Shown: positions 1 to 47,899 of the stretch, piece after piece
How positions within the stretch are numbered: the first letter of the stretch is position 1
Layout: every line of letters starts with the position of its first letter
Source of the DNA: Candidatus Bathyarchaeia archaeon
GTDB lineage: Archaea > Thermoproteota > Bathyarchaeia > 40CM-2-53-6 > CALIRQ01
NCBI GenBank assembly: GCA_038843675.1
Contig: JAWBRV010000009.1
Coordinates: 1 to 47,899 of the forward strand
Reading direction: 5' to 3'
DNA: 47,899 bases
Notes under the pieces: generated by a model
What the model saw: the letters and a program-made list of their open reading frames with translations, nothing else
Databases searched by the model: none
Told to the model about the DNA's origin: nothing
Made by a program: the position numbers and the translations under genes

Positions 1-126
1 TAGCGCCCTAACCTCTTCCCAAAGCTTGTTTTGGCCCTCCCTTAGCGCCCTAACCTCTTCCCAAAGCTTGTTTTGGCCCTCCCTTAGCGCCCTAACCTCT
101 TCCCAAAGCTTGTTTTGGCCCTCCCA
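1..126 (-). repeat. 42-bp tandem repeat, three units, inside a coding region
   Basis: Three head-to-tail units start at 1, 43 and 85. The first two are identical over 42 bp, and the third is identical over about 40 bp before it diverges. On the minus strand each unit encodes the 14-residue block REGQNKLWEEVRAL. A shortened, degenerate half-unit follows at about 126-145. The unit length is two heptads, so copy-number change keeps both the reading frame and the coiled-coil register. The array may continue beyond the left edge. Confidence 0.95.
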
Positions 127-263
127 AAGCTTCCTCTGGCCCTCCTCAAGGGCATCAAGCCTCTTGATTATCTCCGACATGCCCAAATAGCCAGCTACAG
201 CGTATCTGAACTCTGGATCCTTGTCCAATAATTCTAGCACTTCCCTCCTCAATGAGCCCATTT
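1..263 (-). CDS. Coiled-coil repeat protein, N-terminal part (cut by left edge)
   Basis: An open frame starts with ATG at 263-261 and runs off the left end, giving 87 visible residues. The N-terminus is a short helical region of about 35 residues containing EFRYAVAGYLG. This resembles the start of archaeal DUF3782/PD-(D/E)XK-type nuclease-like proteins, which then have long charged coiled coils. Here the coiled coil begins near residue 38 and continues as 14-residue heptad repeats. The nuclease-like C-terminal domain typical of that family would lie outside the window, so the family is an inference from the N-terminus only. A TATA-like element at 308-317 supports the start with a short leader. 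Confidence 0.75.
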
Positions 264-307
264 TCCGCCGCCGAAGCCTCGCCCAGATTGGTTTGGGGAT
301 TTTGATT

Positions 308-317
308 CTTTTAAATA
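308..317 (-). promoter_or_regulatory. TATA-like element for the coiled-coil gene
   Basis: Read on the minus strand this is TATTTAAAAG. It lies about 25 bases upstream of a predicted transcription start near 287 and about 45-50 bases upstream of the ATG at 263. The rest of 264-436 holds no gene I can support; it is this promoter plus the 3' flank of ileS. Confidence 0.5.
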
Positions 318-436
318 CTGCGGGACCTCGTCAAATAGATAGGCCCATTAGGCCCTTATGGCCTTAAATTACTAAGTTCAATTACGAAATTCATGAAGCC
401 AATCCCACCGTCCTTTGACGAAGTAGAAGGGCGACT

Positions 437-3418
437 TCATCGCTCAGCCGAATCTCTGGCAAGGCTTATGCCCATCGTATACTTCTCTCCACCTATGTCC
501 CAATCCTTAACGTATTCGGCCTCGACCTTACCCCCGGGGATTATCCTCAGACCCTTAACCCTGACCTCTTGGCGTATGTAATCCCCCTCGCCCATTATCA
601 TATCGACTTTATCCTCGGGGGCCGATATCCAAACGTCCACATAATCGTCTACCCTAAGATCCATCTCCTTCCTCATCTGCTGAAGCCTGCGGACCAGATC
701 ACGGGCGAGCCCTTCGGCCAATTCCTTCCCCGTCAGCCTGATGTCCAAGAAGACCGCGCCGCCATCAAAGGGTTCCGAGATCCATCCCTCCCCGACCTCC
801 TCCCCCGGCTCCAAAAGCTTGAGGCTTTGGACGTTGCCCTGCTCTAATAGGATTCGCTCGGCGAAGCGCAGAGAATCCCTCAGCTCCTCCGAACTCGCGG
901 CCACGGCCATGGATCTCAGCGGCTGCCTGAGTTTGATCCCAGCCCTCATCCTAGCCCTCGCGGCCGCCGCCAATATCTCCTGCGCAGCCCCCATGGCTCT
1001 CTCGGCCGATTGATCCATTAGGCCTTCATCGGGCGTTGGCCAAGGGAGCATATGAACACTTTTCGCATCATCTCCCAAAGCCCCCTTGAATGAGGAGAGG
1101 AATATCCGCTCGGAGAGGAAGGGGGCGAAGGGCGCCATAAGGACCAGCGAATCGGATAGGACCTTGAACAGGACCGCGTACATCGCCAGCTTATCCGGGT
1201 CGTCCCCCTCTCTCCACGCCCTCTTCCTAACGATCCTGATATAATTTCTGCTGAGGTCCTCGACCAAGAACCTCCGGATTGCCCTAGCGGCCTCGTGGAG
1301 GCGATACCCCTCCATCGCCTCCGTCACCTCCTTCAACAACTCCTGCTCTCTGCTCAATATCCACCTATCCTCCAACCTCATATGATCCCGGAGCCTTTGG
1401 AGGGGCCATTCGTTCGGCGCGAATCCGTCCAAGGCCATGTAGGTCGTCGCGAAAACGAACACGTTCCATATGACGTTTAAATCCCCCCGGATCTCCTCCA
1501 ACCCCCTCCAAGAGAACTTCAGGTCCTCCCAGATCGTATGCTGCGCAACGTATAGCCTCAGGGCATCCCTTCCAGCCCTCTCTATCGCCTCGCCCGGGGT
1601 CACGTAATTGCCGAGGGATTTATGCATCTCCCTCCCGTGCTCGTCGAGCATGAAGCCATGCATCAGGACCGTCCTGAATGGGGTCCTATCCGATAGGATG
1701 ACCCCGGCCCTGAGCAGCGAATAGAACCATCCGGATATTTGATCCCTCCCCTCGACTATGAAATCGACCGGCCACCAATATTTGCCCTCAGATTCGTCCT
1801 TTGGGAGCCCGAGGGAGGCATATGGGGCCATCCCGGAGTCGAACCAGCAAACGAGGACATCCTTAACCCTCCTCATCTCGCCCCCGCATTCGCATCTCCA
1901 TTTGAGGGCATCGACCCATGGGACGTGGTAATCGATCAAGGATCCGGCCTCGGGGGCCCTCTTGGATAATTCCTCGGCTGAGCCTATGACCTCCATCCTC
2001 TCGCAGGAATCGCAGACCCATATGGGCATCGGGGTCCCCCAATACCTCTGCCTTGATACGACCCAATCCTTCGCGCCCCTGAGCCAATCCCCGAAGGCAT
2101 TCATCCCGGCCCATTCCGGGATCCAAACCGCCTTCGAGCTCTCCCGGAGCATCTCGTCCCTGAGGGAGCTGACCTTTATGAACCATTGATCGGTGGCCCT
2201 GAGGATTATCGGCGTTTTGCATCTCCAGCACACCGGGTACTTATGATCCACCCATTCCTCGAAGAACAGTAAGCCACTGCTCCTGAGGTCCTCGATTATG
2301 ACCCTATTGGACTCCCTAACCTCCAAGCCTTCGTATTTCCCGGCCCCCTTTGAGAACCTCCCCTCGTCATCGACCATCATAACCATCGGCAGGCCGGCCC
2401 TTTCGCCAACTACGAAATCCTCCTCCCCATGACCAGTGGCCATGTGGACGCATCCGGTGCCTTCGAATAGGGTGACGAACTCCTCGCTGAGGACAACCCT
2501 ATGGGCGTTTGAGAGCCCTTGGAGGGCCGGGACCTCGAGTGGGGCGCGATATTCCAACCCCTCCAACGACGATCCCTTGAAGACTTGCAGGATCTCGTAC
2601 TCCCTCCCGGCCAATGAGAAGACGTGCCCCACCCTCTCCTTGGCCATTATGAAGACCTCATCTCCGCTCTTGACCCTGGCGTATTCGAAATCCGGATGGA
2701 CCATCACGCCCACGTTGGACGGTAGCGTCCAAGGCGTCGTGGTCCATATCAGTATGTATTCCCCCCTCGAGCCCTTCAATGGGAATTTCACGTATATGGA
2801 GGGGTCCCTCATCATCCTGTACTCGGTTATCTCGTAATCCGATAGGACCGTTTCGCAACGAGGGCACCAATGCACAACCTTTTTGCTGTGCTCCAGCAAT
2901 CCCCTCTCATGTGCCCTCTTTATCGCCCACCAGCAAGATTCGATGTATTGGTTGCTATGGGTCATGTAAGGCGATTCCCAATCCATCCAAACCCCCAAGT
3001 TCTTGAACTCCTCGCTCATCTGGGCCGAGTTCTCCTCGGCGAGTCTCTTACATTCCTCGACGAACCTATCCACCCCGAACGACTCTATGTCCTTCTTCGT
3101 TTGGAATCCGAACTTCTTCTCAATGGCTATCTCTATAGGAAGGCCGTGACAATCGTAACCCGGTTGATCCCGCACATTATATCCCCTATGCCTCCTATAG
3201 CGAAGGACTATGTCCTTCAACACCTTGTTCCAGCAGGTCCCTATGTGGGGAATCCCGGAGGATGGGAAGGGGGGGCCGTCTAAGAAGTAGAACTTGGGGC
3301 CCTTGGAGAGGCGCGCCTTCACCTCCTCATAAATGCCGTTCCTGCCCCAATATTCGAAAACCTCGCCCTCGACCCTCTTCGGGTCATATGCCTTCTCCAA
3401 TGCCGCGATGCGGCCCAA
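437..3418 (-). CDS. ileS: Isoleucyl-tRNA synthetase
   Basis: This is a class I aminoacyl-tRNA synthetase of 993 aa that charges tRNA-Ile in the cytoplasm. The HIGH motif appears as HIGT at about residue 57, inside PPFPSSGIPHIGT. The KMSKS loop appears as MHKSLGN, as usual in archaeal/eukaryotic-type IleRS. The editing (CP1) domain lies between them. CxxC pairs (CPRC, CWRC, CDSC) look like zinc-binding knuckles. The C-terminal anticodon-binding helical domain is complete, so the length is normal for archaea. The ATG start at 3418 gives the expected N-terminus just ahead of the DPKRVE region. The gene is divergent from nth, with 129 bp between them. Confidence 0.97.
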   Translation of the reverse strand: MGRIAALEKAYDPKRVEGEVFEYWGRNGIYEEVKARLSKGPKFYFLDGPPFPSSGIPHIGTCWNKVLKDIVLRYRRHRGYNVRDQPGYDCHGLPIEIAIEKKFGFQTKKDIESFGVDRFVEECKRLAEENSAQMSEEFKNLGVWMDWESPYMTHSNQYIESCWWAIKRAHERGLLEHSKKVVHWCPRCETVLSDYEITEYRMMRDPSIYVKFPLKGSRGEYILIWTTTPWTLPSNVGVMVHPDFEYARVKSGDEVFIMAKERVGHVFSLAGREYEILQVFKGSSLEGLEYRAPLEVPALQGLSNAHRVVLSEEFVTLFEGTGCVHMATGHGEEDFVVGERAGLPMVMMVDDEGRFSKGAGKYEGLEVRESNRVIIEDLRSSGLLFFEEWVDHKYPVCWRCKTPIILRATDQWFIKVSSLRDEMLRESSKAVWIPEWAGMNAFGDWLRGAKDWVVSRQRYWGTPMPIWVCDSCERMEVIGSAEELSKRAPEAGSLIDYHVPWVDALKWRCECGGEMRRVKDVLVCWFDSGMAPYASLGLPKDESEGKYWWPVDFIVEGRDQISGWFYSLLRAGVILSDRTPFRTVLMHGFMLDEHGREMHKSLGNYVTPGEAIERAGRDALRLYVAQHTIWEDLKFSWRGLEEIRGDLNVIWNVFVFATTYMALDGFAPNEWPLQRLRDHMRLEDRWILSREQELLKEVTEAMEGYRLHEAARAIRRFLVEDLSRNYIRIVRKRAWREGDDPDKLAMYAVLFKVLSDSLVLMAPFAPFLSERIFLSSFKGALGDDAKSVHMLPWPTPDEGLMDQSAERAMGAAQEILAAAARARMRAGIKLRQPLRSMAVAASSEELRDSLRFAERILLEQGNVQSLKLLEPGEEVGEGWISEPFDGGAVFLDIRLTGKELAEGLARDLVRRLQQMRKEMDLRVDDYVDVWISAPEDKVDMIMGEGDYIRQEVRVKGLRIIPGGKVEAEYVKDWDIGGEKYTMGISLARDSAER

Positions 3419-3547
3419 ATATTCCCACCGTGATTGGCCGATCCATTTCCGATATGATGTCGAACGAGATTTATTCGATTATTAAAAAAGGTTTACCAAG
3501 CCCAAGGGGAGCTCATTCGATTAGAGCTGGATCCAGGGGCTGGATCG

Positions 3548-4237
3548 ATGTCGTGCGCGGATCCATCTGAAAGGATGAGGAGGGCGCTCGCCATATTGGA
3601 GGAGGGTATTGAGGTGGAGGATTGGTTCAAGGGCATCGATGGCTTCGAATTGCTCATAGCGACAATCCTATCGCAATCCACTAATTACAAGAACGTCAGG
3701 ATAGCCATGGAGCGCCTCAGGGCCAAGGTTGGGATCTCCCCCTCCTCCATAGCCGAATCGGACCTTCGGGCCATAAGGGATTGCATAAAGCCCGCGGGGC
3801 TCTTCAACCAAAAGGCCAAGAGGATAAAGGAAGTCGCGAGGAGGATCCTTGAGAATTACGGGGGGGATGTGGGAAAATTGCTCCTGAGCGATGATCCCCG
3901 GAACGAGCTGCTCCGCCTGCCGGGGGTCGGGCCAAAGACCGCCGACGTATTCCTAGCTTTCTATGGAGGGCTCAATATACTTCCGGTTGACACTCACATA
4001 AAACGGGTGGCAAAGAGGTTGGGCATAGCCGAGGGGGCGGGGGGCTATGAGGGGGTGAGGGCTAAGTTGGAGGAGCTCATACCGCCGCATAAGAGGAGGA
4101 GGCTTCACATAGTCCTGATAAAATTCGGGAGAAGCGTTTGTAAGGCTAAGGCGCCCGATTGCCACAGATGCCCAATAGCCGAGCTATGCCCAAGCGCCAA
4201 GCGCTTCCTCGAAACCGCCTCAGGGGATCGAGGTTGA
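3548..4237 (+). CDS. nth: Endonuclease III-type DNA glycosylase/AP lyase
   Basis: A base-excision repair enzyme of 229 aa that removes oxidised pyrimidines and nicks the abasic site. The helix-hairpin-helix is LPGVGPKTA, with the catalytic lysine expected just upstream or inside it as usual for the family. The catalytic aspartate is in VDTHIKR. The C-terminal [4Fe-4S] loop shows C-x6-C-x2-C-x5-C (CKAKAPDCHRCPIAELC). Length and domain order are normal. The stop codon TGA at 4235-4237 overlaps the TTG start of the PfkB kinase, so the two are probably co-transcribed. Confidence 0.95.
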   Translation: MSCADPSERMRRALAILEEGIEVEDWFKGIDGFELLIATILSQSTNYKNVRIAMERLRAKVGISPSSIAESDLRAIRDCIKPAGLFNQKAKRIKEVARRILENYGGDVGKLLLSDDPRNELLRLPGVGPKTADVFLAFYGGLNILPVDTHIKRVAKRLGIAEGAGGYEGVRAKLEELIPPHKRRRLHIVLIKFGRSVCKAKAPDCHRCPIAELCPSAKRFLETASGDRG

Positions 4238-5307
4238 GGGCCGAGCTATTGGAGAATCTTTTGAGCCTCCTGAGGGGCCCCCTCCCATCCCCGGAGGTCG
4301 TTCTCATGCCGGATTTCTATCTAGATCATTTCGTCAAGTTCGAGGGCGAGCTAGAGGCCTTCGCGAAATCCCTTCGGGAGATGGCGGAGCGCGGAGGGGG
4401 GAATTTCCCAATGACGGCGCAAGCCATCATGAGGGGCGGCAACGCCGCCAACACGGCCGCGGCCCTCTCAAAGCTGGGCGGGAGGCCATATTTGGTGGCC
4501 AAGGCGGATGAGCTCGGCCTATGGTTCTTGGAGAGGCGATCCGGCCTAAAGGGCCCAGAGCTGAGAGGCGTGAAGGCCTCTGGGAGGCAATCCATGACCG
4601 TGGCCCTAGAGCTACGTTACGGCGGGAGACTGATCAATTTGATGATAAATGATCCCGGGCCCGTGCGGGATTTCAGCCCCTCCGATTTGGATGAGGATGA
4701 TGTGGAGGCGGTGAGGCGCGCTGACTTCGTATGCGTCCTCAACTGGGCGCAGAATTTGAGGGGCACGGAGCTCATCCAAGAGGTCTTCGGGCTCGCGAAG
4801 CGCGAGGGGGTCGGCAAGACCTTTTTGGATACTGGGGATCCCTCCCCGAAGAGGGATGAGATAAAGGTCCTGTTGAAGGAAGTATTGGGCCGAGGCCTCG
4901 TCGATGTTTGGAGCCTGAACGAGAACGAGGCCAAGTGGTATTCCTCTGCGATGGGATTTCATGCAACCGATGCCCCATGCTTCGAAATGGGGAAGTTCAT
5001 GCATGAGGAGCTCGGCGTCATCATCGATCTCCATACTTCGGATTTCAGCTCGACGCATGGGCCCGGAGGAGATTGGATCGTCAATTCCCTCCCCGTCACT
5101 CCTTTGAGGAAGACCGGCGCGGGCGATGCTTGGAACGCAGCTGATATACTTGGGCATTCGATGCGCTTGGATCCGGAATTAAGGCTGGCGTTATCGAATG
5201 CCGCCGCCTCCTATTACATCTCGAACGAGGAGGGGCGCCATGCGAGCGCCGAGGACCTTAGGGCATTCTTGGAAGGCTTCCTGAAAGGCCCATGTAAACT
5301 ATATTAG
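4234..5307 (+). CDS. PfkB/ribokinase-family kinase
   Basis: A sugar- or nucleoside-kinase-like protein of about 357 aa. The N-terminal substrate motif is GGNAANTAAALSKLGG and the C-terminal catalytic/anion-hole motif is KTGAGDAWNAADI. The central lid and nucleotide-binding region fits the family. Substrate cannot be told from sequence. The open frame extends upstream to 4159 inside nth. I prefer the TTG at 4234, because it overlaps the nth stop as TTGA and gives the usual short helical N-terminus before PSPEVVLMPDFYLDHF. Confidence 0.85.
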   Translation: MRAELLENLLSLLRGPLPSPEVVLMPDFYLDHFVKFEGELEAFAKSLREMAERGGGNFPMTAQAIMRGGNAANTAAALSKLGGRPYLVAKADELGLWFLERRSGLKGPELRGVKASGRQSMTVALELRYGGRLINLMINDPGPVRDFSPSDLDEDDVEAVRRADFVCVLNWAQNLRGTELIQEVFGLAKREGVGKTFLDTGDPSPKRDEIKVLLKEVLGRGLVDVWSLNENEAKWYSSAMGFHATDAPCFEMGKFMHEELGVIIDLHTSDFSSTHGPGGDWIVNSLPVTPLRKTGAGDAWNAADILGHSMRLDPELRLALSNAAASYYISNEEGRHASAEDLRAFLEGFLKGPCKLY

Positions 5308-5340
5308 GGCGTTTATTTCCAAATAATGGGAGGGTCGAGG

Positions 5341-5682
5341 ATGACGGAAGAGGGGCAAATCATCGATATATCCGATTTCAACAAATTGGACATGAGAGTT
5401 GGCACAATAGTGGAGGCCGAGAGGGTGATCGGGACCAAGAAGCTTTATAGGATAAAGGTCGATCTCGGGGAGCTCGGGAGGAGGCAAACGATATCGGGCT
5501 TGGTTGGATATTATAGCCAAAGCGAGCTCATCGGGAAGAGGGTCATATTCCTCGCGAACCTCAAGAAGGCGAGGATAGCCGGGGAGGAATCGGAGGGGAT
5601 GATCCTAGCGGCCCTCAAGGATGGCGATTTGGCCCTATTGACCGTGGATAGAGAGATACCCAACGGGGCCAAGATCTCCTGA
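5341..5682 (+). CDS. tRNA-binding OB-fold protein (MetRS C-terminal/Trbp111-like)
   Basis: A small stand-alone tRNA-binding domain of 113 aa, homologous to the C-terminal extension of methionyl-tRNA synthetase and to Trbp111. The family signature is visible: FNKLDMRVGTIVEAERV near the start, then IKVDLGE, QTISGL, and SEGMILAA near the end. It probably binds tRNA elbows and may assist MetRS in trans. An in-frame ATG at 5326 exists, but the ATG at 5341 has a good GGAGG ribosome site seven bases upstream, so I chose it. The gene lies in a tight plus-strand run with the RPC34 homologue and rlmE. Confidence 0.88.
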   Translation: MTEEGQIIDISDFNKLDMRVGTIVEAERVIGTKKLYRIKVDLGELGRRQTISGLVGYYSQSELIGKRVIFLANLKKARIAGEESEGMILAALKDGDLALLTVDREIPNGAKIS

Positions 5683-5694
5683 GGGTCGCCACCC

Positions 5695-6084
5695 ATGTCC
5701 TCGAGGCGTAAGAAGAGTCCGGTGGAGCAGGACGTCCTTAGGCTCATAATGGATGCGGGGGACGAGGGGGTTTTGCAATCGGAGCTATGGAAGAACATGG
5801 GGGTCGATAGCCGCGAGGGATCGAGGGCCATATTGAGGTTGGAAAGGAGGGGATTGATAGCCCGCAAGAAGGAGCTCCACAGCGGCCGATGGACATATAG
5901 GCTGTTCTCGAAGAGGAAGTACGCCACAATAGACGATATAAAGGATATCCCATGCACCTTCTGCGATCTTGAATCGAGGTGCGGAGAATCCGATCTCTCC
6001 CCCGAGAATTGCGAAAGGATGATAGCTTGGATAACGGCCATGTTGAACGAGAGCGCCGAGCAGCGGTCCCATGAAGAAGCATAG
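5695..6084 (+). CDS. Archaeal homologue of RNA polymerase III subunit RPC34/RPC39
   Basis: A 129-aa protein. Residues about 8-75 form a winged helix (VLQSELWKNMGVDSREGSRAI). The C-terminal part has cysteines C87, C90, C96 and C106 (C-x2-C-x5-C-x9-C) in a block ending SPENCERMIAWI. This matches the C-terminal FeS segment of eukaryotic RPC39, which has the same order of Cys pair, Cys, Ile/Leu-Ser-Pro-x-Asn-Cys and WI/WL. Family knowledge: such homologues occur in Crenarchaeota and Thaumarchaeota and carry a [4Fe-4S] cluster. A role in transcription initiation is inferred. It overlaps the start of rlmE by 14 bp. It could be mistaken for a generic MarR/Lrp regulator. Confidence 0.8.
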   Translation: MSSRRKKSPVEQDVLRLIMDAGDEGVLQSELWKNMGVDSREGSRAILRLERRGLIARKKELHSGRWTYRLFSKRKYATIDDIKDIPCTFCDLESRCGESDLSPENCERMIAWITAMLNESAEQRSHEEA

Positions 6085-6694
6085 GAGCCCTTGGATAAGG
6101 GAAAGGCTCAAGGACCAATACCATAGGATGGCCAAGAGGGAGGGCTATAGGAGCAGGGCGGCCTATAAGCTATTGGAGATCAACTCCCGAGAGGGGATAA
6201 TCAAGGCGGGCGATAGGGTCCTCGATCTCGGGGCGGCCCCGGGGGGATGGATCCAAGTTGCATCCGAATGCGTTGGGGAGGGGGGTTATGTCCTAGGCAT
6301 CGATGTCAAAGAGATCGAGCCGCTGCCCCTGAGGAACGTGGAGACAATAATCGCCGATATAGAGGGCGAGGAGGCCTTGAGGCATGCCTCCGATAGGGGC
6401 CCCTTCGATGTGGTGCTTTGCGATGCCTCCCCGAAGCTATCGGGCGCGAAGGACCTCGATCGGGCTAGGCAATTCGGCCTGTCTATGGCTTCCTTGAGGA
6501 TCGCGAAGACGGTCCTTAGGAGGGGCGGGCATTTCCTGACTAAGGCGTTCGAGGGGCCGGAGGTTGGCGAGCTGAGGGAGGAGCTCCGGAAGCTCTTCTC
6601 GGAGGTCAAGATCCTGAAGCCCAAGGCCTCCAAGAGCGAGAGCTCCGAGATCTACGTTCTCGCCAAGGGGTTCATGTCTCGGAACGGGTTTTGA
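6071..6694 (+). CDS. rlmE: RlmE/FtsJ-family 2'-O-ribose methyltransferase
   Basis: A 207-aa SAM-dependent RNA methyltransferase acting on rRNA or tRNA ribose 2'-OH. The SAM site is VLDLGAAPGGW. The family's K-D-K-E catalytic tetrad is visible: K in RAAYKLLEI, D in LCDASP, K in FLTKAFEG and E in SSEIYVLAKGF. Length equals the bacterial FtsJ core with no N- or C-terminal extension. Whether it modifies 23S rRNA (RlmE-like) or tRNA (Trm7-like) cannot be decided here. The ATG at 6071 overlaps the previous gene. Confidence 0.93.
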   Translation: MKKHRSPWIRERLKDQYHRMAKREGYRSRAAYKLLEINSREGIIKAGDRVLDLGAAPGGWIQVASECVGEGGYVLGIDVKEIEPLPLRNVETIIADIEGEEALRHASDRGPFDVVLCDASPKLSGAKDLDRARQFGLSMASLRIAKTVLRRGGHFLTKAFEGPEVGELREELRKLFSEVKILKPKASKSESSEIYVLAKGFMSRNGF

Positions 6695-7155
6695 CGATCA
6701 AACTTCCCGGCCCCTTCGATCTGATGATATAGGTTACTTTCGTTGATTGTAACATTCCATACAAGTTCTCATAAACCCCGCCACCCTCATCCTTTAATCC
6801 GAGGGAGTTGCAAGATCGCTTTGGCCCCATCATTGAGTATGGTTAATATGGTTAATTATGAAGGATGGGAATGGGCGATAAGCACAAAAATCTCGGGATC
6901 ACATTTAACCTTGCCCGCAGTTCGCCATCCCATATCGCCCAAAAGCCTCCCCCATAATGCTGGGATTTCTCCCATCTCAATGTCTTTAGATACCGTCAAG
7001 CACCAATGCCTTGCCATGCGGGGTCAATTTTCGATCCCCCATTATGTTTTGGATTCTTGAAGATCGAAGCCCTTACAGCAAATCCATAGGGGTTTTTGAG
7101 CGATAAGACATAATATAGGGGGAAGATCGTAATAGAGCCATCTAGGTGATAAATA
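6695..7155. other. Long intergenic region (about 460 bp)
   Basis: This region is clearly richer in A/T than the genes around it. It contains a duplicated motif ATGGTTAAT/ATGGTTAATT at about 6839-6860, the short minus-strand open frame at 6856-7017 described separately, and a TATA-like CATAATATA at about 7109-7117 that probably drives the small membrane protein gene at 7156. The plus-strand open frame 6743-7060 has a codon pattern and composition unlike its neighbours and is not accepted. No tRNA-like T-loop or clear box C/D pair was found. Confidence 0.6.
6856..7017 (-). pseudogene. Short open frame, possible EVE-domain remnant
   Basis: A 53-residue minus-strand frame begins ATG at 7017. Its N-terminus, MARHWCLTVSKD, followed by ALWG about ten residues later, recalls the start of archaeal EVE-domain proteins (xYWxxxxSxxN...xWG). 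It ends at a stop after HSHPS, far short of the roughly 140-residue EVE domain, and the middle does not match well. I read it as either a decayed gene fragment or chance similarity. No ribosome site is seen. Confidence 0.22.
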
Positions 7156-7281
7156 ATGCCACTCGCCTCGGATGCGGAATTGGGCTATTACGCCCTATCC
7201 TTCATACTGGGGGTAGGGATCGGCTTCGTATTGGGGCTTTCCATAGGCGGGTTCCTCTTCGGGAGGGGAGAGCATGAATAA
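7156..7281 (+). CDS. 41-residue single-pass membrane protein
   Basis: This gene is too short for most gene callers. ATG at 7156, stop at 7279-7281. Residues about 10-36 form one hydrophobic helix rich in glycine (LSFILGVGIGFVLGLSIGGF, a glycine-zipper look), with a charged C-terminus (GRGEHE). An upstream TATA-like element at about 7109-7117 and a GGTGAT ribosome-site-like stretch at about 7145-7150 support expression. It lies 2 bp ahead of the Pro/Tyr-rich zinc-ribbon gene, so the two probably form one unit. Function unknown. Confidence 0.6.
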   Translation: MPLASDAELGYYALSFILGVGIGFVLGLSIGGFLFGRGEHE

Positions 7282-7283
7282 AT

Positions 7284-7643
7284 ATGATGACAAAAGCTTT
7301 AATTATTCAAGCCCAACCACATATTGGCGGTGAAATCGATTTGGCATATTTCGTCCCAGTCCCGGCGGCGAAGCTCCCTAGGGCATATCTGCCCTATCAG
7401 GTGCCGGCTGCGCAGGTTTGGTATCCGCCGCCCCCTCCGGAGCCCGTCTATTACTACGTGGAGCCCTCCTATGTCACCCCCGAGCCGGTCTTCTATCAAG
7501 CGCCGGCCAGGTACGTTTACGTTCCCCCTCCACCCACCACCTATCTATGCCCATATTGCCGCACAATCCTATATTGGGTGCCCAACGACTGGTATTGCCC
7601 ATATCACGGCAAGATATCCAAGACTAGGTTCAGGTTCATTTGA
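7284..7643 (+). CDS. Pro/Tyr-rich protein with C-terminal zinc ribbon
   Basis: A 119-aa protein not recognised as a named family. Residues about 28-86 are a low-complexity stretch built from Pro, Tyr, Val and Ala (PPPPPEPVYYYVEP, RYVYVPPPP). Residues about 88-112 form a compact Cys/His knuckle, CPYC...WYCPYHGK, i.e. C-x2-C-x11-C-x2-H, probably zinc-binding. No signal peptide is seen. Its 3' end overlaps the THEP1 gene by 8 bp, tail to tail. The membrane protein just upstream suggests a membrane-associated partner. The ATG at 7287 is an equally possible start. Confidence 0.7.
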   Translation: MMTKALIIQAQPHIGGEIDLAYFVPVPAAKLPRAYLPYQVPAAQVWYPPPPPEPVYYYVEPSYVTPEPVFYQAPARYVYVPPPPTTYLCPYCRTILYWVPNDWYCPYHGKISKTRFRFI

Positions 7644-8190
7644 GCCCTCCGCCAAAGAGGCCCGAGATCGCTTCGCTTAGCTTCGCTGGGAGCTCCCCCC
7701 TGTTCGAGGGCGAAACCTCGATCAGGATCGAATCCCCCCTACTCTTCGCCTCCCTCACCAATCGATCCTCCATCCTATAATGGATCGTGGCCAGTACAGG
7801 CTTCCCGCATTCAAGCGCCCTAGCGACCGACCCCCTGAAATCCTCCGATAGGAGCTCCATCGGGCCTATCTCGTCTATGATTATCAAATCGCATTCTTGG
7901 ATCGCGATATCTATTGCGCCGGCGCCGATATCCCTCAGATCCCCCAAATTCACCCCGTATTTCCCGATCCTAGGCCCGCCAAGGCCGGCGAGGGCCAAGA
8001 TCCCCTCCCTCCCCCTCCAAAGATCCAACAGCTTGAAGCCTATTCGGCCCCGATCCCCGACCATCTCAAGCGTCAAAACACCCCCAACCTTGAAGCCCAT
8101 GGATTTGAGCAGCTCAGCGGTCTTCGCTGCGACCGTGCTCTTGCCGGACCTAGGCGGCCCGGTGAGCAAGATTACCCTTTTCCCCTTCAG
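7636..8190 (-). CDS. THEP1-family nucleoside-triphosphatase
   Basis: A P-loop NTPase of the THEP1 (DUF265) family that hydrolyses NTPs; its biological role is unclear. Walker A is TGPPRSGKST and the diagnostic Walker B is IIIDEIGPMEL. About 184 residues, as usual. The open frame continues upstream to 8457, but that part is antisense to rnhB and is not THEP1-like. The start is uncertain. No ATG/GTG fits, so I give the CTG at 8190, which follows a GGGGAGG ribosome site and leads into LKGKRVILLTG. A TTG at 8223 is in frame, but it lies too close to the TATA element at 8225-8237 to be in the transcript. Confidence 0.85.
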   Translation of the reverse strand: MKGKRVILLTGPPRSGKSTVAAKTAELLKSMGFKVGGVLTLEMVGDRGRIGFKLLDLWRGREGILALAGLGGPRIGKYGVNLGDLRDIGAGAIDIAIQECDLIIIDEIGPMELLSEDFRGSVARALECGKPVLATIHYRMEDRLVREAKSRGDSILIEVSPSNRGELPAKLSEAISGLFGGGLK

Positions 8191-8224
8191 GGCATCCTCC
8201 CCTCGCTTAAAACAAGGCTCCAAG

Positions 8225-8237
8225 GCTTTAATAACCG
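8225..8237. promoter_or_regulatory. Shared TATA-like element between THEP1 and rnhB
   Basis: The stretch CTTTAATAACC (+) reads GGTTATTAAAG on the other strand. It therefore resembles a TATA box in both directions. It is placed about 25 bases before plausible transcription starts for the minus-strand THEP1 gene (near 8205) and the plus-strand rnhB gene (near 8258). Confidence 0.4.
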
Positions 8238-8280
8238 CGGCGCGAAACTTGTGGATGCCGATCGAAAAGGGATCGGGGGA

Positions 8281-8972
8281 TTGGCCATAAGGCTGACGAT
8301 AGCCGGGGCGGACGATTCCGGGAGAGGGCGGGAGGCCCCCCGATGGGCCCCGTGATAGGCCCCCTCGTGATCGCGGGCATAAGTATCGAGTTCCTCCATT
8401 CCAAGTGCGCCCCATGCCTCGCCAAATTGGGCGCCAAGGATTCCAAAGCGCTCCCACCGCGCTCGAGAGCGGCTTTGGCCGAGCTAATGGAAAGGGAGCG
8501 GGTCGGGATCAGCTATGCGGAGGCTTGGCCGGAGCTAATAGATGATTATGTGCTAAGGAAGGGGAAAACCGGCGGCTTGAACCGGTTGGAGGCCCTATTG
8601 ATGGCGAAGGTCATCGAGGAACTCGGGGCCGACTTGGCCTATGTGGATGCTTCCGATACGGATCCGGATAGGTTCAAGGCCTATTTGGAGGAGGGGCTCG
8701 GAGGCGGGATCGATCTCGTTTGCGAGCATCATGCGGATCGCAAATATCCGGTGGTTTCTGCGGCAAGCATCTTGGCGAAGGTCAGGAGGGATGAGGCGAT
8801 CGAGAGGCTAAAGGAGGAGTACGGAGATTTCGGCTCCGGATATGCATCGGATCCGAAGACCATATCCTTCCTGAGGTCTTGGTTGAGGGTCCATGGGGAG
8901 GTTCCGCCCATAGTTAGGAGGTCTTGGAGGACCGTGTGGAGGGCCTGTCAATGTAGGCTCGATGATCGATAA
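8281..8972 (+). CDS. rnhB: Ribonuclease HII, frameshifted near residue 20
   Basis: The enzyme removes RNA from RNA/DNA hybrids. A TTG at 8281, preceded by GGGGG, opens a frame encoding AIRLTIAGADDSGRG, the first catalytic motif. That frame hits a stop at 8341-8343+ after the motif. The rest of the enzyme, starting MGPVIGPLVIAG, is in another frame from 8343 to 8972. It keeps the other catalytic parts, YVDASDTD and HHADRKYPVVSAASILAKVRRDEA. The switch point is at or near a run of six C at 8336-8341; one C fewer restores one frame. Starting at 8343 would lose the essential first Asp. I read this as a sequencing or assembly indel or a recent mutation. The first motif has D-D where most families have D-E. 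Confidence 0.85.
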
Positions 8973-8988
8973 GGGCGGTGGGACGCCC

Positions 8989-9696
8989 TCAGGGTGGATT
9001 GAAGGTGGCCGAGATCATCATGTGATCCTTCTCGTATGGCTCTAGCCTAACGCGCTCAAGGATCCGAAAGCCCCTCTCCTCCAGGACCTCTATCTCTTGC
9101 CTATATACGCTCGATGGCGGCCTCGCGACATCCACGCTCCTAGATTTTATTGCGATTAAGGCCCCTCCATGCCTCCTCAAATATAAATCCGCGTTATCCG
9201 AGAGTATCCTAGCTTGATCGGCTTGCGCAACGTCGCAATATATGGAATCGAAGGTCATCCCCGGGAGCGCTGGATAATTCTCGGGAAACCTCGCATCGGC
9301 CAGGATCGGAAAAACGTTGCTCCTATGCGCGCAGACCTTGGCCATGAACTCCTTCATGACCCTCGGCGCGAATTCCACGCAATACAGTGAGCCCCCCTCG
9401 CCTATTATATCGCTGACGTGGCTCGCGGTCGTTCCAGCAGCGGATCCGAGATATAGGACGCGGGAGCCGGGCCTTATGGGCATAGCCCGCAACCCGTTCA
9501 ATATAGCCGCCGCGAGCTTGCTCCTGAAGGGATCCCATAGCCTATATTCCGCGGAGCCCACCCGAATCAACCTCTCCCCATAGACCGAAACGCCCGGGGA
9601 GAGGTTCTTAGTCGCTAGCCTCTCCGATCCATCCTCAAGCCTTACGAGGTAGACGCCTTCGAGCCTTTCGTGCGGGCGCACTCCTATCTCTTGCAC
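8989..9696 (-). CDS. flpA: Fibrillarin-like rRNA/tRNA 2'-O-methyltransferase
   Basis: The 235-aa methyltransferase subunit of archaeal box C/D RNPs. The N-terminus HERLEGVYLVRLEDG and YRLWDPFRSKLAAAI are typical of archaeal fibrillarin. The SAM fold shows VLYLGSAAGTTASHVSDI and later YCDVAQADQARIL, then the catalytic lysine in ALIAIKSRSVD. The gene follows nop5 with a 62-bp overlap, the classic archaeal nop5-flpA order. Ends 17 bp from rnhB, tail to tail. Confidence 0.96.
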   Translation of the reverse strand: MQEIGVRPHERLEGVYLVRLEDGSERLATKNLSPGVSVYGERLIRVGSAEYRLWDPFRSKLAAAILNGLRAMPIRPGSRVLYLGSAAGTTASHVSDIIGEGGSLYCVEFAPRVMKEFMAKVCAHRSNVFPILADARFPENYPALPGMTFDSIYCDVAQADQARILSDNADLYLRRHGGALIAIKSRSVDVARPPSSVYRQEIEVLEERGFRILERVRLEPYEKDHMMISATFNPP

Positions 9697-10864
9697 GGCC
9701 GATCCTCGCGGGCGGGGATGCGTACTTCTGCCTTATCTCCTCGATCCTCCTATTCAATCCTTCCTTGAGGGCCTCCCCCATGGGCTCCCCCCCGAAGGCA
9801 TCCAGCCTCGCGGCTATCGAGAGCTTCCCGGCCAAGGCCCTAGCGATCTTACCCCTTTGCCACCTCGGAGATTCGTGGATCGGGCCATATTGGAATATGA
9901 CCCCATGCTTTGGTGGCCTCGATCCGGTCCGGAGGGATCTGAAGAGGGCCTTCTCGGCACCCAAGACCTGGATCGTGCTCGCCGGCATCTTGGCCAAGCT
10001 CTCAAGGCCGCCCGCTAGCGATATGAGTCTAGCCGATAGGGATGGCCCAACTATGGCGCAGAGGTTCGGCGCGATCTTGGGCATGATCTCATCCAAATAC
10101 TTGGCCATCCTATCCCTTAGCTTGAACGCCTCCAATATGGCGGCGGAGAAATCCCTTATCCTCTCCAAATCCTCATCCCCTATGTCCGCTCCGACCGAAT
10201 TTTTAGCGAGTTCATCCAACCTCCTCGCCCTATCCTCTGGAAGACCCCTCTCGATGAGCCTCTCGAACTCGAAGTTCTCCCTTCGCCCGAGATCATGGAC
10301 GAGCCTAGCGTAGGTTTCGTGCTTCTCCACCTCTTTATCCAGCTCAGGGAAATGCAATCCGAACCATTCCCTCAGCCTCCCGGAGAAGAGGTTTATCGTC
10401 TTATCGAGATCGTCCATTGCCCTAACGATCTGGATCGCATAGACATCGCGCCTCCTGCCCGCCAATGCAAGTGATGCCCTAGCCATCTCCAGCATGACCT
10501 CCCGCGCGAAGCTCGAGTAGCCAGCCTCATCCGGGAACAGCCCCAGCTCCACGGCCATGGCCGGTAGCCTCGCCTTGAAGGCCTCCAAGGCCTTGGATTT
10601 GGCCTCGGCCCTAGCCGCTATGCCCAAGGCCCTCCTAGCGGCTTCGGCCAATGGCTCGCTCTCGAACACCATCGCATCGAATCCGCTCTTCCTCAGCCCC
10701 TCGAGGAAGCCTCTCAGCGGCCCCTCCAATCTCCCCTCCCCAGCCCCTCTCAGGATCTCCGAAACCGCCTTCGGGTCCTTTGGGAAGCCCTCCCGAGCTA
10801 TGACGTTTCCATCCCCATCGATCGCGAAGATCCCGATCGGGGTCAGTGAGATTATGCCCTCCAT
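9635..10864 (-). CDS. Nop5 (Nop56/58-like) box C/D RNP core protein
   Basis: A 409-aa scaffold protein that binds fibrillarin with its N-terminal domain and L7Ae-kink-turn RNA with its Nop domain. The N-terminus MEGIISLTPIGIFAIDGDGN is the usual start. A coiled-coil middle (GRRDVYAIQIVRAMDDLDKTINLFSGRLREWF...) precedes the Nop domain, with APNLCAIVGPSLSARLISLAGGLESLAKMPASTIQVLGAEKALFR split over about residues 260-320, and a basic Arg/Lys tail. The open frame extends to 11245, but residues upstream of the ATG at 10864 are antisense to pyrD and not Nop5-like. Confidence 0.95.
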   Translation of the reverse strand: MEGIISLTPIGIFAIDGDGNVIAREGFPKDPKAVSEILRGAGEGRLEGPLRGFLEGLRKSGFDAMVFESEPLAEAARRALGIAARAEAKSKALEAFKARLPAMAVELGLFPDEAGYSSFAREVMLEMARASLALAGRRRDVYAIQIVRAMDDLDKTINLFSGRLREWFGLHFPELDKEVEKHETYARLVHDLGRRENFEFERLIERGLPEDRARRLDELAKNSVGADIGDEDLERIRDFSAAILEAFKLRDRMAKYLDEIMPKIAPNLCAIVGPSLSARLISLAGGLESLAKMPASTIQVLGAEKALFRSLRTGSRPPKHGVIFQYGPIHESPRWQRGKIARALAGKLSIAARLDAFGGEPMGEALKEGLNRRIEEIRQKYASPPARIGRARDRSAPARKARRRLPRKA

Positions 10865-10952
10865 TCCAAGCACCAACGGCCCAACTGATTTATTCGGCGA
10901 TCTAAAATATAAGGGCCAATTTGGAAACGTAGGCCGATTGAGGCGTGGCGTC

Positions 10953-11858
10953 ATGGAGCTCTCCTCGGAGATCGCTGGTTTGAGGCTCAAATCCCCCCTC
11001 TTGCTCTCCTCGGGAATCTTGGGGCTGGATTGGAGGCTCATGAAAAGGGCGCTCGATTCGGGTGCCGCCGCCGTGATTACGAAATCGCTGACGCTGGCCC
11101 CGAGGAAGGGCTTCCCGAATCCCACCATAGTGGAGGTTAGGTGCGGGCTCTTGAACGCCATGGGCATACCGAACCCGGGAATCAAGGAGTTTTCCCCCGA
11201 GATCGGTAGGCTGAAGGGCCTCGGTGCGATCGTTATAGCCAGCATCGCGGGCGGATCTCCGGGGGATTATGCGGAGGCGGCCGGACTGGCGGAGGAGGCT
11301 GGGGCGGATGCGATCGAGGCGAACGTTTCATGCCCCCACGTCGGCGGCGTGGCCGATATAGGACAAGACCCAAGCGCTTTGAAGGGAGTTGTAGCCGAGA
11401 TGAAGGGGGCGCTCAGGGTCCCGCTCATAGTTAAGCTATCCCCCAACGTCACCGATATAGGCGGGATTGCTAAGGCCGCGGAGGATGCGGGCGCCGATGC
11501 CATATCGGCCATAAATACCGTCAAGGGGTTGGCCATAGACATATACGCCAAGAGGCCCATCCTATCCGCTGGGACGGGCGGGCTATCGGGGCCCGCCATA
11601 AAGCCGATAGCCCTGCGATGCGTCTATGAGATCAGGAGGGCCGTGGATCTGCCAATAATAGGATGCGGGGGGATATTGGATTGGGCCGATGCGATTGAGT
11701 TCCTGATGGCCGGGGCCAATGCGCTTGGGATCGGATCCGCCATATATTACAGGGATGTTTCGGTCTTCGGGGAAATATTGGAGGGCATGAAGCGGTTCAT
11801 GCGGGAAAACGGATATCGAAGCGTGAAGGAACTCATCGGGCTGGCCCATCGGGCTTGA
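10953..11858 (+). CDS. pyrD: Dihydroorotate dehydrogenase, class 1B type
   Basis: A FMN enzyme of 301 aa that oxidises dihydroorotate to orotate in pyrimidine synthesis. A TIM barrel: N-terminal SPLLLSSGILG, TKSLTLAPRKGFPNPT, the active-site Cys in EANVSCPHVGG (class 1B uses Cys as base), KLSPNVTDI, SAINTV, and the phosphate-binding GCGGI with LMAGANALGIGSA. Class 1B enzymes normally pair with a PyrK electron-transfer subunit, which is not in this window. The frame runs upstream to 10557 inside nop5; the ATG at 10953 gives the normal start. Confidence 0.94.
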   Translation: MELSSEIAGLRLKSPLLLSSGILGLDWRLMKRALDSGAAAVITKSLTLAPRKGFPNPTIVEVRCGLLNAMGIPNPGIKEFSPEIGRLKGLGAIVIASIAGGSPGDYAEAAGLAEEAGADAIEANVSCPHVGGVADIGQDPSALKGVVAEMKGALRVPLIVKLSPNVTDIGGIAKAAEDAGADAISAINTVKGLAIDIYAKRPILSAGTGGLSGPAIKPIALRCVYEIRRAVDLPIIGCGGILDWADAIEFLMAGANALGIGSAIYYRDVSVFGEILEGMKRFMRENGYRSVKELIGLAHRA

Positions 11859-11936
11859 TCCAAGGCACGATCGCCGGACCCATCTCCATTCGTTCGCAAG
11901 GACTAGTAAGGCTTTGACATGGGCCTTCCACGGGCC

Positions 11937-12398
11937 CTAGAACGCCTCCGGCCACCTCTTGTATATCGCGTATAGGATCGCCAACTGCACCGGTATGATC
12001 ACCAAGGCCCTCACCAAGATCGTTGCGAAGGCCGATTCGAAGGAAGGGAAGAAGCCCATTTGCCAAGATGTGGCGGCGGCCACTGCATAGCCAACGATAG
12101 TGGCCAATGCGCTCAGCCACTTGAGCCTCTTGGCCAACAAGCCAACCAAGAAGTAAGCAGAGGAAAAGGCCGGAATGTCTATCAAGGGGACCTTGGCCGG
12201 CAGGCCCGCGAGGATCCCGATCATCATTCCCCCGATCGGTCCCGAGAGCGCCGCCCCAACGACGCCCGGCAAGCCCCTTAGGTCGATCACAAATGGTCCA
12301 CCGATCGGTATCGCCAGCTGCATCGCCCTCAGGAGGAAAGCCAATCCTCCAAAAACAGCGCAATAGGCCAGCTGCCTTGAGGAGAGCGATGTCCCCAT
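11937..12398 (-). CDS. ECF-type transporter S-component (substrate unknown)
   Basis: An integral membrane protein of about 153 aa with five or six hydrophobic helices. The long Gly/Pro-rich loop-helix region (PFVIDLRGLPGVVGAALSGP then IGGMMIGILAG) resembles the substrate-binding subunits of energy-coupling-factor vitamin transporters. No ATPase or T-component is in the window, so it would use shared components from elsewhere. The ATG at 12398 or the TTG at 12404 can serve as start. A TATA-like TTTTAAAA at about 12434-12444 gives either a very short leader. Substrate not predictable. Confidence 0.7.
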   Translation of the reverse strand: MGTSLSSRQLAYCAVFGGLAFLLRAMQLAIPIGGPFVIDLRGLPGVVGAALSGPIGGMMIGILAGLPAKVPLIDIPAFSSAYFLVGLLAKRLKWLSALATIVGYAVAAATSWQMGFFPSFESAFATILVRALVIIPVQLAILYAIYKRWPEAF

Positions 12399-12470
12399 TT
12401 CCAAGTCCCAAGGTTGTGTAGGAGAATGTCTCCATTTTTAAAATTTGCGAGCGCCTTCTCCCCCTTCGCG

Positions 12471-13886
12471 CTAAGCGACGCGGTGGGTTAGCTCGTTCGC
12501 AGCCGATGCCCCCTCGAACCTCTTCAATACGAATTTGGTATTCGTGCCGACGATCCCCTTAACCTCCCTTATGGATTCCAAACATTCGTTAAGCTCGGCC
12601 ATCGATCCCGCGATCAATTCAACCTCTATATCGTAATCCCCGCTCACCTCATAAACCTTGAGGACGCCCTTGATTGCCCCGATCTTCCTCGCGACGCTCG
12701 ATGTATATACATTTGACTCGCATTTCACGGAGATCAGGGCCTCGATTGACTCGGGTATCACGGGCTTGAGCCTCCTCCCAGATACCCTCTCCGCCAGCTC
12801 CAATAGGTCCGCATCCCTATATCTCGTAATGGTCGGCCTGCTCTTTATGGCCTCGAGGATCTTCGATATCTGATCCTCGCTCAGCTTCACTCCGAGCCGC
12901 TCCAGCCTCGCTCTTATGACGCTCTTCCCCGCGTATTTGTCAACGACCAACTCTCTAGTCCTAGCGATCAGCTCTGGAGGGAATCCCTCATAGATGGAGG
13001 GATTTATTATAACGGCGGCAGTATGAACCCCGGCCTTATGGGAGAAGGCGTTGTCGCCAACTAGTGGTGCATGAGGGGGCAGGAAGATGCCGCTATAGCG
13101 CTCGACGAGCATCGAGAGGGGCTTTAGGCCGCTCAATTTCACCGTATCGATCCCATAATGGATCTTCAGGGCTGCAGCCACCTCTTGGAGGGAGGCTATG
13201 CCAGCCCTCTCGCCGAGGCCGTTGACGGTCACGTCGATTATCTTGGCCCCTCCCTCCATCGCCGCGAGGGAATTGGCGACTGCCATCCCGAGGTCGTTGT
13301 GGCAATGGGTTTCGAAAACCGCGTTCAAGGATTTGGATAGATCCTCGTAAAGGGCCTTGATCCTCCCCGGCGTCATAATGCCCACCGTATCCGCTATGCT
13401 GAGCCTATCCGCCCCTGCCTCCAAAGCGGAATTGAAGAGCTCCTTCAGGAAAGCGGGGTCGGCCCTCGTCCCGTCCTCGGCGGTGAACCTGACCTTTAGG
13501 CCATGGTCCTTCGCATATTTGACCGTTTCGTAGGCCAATTCCAAAGCGCGCTCCCTGCTGATCCGCAATTGTTGCTTTAGCCTCGTATCCGTGGCCCCTA
13601 AGAATATGCCAACGCTATCAACCCCACAATCTATCGCCTCCTGTATATCCGGTATCGAGGCCCTAGCGTGTCCCATGACCTCCGCCCCGAGGCCTAGCTC
13701 GCTTATCTTCTTCATCGCCTCCTTCACATCCCTCGATACGACCGGGTTTCCGGATTCTATTATATCGACGCCTATCTCATCGAGCCTCTGGGCTATCTCC
13801 AGCTTCTGTTCGATAGAGAAGGAAACTCCGGGCGTTTGCTCCCCCTCCCTTAGGGTGGAATCCAATATCATTACTTTTTTCTCCAT
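12471..13886 (-). CDS. Homocitrate synthase-type enzyme with C-terminal RAM domain
   Basis: A DRE-TIM acyltransferase of 471 aa. The N-terminal TIM barrel begins [18 protein letters not shown], and the metal-binding motif is [20 protein letters not shown] follows. After the communication region, the last 80 or so residues (about 390-460) look like an Lrp/AsnC RAM ligand-binding domain ([20 protein letters not shown]). Family knowledge: archaeal homocitrate synthases of the LysW-type lysine pathway carry such a RAM domain for lysine feedback. Isopropylmalate or citramalate synthase are the alternatives; ESGNP in place of the LeuA EAGFP favours homocitrate. The ATG at 13886 fits a TATA box at 13919-13929 better than the ATG at 13904. 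Confidence 0.75.
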
Positions 13887-13918
13887 ATGGCCGCGCCTTC
13901 TCATGCAAAAATCGTACT

Positions 13919-13929
13919 TTAATATAAAT
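13919..13929 (-). promoter_or_regulatory. TATA box of the homocitrate synthase gene
   Basis: On the minus strand the sequence is TTTATATTAAA with an A/T-rich surround. It places transcription start near 13897, about ten bases before the ATG at 13886. This supports choosing that start over the upstream ATG at 13904. Confidence 0.55.
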
Positions 13930-14015
13930 ATTTCGTATTTTTTATTTGAAAATCGTAAAAATAGGCTCGTTTCGAATGCTGATGCCGAACTGGTCGATGG
14001 CCCTAGGCATTTGGA

Positions 14016-14474
14016 TTATATGATCTCTATCGATTCCGGGCGGATCTCAATCAAAGAGCCGCCCGGGGATAGGCAGAAAAGGGCATATTCAAGAGTTTTG
14101 GAATCGAGGACCATCGAAATGATATGGGGGTAAAACTGCGCCAATCTGAGGTGCGTTTGGAGATCGACGTCCGACATGAATACGCCTTGGCCCACATGGG
14201 AATGATACCAGCCGATTATCCGTCCTTGGATGTTGCCGGATAATATGCCATCCGCCACCCTTGCCAAGAACTCCGAGGAGAGGACGGAGTGATATTTCCA
14301 ATCCCCATCCGAATCCCCCCGTATTGCGCTTGTTATCCAAAGCGTGTTGCCATGCAACCATCCCATCAAAAGGCCTATCCGCTCGAAAGGGGCTTTCACG
14401 TGATCGAATATGGCAGCGAGGGCCGATCGATTGAACCTTATGTTTAATGGATAACTCGTCCAGCCCGTCCCCAT
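14016..14474 (-). CDS. JAMM/MPN+ metalloprotease (Rpn11-like)
   Basis: A 152-aa stand-alone JAB1/MPN domain. The full JAMM zinc motif is present: E31 in FERIGLLMG, then H91-S-H93-x7-S101-x2-D104 in WYHSHVGQGVFMSDVD. The stretch IGWYHSHVGQG...SDVDLQT is closer in look to proteasomal Rpn11 and eukaryotic-like archaeal JAMM proteins than to bacterial RadC. Family knowledge: archaeal JAMM enzymes remove ubiquitin-like (SAMP or Ub) modifiers or trim sulfur carriers. No ubiquitin-like, E1 or E2 gene is in the window, so the substrate is unknown. It stands alone, divergent from thyX. Confidence 0.88.
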   Translation of the reverse strand: MGTGWTSYPLNIRFNRSALAAIFDHVKAPFERIGLLMGWLHGNTLWITSAIRGDSDGDWKYHSVLSSEFLARVADGILSGNIQGRIIGWYHSHVGQGVFMSDVDLQTHLRLAQFYPHIISMVLDSKTLEYALFCLSPGGSLIEIRPESIEII

Positions 14475-14568
14475 ACGCCCCTCCTGCTCGGGGTTATCTC
14501 GCTGGGTTATAGTTTTTTATGAGCCAGAGTGGCTTAAACTCAGGGGTCCCATAGGCGGCGATTTACCA

Positions 14569-15249
14569 ATGGAAGTCAAATTGTTGAGCCATACGCCGGA
14601 TCCGGAGGGATTGATAGCCCTAGCCGCCAGATCCTGCGTATCCAAGAGGAGCGCCCATGAACTCTCCTCCGAGCCCAAGGAGGCCCTTAGGAGGAGCTTG
14701 AGCAGGGTCTTGGAATCGGGCCATGAATCGGTTATCGAGCATGCTTATTTCACCTTCAGCATAAAGGGCATCTCCAGAGCTTGCACCCATCAGCTCGTTA
14801 GGCATAGGATCGCCTCCTATTCCCAACAGAGCCAAAGATATGTGGACCTCCGGGGGGCTGGGTTCGTTATCCCGGAGAGCATCCGAAGGAGCGAGGAAGC
14901 CTTGAAGGCCTTCGAGGCCGCAATGAAAAGCTCGGCGGAGGCATATTCCAAGCTATTGGAGCTCGGGATCCCGCCCGAGGATGCTAGGTTCGTCCTCCCG
15001 AACGCCACGGCCACGAACATAGTGGTCACCATGAACGCTCGAGAATTGCTCCATTTCTTCGGCCTCAGATGTTGCCTTAAAGCCCAATGGGAGATAAGGG
15101 CCTTGGCGCAAGCCATGCTGGAGCTCGTGAGGGGCGTGGCGCCAACGATCTTCGAGAGGGCTGGGCCCTATTGCCTCTCCAAGGGCATCTGCTTCGAAGG
15201 GGACCGCGAGTGCCCGTTTTATGAAAGATATATCCTCAAGAGGGGTTGA
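14569..15249 (+). CDS. thyX: Flavin-dependent thymidylate synthase
   Basis: A 226-aa FAD enzyme that makes dTMP from dUMP with methylene-tetrahydrofolate or a related pterin as methyl donor. The ThyX signature RHRIASYSQQSQRY is at about residue 80. Other family blocks are VIEHAYFTFSIKGISRACTHQLVRH and LRCCLKAQWEIR. Length is normal. ATG at 14569; a TATA-like CTTAAAC lies near 14533. Convergent with cysS, 12 bp apart. Confidence 0.96.
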   Translation: MEVKLLSHTPDPEGLIALAARSCVSKRSAHELSSEPKEALRRSLSRVLESGHESVIEHAYFTFSIKGISRACTHQLVRHRIASYSQQSQRYVDLRGAGFVIPESIRRSEEALKAFEAAMKSSAEAYSKLLELGIPPEDARFVLPNATATNIVVTMNARELLHFFGLRCCLKAQWEIRALAQAMLELVRGVAPTIFERAGPYCLSKGICFEGDRECPFYERYILKRG

Positions 15250-15261
15250 TCGATCGATACC

Positions 15262-16677
15262 CTACGCTTCGATCCTCCATATGGTCCCTCTTTGGGAATC
15301 CTCCAAGACGATCCCGAGGGACTTCAACCTAGCCCTTATGTTGTCGGCGGTATCCCAATCGCCCCTCCTCCTAGCAGCATCCCTAATATCCAATATAATG
15401 CGGATCAGCCCATCCACCAAGGCCCCGGGGGCCTCATCCTCGGAGAAGACCCCAAGGATCCTAGAGAACTTATCGAATGCCGACTTGGCCCTGGATATCA
15501 CGACCTTATTGACTTCCCCGGCCATGTATTTCTCCAGCTCCCTGCATAGCGATATCACCGCGGCGATCGCCTCCGGCGTATTGAAGTCGTCATCCATCGC
15601 CTCCATGAACTCCCGCTCATTCTCCTCTATCTTCCTAATCATCTCCTCATCCCTAGGGCTGGCCTCGCCCTCGTTGGGCTCGATCGATCTCATCTTGGCC
15701 AAGAGGGAGCGAACCCTGTCCCTGATTGCCTTGGCCTGCTCCAAGCCCCTTTCATCGAAGTCGATGGGGCTCCTATAATGGCTCATCGCGTAGAATATCC
15801 TAAGGGCCTCCCAACCCCATCTCTCGAGCGCCTCCCTAATGGTTATGTAATTCTTCAAGGACTTCGCCATCTTCTCCCCCTTGATCATTAGGATCCCCGT
15901 ATGAACCCAATATTTCACGAAGGGCTTCTTACCGGAGAAGGCCTCGGCTTGGGCTATCTCGGCCTCGTGATGTGGGAAGACCAGCTCTATTGCCCCGCCG
16001 TGTATATCGTATTGGGGTCCGAAATAGGTGTGCGATATGGCCGTGTCCTCTATATGCCACCCCGGCCTGCCCTTCCCCCAAGGGCTATCCCAGCACGGCT
16101 CCCCGGGCTTGGCGGGCTTCCAGAGCGCGAAGTCCGCGGGATCGCGCTTCTTTGGGCTCGGCTCTATCCTATGCCGCTTGAGGTCCTCCAAGTTCTGCCT
16201 CGATAATTTCCCATAATCCGGGAATTTTGAAATATCGAAGTATACCTCCCCATCCACTTCATAGGCGTAACCCTTATCCAAGAGGACCGAGATCTGCTCT
16301 ATGATCTCCCGGATGTGCTCCGATGCCTTCGCGAAGAGGTTCACGCTGTTTATCCTGAGGGCGGCCATGTCTTTATAAAACTCCTCCGTGTACCTCCTCG
16401 AGAGCTCCAATGGATCCACGCCCTCCTCCTTGGCCCTCGCGATGATCTTATCATCCACGTCCGTTATGTTCATCAGGAAGAACAGGCTATATCCCTTGAA
16501 CCTCAGGTATCTGGCCATAATATCGTACATGACGTATGTCCTAGCGTGTCCTATATGAGCCATATCGTATACGGTGGGACCGCATACGAACATCTTGACC
16601 CTGTTCCCATTGATCGGGATGAACTCCTCCTTCTCCCGCGACATCGTATTATATATCTTCAATGAGTTGCGCCCCAA
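15262..16677 (-). CDS. cysS: Cysteinyl-tRNA synthetase
   Basis: A class I synthetase of 471 aa. The zinc site starts with C in FVCGPTVYD, with further ligands in GEPCWDSPWG and FPHHEAEIAQ. The HIGH motif is HIGH in MAHIGHARTYV. The KMSKS loop is KMAKS in GEKMAKSLKN. The C-terminal helical anticodon domain is complete. The start is a TTG at 16677, which gives the usual LKIYNT N-terminus. It follows the adenosine-specific kinase gene with a 4-bp gap, so the two are translated from one message. Confidence 0.96.
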   Translation of the reverse strand: MGRNSLKIYNTMSREKEEFIPINGNRVKMFVCGPTVYDMAHIGHARTYVMYDIMARYLRFKGYSLFFLMNITDVDDKIIARAKEEGVDPLELSRRYTEEFYKDMAALRINSVNLFAKASEHIREIIEQISVLLDKGYAYEVDGEVYFDISKFPDYGKLSRQNLEDLKRHRIEPSPKKRDPADFALWKPAKPGEPCWDSPWGKGRPGWHIEDTAISHTYFGPQYDIHGGAIELVFPHHEAEIAQAEAFSGKKPFVKYWVHTGILMIKGEKMAKSLKNYITIREALERWGWEALRIFYAMSHYRSPIDFDERGLEQAKAIRDRVRSLLAKMRSIEPNEGEASPRDEEMIRKIEENEREFMEAMDDDFNTPEAIAAVISLCRELEKYMAGEVNKVVISRAKSAFDKFSRILGVFSEDEAPGALVDGLIRIILDIRDAARRRGDWDTADNIRARLKSLGIVLEDSQRGTIWRIEA

Positions 16678-16681
16678 GGGG

Positions 16682-17176
16682 TTATAGTTTATACTTCAGC
16701 TTCCTCAGGAGCGCCTTCCTCTCCTCTATCTCCTTCGCCCCCTCCACGCCCTTCGTCCTCTGGCCATCTATCACGCCGAGTATGCCGCGCCCTTGGGCGC
16801 TCTCTGCTATGATCACTTCCAAGGGGTTGGCGGTGGCGCAGTAGATCGCGCAAACCTCCGGAACGGCCTTCACCTTATCCATGACGTTTATGGGGAATGC
16901 CCCCTTCAGCAATATGACGAAGCAGTGACCGGCCGCGAGTTCCGATGCGATCCTTATGGCCAAGGACCTAAGCTCCTCATCCGTGCCCTCGTGGCGGACC
17001 AAACATGGTCCGGAGCTCTCGCAGAAGGCGATCCCGAACCTTATGCCGGGCATGGAGTTGACGAGCGCCTCATAAAGATCCTCCACGGTCTTTATGAAGT
17101 GCGATTGCCCAAGTATGATGTTGCATCCCTCCGGGGGCTCTATCCTGTGGACCTTTATCGCTATCTCCCCGCTCAC
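16682..17176 (-). CDS. Adenosine-specific kinase-family protein (PF04008)
   Basis: A small protein of about 164 aa matching the archaeal 'adenosine-specific kinase' family known from Pyrobaculum structures. Family blocks seen: EGCNIILGQSHFIKTVEDL, GIAFCESSGPCLVR, AGHCFVILLKGAFPINV, CAIYCATANPLEVI and GRGILGVIDG. The biochemical role is poorly defined. The frame begins with TTG at 17212, but the GTG at 17176 has a GGAGGG site seven bases upstream and gives the usual N-terminus; I chose it. It is co-transcribed with cysS. Confidence 0.85.
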   Translation of the reverse strand: MSGEIAIKVHRIEPPEGCNIILGQSHFIKTVEDLYEALVNSMPGIRFGIAFCESSGPCLVRHEGTDEELRSLAIRIASELAAGHCFVILLKGAFPINVMDKVKAVPEVCAIYCATANPLEVIIAESAQGRGILGVIDGQRTKGVEGAKEIEERKALLRKLKYKL

Positions 17177-17230
17177 CTTTCCCACCCTCCGCAGATTTCC
17201 TTCGCTTCCCAAGGGAATCCAGAGGAGCCG

Positions 17231-17240
17231 GTTTTAAGAG
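17231..17240 (-). promoter_or_regulatory. TATA box for the adenosine-kinase-like/cysS unit
   Basis: The minus strand reads TCTTAAAACC. It predicts transcription start near 17210 and a leader of about 34 bases before the GTG at 17176, whose ribosome site then lies within the message. Confidence 0.45.
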
Positions 17241-17295
17241 GCTTTCGGGTTAAGCGCCGATCCGGATAAGGCCTTAATCGCTCCGGGATGGGGCT

Positions 17296-18546
17296 CTATG
17301 AGATCAGCAAGAGCTCTTGGGGGAAGAGCTTCCCCGTCGCGGCCCTGACCTTTCCATTCTCGAAGATGAATACATCCTCAACCCTCACCCCACCGAGCTT
17401 CGGGTCGTATAGCCCCGGCTCTATCGTGAATACGTGCCCATCCCTGAAGGCATAATCCTCCCCGCGGCGCAGGAAAGGCCTTTCCCCGATCGAGAGGCCC
17501 ACCCCATGCCCCAAGGAGTGGATGAAGCCCCTCTTGGGGATTGCGATGCTATCGGCGCGCTTCCTCGCGGTTTCGAAGCCATTCCTTTCGAAAAACTCGC
17601 ATACGGAGTCCATCGCCTCGCCGGCCCTCCCGCCGTCCTCTATGACATCCTTGGCCAAGCCTTGGGCCTCAACAACGAGGGAATGCATCCTTTCGATCTC
17701 CGCTGATCTGCCAACGAGCGCGGTCCTCGTCATATCATAGAAATAGCCATCTCCGCCCTTGGGGAAGAGATCGATCACTATGGGATCTCCCCTCTTGATC
17801 GGATCCCCCTTGGAGCCCGGGTAATGCGGATCGGAGGCCCTCCTCCCGGCGGAGATTATGAATCCCTCCGAAGGTATTAGGTCCCTCTCCACCAATTCGG
17901 CCATCGCAAGGGATTTCAAATCCCCGACCCTGAGGGGTTTGCCCTTATGGTGCAATGAGTTCCCCTTGATACGGCATTCCCCGAGGAGCTCGTAAATGGA
18001 TTCAAATACCTTGGCGACGGAGCGCCCGAGCTCCGATATCCTCCTGCGCTCTCCCCTCACCTTTAGCTCCCTTAAGGAATCCAGCAGGGATGGATATCCC
18101 TCCACTATCACCTTAAAGCCCTTCCCGCTCAGCCTCTCCCAGATCCTTAGGGATGCGGAGAAATCTTCCTTGGCGTAAATCGCCACCTCCCCGGAAATCC
18201 CGTGGCGCTTGAGTAGCTCCTCGATCGATAGTGCGATCACATCGGCGGCGCTTCCGGACGATGCTTGGCCCACCAGCTCCGGAAATGTTATGACGTCCCC
18301 CGGGAACCCCCTCGAGGCCACGCCATAATCCACTTGGCTTACGATCAAAACTGGATCGCGGTTCAAGGCCTTGAAGAATAAGCCGCCCCTAGGCACCGAT
18401 ATCCTAGCCAAATAGCAGAAGTTCGGGTTGGAGCAGGATTCGCCATATGCGATCACCGCCCCAAAGCCCCTCCCCTCCATCTCCGCCTCCAACCTCTCGT
18501 AGATCTCCATGGCGATCCACCTTTGCTCGGCGAATCGGGGGTCCAT
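17296..18546 (-). CDS. M24-family metallopeptidase (Xaa-Pro aminopeptidase-like)
   Basis: A 416-aa protein with an N-terminal creatinase-like domain (to about residue 160) and a C-terminal pita-bread peptidase domain. The five metal ligands are visible: D in IVIDLFPKGG, D in FYDMTRTALVG, H in SLGHGVGLS, E in FTIEPGLYDP and E in VRVEDVFIF. It probably cleaves N-terminal residues before proline in cytoplasmic peptides. The ATG at 18546 is used; an ATG at 18510 (MEIYERL) is possible. A TATA-like GATATATCC at about 18567-18576 gives a short leader. Confidence 0.9.
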   Translation of the reverse strand: MDPRFAEQRWIAMEIYERLEAEMEGRGFGAVIAYGESCSNPNFCYLARISVPRGGLFFKALNRDPVLIVSQVDYGVASRGFPGDVITFPELVGQASSGSAADVIALSIEELLKRHGISGEVAIYAKEDFSASLRIWERLSGKGFKVIVEGYPSLLDSLRELKVRGERRRISELGRSVAKVFESIYELLGECRIKGNSLHHKGKPLRVGDLKSLAMAELVERDLIPSEGFIISAGRRASDPHYPGSKGDPIKRGDPIVIDLFPKGGDGYFYDMTRTALVGRSAEIERMHSLVVEAQGLAKDVIEDGGRAGEAMDSVCEFFERNGFETARKRADSIAIPKRGFIHSLGHGVGLSIGERPFLRRGEDYAFRDGHVFTIEPGLYDPKLGGVRVEDVFIFENGKVRAATGKLFPQELLLIS

Positions 18547-18610
18547 GGCCCAAGACCGTAATTAGTTAGGATATATCGGGCCCAAAGGAGAGCCATTCCC
18601 AGCGACGTTC

Positions 18611-19924
18611 TCAGGTCCTTCGTGGGACGAGCCTAGCGCCGTAGTATTGCGGCGAATCCGATTCCGATAAATGTCGCTCTATCTCCAGCAACCTGTTGTA
18701 CTTCGCCGTCCTCTCGCCCCTAGCCGGGGCCCCCGCCTTTATCTGACCTGCGCCCAATCCAACCGCCAGATCGGCTATGGCCGTATCCTCGGTCTCCCCG
18801 GAGCGATGGCTGATCACGCACCTATACCCGAGAGCATTTGCGTCCGATACGACGTCGATCGTCTCCGAAAGGGTCCCTATTTGGTTCATCTTTATCAGGA
18901 TCGCATTTGCCGCGCCTATCTCGGCGCCCCTCCTGAGCCTTTCCCTATTGGTGACGAAGAGATCGTCGCCGACTATCTGGACGTACCCAAGCCTCTTGGT
19001 CAAGGAGGAGAATCCCTCGAAATCCTCCTCATCGAGTGGATCCTCGATCGAGAAGATCGGATATTCCTTGACGAGGTCCTCATAGAGCGATATGAGTCCC
19101 TCCCTATCCATGAATTCGCCATCGACCGCGTACATGCCGGAGGCCCTATCGTAGAACGAGGAGGCGGCGGAGTCCAAGGCGAGAGCCACGTCCCTGCCCG
19201 CCCTCATCCCGGCGGCTTCTATGGCCTCGAGGAGCGCGTCCAAGGCCTCCCTAGCGCTCTTGAGGTTCGGCGCGAAGCCGCCCTCATCCCCCACGTTTAT
19301 GGAGCTCGGTCCATGCTTCTTCCTCAGGAGCTCCTTGAGGGCCATGTAGATCTCGCAACCAGCCCTGAGCGCATCGGAGAACCTTTTGAACCCTATGGGG
19401 GCTATCATGAACTCTTGGAAGGAGAGCTCGTTGCCGGCGTGCTTCCCGCCATTTATCAAGTTCATCAAGGGCACGGGCATGGTCCTAGCCGAGATCCCGC
19501 CCAAGTACTCGTATAGGGGCACGCCCCTTGTATCGGCCGCGGCCTTGGCGACGGCCAACGAAACGCCCAAAATGGCATTGGCCCCCAAGTTGGATTTATC
19601 CTCGGTCCCATCCAATTCGATCATCTTCAGGTCTATGGCCCTTTGGAGGGAGGAGTTCATCCCCCTTATGGCCGGGGCTATCTTCCTATTGACATTCTCC
19701 ACGGCCCTCAGGACGCCCTTGCCCCGGAACCTAGCCGGGTCCCCATCCCTCAGCTCCACGGCCTCATGGGCCCCCTTCGAGGCCCCCGAGGGGACGAGCG
19801 CCTTGCCGAGGCCTCCCCCGCGAGTTAATACTTCAACCATGAGCGTGGGATTGCCCCTCGAGTCCAAGACCTCCATGGCATTTACCTCGACTATCTCGAA
19901 ATATTCGTCCCCATAGGCCAACAA
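18611..19924 (-). CDS. eno: Enolase
   Basis: About 437 aa; converts 2-phosphoglycerate to phosphoenolpyruvate in glycolysis and gluconeogenesis. Recognised by [16 protein letters not shown] at the N-terminus, the mobile loop [26 protein letters not shown], the Mg ligands in [17 protein letters not shown] and GDDLFVTN, and the C-terminal [18 protein letters not shown] and [16 protein letters not shown]. The frame reaches an ATG at 19975, but a TATA-like TTTTATTATAAAG at 19949-19961 lies inside that extension, so I prefer the TTG at 19924. An adjacent TTG at 19921 is equally possible. Confidence 0.95.
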
Positions 19925-20067
19925 TTGGCATCGAGGCCAATTCTCGACTTTATAATAAAAGCTTTCCAAGGGCAAATGTTAAAAATGGCGATCCGCCCCT
20001 CCCAAGCTGATGAACAAGTGGGAGGAGCGTCTCCATCAATAAATAAAAGCGGTGAGCGCACTTGGGA

Positions 20068-20658
20068 ATGCTCGAGGAGGCTAGGCTTCGTATTCGGGCA
20101 TTTGATTCCCGGGATGTTTCCCTCGTATCGATATTTAGCGCCTTGATGGCCATTACCACCCTCTACGCCATCCCGCTCCCCTACGGGGGGATTACGCATT
20201 TCGGGAATACCGTCATGTGGACGGCCTCCATCCTATTCGGCGGGCTCATCGGGGGATTGGCCGGTGGGATCGGCGGGATGATAGCGGACCTCTTCCTCGG
20301 GGCCCACGTTTGGGCCCCCTTCACGCCCTTCTGCAAACTCGCCAGCGGATTGGCTTGCGGGTTGGTTTCCCGGGGGATCGAATCGATTGATAAAAGGGCC
20401 ATCGCTAAGATCGTCCTCGCCGTGATCGCGGGCGCGATTGCGAACCGCCTAGCCTATGCCCCGGTATATTTCTTTCTGTTCGGATATGGAGCGATGGTAT
20501 TATGGCTAATGGGCTTCTTCGCCCCCGGCCCAGCGCTCGTCACATATTTCGCCACCCCCATCATAGCCATATCCGTGATGAAGGCCTACCCGAGCGTGAT
20601 CGCCTATAGGAGGGCCATACGGGATAGGATGGCCCGGATCAAGGCGGTTGAGGGTTGA
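20068..20658 (+). CDS. ECF-type transporter S-component (second, substrate unknown)
   Basis: A membrane protein of about 196 aa with five or six helices. The Gly-rich block FGNTVMWTASILFGGLIGGLAGGIGGMIADLFLG is the best marker for an energy-coupling-factor S-component. The C-terminus is basic and cytoplasmic. The ATG at 20068 lies about 25 bases after a TATA-like AATAAATAAAA (20039-20049), suggesting a leaderless message; a TTG at 20062 preceded by GGTGAG is the alternative. It is followed after 6 bp by an amidohydrolase, which may act on the imported compound. Confidence 0.75.
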   Translation: MLEEARLRIRAFDSRDVSLVSIFSALMAITTLYAIPLPYGGITHFGNTVMWTASILFGGLIGGLAGGIGGMIADLFLGAHVWAPFTPFCKLASGLACGLVSRGIESIDKRAIAKIVLAVIAGAIANRLAYAPVYFFLFGYGAMVLWLMGFFAPGPALVTYFATPIIAISVMKAYPSVIAYRRAIRDRMARIKAVEG

Positions 20659-20664
20659 ATAGAC

Positions 20665-21399
20665 GTGGGCTGGTGGGAGAGATTTGAGATAATCGATGCC
20701 CACGCCCATATCCATCCCCTTTCACCGGACTTCCGGGTTGCCTTGACGCTCGAGGAGCTCAGGGAGCTTATGCGCCAGTACCATTATAGCAAGGCCATAA
20801 TAATGGATAGGGATAACGCCGCGATCTCAAAGGCGGTCAAGGGCTCCAAGGATCTCTTCGCGAACGTCTGGGTCAACCCGAGGGAGAAGGATTGCATTAG
20901 GGACTTGAAGGAATACTTGGGCATGGAGAACTTCGTGGGCATAAAGATGCATCCGCTCTTCGATGGATATACCCCAGATTCCCCAATAGTCCGCCCCGTG
21001 GCCAGCGTGGCCGAGGAGGCCGGGGTACCGATACAGTTCCATTGTGGCCATCCTCCCTTCAGCCTTCCTTGGAGCTACGAGCCGCTGGCTAGGGAGTTCC
21101 CGAACGTGAAGATCATCCTCCTGCACATGGGCCACGGCCATATAGTCTATATAAACGGTGCGATAGACGTGGCCGAGCGCAATCCGAACATATACTTGGA
21201 GACCAGCGGTATGCCGATGCATGCCAAGATCAAGGAGGCGGTGGAGCGCATTGGCGGGGATAGGGTGATCTATGGGGATGACGCGCCGTGCGGCCATCCC
21301 TCTTGGGAGCTTGAGAAAGTTCGGGCATCCGGTTTGGGCGAGGGGGACCTAAGGAAGGTCTTGGGGGAGAACGCCAAGAGGCTATATGGCTTGGATTAG
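20665..21399 (+). CDS. Amidohydrolase-family metal-dependent hydrolase
   Basis: A TIM-barrel hydrolase of 244 aa (amidohydrolase_2/TatD-like). Metal ligands suggested by HAHIH at the N-terminus, H in QFHCGHPP, H in LLHMGHGH and D in IYGDDAPCGHP. GIKMHPLF marks strand 4. The substrate is unknown. GTG start at 20665, just after the ECF S-component stop, so they are probably one operon. Confidence 0.85.
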   Translation: MGWWERFEIIDAHAHIHPLSPDFRVALTLEELRELMRQYHYSKAIIMDRDNAAISKAVKGSKDLFANVWVNPREKDCIRDLKEYLGMENFVGIKMHPLFDGYTPDSPIVRPVASVAEEAGVPIQFHCGHPPFSLPWSYEPLAREFPNVKIILLHMGHGHIVYINGAIDVAERNPNIYLETSGMPMHAKIKEAVERIGGDRVIYGDDAPCGHPSWELEKVRASGLGEGDLRKVLGENAKRLYGLD

Positions 21400-21500
21400 C
21401 CGGAATGGTTGTTGATGCGGCGTTATGGAAATCCCGTCCCGCAGGGATCTATTGGGTTCCCTTCAATCTTCCATCTTCCCCTGAGCCCCATTGGAGAAGC

Positions 21501-21520
21501 TTTTAATTAGCCTTAGCTCA
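21501..21520 (+). promoter_or_regulatory. TATA box and possible metal-regulator operator of the feo operon
   Basis: A TATA-like TTTTAATTA at 21501-21509 is overlapped on its downstream side by the imperfect dyad TTAGCCTTAGCTCA at 21507-21520. Such a position fits a repressor site, and the first gene encodes a candidate regulator. Transcription start is expected near 21530, 20 bases before the ATG at 21551. The operator reading is inference. Confidence 0.35.
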
Positions 21521-21550
21521 GCCATGCCATGCAGGGCGGCGGAATTGAGA

Positions 21551-22186
21551 ATGGATCGAAGGGGCCCCAAGGAGGACAAGTTGACGGAGGCGATGGAGGC
21601 GATCCTAACGGCGCATCTCGAGGGAAAGGGGGCCTCTTCGATGGATGTGGCCAAGAGGATGGGATTACCGGTAGAGGAGGTTGAGGATTTGTTGAGGAGG
21701 GGCCAAGAGGATGGTCTCATCGCCTTGGAGGGGGGCCAGTATAGGCTGACCGAGAAAGGGATCGGAGCCGTAAGGGAACACCGGGTACAATTCGTCCACG
21801 AAAGGTATGGCCATGGAAGAGGGCCCCTCGGGTATTTGAGAAGGCTCTTGGAGGGCGATGTAGGGGATCTCCCCTCCCATCTTCAAACAAAGCATGAGAT
21901 CGATGGGAAATCCATAGAGGAGATAAGTTCGACGAGGGGGGCCATAGAGGATGCGTTGCCGCTGTCGGAGTTGAGAGAGGGGGAGAGCGCGATCGTCCTA
22001 TATCCCCTCGGGGGATTCGGCCTCAGGAGGAGGCTCATTGAGATGGGCCTCACCCCGGGGGCCGAGATCAAGGTCCTCAGGAGGGCGCCCTTCAGGGGTC
22101 CGATCGAGGTAGGGGTTCGCGGGACCTCTCTCGCGCTTGGGTTCGGCGTAGCCTCCAAGGTCATAGTAAAGCGCTTGGGGGCCTGA
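21551..22186 (+). CDS. Winged-helix regulator fused to FeoA domain
   Basis: A 211-aa protein. Residues about 10-75 form a winged helix (GASSMDVAKRMGLPVEEVEDLLRR). Residues 76-135 are a linker with several His and Glu (HRVQFVHERYGHGRG, HLQTKHEID). The last 75 residues are a FeoA/SH3-like domain (LREGESAIVLYPLGGFGLRRRLIEMGLTPGAEIKVLRRAP). DtxR proteins also pair a wHTH with an SH3-like end, but here the helical dimerisation domain does not look standard. It lies 4 bp ahead of feoB, so it may be both regulator and FeoA partner. The frame opens at a TTG (21491); the TATA position supports ATG 21551. Confidence 0.8.
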   Translation: MDRRGPKEDKLTEAMEAILTAHLEGKGASSMDVAKRMGLPVEEVEDLLRRGQEDGLIALEGGQYRLTEKGIGAVREHRVQFVHERYGHGRGPLGYLRRLLEGDVGDLPSHLQTKHEIDGKSIEEISSTRGAIEDALPLSELREGESAIVLYPLGGFGLRRRLIEMGLTPGAEIKVLRRAPFRGPIEVGVRGTSLALGFGVASKVIVKRLGA

Positions 22187-22190
22187 GGGC

Positions 22191-24155
22191 ATGGCGAAGA
22201 GGGAGGCGACGATCGCCCTAGCCGGGAATGCGAATGTCGGGAAGAGCGTTATATTCAACCAATTAACCGGGGCGAGCCAGACGATAGGCAATTGGCCCGG
22301 GAAGACCGTCGAGAAGGCCGAGGGCACTCTATTCTTCATGGGAAGAGTCCTCAAGGTCATAGACCTGCCCGGGATATATTCGCTATCTACCTTCTCCATG
22401 GAGGAGATCATAGCCAGGGAGTACATAGCCACGGGCCGCCCGGATGTGATAGTGAATGTGGTTGACGCATCCTCATTGGAGAGGAACCTATACTTCACAC
22501 TACAGCTCTTGGAGATGGAGGCACCCCTCATAATAGCCCTGAACCAAGTCGATTATGCCTCCAAGAAGGGCATAAAGATAGATGCCAAGAGGTTATCGGA
22601 GCTCCTAGGCGTCCCGGTCGTCCCTACGGTCGCGATAACGGGCGAGGGCATAGAGGAGCTCCTGAGGACCGTCGTCGATTACCTAGATGGCAAGATCAAG
22701 GTTTCGAGGAAGGTGTTTAAGGGCAGGGAGGTGGAGCGGGTCTTGAGCAAGCTCTCCAAGGCCATCGCCTCCGACCTCCCGGAGATGGCGAAGACCTATC
22801 CCCCAAGATGGATCGCCATAAAGCTCCTTGAGGGCGATGAGGACATAGAGGGGAGGGTGAGGTCCTATGAAAACGGCAATAGGATAATTGCGTTGGCCGA
22901 GGTCGCGAGGGAGGAGCTGGAGAACATCCACGGGGAGCCATCCCATGTGGTCATCGCGAGCGAGAGATATGGATTCGCGAATAGGATCGCGAAGGAGGTG
23001 ACTCAATTCGCCCCAGCACCCAAGATCTCCATGGAGGAAAGGCTCAGCTATATAACGGCCCATAGGATCTTTGGCTACCCCATCCTATTGGCCGTCATGG
23101 TTTCCATATTTTGGATAGTATTTGTAGTGGGGGGTTACCTCTCGGAGATCTTCGATGACCTGTTCGAGGACCTCGTGATACCGTTCGGCAAAGGCATTAT
23201 GGGGATGATCCTTCCGGAGGATATCGCAGAGTTGATCGCAAATGGCGTCCTAGCTGGCATAGGGGCCGGCGTTAGCATAGCCCTCCCCTTCATAATACCG
23301 TTCTATGCCCTATTAGCCGTATTGGAGGATTCCGGCTATTTGCCGAGGGCGGCCTTCCTGACGGATAACCTGATGCATAAGATAGGCCTACATGGGAAGG
23401 CCTTCATCCCCCTATTGTTGGGGTTTGGCTGTAGCGTGCCGGCTTGTTTGGCGTGCAGGATAATGGAGAGGGATAGGGAGAGATTCCTCGCTGCCTTCAC
23501 GGCGATCTTGATCCCCTGCGCGGCTAGGACCGTGGTCATAATGGGGCTCGTCGGCGCGCATTTGGGCCTGCTCCCCGCCCTCGGTCTTTACGCGTTCGAT
23601 TTGGCCTTGGCGCTCTCCGTCGGCAGGCTGGCCTATAGGGCGCTCCCAGGCGAGCCGATGGGATTGATAATGGAGATGCCGCCATATAGGATTCCCTCCT
23701 TGAGGGTCATAATCAAAAAGACTTGGGCTAGGACGAAGAGCTTCGCCTACATCGCCTTCCCATATATAGTGGCCGGGAGCCTCGCCTTGGAGGCGCTCGT
23801 AGTCATGGGATGGCTGGATCCCTTCGCCGACGCAATGGCTCCGCTGGTGGTTTGTTGGCTAGGCCTCCCAAGGGAAGCGGGCGTTACGCTGCTCTTCGGG
23901 ATCCTTAGGAAGGAGCTCACCCTGATATTATTGGCCACCTTGGCCGGCACCGCCAATTACGCGGAGATACTCTCGCCTATCCAGATGATCGTCTTCTCCC
24001 TAGTGGCCATGATATACTTCCCATGCATATCCACGGTGGCGGCGCTTGTAAAGGAGTTCGGCTGGAGGAAGGCTCTTCTGACGGCACTATTCGACATAGG
24101 GCTCGCCATGCTCTTGGGCGGCTTGGCGTTCAGAATCCTGCACCTGCTCCTTTAA
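22191..24155 (+). CDS. feoB: Ferrous iron transporter B
   Basis: A 654-aa membrane GTPase that imports Fe(II). The N-terminal G domain shows G1 GNANVGKS, the G2 threonine in NWPGKTVEKAEG, G3 DLPGIYSLS and G4 NQVD. A helical spacer domain follows to about residue 270. Then come the Gate/core membrane helices, including GFGCSVPACLACRIMERDRERFLAA split over about residues 410-435, and IPCAARTVVIMGLVG. Length is typical. It is translationally close to the wHTH-FeoA gene. Confidence 0.96.
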   Translation: MAKREATIALAGNANVGKSVIFNQLTGASQTIGNWPGKTVEKAEGTLFFMGRVLKVIDLPGIYSLSTFSMEEIIAREYIATGRPDVIVNVVDASSLERNLYFTLQLLEMEAPLIIALNQVDYASKKGIKIDAKRLSELLGVPVVPTVAITGEGIEELLRTVVDYLDGKIKVSRKVFKGREVERVLSKLSKAIASDLPEMAKTYPPRWIAIKLLEGDEDIEGRVRSYENGNRIIALAEVAREELENIHGEPSHVVIASERYGFANRIAKEVTQFAPAPKISMEERLSYITAHRIFGYPILLAVMVSIFWIVFVVGGYLSEIFDDLFEDLVIPFGKGIMGMILPEDIAELIANGVLAGIGAGVSIALPFIIPFYALLAVLEDSGYLPRAAFLTDNLMHKIGLHGKAFIPLLLGFGCSVPACLACRIMERDRERFLAAFTAILIPCAARTVVIMGLVGAHLGLLPALGLYAFDLALALSVGRLAYRALPGEPMGLIMEMPPYRIPSLRVIIKKTWARTKSFAYIAFPYIVAGSLALEALVVMGWLDPFADAMAPLVVCWLGLPREAGVTLLFGILRKELTLILLATLAGTANYAEILSPIQMIVFSLVAMIYFPCISTVAALVKEFGWRKALLTALFDIGLAMLLGGLAFRILHLLL

Positions 24156-24178
24156 ACGGCCTCAGATCGGGATCGCGA

Positions 24179-25081
24179 TCAGCCCAATAGGGTCCTCGGG
24201 TTCTCGCAAGCCATCTCCCTTATATCCCTCGGATCCACCCCCTCCCTTTGGAGCGCCTTGAAGAACCTGAGCAAGCCCAGCGGGGGGCTGGGGCTGGTCG
24301 CTTGGCCCAAATCCGAGCTGAGGATTGTCCTCTCCGGCCCAACGGCCTCTATGCATTCCGCAATCCTGCGGATCGGAATGCCATCTATTAGGTTCAGGGC
24401 ATAGGATTGCTCGATATATGCCCCCCTCTTGGAAATGGCAACTATTCGCTCCAATGGCATATTGACTGCCTCGTAGAGGGGATGGGTTATCAATATCCTC
24501 TTCAAGCCCCTCTCCTTGGCCATCTCGAATAGGAGCTCGGCCTCCTCCCAATGCAAATGGCCCGTCGCCAAGCTCAGGTCGAACTCCTTTATTATATCCA
24601 AGATTTCTTCCAGCGCCGGCCTAGCCCTCTCCGCGATGACGTCCACGGGATCTATTTCGGAGGCCCTGCGCCCGCATCCAGGCATCGCGCCCCCCCATTC
24701 GGTCGGAATATCGTACCCATCCCCCCTCTTGGCCCTCAGGGCCAAGTGGCTCTTGGAGTGAATTGTCGGCATCCAGACGATCTTGAGGAGGGGCTCATCC
24801 CCGATCCTCGGCCCCAGCGCGGCCCGGATCGCGTATGGGTTCAATCCGCCCACGTGCCTGTTGAGGGCGATGGCCCCGAAGAGCTTGGCGCCCACGTGTT
24901 TCCTCGCCAGATAGGCCCAATCGCTGGTGGATTGGAAATGGGATTTTAGGACCGCGCCGGCAATCCCGCGCTTCAGGGCCTCCTTCGCGAATTGCACCGC
25001 ATCGTACTTCCTAGCGATGCATTCCGGGCCCACGTGAACGTGTATATCGATCGCGCATCTCACCAGCTTCTCCAGCCTCAA
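24179..25081 (-). CDS. DUF6282-like amidohydrolase-superfamily protein
   Basis: A 300-aa protein with the N-terminal metal motif CAIDIHVHVGPE and later ATGHLHWEEAELL, LITHPL and LSSDLGQ, a pattern of the amidohydrolase superfamily. The closest family I recognise is DUF6282, of unknown reaction. It follows the sodium:solute symporter gene by 73 bp on the same strand, which suggests it processes the imported solute. ATG at 25081 gives MRLEKLVRCAIDIHVH. Confidence 0.75.
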   Translation of the reverse strand: MRLEKLVRCAIDIHVHVGPECIARKYDAVQFAKEALKRGIAGAVLKSHFQSTSDWAYLARKHVGAKLFGAIALNRHVGGLNPYAIRAALGPRIGDEPLLKIVWMPTIHSKSHLALRAKRGDGYDIPTEWGGAMPGCGRRASEIDPVDVIAERARPALEEILDIIKEFDLSLATGHLHWEEAELLFEMAKERGLKRILITHPLYEAVNMPLERIVAISKRGAYIEQSYALNLIDGIPIRRIAECIEAVGPERTILSSDLGQATSPSPPLGLLRFFKALQREGVDPRDIREMACENPRTLLG

Positions 25082-25154
25082 TTAAGCTCACCGAGCTCCC
25101 GGATCCGAACCGCCAGCATCTGAGGTCATTCGAAGTGAGCTTTTGCCCTCGGCC

Positions 25155-26639
25155 TTATGATCCGCTCCCGTATATCTCCGATTCCAAGTAGCCGTGGAAC
25201 CTGCTTATCACTTCAGGCGGCGGGGGCTTCGTCGCGTAGCTCACCGCGACGAAGGCGATCGCGCTGGCCATGAGGGCCCAAACGCCCGGCACAACGCCAG
25301 CCACGCCGAACGGCCTCGTATAGACAAACATGGTAAGGGCCAAGACCACGAGCCCGCTCAAGAGGCCCGCTATGGCGCCCCATTTGGTGGCCCTAGGCCA
25401 GAAGAGGGCCCCGATGAGGAGCGGGATCAGCATTAGGAACGAGCTGAGGCTCATGGCCACTATCATGACTATCATGCTCGGGAATAGGACCGCTAGGATG
25501 ACCGAGAGGAAGCCAAAGATCGCGACCAAAGCCCTGCTGAGGATCACCATAGATCTCTCGGAGGCTTTCGGGCTCAGGAACCTCTGGTAGATGTCCCTAG
25601 TGAATATAGAGCTGCAGGCGTGAAGCTGCGAATCGGCCGTCGACATGGCGGCAGCCATTCCGCCCGCGAAGACGAGCCCCACGAGCCACGGGGGCGCATA
25701 TTTGACCATCATCTCCGGCAGGATATTATCGGGCTGCTTCAGGCCCGGCATTACCAAAGAACCGGTCCAAGCTATCATGAAGCATGGCAGGTACCACCAT
25801 ATATAGTATATGGGCGAGAGCACGGCCGTCCATTTGAGGATCTTGGGGCTTTTAGCCACGTAATACCTGATCCACATGGGCGGGTAAAGGGATATCCCGG
25901 CCAGCCCCAAGAAGAGGGACATATAGGCCGGCCATCCTGCCTCCGAGAACAGCAAGAGGCTGGGCTTCGTTTCCTCGATCCTTTTCACGATATACGCGGG
26001 ATCGATTGTCCCCAAGGCCACTTGCGAAATGTATAGGCCCGCGATCCATATGGCTATGAAGCCCCATATGCCTTGGAAGACGTCCGTCCAAGCGACTGAC
26101 CTTATGCCGCCCAAGAGGCTATAGATGATCACGATGGCCAGTAGGAATAGCGTGCCCCACATATACGGTATCCTACCGCCTGTGCCGGCCTCGAGGAGAT
26201 AACCCGAAGCCATCATCTGGGTTTGGATATAGGGCACGAGGAATATCAAGCTCAGGATGGCCACGAGGGCCCTCACCAGATCGCTCCCATAGAAATCTGC
26301 CAAGAGATCGGAGGGGGTTAGATAACCGTACTTCCTACCCAGCAACCAGCACCTGTAGCCGAAGATATACATGAATAGCGGGCTGAATACGCAGGATATG
26401 AAGGTGGCGAAGAAGCTAACGCCCCTCGAATAGATCCAGCCCGGCGCTCCTAGGAACGCAAAGGAGCTCATGAAGGTGGCCGTATAGGTGAAATATAGGA
26501 CGATGAAACCCATCTGGCGGCCGCCGACTATGAAGTCCTCCAGATTGATCTTGCCGATCCTCCAGCCTTGGAATCCCAGCAAGAGGCAGAGGATCGAATA
26601 GCCAATTATTATGCTCAATACGACGATCCAAGGCTCCAT
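25155..26639 (-). CDS. Sodium:solute symporter family protein
   Basis: A 494-aa SSS-family secondary transporter with about 13 membrane helices. Family markers: the N-terminal DFIVGGRQMGF, the GGIRSVAWTDVFQG block, and GGMAAAMSTADSQLHACSS followed by DIYQRF. The solute cannot be told; relatives carry monocarboxylates, pantothenate or proline. It is preceded 6 bp upstream by a small two-helix protein, as is common for this subgroup. Confidence 0.92.
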   Translation of the reverse strand: MEPWIVVLSIIIGYSILCLLLGFQGWRIGKINLEDFIVGGRQMGFIVLYFTYTATFMSSFAFLGAPGWIYSRGVSFFATFISCVFSPLFMYIFGYRCWLLGRKYGYLTPSDLLADFYGSDLVRALVAILSLIFLVPYIQTQMMASGYLLEAGTGGRIPYMWGTLFLLAIVIIYSLLGGIRSVAWTDVFQGIWGFIAIWIAGLYISQVALGTIDPAYIVKRIEETKPSLLLFSEAGWPAYMSLFLGLAGISLYPPMWIRYYVAKSPKILKWTAVLSPIYYIWWYLPCFMIAWTGSLVMPGLKQPDNILPEMMVKYAPPWLVGLVFAGGMAAAMSTADSQLHACSSIFTRDIYQRFLSPKASERSMVILSRALVAIFGFLSVILAVLFPSMIVMIVAMSLSSFLMLIPLLIGALFWPRATKWGAIAGLLSGLVVLALTMFVYTRPFGVAGVVPGVWALMASAIAFVAVSYATKPPPPEVISRFHGYLESEIYGSGS

Positions 26640-26645
26640 TACCTT

Positions 26646-26870
26646 CTACCTCCATATCCTCCAAGCTATGAGCATCTCGATGGCGATTATCGCGTTGAAC
26701 CAGAACCAAAGCCAAAAGAAGTTGAACGGATATCCGAGGATGTGCGGCTCAAGGCGATTGGCCCAAGCAACGACGGGCCAGCAGACCATAGCGAACGCGA
26801 TCGCCCATGAAATCATCGCGATCCTATCCTTGGCTCGCTTGGGGATGAACCATGGACATGTCTTGGCCAA
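26646..26870 (-). CDS. DUF3311-like small membrane partner of the symporter
   Basis: A 74-aa protein with two hydrophobic helices (residues about 17-35 and 48-70). The aromatic-rich second helix (FNFFWLWFWFN) followed by a short basic end is typical of the small subunits encoded next to SSS transporters. TTG start at 26870. The role is inferred from context: assembly or stability of the symporter. Confidence 0.75.
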   Translation of the reverse strand: MAKTCPWFIPKRAKDRIAMISWAIAFAMVCWPVVAWANRLEPHILGYPFNFFWLWFWFNAIIAIEMLIAWRIWR

Positions 26871-26909
26871 GCTCCATTCCCCACCTATTTCCCACCGATT
26901 CCCCGGGCC

Positions 26910-27914
26910 TTAGATATAAACCTTCCCCCGCCTTCCCTTCCATTTAACCCTCAATTCCTCGATTAGCCACTCATCCGCCTTAACGATGGAGATCTCCCCG
27001 CGCTCCCCATCCCAGTAGGCCACAGGGACCTCCTCCAACTTGCAATCCGAGTATCTGGCTGTCAGGGAGGCGGCGATCCTTATGGCCCCCTCCGAAACCT
27101 CCCCAGATAACAGAGTCGTCGGGCTGCCCCATCCGATGACCTCTAGAAGGACCTCGCCTGGGCCTTTAAGCCTCTTGATGGCCTCGTTCTCCTCCTCGTT
27201 CCTCCCAACGATTATCTTGCTCCCCCCATATCTGAAATGCCTTCCGACCTTGAGCTTCTCGAGTTCCCGCTCCGAGAGCTCGCCGCCGTGCTCCAACAAA
27301 TCCAATAACTTGGCTGAGAAGCCTCTATCGGTCAATAGGCAACCGCCGGCCGGCGTCAGGTAGCTGGTTATGCCGAGCTCCTTGGCCATCCGAATCTGGT
27401 CCTTTCGAGACCGGCCCCTGAGCGCCAATAAGCCATCCCTCTTCACCCAACCCATCCTCTCGGCCAAGGTTTCGCCGAGGAGTTTGGCGGAGAGCGGCCT
27501 CAGCAGGAGGCCCTCCAAACCAGATTCCCTCTCGATGATCCCCAAGGCCCATGAGTTTTGGGACATGGGCCTCTCGCCGAGGACCTCGCCCGTGAATACA
27601 AACCCGGCCCCTGATTCCACCATTAGCTCCTTGGCCCTCTTGAGCATGAGGATCTTACAATCTATGCAAGGGTTCATGGCTGCCCCATAGCCATACCTCG
27701 GGTTCGCAACGACATCCAAGTATTCCCGGCCGAGCTTGACGATCCGCAGTGGGAAGCCCAAGAGCTCGGAGATCCTCTTGGCCGAGGTCTCCACCTTGGC
27801 GCTCGAGAAGGGGGTTAAGAAGTGAATGCCGATGACCTCGATCCCCATATCCATCATTATCTTTGCGGCAAGCGCGCTATCCAAGCCACCCGAGATCAAT
27901 CCAATGGCCTTCAA
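26910..27914 (-). CDS. PP-loop ATPase, tRNA thiouridylase-like
   Basis: A 334-aa adenylating enzyme. The PP-loop is SGGLDSALAAK at residues about 8-18. NPCIDCKILMLKRAKELM gives a CxxC at about 82-85. A second conserved cysteine occurs in TPAGGCLLTD near residue 200. The Cys pair and PP-loop fit MnmA/ThiI-like tRNA sulfur transfer; the C-terminal domain is different from MnmA. It may thiolate tRNA, but the base is unknown. A TTG start at 27914 with a TATA box (AAATATATC on the minus strand, 27947-27957) gives a short leader. Confidence 0.75.
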   Translation of the reverse strand: MKAIGLISGGLDSALAAKIMMDMGIEVIGIHFLTPFSSAKVETSAKRISELLGFPLRIVKLGREYLDVVANPRYGYGAAMNPCIDCKILMLKRAKELMVESGAGFVFTGEVLGERPMSQNSWALGIIERESGLEGLLLRPLSAKLLGETLAERMGWVKRDGLLALRGRSRKDQIRMAKELGITSYLTPAGGCLLTDRGFSAKLLDLLEHGGELSERELEKLKVGRHFRYGGSKIIVGRNEEENEAIKRLKGPGEVLLEVIGWGSPTTLLSGEVSEGAIRIAASLTARYSDCKLEEVPVAYWDGERGEISIVKADEWLIEELRVKWKGRRGKVYI

Positions 27915-28001
27915 GCCGAATCGGCCTCGATGGTCATTAATTCACAATGATATATTTAGGCGAATCCCCCATCGAAGGGATCATTGTCCTCTTCGGGGCC
28001 G

Positions 28002-28301
28002 CTATCCCTTCAACAACAGAAGGGATGCAAAGGCGGAGAGGAGGCCCAAGAGGGCTGCGAAAACGCCTACCAAAAGCCATGACAACCACGCCGGGAGGAG
28101 GGCTTCAAGATACTTGGCCATGCCCATGCAAATGAAGGCGATCCCGAGCGCTAGGATCAATGCGCCGAAGATCCCAAGGGAAAGCGTCCTCAGTATCCTG
28201 GAAAGGCTCCTCCTACCCCACTCCCCCATGGCCCTCTGGGCCTCCTTGAGGGCCAATTCAATGAGAATATCGATTATGGTGGAGAATATGCTCCTCGCCA
28301 A
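28002..28301 (-). CDS. Small membrane protein, two or three helices (last gene of unit)
   Basis: A 99-aa unknown protein. An amphipathic N-terminus with IIDILIELALKEAQRAMGEWGRR precedes two hydrophobic hairpin helices at about residues 40-63 and 69-97. This layout recalls holin-like/DUF1469-type phage-holin-superfamily proteins, but similarity is only in shape. TTG start at 28301, 7 bp after the previous gene's stop. Function unknown. Confidence 0.65.
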   Translation of the reverse strand: MARSIFSTIIDILIELALKEAQRAMGEWGRRSLSRILRTLSLGIFGALILALGIAFICMGMAKYLEALLPAWLSWLLVGVFAALLGLLSAFASLLLLKG

Positions 28302-28308
28302 CTACCGC

Positions 28309-28524
28309 TTACTCCTTGGATCTAGATAGTATGGCGCCTAGGGCGAACCCAATCAAGAAGGCGATCCCAATGGCCATGAGCGCCTTGTCCTCGATCAATT
28401 CCTTTCTCCTCTCCCTGAGCTCCTCCAACCTCTTCCTCAACTCTTCAAGGCCCTTTTCGATCCTATCCTTTATCTCCCTTTTCAACTCCTCCGACAAAAC
28501 CTCCCTTCCTCCCTCTTTAGACAT
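28309..28524 (-). CDS. Coiled-coil protein with C-terminal membrane anchor (YtxH/DUF883-like)
   Basis: A 71-aa protein. Residues 8-46 are a highly charged helix (LKREIKDRIEKGLEELRKRL, then ELRERRKELIED) expected to form a coiled coil. Residues about 47-66 are one hydrophobic helix (MAIGIAFLIGFALGAILS). This is the architecture of YtxH or DUF883/ElaB-type membrane-anchored proteins. ATG at 28524. It sits between two membrane-protein genes on the same strand. Confidence 0.75.
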   Translation of the reverse strand: MSKEGGREVLSEELKREIKDRIEKGLEELRKRLEELRERRKELIEDKALMAIGIAFLIGFALGAILSRSKE

Positions 28525-28553
28525 TGAGCACCAATTAAGACCGCAGCGGCGGC

Positions 28554-29297
28554 CTAATAAAACTTACCGGCTTTGGGGGCGATCCTCCTGAGGATCGCCG
28601 TCGAGGCGAAGAACATAGCCAAGAAGATCGCTCCAACTATCCAAGCATCCGGTATCGCCATGAAGAGGCCTTTGTAGAGGGCCAGCGAAACGGCAGCAGC
28701 CGCCATCAACCCAATTGCCGCACCCCTGAGGGCCGTCCGGGCGCTGATGCCCAGCAGGAAGGCCAGCATGGCGGAAACCCACCAACCTATGAAGAAGGAG
28801 CTCATGGCCATCACCCCGATCGCCCGCAACCCATTGGCGCGTCTCGAGAAGAGGGCAAGGCTGGATTCATATCTCTTCATAATGGCCGAGAGATACGGCG
28901 CCAGCCTAGAGTATCCGCTTAACGAGGACAGGATCCTCAAGGTAGCATAAAGCATAAAGGAATGCAACAAAACGACCGATGCGCATGAGGCCTCGGCCGG
29001 GATCCCGAGCGAATTGCCGTAGACTATGGCCAGAGGAAAGCCGCCAATTAGGGATATGAGAATGAACTGCGAGATTCTAGCGCTCAAAATGGCCCCGATC
29101 AATAGGCCAGCAAGCAGCGAAACCCCAACGCTCAGGAAGGGATAGCGGCTCACGAACCCCTTGAAGAGCTCTATCTCGCTGGAGAAGCCCTCTTCAACCT
29201 TACGCCTTAGGATTATGAATGCCCTTGCCCTGGCGCCCAGCCTCCCGATTATGCCCGATACGAGCCCACTAGATTTGACCACATCGAATCCCACCAA
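28554..29297 (-). CDS. Polytopic membrane protein of unknown function
   Basis: A 247-aa protein with about six hydrophobic segments: residues near 53-73, 75-95, 100-125, 155-180, 185-215 and 218-238. The N-terminal 50 residues are amphipathic and charged. No catalytic motif is recognised. A distant likeness to small multidrug-export-type proteins was considered but is not supported by a signature. A TTG at 29297 or a GTG at 29294 can be the start. It begins 9 bp after the 57-aa gene. Confidence 0.65.
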   Translation of the reverse strand: MVGFDVVKSSGLVSGIIGRLGARARAFIILRRKVEEGFSSEIELFKGFVSRYPFLSVGVSLLAGLLIGAILSARISQFILISLIGGFPLAIVYGNSLGIPAEASCASVVLLHSFMLYATLRILSSLSGYSRLAPYLSAIMKRYESSLALFSRRANGLRAIGVMAMSSFFIGWWVSAMLAFLLGISARTALRGAAIGLMAAAAVSLALYKGLFMAIPDAWIVGAIFLAMFFASTAILRRIAPKAGKFY

Positions 29298-29306
29298 AGG
29301 GCCGGG

Positions 29307-29480
29307 TCATTTCCTAGATGTCGCGAGCCCAAGGCCAAGGCCCAATGCGAAGAACGCCACCATGGCGATGAGGGGCATCGATTCCGCCTCATCCTCCAGC
29401 TCATCGATGAGCGCCCGAAGGCCCTTTCGCTTCGGATGCAATATTTGCTCTATCTCCTCATCCCTATAGGCTTCCCCCAT
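29307..29480 (-). CDS. 57-residue tail-anchored small membrane protein
   Basis: Not a gene most callers would keep. ATG at 29480, TGA at 29307-29309. The first 34 residues are charged (EEIEQILHPKRKGLRALIDE), and residues 35-53 are one hydrophobic helix (MPLIAMVAFFALGLGLGLA) before SRK. It starts 11 bp after the UPF0280 stop, with a GGTGG ribosome-like stretch upstream, and ends 9 bp before the next gene. The tight spacing on both sides is the main support. Confidence 0.65.
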   Translation of the reverse strand: MGEAYRDEEIEQILHPKRKGLRALIDELEDEAESMPLIAMVAFFALGLGLGLATSRK

Positions 29481-29491
29481 GCGCTTCCACC

Positions 29492-30325
29492 CTATGGCGT
29501 CCCTATCGCGAGGAAGGATTTAAGAGTTCGTTCGATTTGGATCATATGAGCTTTTATATCCCCAAGCGCATCATCAAGCCCGGATTCCAAGGCCTTCCAA
29601 AGGTCCCCTTTGATGCGAACGAGCTCCGGGGGATGCCCCCGGAACCCAACGTGGCCGCCCATGAATATGTTAACGAACCTCAAACCCCCGATCGACCGAG
29701 AGAACTCAAGCCCCCTTTCGATGGCCTCCCGAGGACTTGTCCCTCTCACCTCATTGCATATGGCTGTGGCGGCAGCATCCGCCAGCGCAGCCGAGTCGGC
29801 CACTACCATAACGGCATCCGCTTGGCCGAAGCTGAGGGCATGACCAATCGTCGCAGAGCTCGTCGCCACTCCAATCGGGAACTCATCCGGGTGGAATCTA
29901 AAGCCTATCCCGGAGTCGGATCCCGAGCCCTCATAAAGGCCGATCACCAATGGGGCGATGGAGTTAGCGGCAACCTCTCCGCCGTTCTCGACCACGTTAA
30001 CAAATCCATCGCGCTTGAGCATCTCCTCAAGGGCCAGATCGGCCAAGGCGCCCGGAACGGCCGCCATCGGTCCCACGCCCGCCGCCTTGGCGGCACGTAT
30101 CGCGATCGCAGCCACCTTGGGCACGGGGCCCTCTACGTCGAGCGGATCGAGGGATTCCAAAAAGGCGGGCTTCGACCTCAAATAAGCCCTAAGGAGGGCC
30201 CTGTTCTCGATAACGGAGGCCAAGGCGGCTCCTATACCGAGTGGGGAATCGCTGATCAGAAGGAGCTTAGACTCTCCTATGATCCTTCGAACCCTTAGGA
30301 GGCTTGGTAGTCCGGCCGGGCTCAA
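29492..30325 (-). CDS. UPF0280 (COG2122) ApbE-like protein, homocysteine synthesis
   Basis: A 277-aa protein of the archaeal UPF0280 family, distantly related to the flavin transferase ApbE. Seen: GVGPMAAVPGALADLALEEM, VVENGGEVAAN, GIGVATSS-like GVATSSATIGHAL, and DAVMVVADSAALADAAATAICN. Family knowledge: the COG2122 protein is linked to sulfide handling for homocysteine and cysteine synthesis in Methanosarcina. The TTG at 30325 overlaps the stop of the ferredoxin gene as TTGA. The longer frame (to 30382) is antisense-free but reads through ferredoxin codons and has no family likeness. Confidence 0.85.
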   Translation of the reverse strand: MSPAGLPSLLRVRRIIGESKLLLISDSPLGIGAALASVIENRALLRAYLRSKPAFLESLDPLDVEGPVPKVAAIAIRAAKAAGVGPMAAVPGALADLALEEMLKRDGFVNVVENGGEVAANSIAPLVIGLYEGSGSDSGIGFRFHPDEFPIGVATSSATIGHALSFGQADAVMVVADSAALADAAATAICNEVRGTSPREAIERGLEFSRSIGGLRFVNIFMGGHVGFRGHPPELVRIKGDLWKALESGLDDALGDIKAHMIQIERTLKSFLAIGTP

Positions 30326-30711
30326 ATGGCCCTTATGGCCCTCATGGGGCAGGCGTTCACGCATATCAGGCATCGCACGCATCTATCCTGATCTATCCGT
30401 ATATTCCTCCAACTCTCCATCTCTATCGCCCGAACTGGGCATGGGGAGACGCAGGCACCACAATAGACGCATTTCCCCTCATCCAACTCGATGGCCGGGG
30501 CGATTCTCTCCACCTTAACGCCCCTATCCCCCAAGAACTTCATGACCTCTTCCAGTTCACCCCCTTGAAGCGGGACGTCCACGATCATAGTCCCCCTATC
30601 GCCGGAGATCTTCGCCTCTATTATGTTGACCTCCAAGCCCTTGGCCAAGATCAGCTTGGAGAGTATCGGCTCCCCAACGTTCTCCGGGGTATACGTCAGC
30701 CTCAGCTTCAT
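30322..30711 (-). CDS. NIL domain-di-[4Fe-4S] ferredoxin, homocysteine synthesis
   Basis: A 129-aa protein. Residues 1-75 are a NIL domain (KLRLTYTPENVGEPILSKLI). The C-terminal half has two clusters, CVYCGACVSPCP and CVRCLICVNACP, each C-x2-C-x2-C-x3-C-P. Family knowledge: this NIL-ferredoxin (MA1822-like) works with a DUF39 protein to form homocysteine from aspartate semialdehyde and sulfide, probably by electron transfer. It overlaps the DUF39 gene by 4 bp at the start and the UPF0280 gene at the end. Confidence 0.92.
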   Translation of the reverse strand: MKLRLTYTPENVGEPILSKLILAKGLEVNIIEAKISGDRGTMIVDVPLQGGELEEVMKFLGDRGVKVERIAPAIELDEGKCVYCGACVSPCPVRAIEMESWRNIRIDQDRCVRCLICVNACPMRAIRAI

Positions 30712-32243
30712 TTGGAATATCCCCCCCTCACCAGTTTGGCGAGGTCGTCGGTGGTTATCAGGCCCACCACCAAGCCCCTAGGATCGATGACCGGCATGCC
30801 CGATATACCGAACTTTGAGAACCTCTTTGCAACCACCTCGATCGGCTCATCCTCCATTGCCGTTTTCACATCCCTCGTCATTACCCTTCCTAGCTCATTC
30901 TCCCCCTTGGCCAAGGCCTTCGCTATATCCCAAGAGGTTATGATGCCCTCGAGCCTCCCGAGATCGTCAACTATGGGAAGATGATCGACGCCGCCATCCA
31001 CCATTATCCTCGCGGCCTCGCTGAGACTTTGAATCGCCTTGGCGGTTTTGAAATCCCTCCGCATCAAATCTCTCACCCTCGGCACCGCCTCGATCAGCCT
31101 CATGGGCTTGAAGGGGCGCTCGTTCGGCAGGAGCTCGGCCGGCCTAGAGAGGAGGAACTCGCCCCTCTCGATCTTGAGCTTCAGCTCCTCCGCTATCTCG
31201 AGGGCGTATCCATAGCTGGAGAGCGAGGAGGCTGGCACGTCCTTTCCCCCCACCTCCACTTCACCGGACTTGAGCTCCGCATAGGAGACCTTCCGGAGCA
31301 CGGGCCTCGCCCTCGAGGGTACGCCGTAGTCGACCAGATCCGTGAATATTTCCTCGTCGGAGAGGGCCGCGGACCTAGCGACCCTTTCGTTTATGATCGG
31401 TATGGGAATTCCAACGCCCACGTAGAGCGTGCTCCCATATCTATGGTAAGTGGCCCCCCTGAGGTATTTGGGGCTCATGTCCTTCAGATCGCCCTTAACC
31501 ATGAGCGTCCCAAGCCTCCCCTCCGGGTTATGCTGGGTCCCCTCCCCTACGACATAGCCAATCCCACCCCCCAAGAATATCCTAGTGCCGATTCCGATCG
31601 TCTCGAAGCCATAATCCTTGTAAAGCGGGCTTAGCTGCCCTGATCCGGAATATGTGACGTTGCCGAAGTTCGGCAAGAGAGTCCCCATATACGTGAACAG
31701 GATCTCATCGGTGCTATTGGTGGCAGCGTTATACCTTTCGTAGGCGTTCCTCGGGTTCACCAAGATGGCTTGATTGATGTCGCCCAAGCTGATGTAGGTA
31801 TCTACGGATTTCCTAGGGTAGCAATCGGTCCCATAACCCTCCGCCCGCAGATGGACCTCCTTCCCTCTCACCAAATCCTCGATCACATGTCCCCCGCCAT
31901 ACTCTATGCCCCTATCCTCGCTGGGCGACGTAGCGCCCAAGTAAACGTCCACCGCGGCCAAGCCGGCATAGGCCGGAACCTCATTTAGCCAGCACCGCTT
32001 CATCTTTATCGGGGGATCAGCGTGGCCGAAGTTCAGGAAGACGCCGGAGCTACACATGGCCCCGAACGTCCCGGTCGTTACGACGTCCACCTCCTTGGCG
32101 GCCTTCTCAATCCCAACAGATTTGGCGAACTCCGTGAACTCGTCGGCCCTCATCACGATGGCGTCCCCTCTGCGGATCCTCTCGTTTATCTCCTCGTAGG
32201 TCCTTATCTCCTCCTTTCCCCTTAACGTCGACAAGGGAGGCAC
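30708..32243 (-). CDS. Homocysteine biosynthesis protein (DUF39 with two CBS domains)
   Basis: A 511-aa protein. Residues about 10-370 are the DUF39 (COG1900) domain, with candidate catalytic or persulfide cysteines C64 in GAMCSSGVF and C141 in GYGTDCYPR, plus C84. Glycine-rich blocks such as FLGGGIGYVVGEGTQHN are typical. Residues about 385-505 hold two CBS domains (LPIVDDLGRLEGIITSWDIA; MPVIDPRGLVVGLITTDDLA), which usually bind adenosyl ligands and could give SAM or AMP control. GTG start at 32243 with a TATA box at 32270-32278. Known relatives (MA1821) make homocysteine. Confidence 0.93.
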   Translation of the reverse strand: MPPLSTLRGKEEIRTYEEINERIRRGDAIVMRADEFTEFAKSVGIEKAAKEVDVVTTGTFGAMCSSGVFLNFGHADPPIKMKRCWLNEVPAYAGLAAVDVYLGATSPSEDRGIEYGGGHVIEDLVRGKEVHLRAEGYGTDCYPRKSVDTYISLGDINQAILVNPRNAYERYNAATNSTDEILFTYMGTLLPNFGNVTYSGSGQLSPLYKDYGFETIGIGTRIFLGGGIGYVVGEGTQHNPEGRLGTLMVKGDLKDMSPKYLRGATYHRYGSTLYVGVGIPIPIINERVARSAALSDEEIFTDLVDYGVPSRARPVLRKVSYAELKSGEVEVGGKDVPASSLSSYGYALEIAEELKLKIERGEFLLSRPAELLPNERPFKPMRLIEAVPRVRDLMRRDFKTAKAIQSLSEAARIMVDGGVDHLPIVDDLGRLEGIITSWDIAKALAKGENELGRVMTRDVKTAMEDEPIEVVAKRFSKFGISGMPVIDPRGLVVGLITTDDLAKLVRGGYSK

Positions 32244-32269
32244 CTTTGGCCAAGGGCTATATTCTGATC

Positions 32270-32278
32270 TTAATATAT
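32270..32278 (-). promoter_or_regulatory. TATA box of the homocysteine operon
   Basis: The minus strand reads AATATATTA. A transcription start about 25 bases downstream is close to the GTG at 32243, so the message is nearly leaderless. The gene for a tandem-HTH regulator ends just 40 bases upstream. Confidence 0.55.
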
Positions 32279-32318
32279 TATTGGACGTTTTATTCCTTTT
32301 AGAATAAGACCTTTGAGG

Positions 32319-33389
32319 CTATGCGCCATCCGGCGGCGGGAACAGCCGCTCGGGCTGCGGGCCCCCCTCCAGCTCCCTCAGCTTCCTCCTTATGATCCCA
32401 AGGGAGACCTTCTGCTGATCTATCGATACGGTCATCTTAGGGGAGAGATAAGTTATATCGGCGCTTCCAAAGCAATTCGGAAACTTCGCCTCGTATCGCT
32501 CCTCCCATTCCAAATGATCCGTTATGCTATTGTGGTTGCCGAACAGGAGCAGGTTGTACCTGCCGTGGCTGATGTTCATCGCTATTGGAACGTGGGGATC
32601 CCTCCTTATCTCCTCCAAGATCGCCTCCTTGGATCTCCTGACCTCGTAGAGGGAGAAGACGAGTATGTAATTTGGGGGCACGAAGAAGTTCGGGAACCTG
32701 CATACGGGCCTCCCCACGAAGCCCCCCTCGATGAGCTTCTCTATCCTCTTCGATATCGTCCTCCTATGGAGCCCGAGCTCCTTCGATAGGAAGTTCTCGT
32801 TAACCTTTATGCCCTCCCCGAGGACCAACGCCTTCATTATATCGAAGCTGAGTCGGTCGATGGCGCATCCGTTTATCTCGAGCTCCCCATTCTTAATCAA
32901 GTCCTCTTCAATGAGCTTGATGGCCGAGCTAGGTTCGTATTTGACCATCATGTGGGTGGAGAAATAGGAAGTGCTGGAGGGATATCGGAACTCCCTCGGG
33001 GGTATCTTCCCTTGCGGGACTAGGGATTCCCTCCAAAGCTGATAGCTCGTGACGTCCTTGTGGAATAGGAAGAGGAGCGTATTGTATTCGCCCTGCCTCG
33101 ACCTGAAGGCGGCGAATATATGCTCATCTGTGCTTATCCACCTCCTGAATTGCTCGTCATTTGGGATGTCTGCCCTCACGGCTATCAGGAGGGGGTATTC
33201 CCTATAGAGCCCTATGAAGGGGAACACGGACCTATCCAAGACTTTATGATTAAGCAGTTCATCCACCCTCTCCTTAATGGTATTCCTATGCTTCCCGAAG
33301 CGCTTTGAGAGGAGGCTCAGGTTCGGGCTGGTGGCCTCCCCGGATACAAGCTTCTCCAGCAGTCGGAGGTTAACGGGGTCGTTTAGCAA
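32319..33389 (-). CDS. Tandem winged-helix transcription regulator
   Basis: A 356-aa protein with two similar halves. Each half has an HTH followed by an alpha/beta domain. HTH 1 is at about residues 20-50 (LSLLSKRFGKHRNTIKERVDELL), HTH 2 at about 195-230 (NFLSKELGLHRRTISKRIEKLI). The repeated phrases GLYREYPLL.../VPPNYILVFSL and GEYNTLLFLFHKD/GRYNLLLFGNHN show internal duplication. Lrp/AsnC-like, but not standard. TTG start at 33389; TATA AAATATTAAAG at 33421-33432. Located directly upstream of the homocysteine operon on the same strand, it may control it. Confidence 0.8.
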   Translation of the reverse strand: MLNDPVNLRLLEKLVSGEATSPNLSLLSKRFGKHRNTIKERVDELLNHKVLDRSVFPFIGLYREYPLLIAVRADIPNDEQFRRWISTDEHIFAAFRSRQGEYNTLLFLFHKDVTSYQLWRESLVPQGKIPPREFRYPSSTSYFSTHMMVKYEPSSAIKLIEEDLIKNGELEINGCAIDRLSFDIMKALVLGEGIKVNENFLSKELGLHRRTISKRIEKLIEGGFVGRPVCRFPNFFVPPNYILVFSLYEVRRSKEAILEEIRRDPHVPIAMNISHGRYNLLLFGNHNSITDHLEWEERYEAKFPNCFGSADITYLSPKMTVSIDQQKVSLGIIRRKLRELEGGPQPERLFPPPDGA

Positions 33390-33530
33390 TGGGGGAGCCC
33401 CTAGCTGATCGCCGCAACCCGGACTTTAATATTTTTTTCAGGGAGATGGCATCAAAAGGGCGCGCATGGCCTTGAGCGACCTCCCCGATCCAAAACCTTT
33501 ATTGGAATTGGCATCGAATGTCCCTTAGGG

Positions 33531-34205
33531 TTGAGCCATAAGATCTTGGAATGGTGGGTATCGAGGCGGAAGTCCAAGGTCCTAACCCTAGCCGAGCGCC
33601 AAATAGACATGGCGATGGAAACCGTTAGGCTCTTGGATGAGGCCTCGAGGATCATATTCGGCGAATCCAAGGGGGATTCGATGAGGGTCATAGAGAAGCT
33701 CTTCGCCGAGGAGGAGGGCATAGATGACGTCAGGAGGGAGATCTTCGAGGAGCTGAGTAGGGGAGAGATGCAGCCAAAGGATCGCGAAGACTTGATGCAT
33801 TTGGTGAAGAGGATCGACGTCCTAGCGGATTGCATAAAGGATTCGGCTAGGGATCTGGCGACCCTCAGGGATTTCGATCTCCCGCGGGAGATCCGAGCCC
33901 TCTATGTTGACATGATCGGAAACTTGAAGGAATGCGCGAATATCCTGAGGGGCAGCATAGAGAGGCTCGGGTCCGATGTCTCAGAGGCTGTCGAGCTCTC
34001 CAAGGGCGTCGATAAGTTGGAGCATTCGATAGACGATGCCCACGTTAAATCGAAGTCCCTATTGATAAAGTATGGCGGGGAAGTGAATCCGGCCCTATTG
34101 ATAATCCTGAAGGATTTGGCGGATCATTTGGAGGGGGCCGCCGACGTCTGCGCGGATACGGCGGATTATGTTAGGATATTGGCCGCGGGGGCGTCTAGGG
34201 CTTAA
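33531..34205 (+). CDS. DUF47 (PhoU-like) family protein
   Basis: A 224-aa all-helical protein of the DUF47/TIGR00153 type. Seen: NTILEWW-like KILEWWVSRRKSKVLTLAERQ, DDVRREIFEELSRGEMQPKDREDLMHLVKRIDVLAD split across about residues 68-105, and a C-terminal HLEGAADVCADTADYV. Such proteins often sit beside PiT-type phosphate permeases, but none is adjacent here. The TTG at 33531 follows a TATA-like CTTTATTGG at about 33496-33505. Confidence 0.9.
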   Translation: MSHKILEWWVSRRKSKVLTLAERQIDMAMETVRLLDEASRIIFGESKGDSMRVIEKLFAEEEGIDDVRREIFEELSRGEMQPKDREDLMHLVKRIDVLADCIKDSARDLATLRDFDLPREIRALYVDMIGNLKECANILRGSIERLGSDVSEAVELSKGVDKLEHSIDDAHVKSKSLLIKYGGEVNPALLIILKDLADHLEGAADVCADTADYVRILAAGASRA

Positions 34206-34213
34206 GGGGGAAA

Positions 34214-34437
34214 GGTTAATATTTACGATGGCCCTGAGAGGGCCAGCTCAGAGCTGGGTGGAAGGCATGGGTGATCCAGTTTACGAGGGTGGCCGACTTT
34301 TCGGAGGCATACGCCTCGTATGATCGAAATCATCCCAGCGGACTGATCGGAATCGGGGATTTGGATTTTCGGGGGGCAGAAGGCCCCGAATCTTTCGCAT
34401 TCCACAATGATCCTAGGACAATTTCCAGAATCATGGG
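34214..34437 (+). other. Promoter and possibly structured leader upstream of livG
   Basis: A TATA-like GGTTAATATTTAC lies at 34214-34226. Two hairpins follow immediately, 34230-34244 (GGCCC/GGGCC) and 34244-34256 (CAGCT/AGCTG). A 7-bp stem TTCGGGG/CCCCGAA spans 34368-34390. Transcription from the TATA box would give a leader of about 190 bases, unusually long for this window. The first hairpins could also end the DUF47 message. No ORF on either strand looks real. Confidence 0.4.
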
Positions 34438-35208
34438 GTGCGTCTAGCGATGTTGCTCGAGTGCCATGATGTGACAAAGCGCTTCGGTGGATTGGAGGTT
34501 CTGAAATCCGTCAGCTTCGAGGTTGGGGAGAAGGAGATAGTCGGCCTCGTGGGTCCAAATGGGGCTGGTAAGTCCACCCTGATAAACATCATAAATGGGG
34601 TCATTCGGTGCGATTCCGGCTCGATCAGGTTATTGGGGGAGGATGTAACCGGGATGAGGCCCGAAGAGATATGCAGGATGGGGGTGGGCAGGACCTTCCA
34701 AACGGCACAAGCCTTTCCGGGGATGAGCGTTCTCGAGAACGCTATGATCGGCGCGCTCTTTGGATCCAAGGGGCATATGGGCGTGAGGGATGCCCGAAGG
34801 AGGGCCATGGAGGTATTGGAATCGGTGGGGCTTTCGGATAAGGCGGAGGAATTGGCTGAGCGGCTAACCACGGCGGAGTTGAAGCGCTTGGACTTGGCCC
34901 GCGCGCTGGCGTCGGAGCCCAAGCTGTTGCTGTTGGATGAAGTGGCCACCGGGCTGAGCCAAAGGGAAAGGTTCGAGATCTCGAACCTCCTCGCGAGTAT
35001 ACGCGAGATGGGCACCTCCATACTCATGGTCGAGCACGCTATGAAGGTCGTCATGGGCCTATCGGATAGGGTCGTGGTCCTTAACCATGGGGAGAAGATC
35101 GCGGAGGGCCCGCCCGCGGAGGTCGTGAACCACGGGCAGGTCATCAGCGCATATCTCGGGGAGAGATATGCCAAGGGGGGAGGGGCATGCTGGAAGTGGA
35201 AGGGATAA
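34438..35208 (+). CDS. livG: Branched-chain amino-acid ABC transporter, ATPase LivG
   Basis: About 256 aa, the first of two ATPases of a Liv-type importer. Walker A is GPNGAGKST, Q-loop GRTFQTAQ, Walker B LLLLDEVATGL, and the H-loop in LMVEHAMKVV. The signature region is TTAELKRLDLARAL, which replaces the usual LSGGQ as in some LivG proteins. GTG at 34438 or ATG at 34450 (MLLECHDV) can be the start. Overlaps livF by 22 bp. Confidence 0.93.
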   Translation: MRLAMLLECHDVTKRFGGLEVLKSVSFEVGEKEIVGLVGPNGAGKSTLINIINGVIRCDSGSIRLLGEDVTGMRPEEICRMGVGRTFQTAQAFPGMSVLENAMIGALFGSKGHMGVRDARRRAMEVLESVGLSDKAEELAERLTTAELKRLDLARALASEPKLLLLDEVATGLSQRERFEISNLLASIREMGTSILMVEHAMKVVMGLSDRVVVLNHGEKIAEGPPAEVVNHGQVISAYLGERYAKGGGACWKWKG

Positions 35209-35894
35209 GCGTTAGATATGGCAACGTGCAGGTCCTCTGGGGCGAATCCTTCAACGTCAGGGAGGGTGAGATCCTCGCCCTCTTGGGTCCGAATGGGGCT
35301 GGGAAGACGACCACTTTGAAATCCATAATCGGGCTATTGAGGCCCTTCTCGGGAACCATAAAGTTCCTAGGCAAGGATTTGAGCGGGATGAGGACTCCCG
35401 ACATAGTTAGGCTCGGGATCAGCTTGGTGCCGGAGGGCAGGAGGTTATTCCCACACCTTTCGGTCCGGGAGAACCTCCTCATGGGGGCCCATGCGGCCAA
35501 GGGCGGCGATGGGATCAAGGAGAGGATCGAGGCCGTGTATCAGATCTTCCCAGCCTTAAGGGGTAGGGAGGGGCAGATGGCCTACACGCTGAGCGGTGGG
35601 GAGCAGCAGATGCTGGCAATCGCGAGGGGCCTGATGTCGAGGCCCAAGCTCCTTTTGCTCGATGAACCCTCCTCCGGATTGGCACCCCTAATGGTCCAAA
35701 GGCTGTTCGAAGCGATCCAGCGGCTCAACGAGGAGGAGGGTATAACGATCCTATTAGTTGAGCAGGATGTTGGCTTGGCGCTGGAGGTGGCCGACAGAGG
35801 GGTGATCTTGGAGGGGGGAAGGGTCGCGTTGGAGGGCAGATCCCAAGAGCTGCTCGAGAGCGAGCTCGTGAGGGAGGCGTACCTCGGGATCTAG
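35187..35894 (+). CDS. livF: Branched-chain amino-acid ABC transporter, ATPase LivF
   Basis: A 235-aa ATPase. Walker A GPNGAGKTT, LVPEGRRLFPHLSVRENL (LivF hallmark), signature LSGGEQQMLAIARGL, Walker B LLLLDEPSSGL, and H-loop ILLVEQDVGL. The ATG at 35187 lies inside the end of livG. Its TAG stop (35892-35894) is the same CTAG that ends livM on the other strand. Confidence 0.95.
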   Translation: MLEVEGISVRYGNVQVLWGESFNVREGEILALLGPNGAGKTTTLKSIIGLLRPFSGTIKFLGKDLSGMRTPDIVRLGISLVPEGRRLFPHLSVRENLLMGAHAAKGGDGIKERIEAVYQIFPALRGREGQMAYTLSGGEQQMLAIARGLMSRPKLLLLDEPSSGLAPLMVQRLFEAIQRLNEEEGITILLVEQDVGLALEVADRGVILEGGRVALEGRSQELLESELVREAYLGI

Positions 35895-36868
35895 CTCCCT
35901 CGCCTGGCCCTTTCGCTCCTCATTGAGCTGGGGAGGGAGGACCATCCCTTCAGGATGGATATCAGGCCCCCCGGGGTGAACCTTATCGTGAGGATCAATA
36001 GGATCCCGAAGAGGATGAAGCGCTCCCACAGGAGGCCTAGGGACCTCAAAAGGTCCCAAGCCAGAGTTACGAGGATCGCGCCCAAAGCGGCGCCCCAGAT
36101 GGATCCGAGGCCGCCTATGACACAGAAGATTATCGGGTTGAACGATGTCCCAACCTCGTATATCTCCGGACTTATATAGCCCACGTAATGCGCGTGGAGC
36201 GCTCCGGCTAAGCCCCCGAAGAAGGTGCTAACCACGAAGGCCAAGAGCTTATATCCATAGGAGCCTATGCCGGAAACCCTCGAGGCTAGCTCGTTCTGGG
36301 CTATCCCCCTCAGCGCTAAGCCCACCCTAGATTTGCTAAGCAGGTGGAGCGTTAGAAGGCCGAGGCCCGCGATGGCGCATATGCCATAGTATTCCCAAAC
36401 GTAGTAAAGCGGCATGGCGGGGCTGAATAATCGGAAGGAGGGCATCCCATCCCAGCCGCCCGTGAGCCAGCTAAGCTGATAGGCCATGAGGGTTTGAATT
36501 ATTATTGGGAAGCCGAAGGTGACCATCGCCAAGAACCAAGCCGTCAACCTGAGGCATATCAGCCCTATCCCCAGCCCGATCAAGGCGACGGCCGAGGAGG
36601 CCAAGGGCATGCTCGCGAAGGGGGATAGGGCCACATCCCTCACCAAGAGGGCCGATATATAGGCGCCCGTCCCGAAGAAGGCCGCGTGGCCGAAGGAGAC
36701 TTGCCCGCTTTGGGCCAAGAAGTTCCAAGAGGCGGCGAGGAGGATCGATATCCACAGCAGGGTAGCGTATCTGATGATGTGGGCGCTCCCCGAGAATGGT
36801 ATCGGGATCGCCGCCGCGATTAGGATCGGGGCGATCCATAAGGCCTTCCCAAGGGCTCCGTCAGGCAT
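35891..36868 (-). CDS. livM: Branched-chain amino-acid ABC transporter, permease LivM
   Basis: A 325-aa permease with eight to ten membrane helices. LivM features: NFLAQSGQVSFGHAAFFGTGAY near residue 50, LALRGIAQNELASRVSGI (the EAA-like cytoplasmic loop), and FCVIGGLGSIWGAALGAIL. Starts inside the end of livH (8-bp overlap) and ends tail to tail with livF. Confidence 0.95.
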   Translation of the reverse strand: MPDGALGKALWIAPILIAAAIPIPFSGSAHIIRYATLLWISILLAASWNFLAQSGQVSFGHAAFFGTGAYISALLVRDVALSPFASMPLASSAVALIGLGIGLICLRLTAWFLAMVTFGFPIIIQTLMAYQLSWLTGGWDGMPSFRLFSPAMPLYYVWEYYGICAIAGLGLLTLHLLSKSRVGLALRGIAQNELASRVSGIGSYGYKLLAFVVSTFFGGLAGALHAHYVGYISPEIYEVGTSFNPIIFCVIGGLGSIWGAALGAILVTLAWDLLRSLGLLWERFILFGILLILTIRFTPGGLISILKGWSSLPSSMRSERARRGS

Positions 36869-37727
36869 ATCGCGACCCCCCTCCGAAAACCCCCATCGGC
36901 CTCAGGATCAGGACCGCTGTGAGAACGACGAACGCGGCGGCCTCCCTCCAAACGCCTCCGAAGGCGAAGGCCACTGAGGTTTCCACGAGCCCGAGGATTA
37001 AGGATGCGAGCATCGCGCCCGGTATGCTACCCAAACCCCCGAGGATCACCACGACAAAAGCCCTAACCCCGAGGTGGGCTCCTGTGAACGGGTTGAACAT
37101 TTGGCCCGAGATGGCCCAAAGGGATCCCGCCACCGCGGCCAAGGCCGAGCCGATGAGGAAGCTGAGGGCGAATACCCTCTCGACCCTAACGCCCATCAGC
37201 ATCGCCGCCTCGCTGTCTTGGCTCGTCCCCCTGAAGCTCAGCCCAGCCTCGGTCCTCAGGAACGCGAAGAGCGCTATGAGCGCGGCGGCAGTAATCCCGA
37301 TCCCCATCAAGTAGTCGAAGGGAAGGGTCACTGGGCCGATCGACATCAGGAGGGCCGCGTATGGGCTCCTGAGGGCCATCATGTTCGGGCCCCATATCCT
37401 GATTGCCAGGTTTTGGAGTATATATGTAAGCGCCAAGCCCACCAATATCTCGTTCAACTTGCTGGTGCCCAAGATGGGCCTGAAGCAGAGCCTTTCCAAG
37501 GAGGCGCCGAGGATCGCGGTGAGCAGGGCCGATATCGGAATGGCGAAGTAGGGGTTGATGGAGAGGGAGGTGGCTATTGAAAAGGTTATGTAGGCGCCGA
37601 GGATCATGAGCTCGCCGTGCGCGAAGTTCACTATCTTCATAACCCCAAATATCATGTTCAAGCCTATGCTGAGGAGCATGTAAACGCTGGCCGCGTAAAG
37701 GCCCCAGAGTAGGACCTCTTGGAGCAT
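36861..37727 (-). CDS. livH: Branched-chain amino-acid ABC transporter, permease LivH
   Basis: A 288-aa permease. Diagnostic blocks: GLNMIFGVMKIVNFAHGELMILGAY near the N-terminus (split across residues 23-45), GLSFRGTSQDSEAAMLMGV, and VVILGGLGSIPGAMLASLILGLVE. Eight or so helices. ATG at 37727, 77 bp after the binding-protein stop. Confidence 0.95.
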   Translation of the reverse strand: MLQEVLLWGLYAASVYMLLSIGLNMIFGVMKIVNFAHGELMILGAYITFSIATSLSINPYFAIPISALLTAILGASLERLCFRPILGTSKLNEILVGLALTYILQNLAIRIWGPNMMALRSPYAALLMSIGPVTLPFDYLMGIGITAAALIALFAFLRTEAGLSFRGTSQDSEAAMLMGVRVERVFALSFLIGSALAAVAGSLWAISGQMFNPFTGAHLGVRAFVVVILGGLGSIPGAMLASLILGLVETSVAFAFGGVWREAAAFVVLTAVLILRPMGVFGGGSRYA

Positions 37728-37804
37728 GGCTCCTCAGGCTTGGGGATCGCGTAAATAAATATAGTGGGAGGTTTCGGGGGGCTGTTGTCCCTCAACCCTT
37801 AGCC

Positions 37805-39160
37805 TCACGCGCCAGGGGCGTACCAAGGCGGTATCTCCAGCTCAGCGGTCTTGTACTCATCCGGCCATACGATACGGAGCTCGTTCTCACCCTTGGCCTC
37901 GTTCCACCTCATCTGGACCACGGCTATCTTCATGGTAACCAAATGGTCCTTCGTGAATCGGAAGACATCTCCCTCGAATGGGCAAACCAAGGCGTTGGCA
38001 TACTCCTCGCCCTTGAGCTCGATTCTCTCCAGAGCATCCCTGATGGCCCTCTTGTCCAATGTACCGGCCCGCTCTATGGCCTTCATGACGACGTTGAAGG
38101 TTTGGTATATATGGGTCGCCATTTGGGCGGGCAGTTTGCCGTATTTCGCCTTGTAGGCCCTCACGAACCTCTCCCCGTTCTCCTTCGTCGGCCCCTTCAG
38201 GACCGGGACGGAGGTGGTACCCGTAGTCTCCTGGAATTGATAATCGCCCCATTGCCCAACGCCCTTGTAGAAATCCTCATCGTCGTTGCATATCACCGAT
38301 TGGAACAGGGTGTTCAGCCCAACGTCCCTCCTAGCCTGCGTAAGGGCCGCCGTCTGCTCCGAGATGAAGGCCGCCATGTAGACGAAGTCGGGCTTGGATT
38401 CCTTTATCCTCAGCAAATGCGGCCTGAAGTCCGTTTCGCCAAGCTTGAATGGGACCGCCTCGACTATCTCGATCTTGGGCTTGAATTGGGATATATAGAG
38501 CTTGCAGCCCTCGAGTACGCCCTTTCCATACGGGCTATCTTGGTACAATATCGCCAGCCTCAGGTTCCGGGTCTCCGGGAACCCGAACTTCTTGTTGATC
38601 GCGGGCCTGAAGGCCCCATCCAAGAAGGGCATTGTATAGAACGGGTATAGCTCCGTGTGCGTCGCCGTATTGAAGTAATAGCTGACGTCGATATCGGTCC
38701 TTCGGGTTAATGTAACGGATGATGCCCCGCTCGTTATGTATGGGACCTTGTGCTCCATCGCCACGACTTGGTCCGCGAAGACGATGGCGCTCCCGAAGTT
38801 CCCTATCACCACATCGACCTTGTCCACCGTGACGAGCTCCGTCATGACCTTCACGGCCGTATCCCTACTGGACTCCGTATCCTTAAATATGACCCTGATC
38901 GGCAGTTTCCCACCGAACTCCTTCACGTAAACGCCGCCCTTGGCGTTCCATTCCTCGGCCGCGAGCGTTATGGCGTTCCTCATCTCTATGCCGTGCTTGG
39001 AGGCGGGGCCCGTGAGCGGGTTCGGGGAGCCGACCAAGATCTCCCTACGCGGGGGCTTGGTTAGCGTCGCATAATAGTAAAGGCCGCCCGAGGCGATAAT
39101 GACCGCTATGACCAAGAGCATTATCGCCTGTAGCTTTGTAACGGCCCTCCTAGAGATCAT
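37805..39160 (-). CDS. livK: Branched-chain amino-acid-type binding protein, membrane-anchored
   Basis: A 451-aa type I periplasmic-binding-fold protein. Residues 8-30 are one hydrophobic helix (LQAIMLLVIAVIIASGGLYYY) after MISRRAVTK, an uncleaved anchor or signal with no lipobox. Then ILVGSPNPLTGPASKHGIEM, AITLAAEEWNAKGGV, VDVVIGNFGSAIVFADQVV and FIVTSGASS-like PYITSGASSVTLTRRTD fit the LivK family. Ligand may be an amino acid or another small molecule. Starts at ATG 39160; followed by livH and livM. Confidence 0.92.
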   Translation of the reverse strand: MISRRAVTKLQAIMLLVIAVIIASGGLYYYATLTKPPRREILVGSPNPLTGPASKHGIEMRNAITLAAEEWNAKGGVYVKEFGGKLPIRVIFKDTESSRDTAVKVMTELVTVDKVDVVIGNFGSAIVFADQVVAMEHKVPYITSGASSVTLTRRTDIDVSYYFNTATHTELYPFYTMPFLDGAFRPAINKKFGFPETRNLRLAILYQDSPYGKGVLEGCKLYISQFKPKIEIVEAVPFKLGETDFRPHLLRIKESKPDFVYMAAFISEQTAALTQARRDVGLNTLFQSVICNDDEDFYKGVGQWGDYQFQETTGTTSVPVLKGPTKENGERFVRAYKAKYGKLPAQMATHIYQTFNVVMKAIERAGTLDKRAIRDALERIELKGEEYANALVCPFEGDVFRFTKDHLVTMKIAVVQMRWNEAKGENELRIVWPDEYKTAELEIPPWYAPGA

Positions 39161-39539
39161 GGCACATCGCCCCTAGGCCAATCAATTGGGTGGGTCCGCA
39201 TCGAGTTCCTTCTCAAATCGATCACCTCTTCATCGCTTTTCCTTTTCAAGGTTTTCGGAGGCCTTGCGGATCGGTCCCTAGGGGATCGGATGGGCTGCCG
39301 GGAAGAGCGCATCAATGGCGCTTCGAAAAGATCGTTCGAGACGGTCGGCTGGATACCGGCTAACTCACCGACGAAGATAAACCAAATCCCCTCTGCGACC
39401 GGTTCCCATCGCTAGACCTCCGCCTCGGCGGGAGCTCGCCGCATCCATATATAAGGATTATGCGGGGTCCCGGAATATCCCATCCGGGGCTTCGGATCCG
39501 ATACGGGGATGGAGAAAGGGCGACGATGTCGAATCGGGC
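39161..39539. other. Intergenic region between livK and the VIT-family gene (about 380 bp)
   Basis: Both flanking genes are on the minus strand, so 39161-39300 should hold the livK promoter, though no strong TATA is evident. A near-palindromic CATATATAAG lies at 39445-39454 and could act in either direction. Just before it is a hairpin CGGCG/CGCCG (39426-39441), and AGCGC/GCGCT pair near 39308-39325. No T-loop typical of tRNA and no credible ORF were found. Confidence 0.5.
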
Positions 39540-40406
39540 CTATATCTCGACGTTGAGGAAAGCCCTCACCAAGATACCCACGGCGAATGAGAGGCCGGCC
39601 ACGCCGAGGCTGATCGAGGCCATCTCGAGGAACCTCCTCTTGAACGGGAGGCTCTTCGCGACCGACGTATAGAACGTGAATACCAGGATCGCGATTATGG
39701 AATTGAGGATCGCGAGGACCAAGCAGAGGTATGGATCCCCAAATACTAGGAACGGGGATATGAGCAATGAAACTGTTAGGATGTAGGCGATCCCGGTATA
39801 TATGGATGCCTTGACGGGGCTCCTATCTCCGCCCTCCGACTTGGTTGAGAGGTACTCCGAGGAGGCCATCGAGAGGGAGGCGGCGATCCCGGTGATCAGC
39901 CCAACCATCGCCACGAGACGGGCGTCGCGGAGGGCGAACGTCAAGCCGGCTATCGCCCCGGTGAGCTCTACGAGGGCATCGTTGAGGCCGAGGACCATCG
40001 ATCCCACATAGCGGAGGCGCTCCTCATTTATCAGGCCTAAGAGCTCCGCCTCATGGCGATCCTCCTCCTCGGAGATATCCTTCGCCATGGGCAACGAGCC
40101 CGATAGCCTCCCATAGATCGATTCGGCCCTTTCCTCCCCGAGCTCCATGAGCTTCAACCCGAACGTAATGCCGAATATCTTAGAAACCAAGCAGTAAGCC
40201 CAAACTCTCAGCCGATCGGGCTTCACGTCCTCGCGGGTGTATTCCCTCCAAGCCAGATAATGCCTCATCTCATCCTCGGAGATCCGCTTCAGGATCTCCC
40301 TGTTGTGGGGGTCCTTGGACGATTTGGATAGCCTCCTGTATACCAAATGCTCGGTTATCTCGTTCCTTTGGGACGCGATCAAGGCCTTCCTGAGGGTCTC
40401 CTCCAT
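39540..40406 (-). CDS. Ferritin-like domain fused to VIT1/CCC1 transporter domain
   Basis: A 288-aa protein. Residues 1-125 are a rubrerythrin/ferritin-like helical bundle with Glu and ExxH motifs (RNEITEHLVYRRL, SEDEMRHYLAW, SEEEDRHEAEL). Residues about 130-285 are a VIT1/CCC1 domain with five helices (GLNDALVELTGAIAGLTFAL; ASLSMASSEYLSTKSEGG). Family knowledge: such fusions (MbfA-like) export or sequester iron or manganese. Start ATG at 40406. Confidence 0.9.
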   Translation of the reverse strand: MEETLRKALIASQRNEITEHLVYRRLSKSSKDPHNREILKRISEDEMRHYLAWREYTREDVKPDRLRVWAYCLVSKIFGITFGLKLMELGEERAESIYGRLSGSLPMAKDISEEEDRHEAELLGLINEERLRYVGSMVLGLNDALVELTGAIAGLTFALRDARLVAMVGLITGIAASLSMASSEYLSTKSEGGDRSPVKASIYTGIAYILTVSLLISPFLVFGDPYLCLVLAILNSIIAILVFTFYTSVAKSLPFKRRFLEMASISLGVAGLSFAVGILVRAFLNVEI

Positions 40407-40552
40407 CGCCCTCCATCCCGGATTATGCGGGATCGATTCCGCGGCTCAAAAGCCTTACCCCGACCCATCCCCGGAGGTTCCGGAGCCGGTCGGCTCAAGG
40501 TTTTAAGGGAACATAAGGCCATACACGGCTTTGGATCAAGGGGCGGGGGATT

Positions 40553-41812
40553 TTGCAGCGGCCGGGGGAGCGGATAAACCCCTACGACGTCGTGCTGAGG
40601 CAGATGGACGAGATAGCGGAGAGGATCGGGATAGATCCAAACGTCTTGGAAATATTGAAGCATCCCAGGCGGATCCTGATAGTATCCGCGCCCGTGCGCA
40701 TGGACGATGGGGGCGTGAGGGTCTTCACGGGTTATCGGGTCCAGCACAACAAGGCGAGGGGGCCATACAAGGGCGGGGTGAGATATCATCCTAGCGTCGA
40801 TTTGGACGAAGTGAAGGCCCTCGCCGCTTGGATGACCTTCAAGACGGCGGTCGTCGATATCCCGTATGGCGGGGCGAAGGGCGGCGTCGTATGCGATCCG
40901 AGGCGGCTCAGCTTGGGCGAGCTGGAGCGCTTGACCAGGCGATATACCTCGATGATAATGGACGAGATAGGCCCCTTCAAGGACGTCCCGGCGCCGGACG
41001 TCGGCACCGACTCCCAAGTCATGGCGTGGATCATGGATACCTACAGCAGCTTGAAGGGCTATAGCGTCCCGGAGGTGGTGACCGGGAAGCCGATCGTTCT
41101 GGGCGGCTCGTATGGGAGGGAGGAGGCCACGGGGAGGGGCGTCGCCATATGCGTTAGGGAAGCCGCTAGGAGGATCGGGCTGAGGCTCAAGGGCGCGACA
41201 TTGGCCGTGCAGGGATATGGCAAGGTGGGATATTGGAGCGCGGAGGCGTTGAGCGAGATGGGCTGCAAGCTGATCGCGGTCACCGATGCCGGCGGCGGGG
41301 CATACGACCCGAGGGGCCTCGATCCAAGGGCCCTGAAGGAGCATGAGGCGCGATCCGGGTCCGTTTCCGGATATGGGGGGGCGGGGGAGATATCGAACGA
41401 GGAGCTGTTCCAACTGGAGTGCGATATACTCGTGCCCGCCGCGCTCGAGAACCAGATCACCGAGGGGGTCGCGCCGAACGTGAACGCCAAGATAATCTCG
41501 GAGGGGGCCAATGGCCCGACCACGCCCGAGGCGGACAGGATCCTCTATGAGAAGGGCGTCTTGGTGGTGCCGGATATATTGGCCAACGCGGGGGGCGTCA
41601 CGGTCAGCTACTTCGAGTGGGTCCAGAACCTCAATAGGGATCGATGGTCCTTGGAAACGGTCAATGCGAGGCTGGAGGAGAAGATGGTATCCGCCTTCAA
41701 GGCCGTTAGCGAATTGGCCGAGAGGGAGGGGGCCAGCATGAGGACCGCGGCCTATATGCTGGCGATGGGGAAGGTGGCGGAGGCCCAATCGCGGCTGGGC
41801 CTCTTCCCGTGA
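40553..41812 (+). CDS. gdhA: Glutamate dehydrogenase
   Basis: A 419-aa hexameric-type Glu/Leu/Phe/Val dehydrogenase. Substrate lysines are in GPYKGGVRYHP and WMTFKTAVVDIPYGGAKGG, the catalytic Asp in VPAPDVGTD, and the dinucleotide fold is AVQGYGKVGYWSAE. ENQI, EGANGPTTPEAD and LANAGGVTVSYFEW are typical. It joins ammonia to 2-oxoglutarate or the reverse. TTG start at 40553 after a GGGGCGGGGG site; TATA TTTTAAGG at about 40500. Confidence 0.96.
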   Translation: MQRPGERINPYDVVLRQMDEIAERIGIDPNVLEILKHPRRILIVSAPVRMDDGGVRVFTGYRVQHNKARGPYKGGVRYHPSVDLDEVKALAAWMTFKTAVVDIPYGGAKGGVVCDPRRLSLGELERLTRRYTSMIMDEIGPFKDVPAPDVGTDSQVMAWIMDTYSSLKGYSVPEVVTGKPIVLGGSYGREEATGRGVAICVREAARRIGLRLKGATLAVQGYGKVGYWSAEALSEMGCKLIAVTDAGGGAYDPRGLDPRALKEHEARSGSVSGYGGAGEISNEELFQLECDILVPAALENQITEGVAPNVNAKIISEGANGPTTPEADRILYEKGVLVVPDILANAGGVTVSYFEWVQNLNRDRWSLETVNARLEEKMVSAFKAVSELAEREGASMRTAAYMLAMGKVAEAQSRLGLFP

Positions 41813-41885
41813 GCGGCCAAACCATCGCGCCTTCCCTCCAAATTTTTGGCGATCACGCGCGGTTCCGAAACCCCGACCCTTCCCA

Positions 41886-41947
41886 ATTTATATCGGCGGG
41901 GCGCGTTCGGAGATCGATTCCAAAGCGATTTATATCGGGGGCGGGCG
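41886..41947 (+). promoter_or_regulatory. Duplicated TATA-like elements upstream of the MFS gene
   Basis: Two near-identical 20-base blocks begin at 41886 and 41928. Each has ATTTATATCGG followed by a G/C-rich run ending GGCG or GCGCG. The second TATA is about 27 bases before a start close to the ATG at 41962. The first would give a leader of about 50 bases. They may be tandem promoters or one promoter plus an operator. Confidence 0.5.
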
Positions 41948-41961
41948 CAACCGAATATAAC

Positions 41962-43137
41962 ATGAGGTTGGGCGCGGATGGCCGTCAACGGGAGATCATG
42001 GCCTTGCTCTTCGCGGCCCATGGGGTCCATCACGCCTACCTAACGCTGACCCCCCTCCTCTTCCCGATCCTCAGGGCCGAGTTCGGCCTCTCCTATGCCC
42101 AGCTGGGCATAATGCTCACGGGCTTCCTTTACGCATATGCGGCGCTCCAAGCGCCCTCAAGCCTCCTCCTGAGGTTCTTCGAGAGGAGGCTCATCCTCGG
42201 GATCGGGATGGCTTTGATGGCCTTCGCCACGATGCTGATGGGCCTATCGGCATCCTTCGAGGCGTTGCTCCTCTGCCAAATGCTCGCCGGCATCGGGGCG
42301 AGCACCTATCACCCGATGGCCACCTCCTTGGTCTCGAGGCTATCGCGGGAGGGGCGGGGGAGGGCGATCGGCATACACCTATCGGGCGGGAACCTCGGGA
42401 CCTCCCTCGGCCCCCTAATCGGCGGGTTCCTCGTGGCCGCAGTGGGCTGGAGGTGGGGCCTGATGCTCTCGGCGATCCCGGGGCTGATCTTGGGCCTCCT
42501 GATAGCCTTCTACAAGGGCCTCGGCGGACCGCTCGTGGGCGAGGGCGGGGCCCGAAGGGGGATTGCGGAGATCCTCCGGAATAGGGCGGTGATCCTAATA
42601 ACGGCGACATCGGCCCTTACGCTCTTCAGGTTCAGGGGAATATCCTCGTTCGCCCCATCCTATTTCGTGGAGGCATATGGGTTGGACGTCGCCAAGGCCG
42701 GGATCCTAGCCAGCATAATGTTCGCGGCCGGGTTCTTCAGCCCGCCCCTCCTAGGCCACATATCGGATAGGCTGGGGAGGAGGGCCATCGTCGCCCTCAT
42801 AAGCGCGATCTCCGCGCTGAGCATATCCCTGATGGCCGTGAGGCTCGATGCGGCCTTGACGATCGCCAACCTGATCGTCGTGGGCTTCACCATATATTCC
42901 TCATCCTCCCCGATCCAGGCCCTGCTCGCGGAGGTCGTGGCCCCGGAGCTTATGGACCTATGCTTCGGCGTATTCTTCACGTTGGATTTCTTGGCCGGGA
43001 ACGTGGCTCCCATTTTGCTCGGCTTCATTATCGACGCTTGGGGGTTCGAGCCGGCCTTCCATACGATAGCCATCCTCACGGCGCTGAGCGCCTTGACGAT
43101 ACTCCCGATCCGGGAGCCGCCGCGCCGAATGGGTTGA
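41962..43137 (+). CDS. MFS-family transporter
   Basis: A 391-aa protein with about 12 membrane helices. The first half starts HHAYLTLTPLLFPILRAEFG and has the loop FFERRLILG; GIGASTYHPMATSLVSRLSREGRGRAIGIHLSGG resembles fosmidomycin-resistance/Fsr-like MFS proteins; the second half has the loop GHISDRLGRRAIV. Substrate unknown. The frame begins at 41809, but the ATG at 41962 follows the TATA box and gives a normal N-terminus. Confidence 0.88.
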   Translation: MRLGADGRQREIMALLFAAHGVHHAYLTLTPLLFPILRAEFGLSYAQLGIMLTGFLYAYAALQAPSSLLLRFFERRLILGIGMALMAFATMLMGLSASFEALLLCQMLAGIGASTYHPMATSLVSRLSREGRGRAIGIHLSGGNLGTSLGPLIGGFLVAAVGWRWGLMLSAIPGLILGLLIAFYKGLGGPLVGEGGARRGIAEILRNRAVILITATSALTLFRFRGISSFAPSYFVEAYGLDVAKAGILASIMFAAGFFSPPLLGHISDRLGRRAIVALISAISALSISLMAVRLDAALTIANLIVVGFTIYSSSSPIQALLAEVVAPELMDLCFGVFFTLDFLAGNVAPILLGFIIDAWGFEPAFHTIAILTALSALTILPIREPPRRMG

Positions 43138-43218
43138 GGCGGGCGCCGAACCCGCGCGGGGTCGGGCAACGGGACTCGCGGCAAACCTTAATTGCCCTAG
43201 CCCCTTTCGCCATTGGGG

Positions 43219-44214
43219 ATGCGCATCCTAATAACGGGCGGGATGGGGTTCATAGGCTCGAACCTGATAAGATATCTGCTGAGAACTTATGAGGATATTG
43301 AGATCCTGAACCTCGACAAGCTCTCCCATGGATCGAACCCCGCCAACCTGAAGGACGTAGAGCCGGATGGGAGATATGGGTTCATAAGGGGCGATATATG
43401 CGACTTCGAGGCGGTGAAGGCCGCGGCAAAGGATTCGGATGCTATAATAAACTTGGCCGCCGAGAGTCATGTGGATAGGAGCATATCGAATCCGAGGACT
43501 TTCTTCAATAGCAATGCCCTAGGGGTCCTGAACCTCCTAGAGGCTTGTAGGATTTACGACCTAATCTATCAACAAGTCTCCACGGACGAGGTATACGGCC
43601 CCGCGCCCGAAGGGCGATCCTTCGCGGAGGGCGATGGCCTCGATCCCTCCTCGCCCTATGCGGCCTCAAAGGCATCGGCGGATCTCCTCGTGAGGGCCTA
43701 TCATAAGACCTATGGGCTCAGGGCCACCATCACCCGATCGGCAAATAACTTTGGACCATATCAATTCCCGGAGAAGCTCATACCAAAGGCCATAATCAGG
43801 GCCCTTTTGGGCCTGCCGGTGCCCATCTACGGCTCCGGCCGCCAAAGGAGAGATTGGATCTACGTCCTCGATCATTGCGAAGCGATAGACTTGGTCCTGA
43901 GGAGGGGGGAGCCTGGTGGGATATATAACGTGAGCGCTGGGAACGAGCTCGAGAACTTGGAGCTCGTTGAGACGATCCTCGATCTCTTGGGGAGGCCCAA
44001 ATCCCTCATCGAGCATGTGAAGGATCGGCCCGGACATGATTTCAGGTATAGCCTCGATAGTTCGAAGCTCAGGGCGCTCGGCTGGAGGCCCAAGCATGGC
44101 TTTCGGGAGGGCCTGAGGGAAACCGTTGAGTGGTATGTGAAGAACGAATGGTGGTGGCGCCCGCTGGCAGATGAGAGGGTTCTCCACCCAACCCCTTGGG
44201 AGCTGCCTTGGTGA
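43219..44214 (+). CDS. rfbB: dTDP-glucose 4,6-dehydratase
   Basis: A 331-aa extended SDR enzyme of dTDP-rhamnose synthesis. N-terminal ILITGGMGFIGSNLIRYL, then LAAESHVDRSI, QVSTDEVYG with the catalytic Asp-Glu pair, YAASK (YxxxK), RSANNFGPYQFPEKLIP and GSGRQRRDWIYVLDHC. ATG at 43219; a TTG at 43213 is the alternative. A TATA-like CTTAATTG (about 43187) suggests a leaderless or very short leader. First gene of rfbBDCA. Confidence 0.96.
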   Translation: MRILITGGMGFIGSNLIRYLLRTYEDIEILNLDKLSHGSNPANLKDVEPDGRYGFIRGDICDFEAVKAAAKDSDAIINLAAESHVDRSISNPRTFFNSNALGVLNLLEACRIYDLIYQQVSTDEVYGPAPEGRSFAEGDGLDPSSPYAASKASADLLVRAYHKTYGLRATITRSANNFGPYQFPEKLIPKAIIRALLGLPVPIYGSGRQRRDWIYVLDHCEAIDLVLRRGEPGGIYNVSAGNELENLELVETILDLLGRPKSLIEHVKDRPGHDFRYSLDSSKLRALGWRPKHGFREGLRETVEWYVKNEWWWRPLADERVLHPTPWELPW

Positions 44215-44250
44215 AAGGGGCGAGGGGCCGAGGGTTTGGGGGAAAGTTCG

Positions 44251-45156
44251 ATGAGGATCCTCATAACGGGCTCCGGCGGCCTGCTGGGCTCAAAGATAGC
44301 GGAGTTGGCCTCGGGGGCTTCCCACGAGGTCTACGCGGCCTATAACCAGAATCGGCCCAAATCCGGAACTCCCATAAGATTGGATCTGAGGGACCTCGCG
44401 GCCATCGAGAGGGTCGTGAGGGGGATCGGGCCCGATGCGATCGTGCACGCGGCGGCTATGACCGATGTGGATAAATGTGAGCAAGAGCGGGATTTGGCCC
44501 TGAGGATCAATTACGAAGCCACCTCGGCCTTGGCCTCGGCGGCCCGGGAGATGGGGGCCTTCCTCGTTTACGTATCGACGGATTACGTCTTCAACGGCGA
44601 GAGGGGCTTTTATTCGGAGGCGGATGAGCCTGATCCCGTGAACTTCTATGGTTATACTAAGTTGATGGGGGAGCGGGCCGTCGAGGAGTTGGCCGGGGCC
44701 CATTGCATCGTTAGGGCAAGCGTCATATACGGCGCGGCTCCGGCGAGCGGTAAATCAAACTTCGCCCTTTGGCTAATCGATAAGCTGGAGCGGGGAGAAA
44801 GGGCGAGCGTCCTAGTGGATCAATACGTTTCGCCGACCCTAAACTCCAGCCTAGCCCGGATGATATTGGAGGCGGTGGAGAGGGGGCTCGAGGGCTTATA
44901 CCACATGGCCGGGGCCGAGAGGGTTAGCAGATACGAGTTCGCCGCGAAGCTCTGCGCGGCCTTCGGATTTGATCCCTCGCTCCTGAAGCCCGCGCGCATG
45001 GCCGATATGGCATGGGCGGCCCGGAGGCCTAGGGATTCATCTCTCGATGTCTCCAAGGCCGCTGGGATTTTTAGGGCCAAGCCATTAAAGCTGAATGAGG
45101 CTTTGATCGAGCTTAGGGAGGGGGTGATGAGGGGATGCTCCCGGGGATTGCAATAA
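44251..45156 (+). CDS. rfbD: dTDP-4-dehydrorhamnose reductase
   Basis: A 301-aa SDR enzyme that makes dTDP-L-rhamnose in the last step. Seen: ILITGSGGLLGSKIA, VHAAAMTDVDKCEQ, YVSTDYVFNGERG, FYGYTKLMGERAVEEL with YxxxK, and RASVIYG. ATG at 44251 has a GGGGGAAAG site upstream; the frame opens at a TTG (44236). Overlaps rfbC by 22 bp. Confidence 0.95.
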   Translation: MRILITGSGGLLGSKIAELASGASHEVYAAYNQNRPKSGTPIRLDLRDLAAIERVVRGIGPDAIVHAAAMTDVDKCEQERDLALRINYEATSALASAAREMGAFLVYVSTDYVFNGERGFYSEADEPDPVNFYGYTKLMGERAVEELAGAHCIVRASVIYGAAPASGKSNFALWLIDKLERGERASVLVDQYVSPTLNSSLARMILEAVERGLEGLYHMAGAERVSRYEFAAKLCAAFGFDPSLLKPARMADMAWAARRPRDSSLDVSKAAGIFRAKPLKLNEALIELREGVMRGCSRGLQ

Positions 45157-45638
45157 GGCCATTGAGGAGGTTCTCCGATGAGAGGGGCTTCTTCGCCGAG
45201 CTCATCAGATCGGATTGGATCGATCTGATAAATGGGGATCGGATCCTGCAGGCCAATCTCTCCATGACATACCCCGGCGTGGTTAGGGCTTGGCATAGGC
45301 ACGGGAGGGGCCAAGTGGATTATTTCGCGGTCGTGGGAGGCGCCTTGAAGTTATGCGCCTATGACGATGCCTCCAAGGAGCTGGATGAGATCATCGCGAC
45401 GGCCAGGGATCCATCGATAATCAGGGTGCCGGGCCATTATTGGCATGGGTTCAAGGCCATCGGGGACGAGCCGGCCCTATTGGTTTATTTCGTCAACAGG
45501 TTATACGATTACGGGGATCCCGATGAGGTTAGGAGGCCTTGGAACGATCCGGCCATACTCCCGAGATCCATCAATGGCGATGAGGGGGATCCGCGCGTTG
45601 GAAAGCCTTGGGATTGGTTCGCCCCGCCGCATAGGTAG
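45135..45638 (+). CDS. rfbC: dTDP-4-dehydrorhamnose 3,5-epimerase
   Basis: A 167-aa cupin epimerase. RFSDERGFFAEL, NLSMTYPGVVRAWHRHGRGQVDYF with the catalytic His region, and GHYWHGFKAIGDEPALLVYFVNRLYDYGDPDEVRRPWND (spread over about residues 97-137) match RfbC. Starts inside rfbD. Followed by rfbA after 6 bp. Confidence 0.94.
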   Translation: MLPGIAIRPLRRFSDERGFFAELIRSDWIDLINGDRILQANLSMTYPGVVRAWHRHGRGQVDYFAVVGGALKLCAYDDASKELDEIIATARDPSIIRVPGHYWHGFKAIGDEPALLVYFVNRLYDYGDPDEVRRPWNDPAILPRSINGDEGDPRVGKPWDWFAPPHR

Positions 45639-45644
45639 GGAGCC

Positions 45645-46715
45645 ATGAAGGGATTATTGCTAGCCGGAGGCCATGGGACTAGGCTGAGGCCGCTGACCTT
45701 CACCGGCAACAAGCATATGCTGCCCATAGCCAACAAGCCCATGATACTCTATGGGCTGGAGCATTTGATAAACGCGGGCATAAGGGAGATAGGCGTGGTC
45801 CTAGGCCCCATAAAGGAGGGGGTGAGGGAATTATTGGGCGATGGCTCCAAGTTCGGCGTCAGGATCTCCTACATAGAGCAACCGGAGCCGAGGGGCCTCG
45901 CCCACGCCATAATGGTTTCCAAGGATTTCCTCGGCGATGAGCCCTTCGTCATGTATTTGGGCGATAACCTCCTGAAGCAGGGGGCTAAGCCATTCGTTGA
46001 GGCTTTCGAGGCCGGATCCAGCGATTGCGTCGTCGGAGCCGCGAGGGTCAAGGATCCGAGCCGATACGGCGTAGTACTCTTCGACGAGCGGGGCCTGGTG
46101 AAGCGATTCGTCGAGAAGCCCAAGGAGCCGATCAGCCCTTGGGCCCTGATAGGCGTTTACGTCTTCAACCACAGGATATTCGATGCCATAGGGAGGATAA
46201 GGCCCTCTTGGAGGGGGGAGCTCGAGATCACCGATGCCATCCAAACGCTCCTCGAAAGCGGCGCCAAGGTTGATTGCAGATTCGTGGAGGGTTGGTGGAA
46301 GGACACGGGCAGGCCGGAGGACCTTTTGGAGGCAAACCAATTGGTCCTGCAGGAGCTGGACCTCCGGGTCGAGGGCGAGGTGGATCCGGGCGCGAGGATA
46401 ACGGGCAACGTGGGCATCGGGAAGGGGACTAGGGTCCTAGAGGGGGCGATGATAAGGGGCCCGGCCATAATAGGGCGCGGCTGCGAGATAGGCCCCAATG
46501 CCTACATAGGGCCATATACGTCCATAGGGGATGGGGCAATCGTTAGGAACAGCGAGATCGAGAACTCGATAGTGATGGGCGGGGCCGAGATAGATTGCGG
46601 GAGGCGCATCGTCGATAGCCTCATAGGCTCCAAGGCGAAGGTCCTGAGCCAGGAGCGCAACTTGCCCAAGGGCCTAAAGCTGATCCTGGGCGATATGACC
46701 TACGTGGGCGTTTGA
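45645..46715 (+). CDS. rfbA: Glucose-1-phosphate thymidylyltransferase, long archaeal form
   Basis: A 356-aa nucleotidyltransferase: LLAGGHGTRLRPLTFTGNKH at the N-terminus, MLPIANKPMI, EQPEPRGLAHAI and GDNLL. Residues about 245-345 form a left-handed beta-helix (hexapeptide repeats such as ITGNVGIGKGTRVLEGAMI). This long form occurs in archaea and may have added acetyltransferase or uridylyl activity. It supplies dTDP-glucose to the operon. Confidence 0.92.
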   Translation: MKGLLLAGGHGTRLRPLTFTGNKHMLPIANKPMILYGLEHLINAGIREIGVVLGPIKEGVRELLGDGSKFGVRISYIEQPEPRGLAHAIMVSKDFLGDEPFVMYLGDNLLKQGAKPFVEAFEAGSSDCVVGAARVKDPSRYGVVLFDERGLVKRFVEKPKEPISPWALIGVYVFNHRIFDAIGRIRPSWRGELEITDAIQTLLESGAKVDCRFVEGWWKDTGRPEDLLEANQLVLQELDLRVEGEVDPGARITGNVGIGKGTRVLEGAMIRGPAIIGRGCEIGPNAYIGPYTSIGDGAIVRNSEIENSIVMGGAEIDCGRRIVDSLIGSKAKVLSQERNLPKGLKLILGDMTYVGV

Positions 46716-46741
46716 GCCTACTGCGCTAGGGCGGTGCGGGG

Positions 46742-47583
46742 ATGGTGCCGAATAGCACAAGCCCCCAACCTTCCGAGGGAATGTGGCGAAAGCCGGTCGC
46801 ATTATTGAGGGGACCCTCATTGCCGAGTGGCGGAGCCCGATACTTGATAACGCTGGCGATCGTGGCGTCCCTGAAGGCCCTCGGCGCGCTTTGGGTCCAT
46901 TCGGAGCTCAGCAGGGGGGAGCGCGGCTTTTGGACCCCTTGGATGGCGGCTTGGGGCGCTGAGGGCCCATCGGCCCGCTGGCTCTACCTATTCTTGGCTT
47001 GGGATACGGGTTGGTATGTGAAGATGGCGAGGACGTTCGCCCTTTACCCCGACAGACCCTTCTTCCCGGCCTACCCTTGGCTCATCAGAGCCCTATCCGG
47101 CATCTTGGGCGATTATTGGCTCTCCGCCTGCGCAATCTCTTTTGGGCTCGGGATGGCCTGCGCGCCAGTTTACCAAGCCTTGGCCGAGCGATATATGGCC
47201 AAGGAGGAGGCCTTCGGATCGGCGCTACTCTTCGCCCTCTTCCCGTTCACCTTCCTCTTCACGGCCATTTCCTACGCCGAGCCCCTATTCCTATTAGCCA
47301 CCCTAGCCTCATGGCATCTCAACCTATCGGGGCGGTTCTCGCTATCCTTGGCCCTGGCCTCGCTCGCGGCGCTCTCGAGGCCATTGGGCATATCCTCGCG
47401 GCCTTGGCCTATGGGATGGTGAATGGCCTCCTGAGGTATTTTTCCTTCATATTCCTATTCCCGATCTGGCTCAACTTTAGGCCCAAGGGGCTCGCCCCCG
47501 CATTGCCCATCGGCGCGCTCTTCTACGCGAGCGCCCTTTTGCTTTGGCTCCAATTCATCAGGTTCCCGGCCCCGGTCGGATGA
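46742..47583 (+). pseudogene. PIG-V-like mannosyltransferase, frameshifted and shortened
   Basis: The first frame (46742-47422) encodes an N-terminal part with the PIG-V motif FLAWDTGWYVKMARTF and FFPAYPWLIRALSG, then FPFTFLFTAISYAEPLFLLATL and LASLAALSRPLGI. It then runs into WPMGW and a stop. From about 47385-47400 the hydrophobic sequence continues in another frame (LAALAYGMVNGLLRYFSFIF, FPIWLNFRPKG) to 47583. One added base near 47393-47398 would join them, giving about 280 aa, shorter than typical family members near 400. It would transfer mannose from a lipid-linked donor, and it lies after rfbA. It may be a real pseudogene or an assembly error. Confidence 0.75.
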
Positions 47584-47802
47584 GAGCAGCCCCTCGGAAT
47601 CGCGAGCGCTCCATCGCGTCCCATAGTACATGTGGCTTATGGGGGAATCTTACGATCGTTATCCCCCATTGGCTTCCCAATGTTGGGAGCCTCGTCGATC
47701 GATCCCCACCACGAGGCTTGCACAAGTTTCACGAAGGAGTTCGCGCATAAATCAAGTTATGGAGGGCGTTCCAATTTATAAAGAGGCGATGGAATAATTT
47801 TT
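47584..47802. other. Gap with three consecutive hairpins
   Basis: Three inverted repeats are packed into 79 bases. 47639-47669 has an 8-bp perfect stem ATGGGGGA/TCCCCCAT. 47671-47692 has GGCTTCCCA/TGGGAGCC with one bulge. 47689-47717 has a 7-bp stem GCCTCGT/ACGAGGC. CGATCG occurs in two of the loops. A TATA-like AATTTATAAAG follows at about 47773-47783. No gene is supported here. It could be a small RNA, a transcription end for either neighbour, or the tip of a mobile element. Confidence 0.5.
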
Positions 47803-47899
47803 TTAGAATCCCCTAGATTTCATGAGTTCTTCCACATTCATCACTTTTATATAGCCCTCCGCTTTCCTTCTAAGCTGCTCATCCTCCGTTATAAGAGGG
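47803..47899 (-). CDS. PIN-domain protein, C-terminal end (cut by right edge)
   Basis: 31 residues and a TAA stop at 47803-47805 are visible. The sequence LITEDEQLRRKAEGYIKVMNVEELM matches the end of PIN-domain ribonucleases such as VapC toxins, where the conserved acidic residue follows 'T' in L(I/V)TxD. The remainder, and any VapB-type partner, lie outside the window, so whether this is a toxin or another PIN protein (for example Nob1-like) is open. Confidence 0.6.
   Translation of the reverse strand, partial: PLITEDEQLRRKAEGYIKVMNVEELMKSRGF

Follow-up and report, generated by a model that had tools for sequence, protein, structure and literature searches.

A probable archaeal counterpart of the bacterial YqjD-YqjE membrane module in Bathyarchaeia

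Four short genes located behind a homocysteine (hcy) operon of a Bathyarchaeia genome are probably an archaeal counterpart of the bacterial YqjD-YqjE membrane module, presumably serving in envelope stress or slow growth, to which an anchored partner of the DedA superfamily has been added in one genus. The parts of this view do not carry the same weight. We are rather confident that the module is of the YqjD/YqjE type; a membrane role in stress or slow growth, which is argued by analogy, is a tentative proposal that falls a little short of even chances, and ribosome binding, taken from the same analogy, is unlikely. No description of the module in Bathyarchaeia was found in the open-access papers searched.

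The gene cluster and its conservation

The window, by which we mean the whole stretch of 47,899 nucleotides that was analysed, belongs to an assembly of 1.36 Mb in 20 contigs. The original prediction described four close-packed minus-strand open reading frames behind the UPF0280 gene, all encoding proteins with membrane helices, and it was correct on both points: the frames are present (Table 1), the gaps from UPF0280 onward are 11, 9, 29 and 7 bp, and the 57, 247, 71 and 99 aa proteins contain one, about six, one and two hydrophobic helices, respectively. The start of the 247 aa protein is more likely the GTG at 29294, because a relative from the same genus begins one codon later. Two further species of the genus have the full cluster intact, likewise between UPF0280 and the same ThiI-like gene, and the pN/pS values of all four genes (0.17-0.47) are similar to those of the flanking enzymes; purifying selection acts on all of them. 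Based on this conservation and these values, the small open reading frames are genes and not chance occurrences.

Table 1. Genes of the cluster and the adjoining gene of the hcy operon (positions in the window)
Gene	Position	Strand	Remarks
UPF0280	29492..30382	-	Closes the hcyA-ferredoxin-UPF0280 operon; adjoining gene, taken to lie outside the module
57 aa	29307..29480	-	ATG start; first gene of the cluster, 11 bp past the UPF0280 stop
247 aa	28554..29297	-	TTG start as called; polytopic
71 aa	28309..28524	-	ATG start; tail-anchored
99 aa	28002..28301	-	TTG start; PF07332-type

Some other features of this region should be mentioned. A TATA-like sequence, TTTTATTA, is located about 40 bp ahead of the start of the 71 aa gene and could be an internal promoter. 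Directly after the cluster, at a position kept in the genus, a 334 aa protein with ThiI/PP-loop and NFACT-R_2 RNA-binding domains is encoded (26910-27914). Further on, just before a sodium/solute symporter gene, lies a genus-conserved gene for a 74 aa two-helix membrane protein (26646-26870); this protein had no Pfam match and is possibly a small subunit of the symporter.

The gene order 57-71-99 is present in 11 of the 38 genomes of the taxonomic order, i.e., in the three species of the genus itself and in eight further genomes. The trio occurs without the 247 aa gene in G021, G030, G031, G032, G033, G034, G035 and G037, and in G029 it is broken off by the end of the contig. Adjacent 71-99 pairs are also found in five other genomes of the same class (G024, G025, G027, G217 and G253) and, outside the class, in G459 and G304. 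By our own count there are 18 loci in 14 genera, the window included, at which an anchor gene lies directly upstream of a PF07332 gene on the same strand, with gaps ranging from -4 to 18 bp. The view that the genes form a conserved membrane unit was thus supported by the recurrence of the trio, and by the extension of the 71-99 pair even beyond the class.

The remaining arrangements are more variable. Throughout most of the order no 247-like gene adjoins the trio; in family f6 it is located elsewhere, and in G028 a 99-like gene comes after it. Genomes of families f3 and f4 have a solitary 57-like gene, G026 has its 71-like and 99-like genes at separate places, and no member of the four gene families was found in the large genus g2 of family f2. 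The f6 trio is often flanked by a DUF2110 gene on one side and, on the other, by a gene for a polytopic, zinc-ribbon-containing membrane protein of the DUF4013 family (L093 3326-5838; L094 28-2489; L213 847-3324). Directly after the 99-like gene, families f3 and f4 have a gene whose product looks secreted and contains a shared QPCLSNNISIMRNN motif (L087 2851-4160; L088 4436-5795; L095 4368-5496), and the copy of this protein in G025 matches the carbohydrate-binding module CBM96.

Family relationships of the four proteins

None of the four proteins had been thought to carry a recognised family signature, and the genes had been considered a candidate for an undescribed system. The first statement does not hold and the second finds no support: relatives place three of the four proteins in families, although the window sequences themselves score below the Pfam cut-offs, and these three have recognisable bacterial relatives in a like arrangement.

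Judged by sequence, the 99 aa protein is a member of PF07332 (Holin-X, YqjE family). In a single-sequence Pfam search the window protein reaches an E value of 3.4e-4 (21.1 bits, under the cut-off of 28.4), and all 17 members of its family match PF07332, the best of them at 1.4e-9; E. coli YqjE itself matches at 3.5e-21. The protein, which has two hydrophobic segments, is modelled by AF2 (pLDDT 81) with helices at residues 2-68 and 71-98, forming a two-TM hairpin with an amphipathic N-terminal helix. When the family profile was compared directly with E. coli YqjE alone there was no signal (probability 0.3%), and hence the connection with bacterial YqjE runs through the Pfam profiles only. Fold searches with the models of the 99 aa and 247 aa proteins gave no significant match.

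The 71 aa protein consists of a charged N-terminal helix and a C-terminal glycine-zipper TM of the DUF883_C type, as in YqjD and ElaB. The window protein matches PF19029 (DUF883_C) at E 0.0028, under the gathering score, and 8 of its 15 relatives match this family. Aligned with the C-terminus of E. coli YqjD, the family profile of the 71 aa protein scores 44.1, whereas 100 shuffles that preserve composition reach 17.0 at most; YqjD itself matches DUF883_C at E 1.4e-15 and also DUF883. No N-terminal DUF883 domain (PF05957) was detected in the window protein, and none appeared among the 25 families listed for the 15 relatives; we therefore refer to the 71 aa protein as YqjD-like and do not count it as a member of DUF883, the group of YqjD, ElaB and YgaM.

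A related anchor is carried by three of the four proteins. The 57 aa protein has an acidic N-terminal helix and a C-terminal glycine-rich, DUF883_C-like TM ending in SRK, and its family profile matches that of the 71 aa protein with an hhalign score of 62.8 (100 shuffles gave 25.6 at most). Profile comparisons likewise link the N-terminus of the 247 aa protein to both families, and searches of the whole own genome with the 71 aa or the 57 aa model retrieve nothing but the two small proteins themselves and the N-terminus of the 247 aa protein. It should be noted that glycine-zipper anchors are short, and that such a resemblance could arise by convergence. Additional relatives of the 71 aa protein are encoded away from the trio (G033:C44, G034:C368, G035:C35 and C16, G036:C194, G037:C143 and C68), and tail-anchored DUF883_C-like proteins therefore seem to have multiplied in family f6.

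In the 247 aa protein, the N-terminal helix and DUF883_C-like TM (residues ~24-74) are fused to a domain (residues ~84-202) that we assign, from its profile matches, to a divergent branch of PF06695 (Sm_multidrug_ex). The window protein scores 18.3 bits against this family (E 0.0037; cut-off 30.7); 11 of its 13 relatives match, the best at 7.2e-10 and five of them over the Pfam cut-off. Compared with canonical PF06695 members of the class, the profile gave an hhalign score of 41.1, whereas 59 of 60 shuffles scored 18.8 or less and one reached 36.3. PF06695 and DedA/PF09335 are homologous families (PMC7818093). In the AF2 model (mean pLDDT 75.8, pTM 0.64), a long N-terminal helix is followed by a TM, a broken-helix hairpin (74-96) and another TM, and then by a stretch at 133-147, a second broken hairpin (156-182) and two TMs. 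In this model the hairpins are probably re-entrant and residues 133-147 amphipathic, an arrangement that agrees with the order hairpin-TM-amphipathic-hairpin-TM predicted for PF06695/DedA (PMC7818093).

Canonical PF06695 proteins of the class are exemplified by the motifs SEVRGAIIYGTLAGID ... PLPATGVWTANLAAFALGI. Of the canonical features, YG...G(I) and W...A-x-LLG(I) are still present in the 247 aa protein, but the loop-1 E and R and the loop-2 PLP of PLP-x-x-G-x-W are absent; GGFPLAIVYG and SFFIGWW replace them, with GWW standing for G-x-W. Transport activity may be lost or altered. A direct comparison of the family profile with E. coli YqjA scored within the range of the shuffles, and it is for this reason that the link to bacterial DedA, too, is made through Pfam profiles only. 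Among the viral matches listed for the model, two Megaviridae proteins annotated as 'SNARE associated Golgi protein' (DedA-type) had the top TM-scores (0.35 and 0.28), at E values >3, and were given no weight.

Possible roles of the module

The position of the genes had suggested a membrane complex linked to sulfide or homocysteine that works with the hcy operon. The module lies 11 bp from UPF0280, an arrangement kept in three species of the genus, and in G027 a 57-like gene is located about 1.5 kb from hcyA, a partial exception to the separation seen elsewhere. However, the module adjoins hcy genes only in its own genus. HcyA is present in 17 of the 38 genomes of the order, including module-bearing genomes of families f3-f6, and tblastn searches with the hcy proteins found no hcy genes at the trio or pair loci outside the genus, while they are present elsewhere in most of these genomes. 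We therefore take the adjacency as one of neighbourhood and not of pathway; the sulfide link was rejected, and a shared function with the hcy operon is hardly credible. As to whether the genes stay together with and without hcy, the trio or the pair does recur away from the hcy genes, but all four genes are together only in the genus. Two observations concern the hcy operon itself. In G027, a genome of another family, an intact hcyA-ferredoxin-UPF0280 operon (L217, G027:C8, 7128-9717) is accompanied on the opposite strand by the 57-like tail-anchored gene, which stands by itself (11272-11478). Upstream of hcyA in the window, a 356 aa two-repeat winged-helix-type regulator is encoded (32319-33389), and a 48%-identical relative of it in G026 (L216 10391-11455) adjoins a 57-like gene and not hcyA.

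The other readings concern the proteins themselves. That unrelated small membrane proteins with similar glycine-rich helices have merely come together in one genus would be in line with the sub-threshold scores of the single sequences and with the short, low-complexity region that matches; this is contradicted and largely refuted by the gene order kept across families and classes, with 71-99 adjacency in 14 genera, and also by the clearly exceeded shuffle controls and the PF07332 match at 1.4e-9. PF07332 bears the name Holin-X, and overexpression of YqjE, like that of YqjD, halts growth of E. coli (PMC10746276; for YqjE also PMC11302039), so that a holin-like, membrane-permeabilising or toxin module may be considered. 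It is very improbable, since no phage or defence genes were noticed around the loci, neither a PADLOC match nor a holin PHROG was obtained, and the genes behave as ordinary conserved chromosomal genes. An unlikely, though less remote, alternative is a unit centred on a transporter, in which the 247 aa protein does the work (DedA-like transport or lipid movement) and the small proteins are assembly or regulatory subunits. The PF06695 relatives, the model with its two re-entrant-like hairpins in the DedA element order, the anchor common to the 247 aa and the small proteins, and the DedA gene beside yqjCDEK in E. coli all speak for it; but beyond the genus the trio is encoded without a 247-like gene, which lies elsewhere, and the canonical loop-1 E and R and loop-2 PLP are missing.

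We favour the archaeal YqjD-YqjE-type module, for which the following mode of action can be envisaged. The 71 aa anchor protein is encoded directly upstream of the 99 aa YqjE-family protein, usually with the 57 aa paralogue preceding both. The shared anchors would pack on one another and on the YqjE-like protein with its two helices, giving a patch or complex in the membrane. The charged cytoplasmic helices would bring a soluble partner there when growth is slow or the envelope is stressed, while the 247 aa protein might provide a transport, lipid or scaffold function within the same complex. The earlier suggestion of an envelope-related role is plausible and gains from the bacterial counterparts (PMC11302039), although the sulfide-related alternative is not supported; the secreted-looking neighbour of the 99-like gene, with its CBM96 match in G025, is a second hint in this direction.

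In stationary phase, the tail-anchored YqjD of E. coli holds ribosomes at the membrane (PMC10746276; PMC10502375), and here the recruited partner is the 30S ribosome. Such tethering cannot be claimed for the archaeal module because the N-terminal DUF883 domain was not found. It is accordingly a long shot that the three paralogous tail anchors, together with the YqjE-like and the DedA-superfamily protein, build an archaeal complex that keeps ribosomes, or some other cytosolic machine, membrane-bound during dormancy. If true, ribosome hibernation by a YqjD-type membrane system would extend beyond bacteria; in E. coli, no membrane proteins other than YqjD and its paralogues are known to be tied to ribosome hibernation, and how these act is not known (PMC10502375).

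Comparison with bacterial systems

The 247 aa protein is connected to the DedA superfamily by relatives that exceed the Pfam cut-off of PF06695; the window protein differs from the canonical members in its sub-cut-off score, the lost loop-1 residues and the extra N-terminal anchor. In E. coli, a single strand carries yqjA (DedA family), mzrA, yqjC, yqjD, yqjE and yqjK in succession. The two systems differ in several aspects: YqjD has the PF05957 domain and the archaeal anchor protein does not; no archaeal counterpart of yqjC or yqjK was identified, and the archaeal module has an extra anchored paralogue of 57 aa; and the DedA gene of E. coli belongs to PF09335, whereas the archaeal DedA-superfamily protein belongs to PF06695 and is fused to an anchor. 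They are alike in that a gene for a DUF883_C-type tail-anchored protein is followed within a few bp by a PF07332 gene, and in that a DedA-superfamily gene is nearby, yqjA and mzrA lying just upstream of yqjCDEK, a neighbourhood of yqjA and yqjD that may be coincidental. The function of YqjE in E. coli is not known (PMC10746276). That the anchor and YqjE pair is conserved across archaeal families, and that the anchor is reused on a protein of the DedA superfamily, suggests cooperation between the pair and DedA-type proteins, which can be tested in genetically easy bacteria.

The PA3040-PA3042 genes of Pseudomonas aeruginosa form a YqjD-like/YqjE-like operon that responds to envelope stress and stationary phase (PMC11302039). 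Its third gene is placed last, unlike in the archaeal order, and encodes a protein without a recognised domain or a shown relation to the archaeal proteins. The likeness lies in the close packing of a YqjD-like gene, a YqjE-like gene and a third gene that varies between lineages, and in the order of PA3040-PA3041, in which, as in the archaeal module, the anchor protein precedes the PF07332 protein (PMC11302039).
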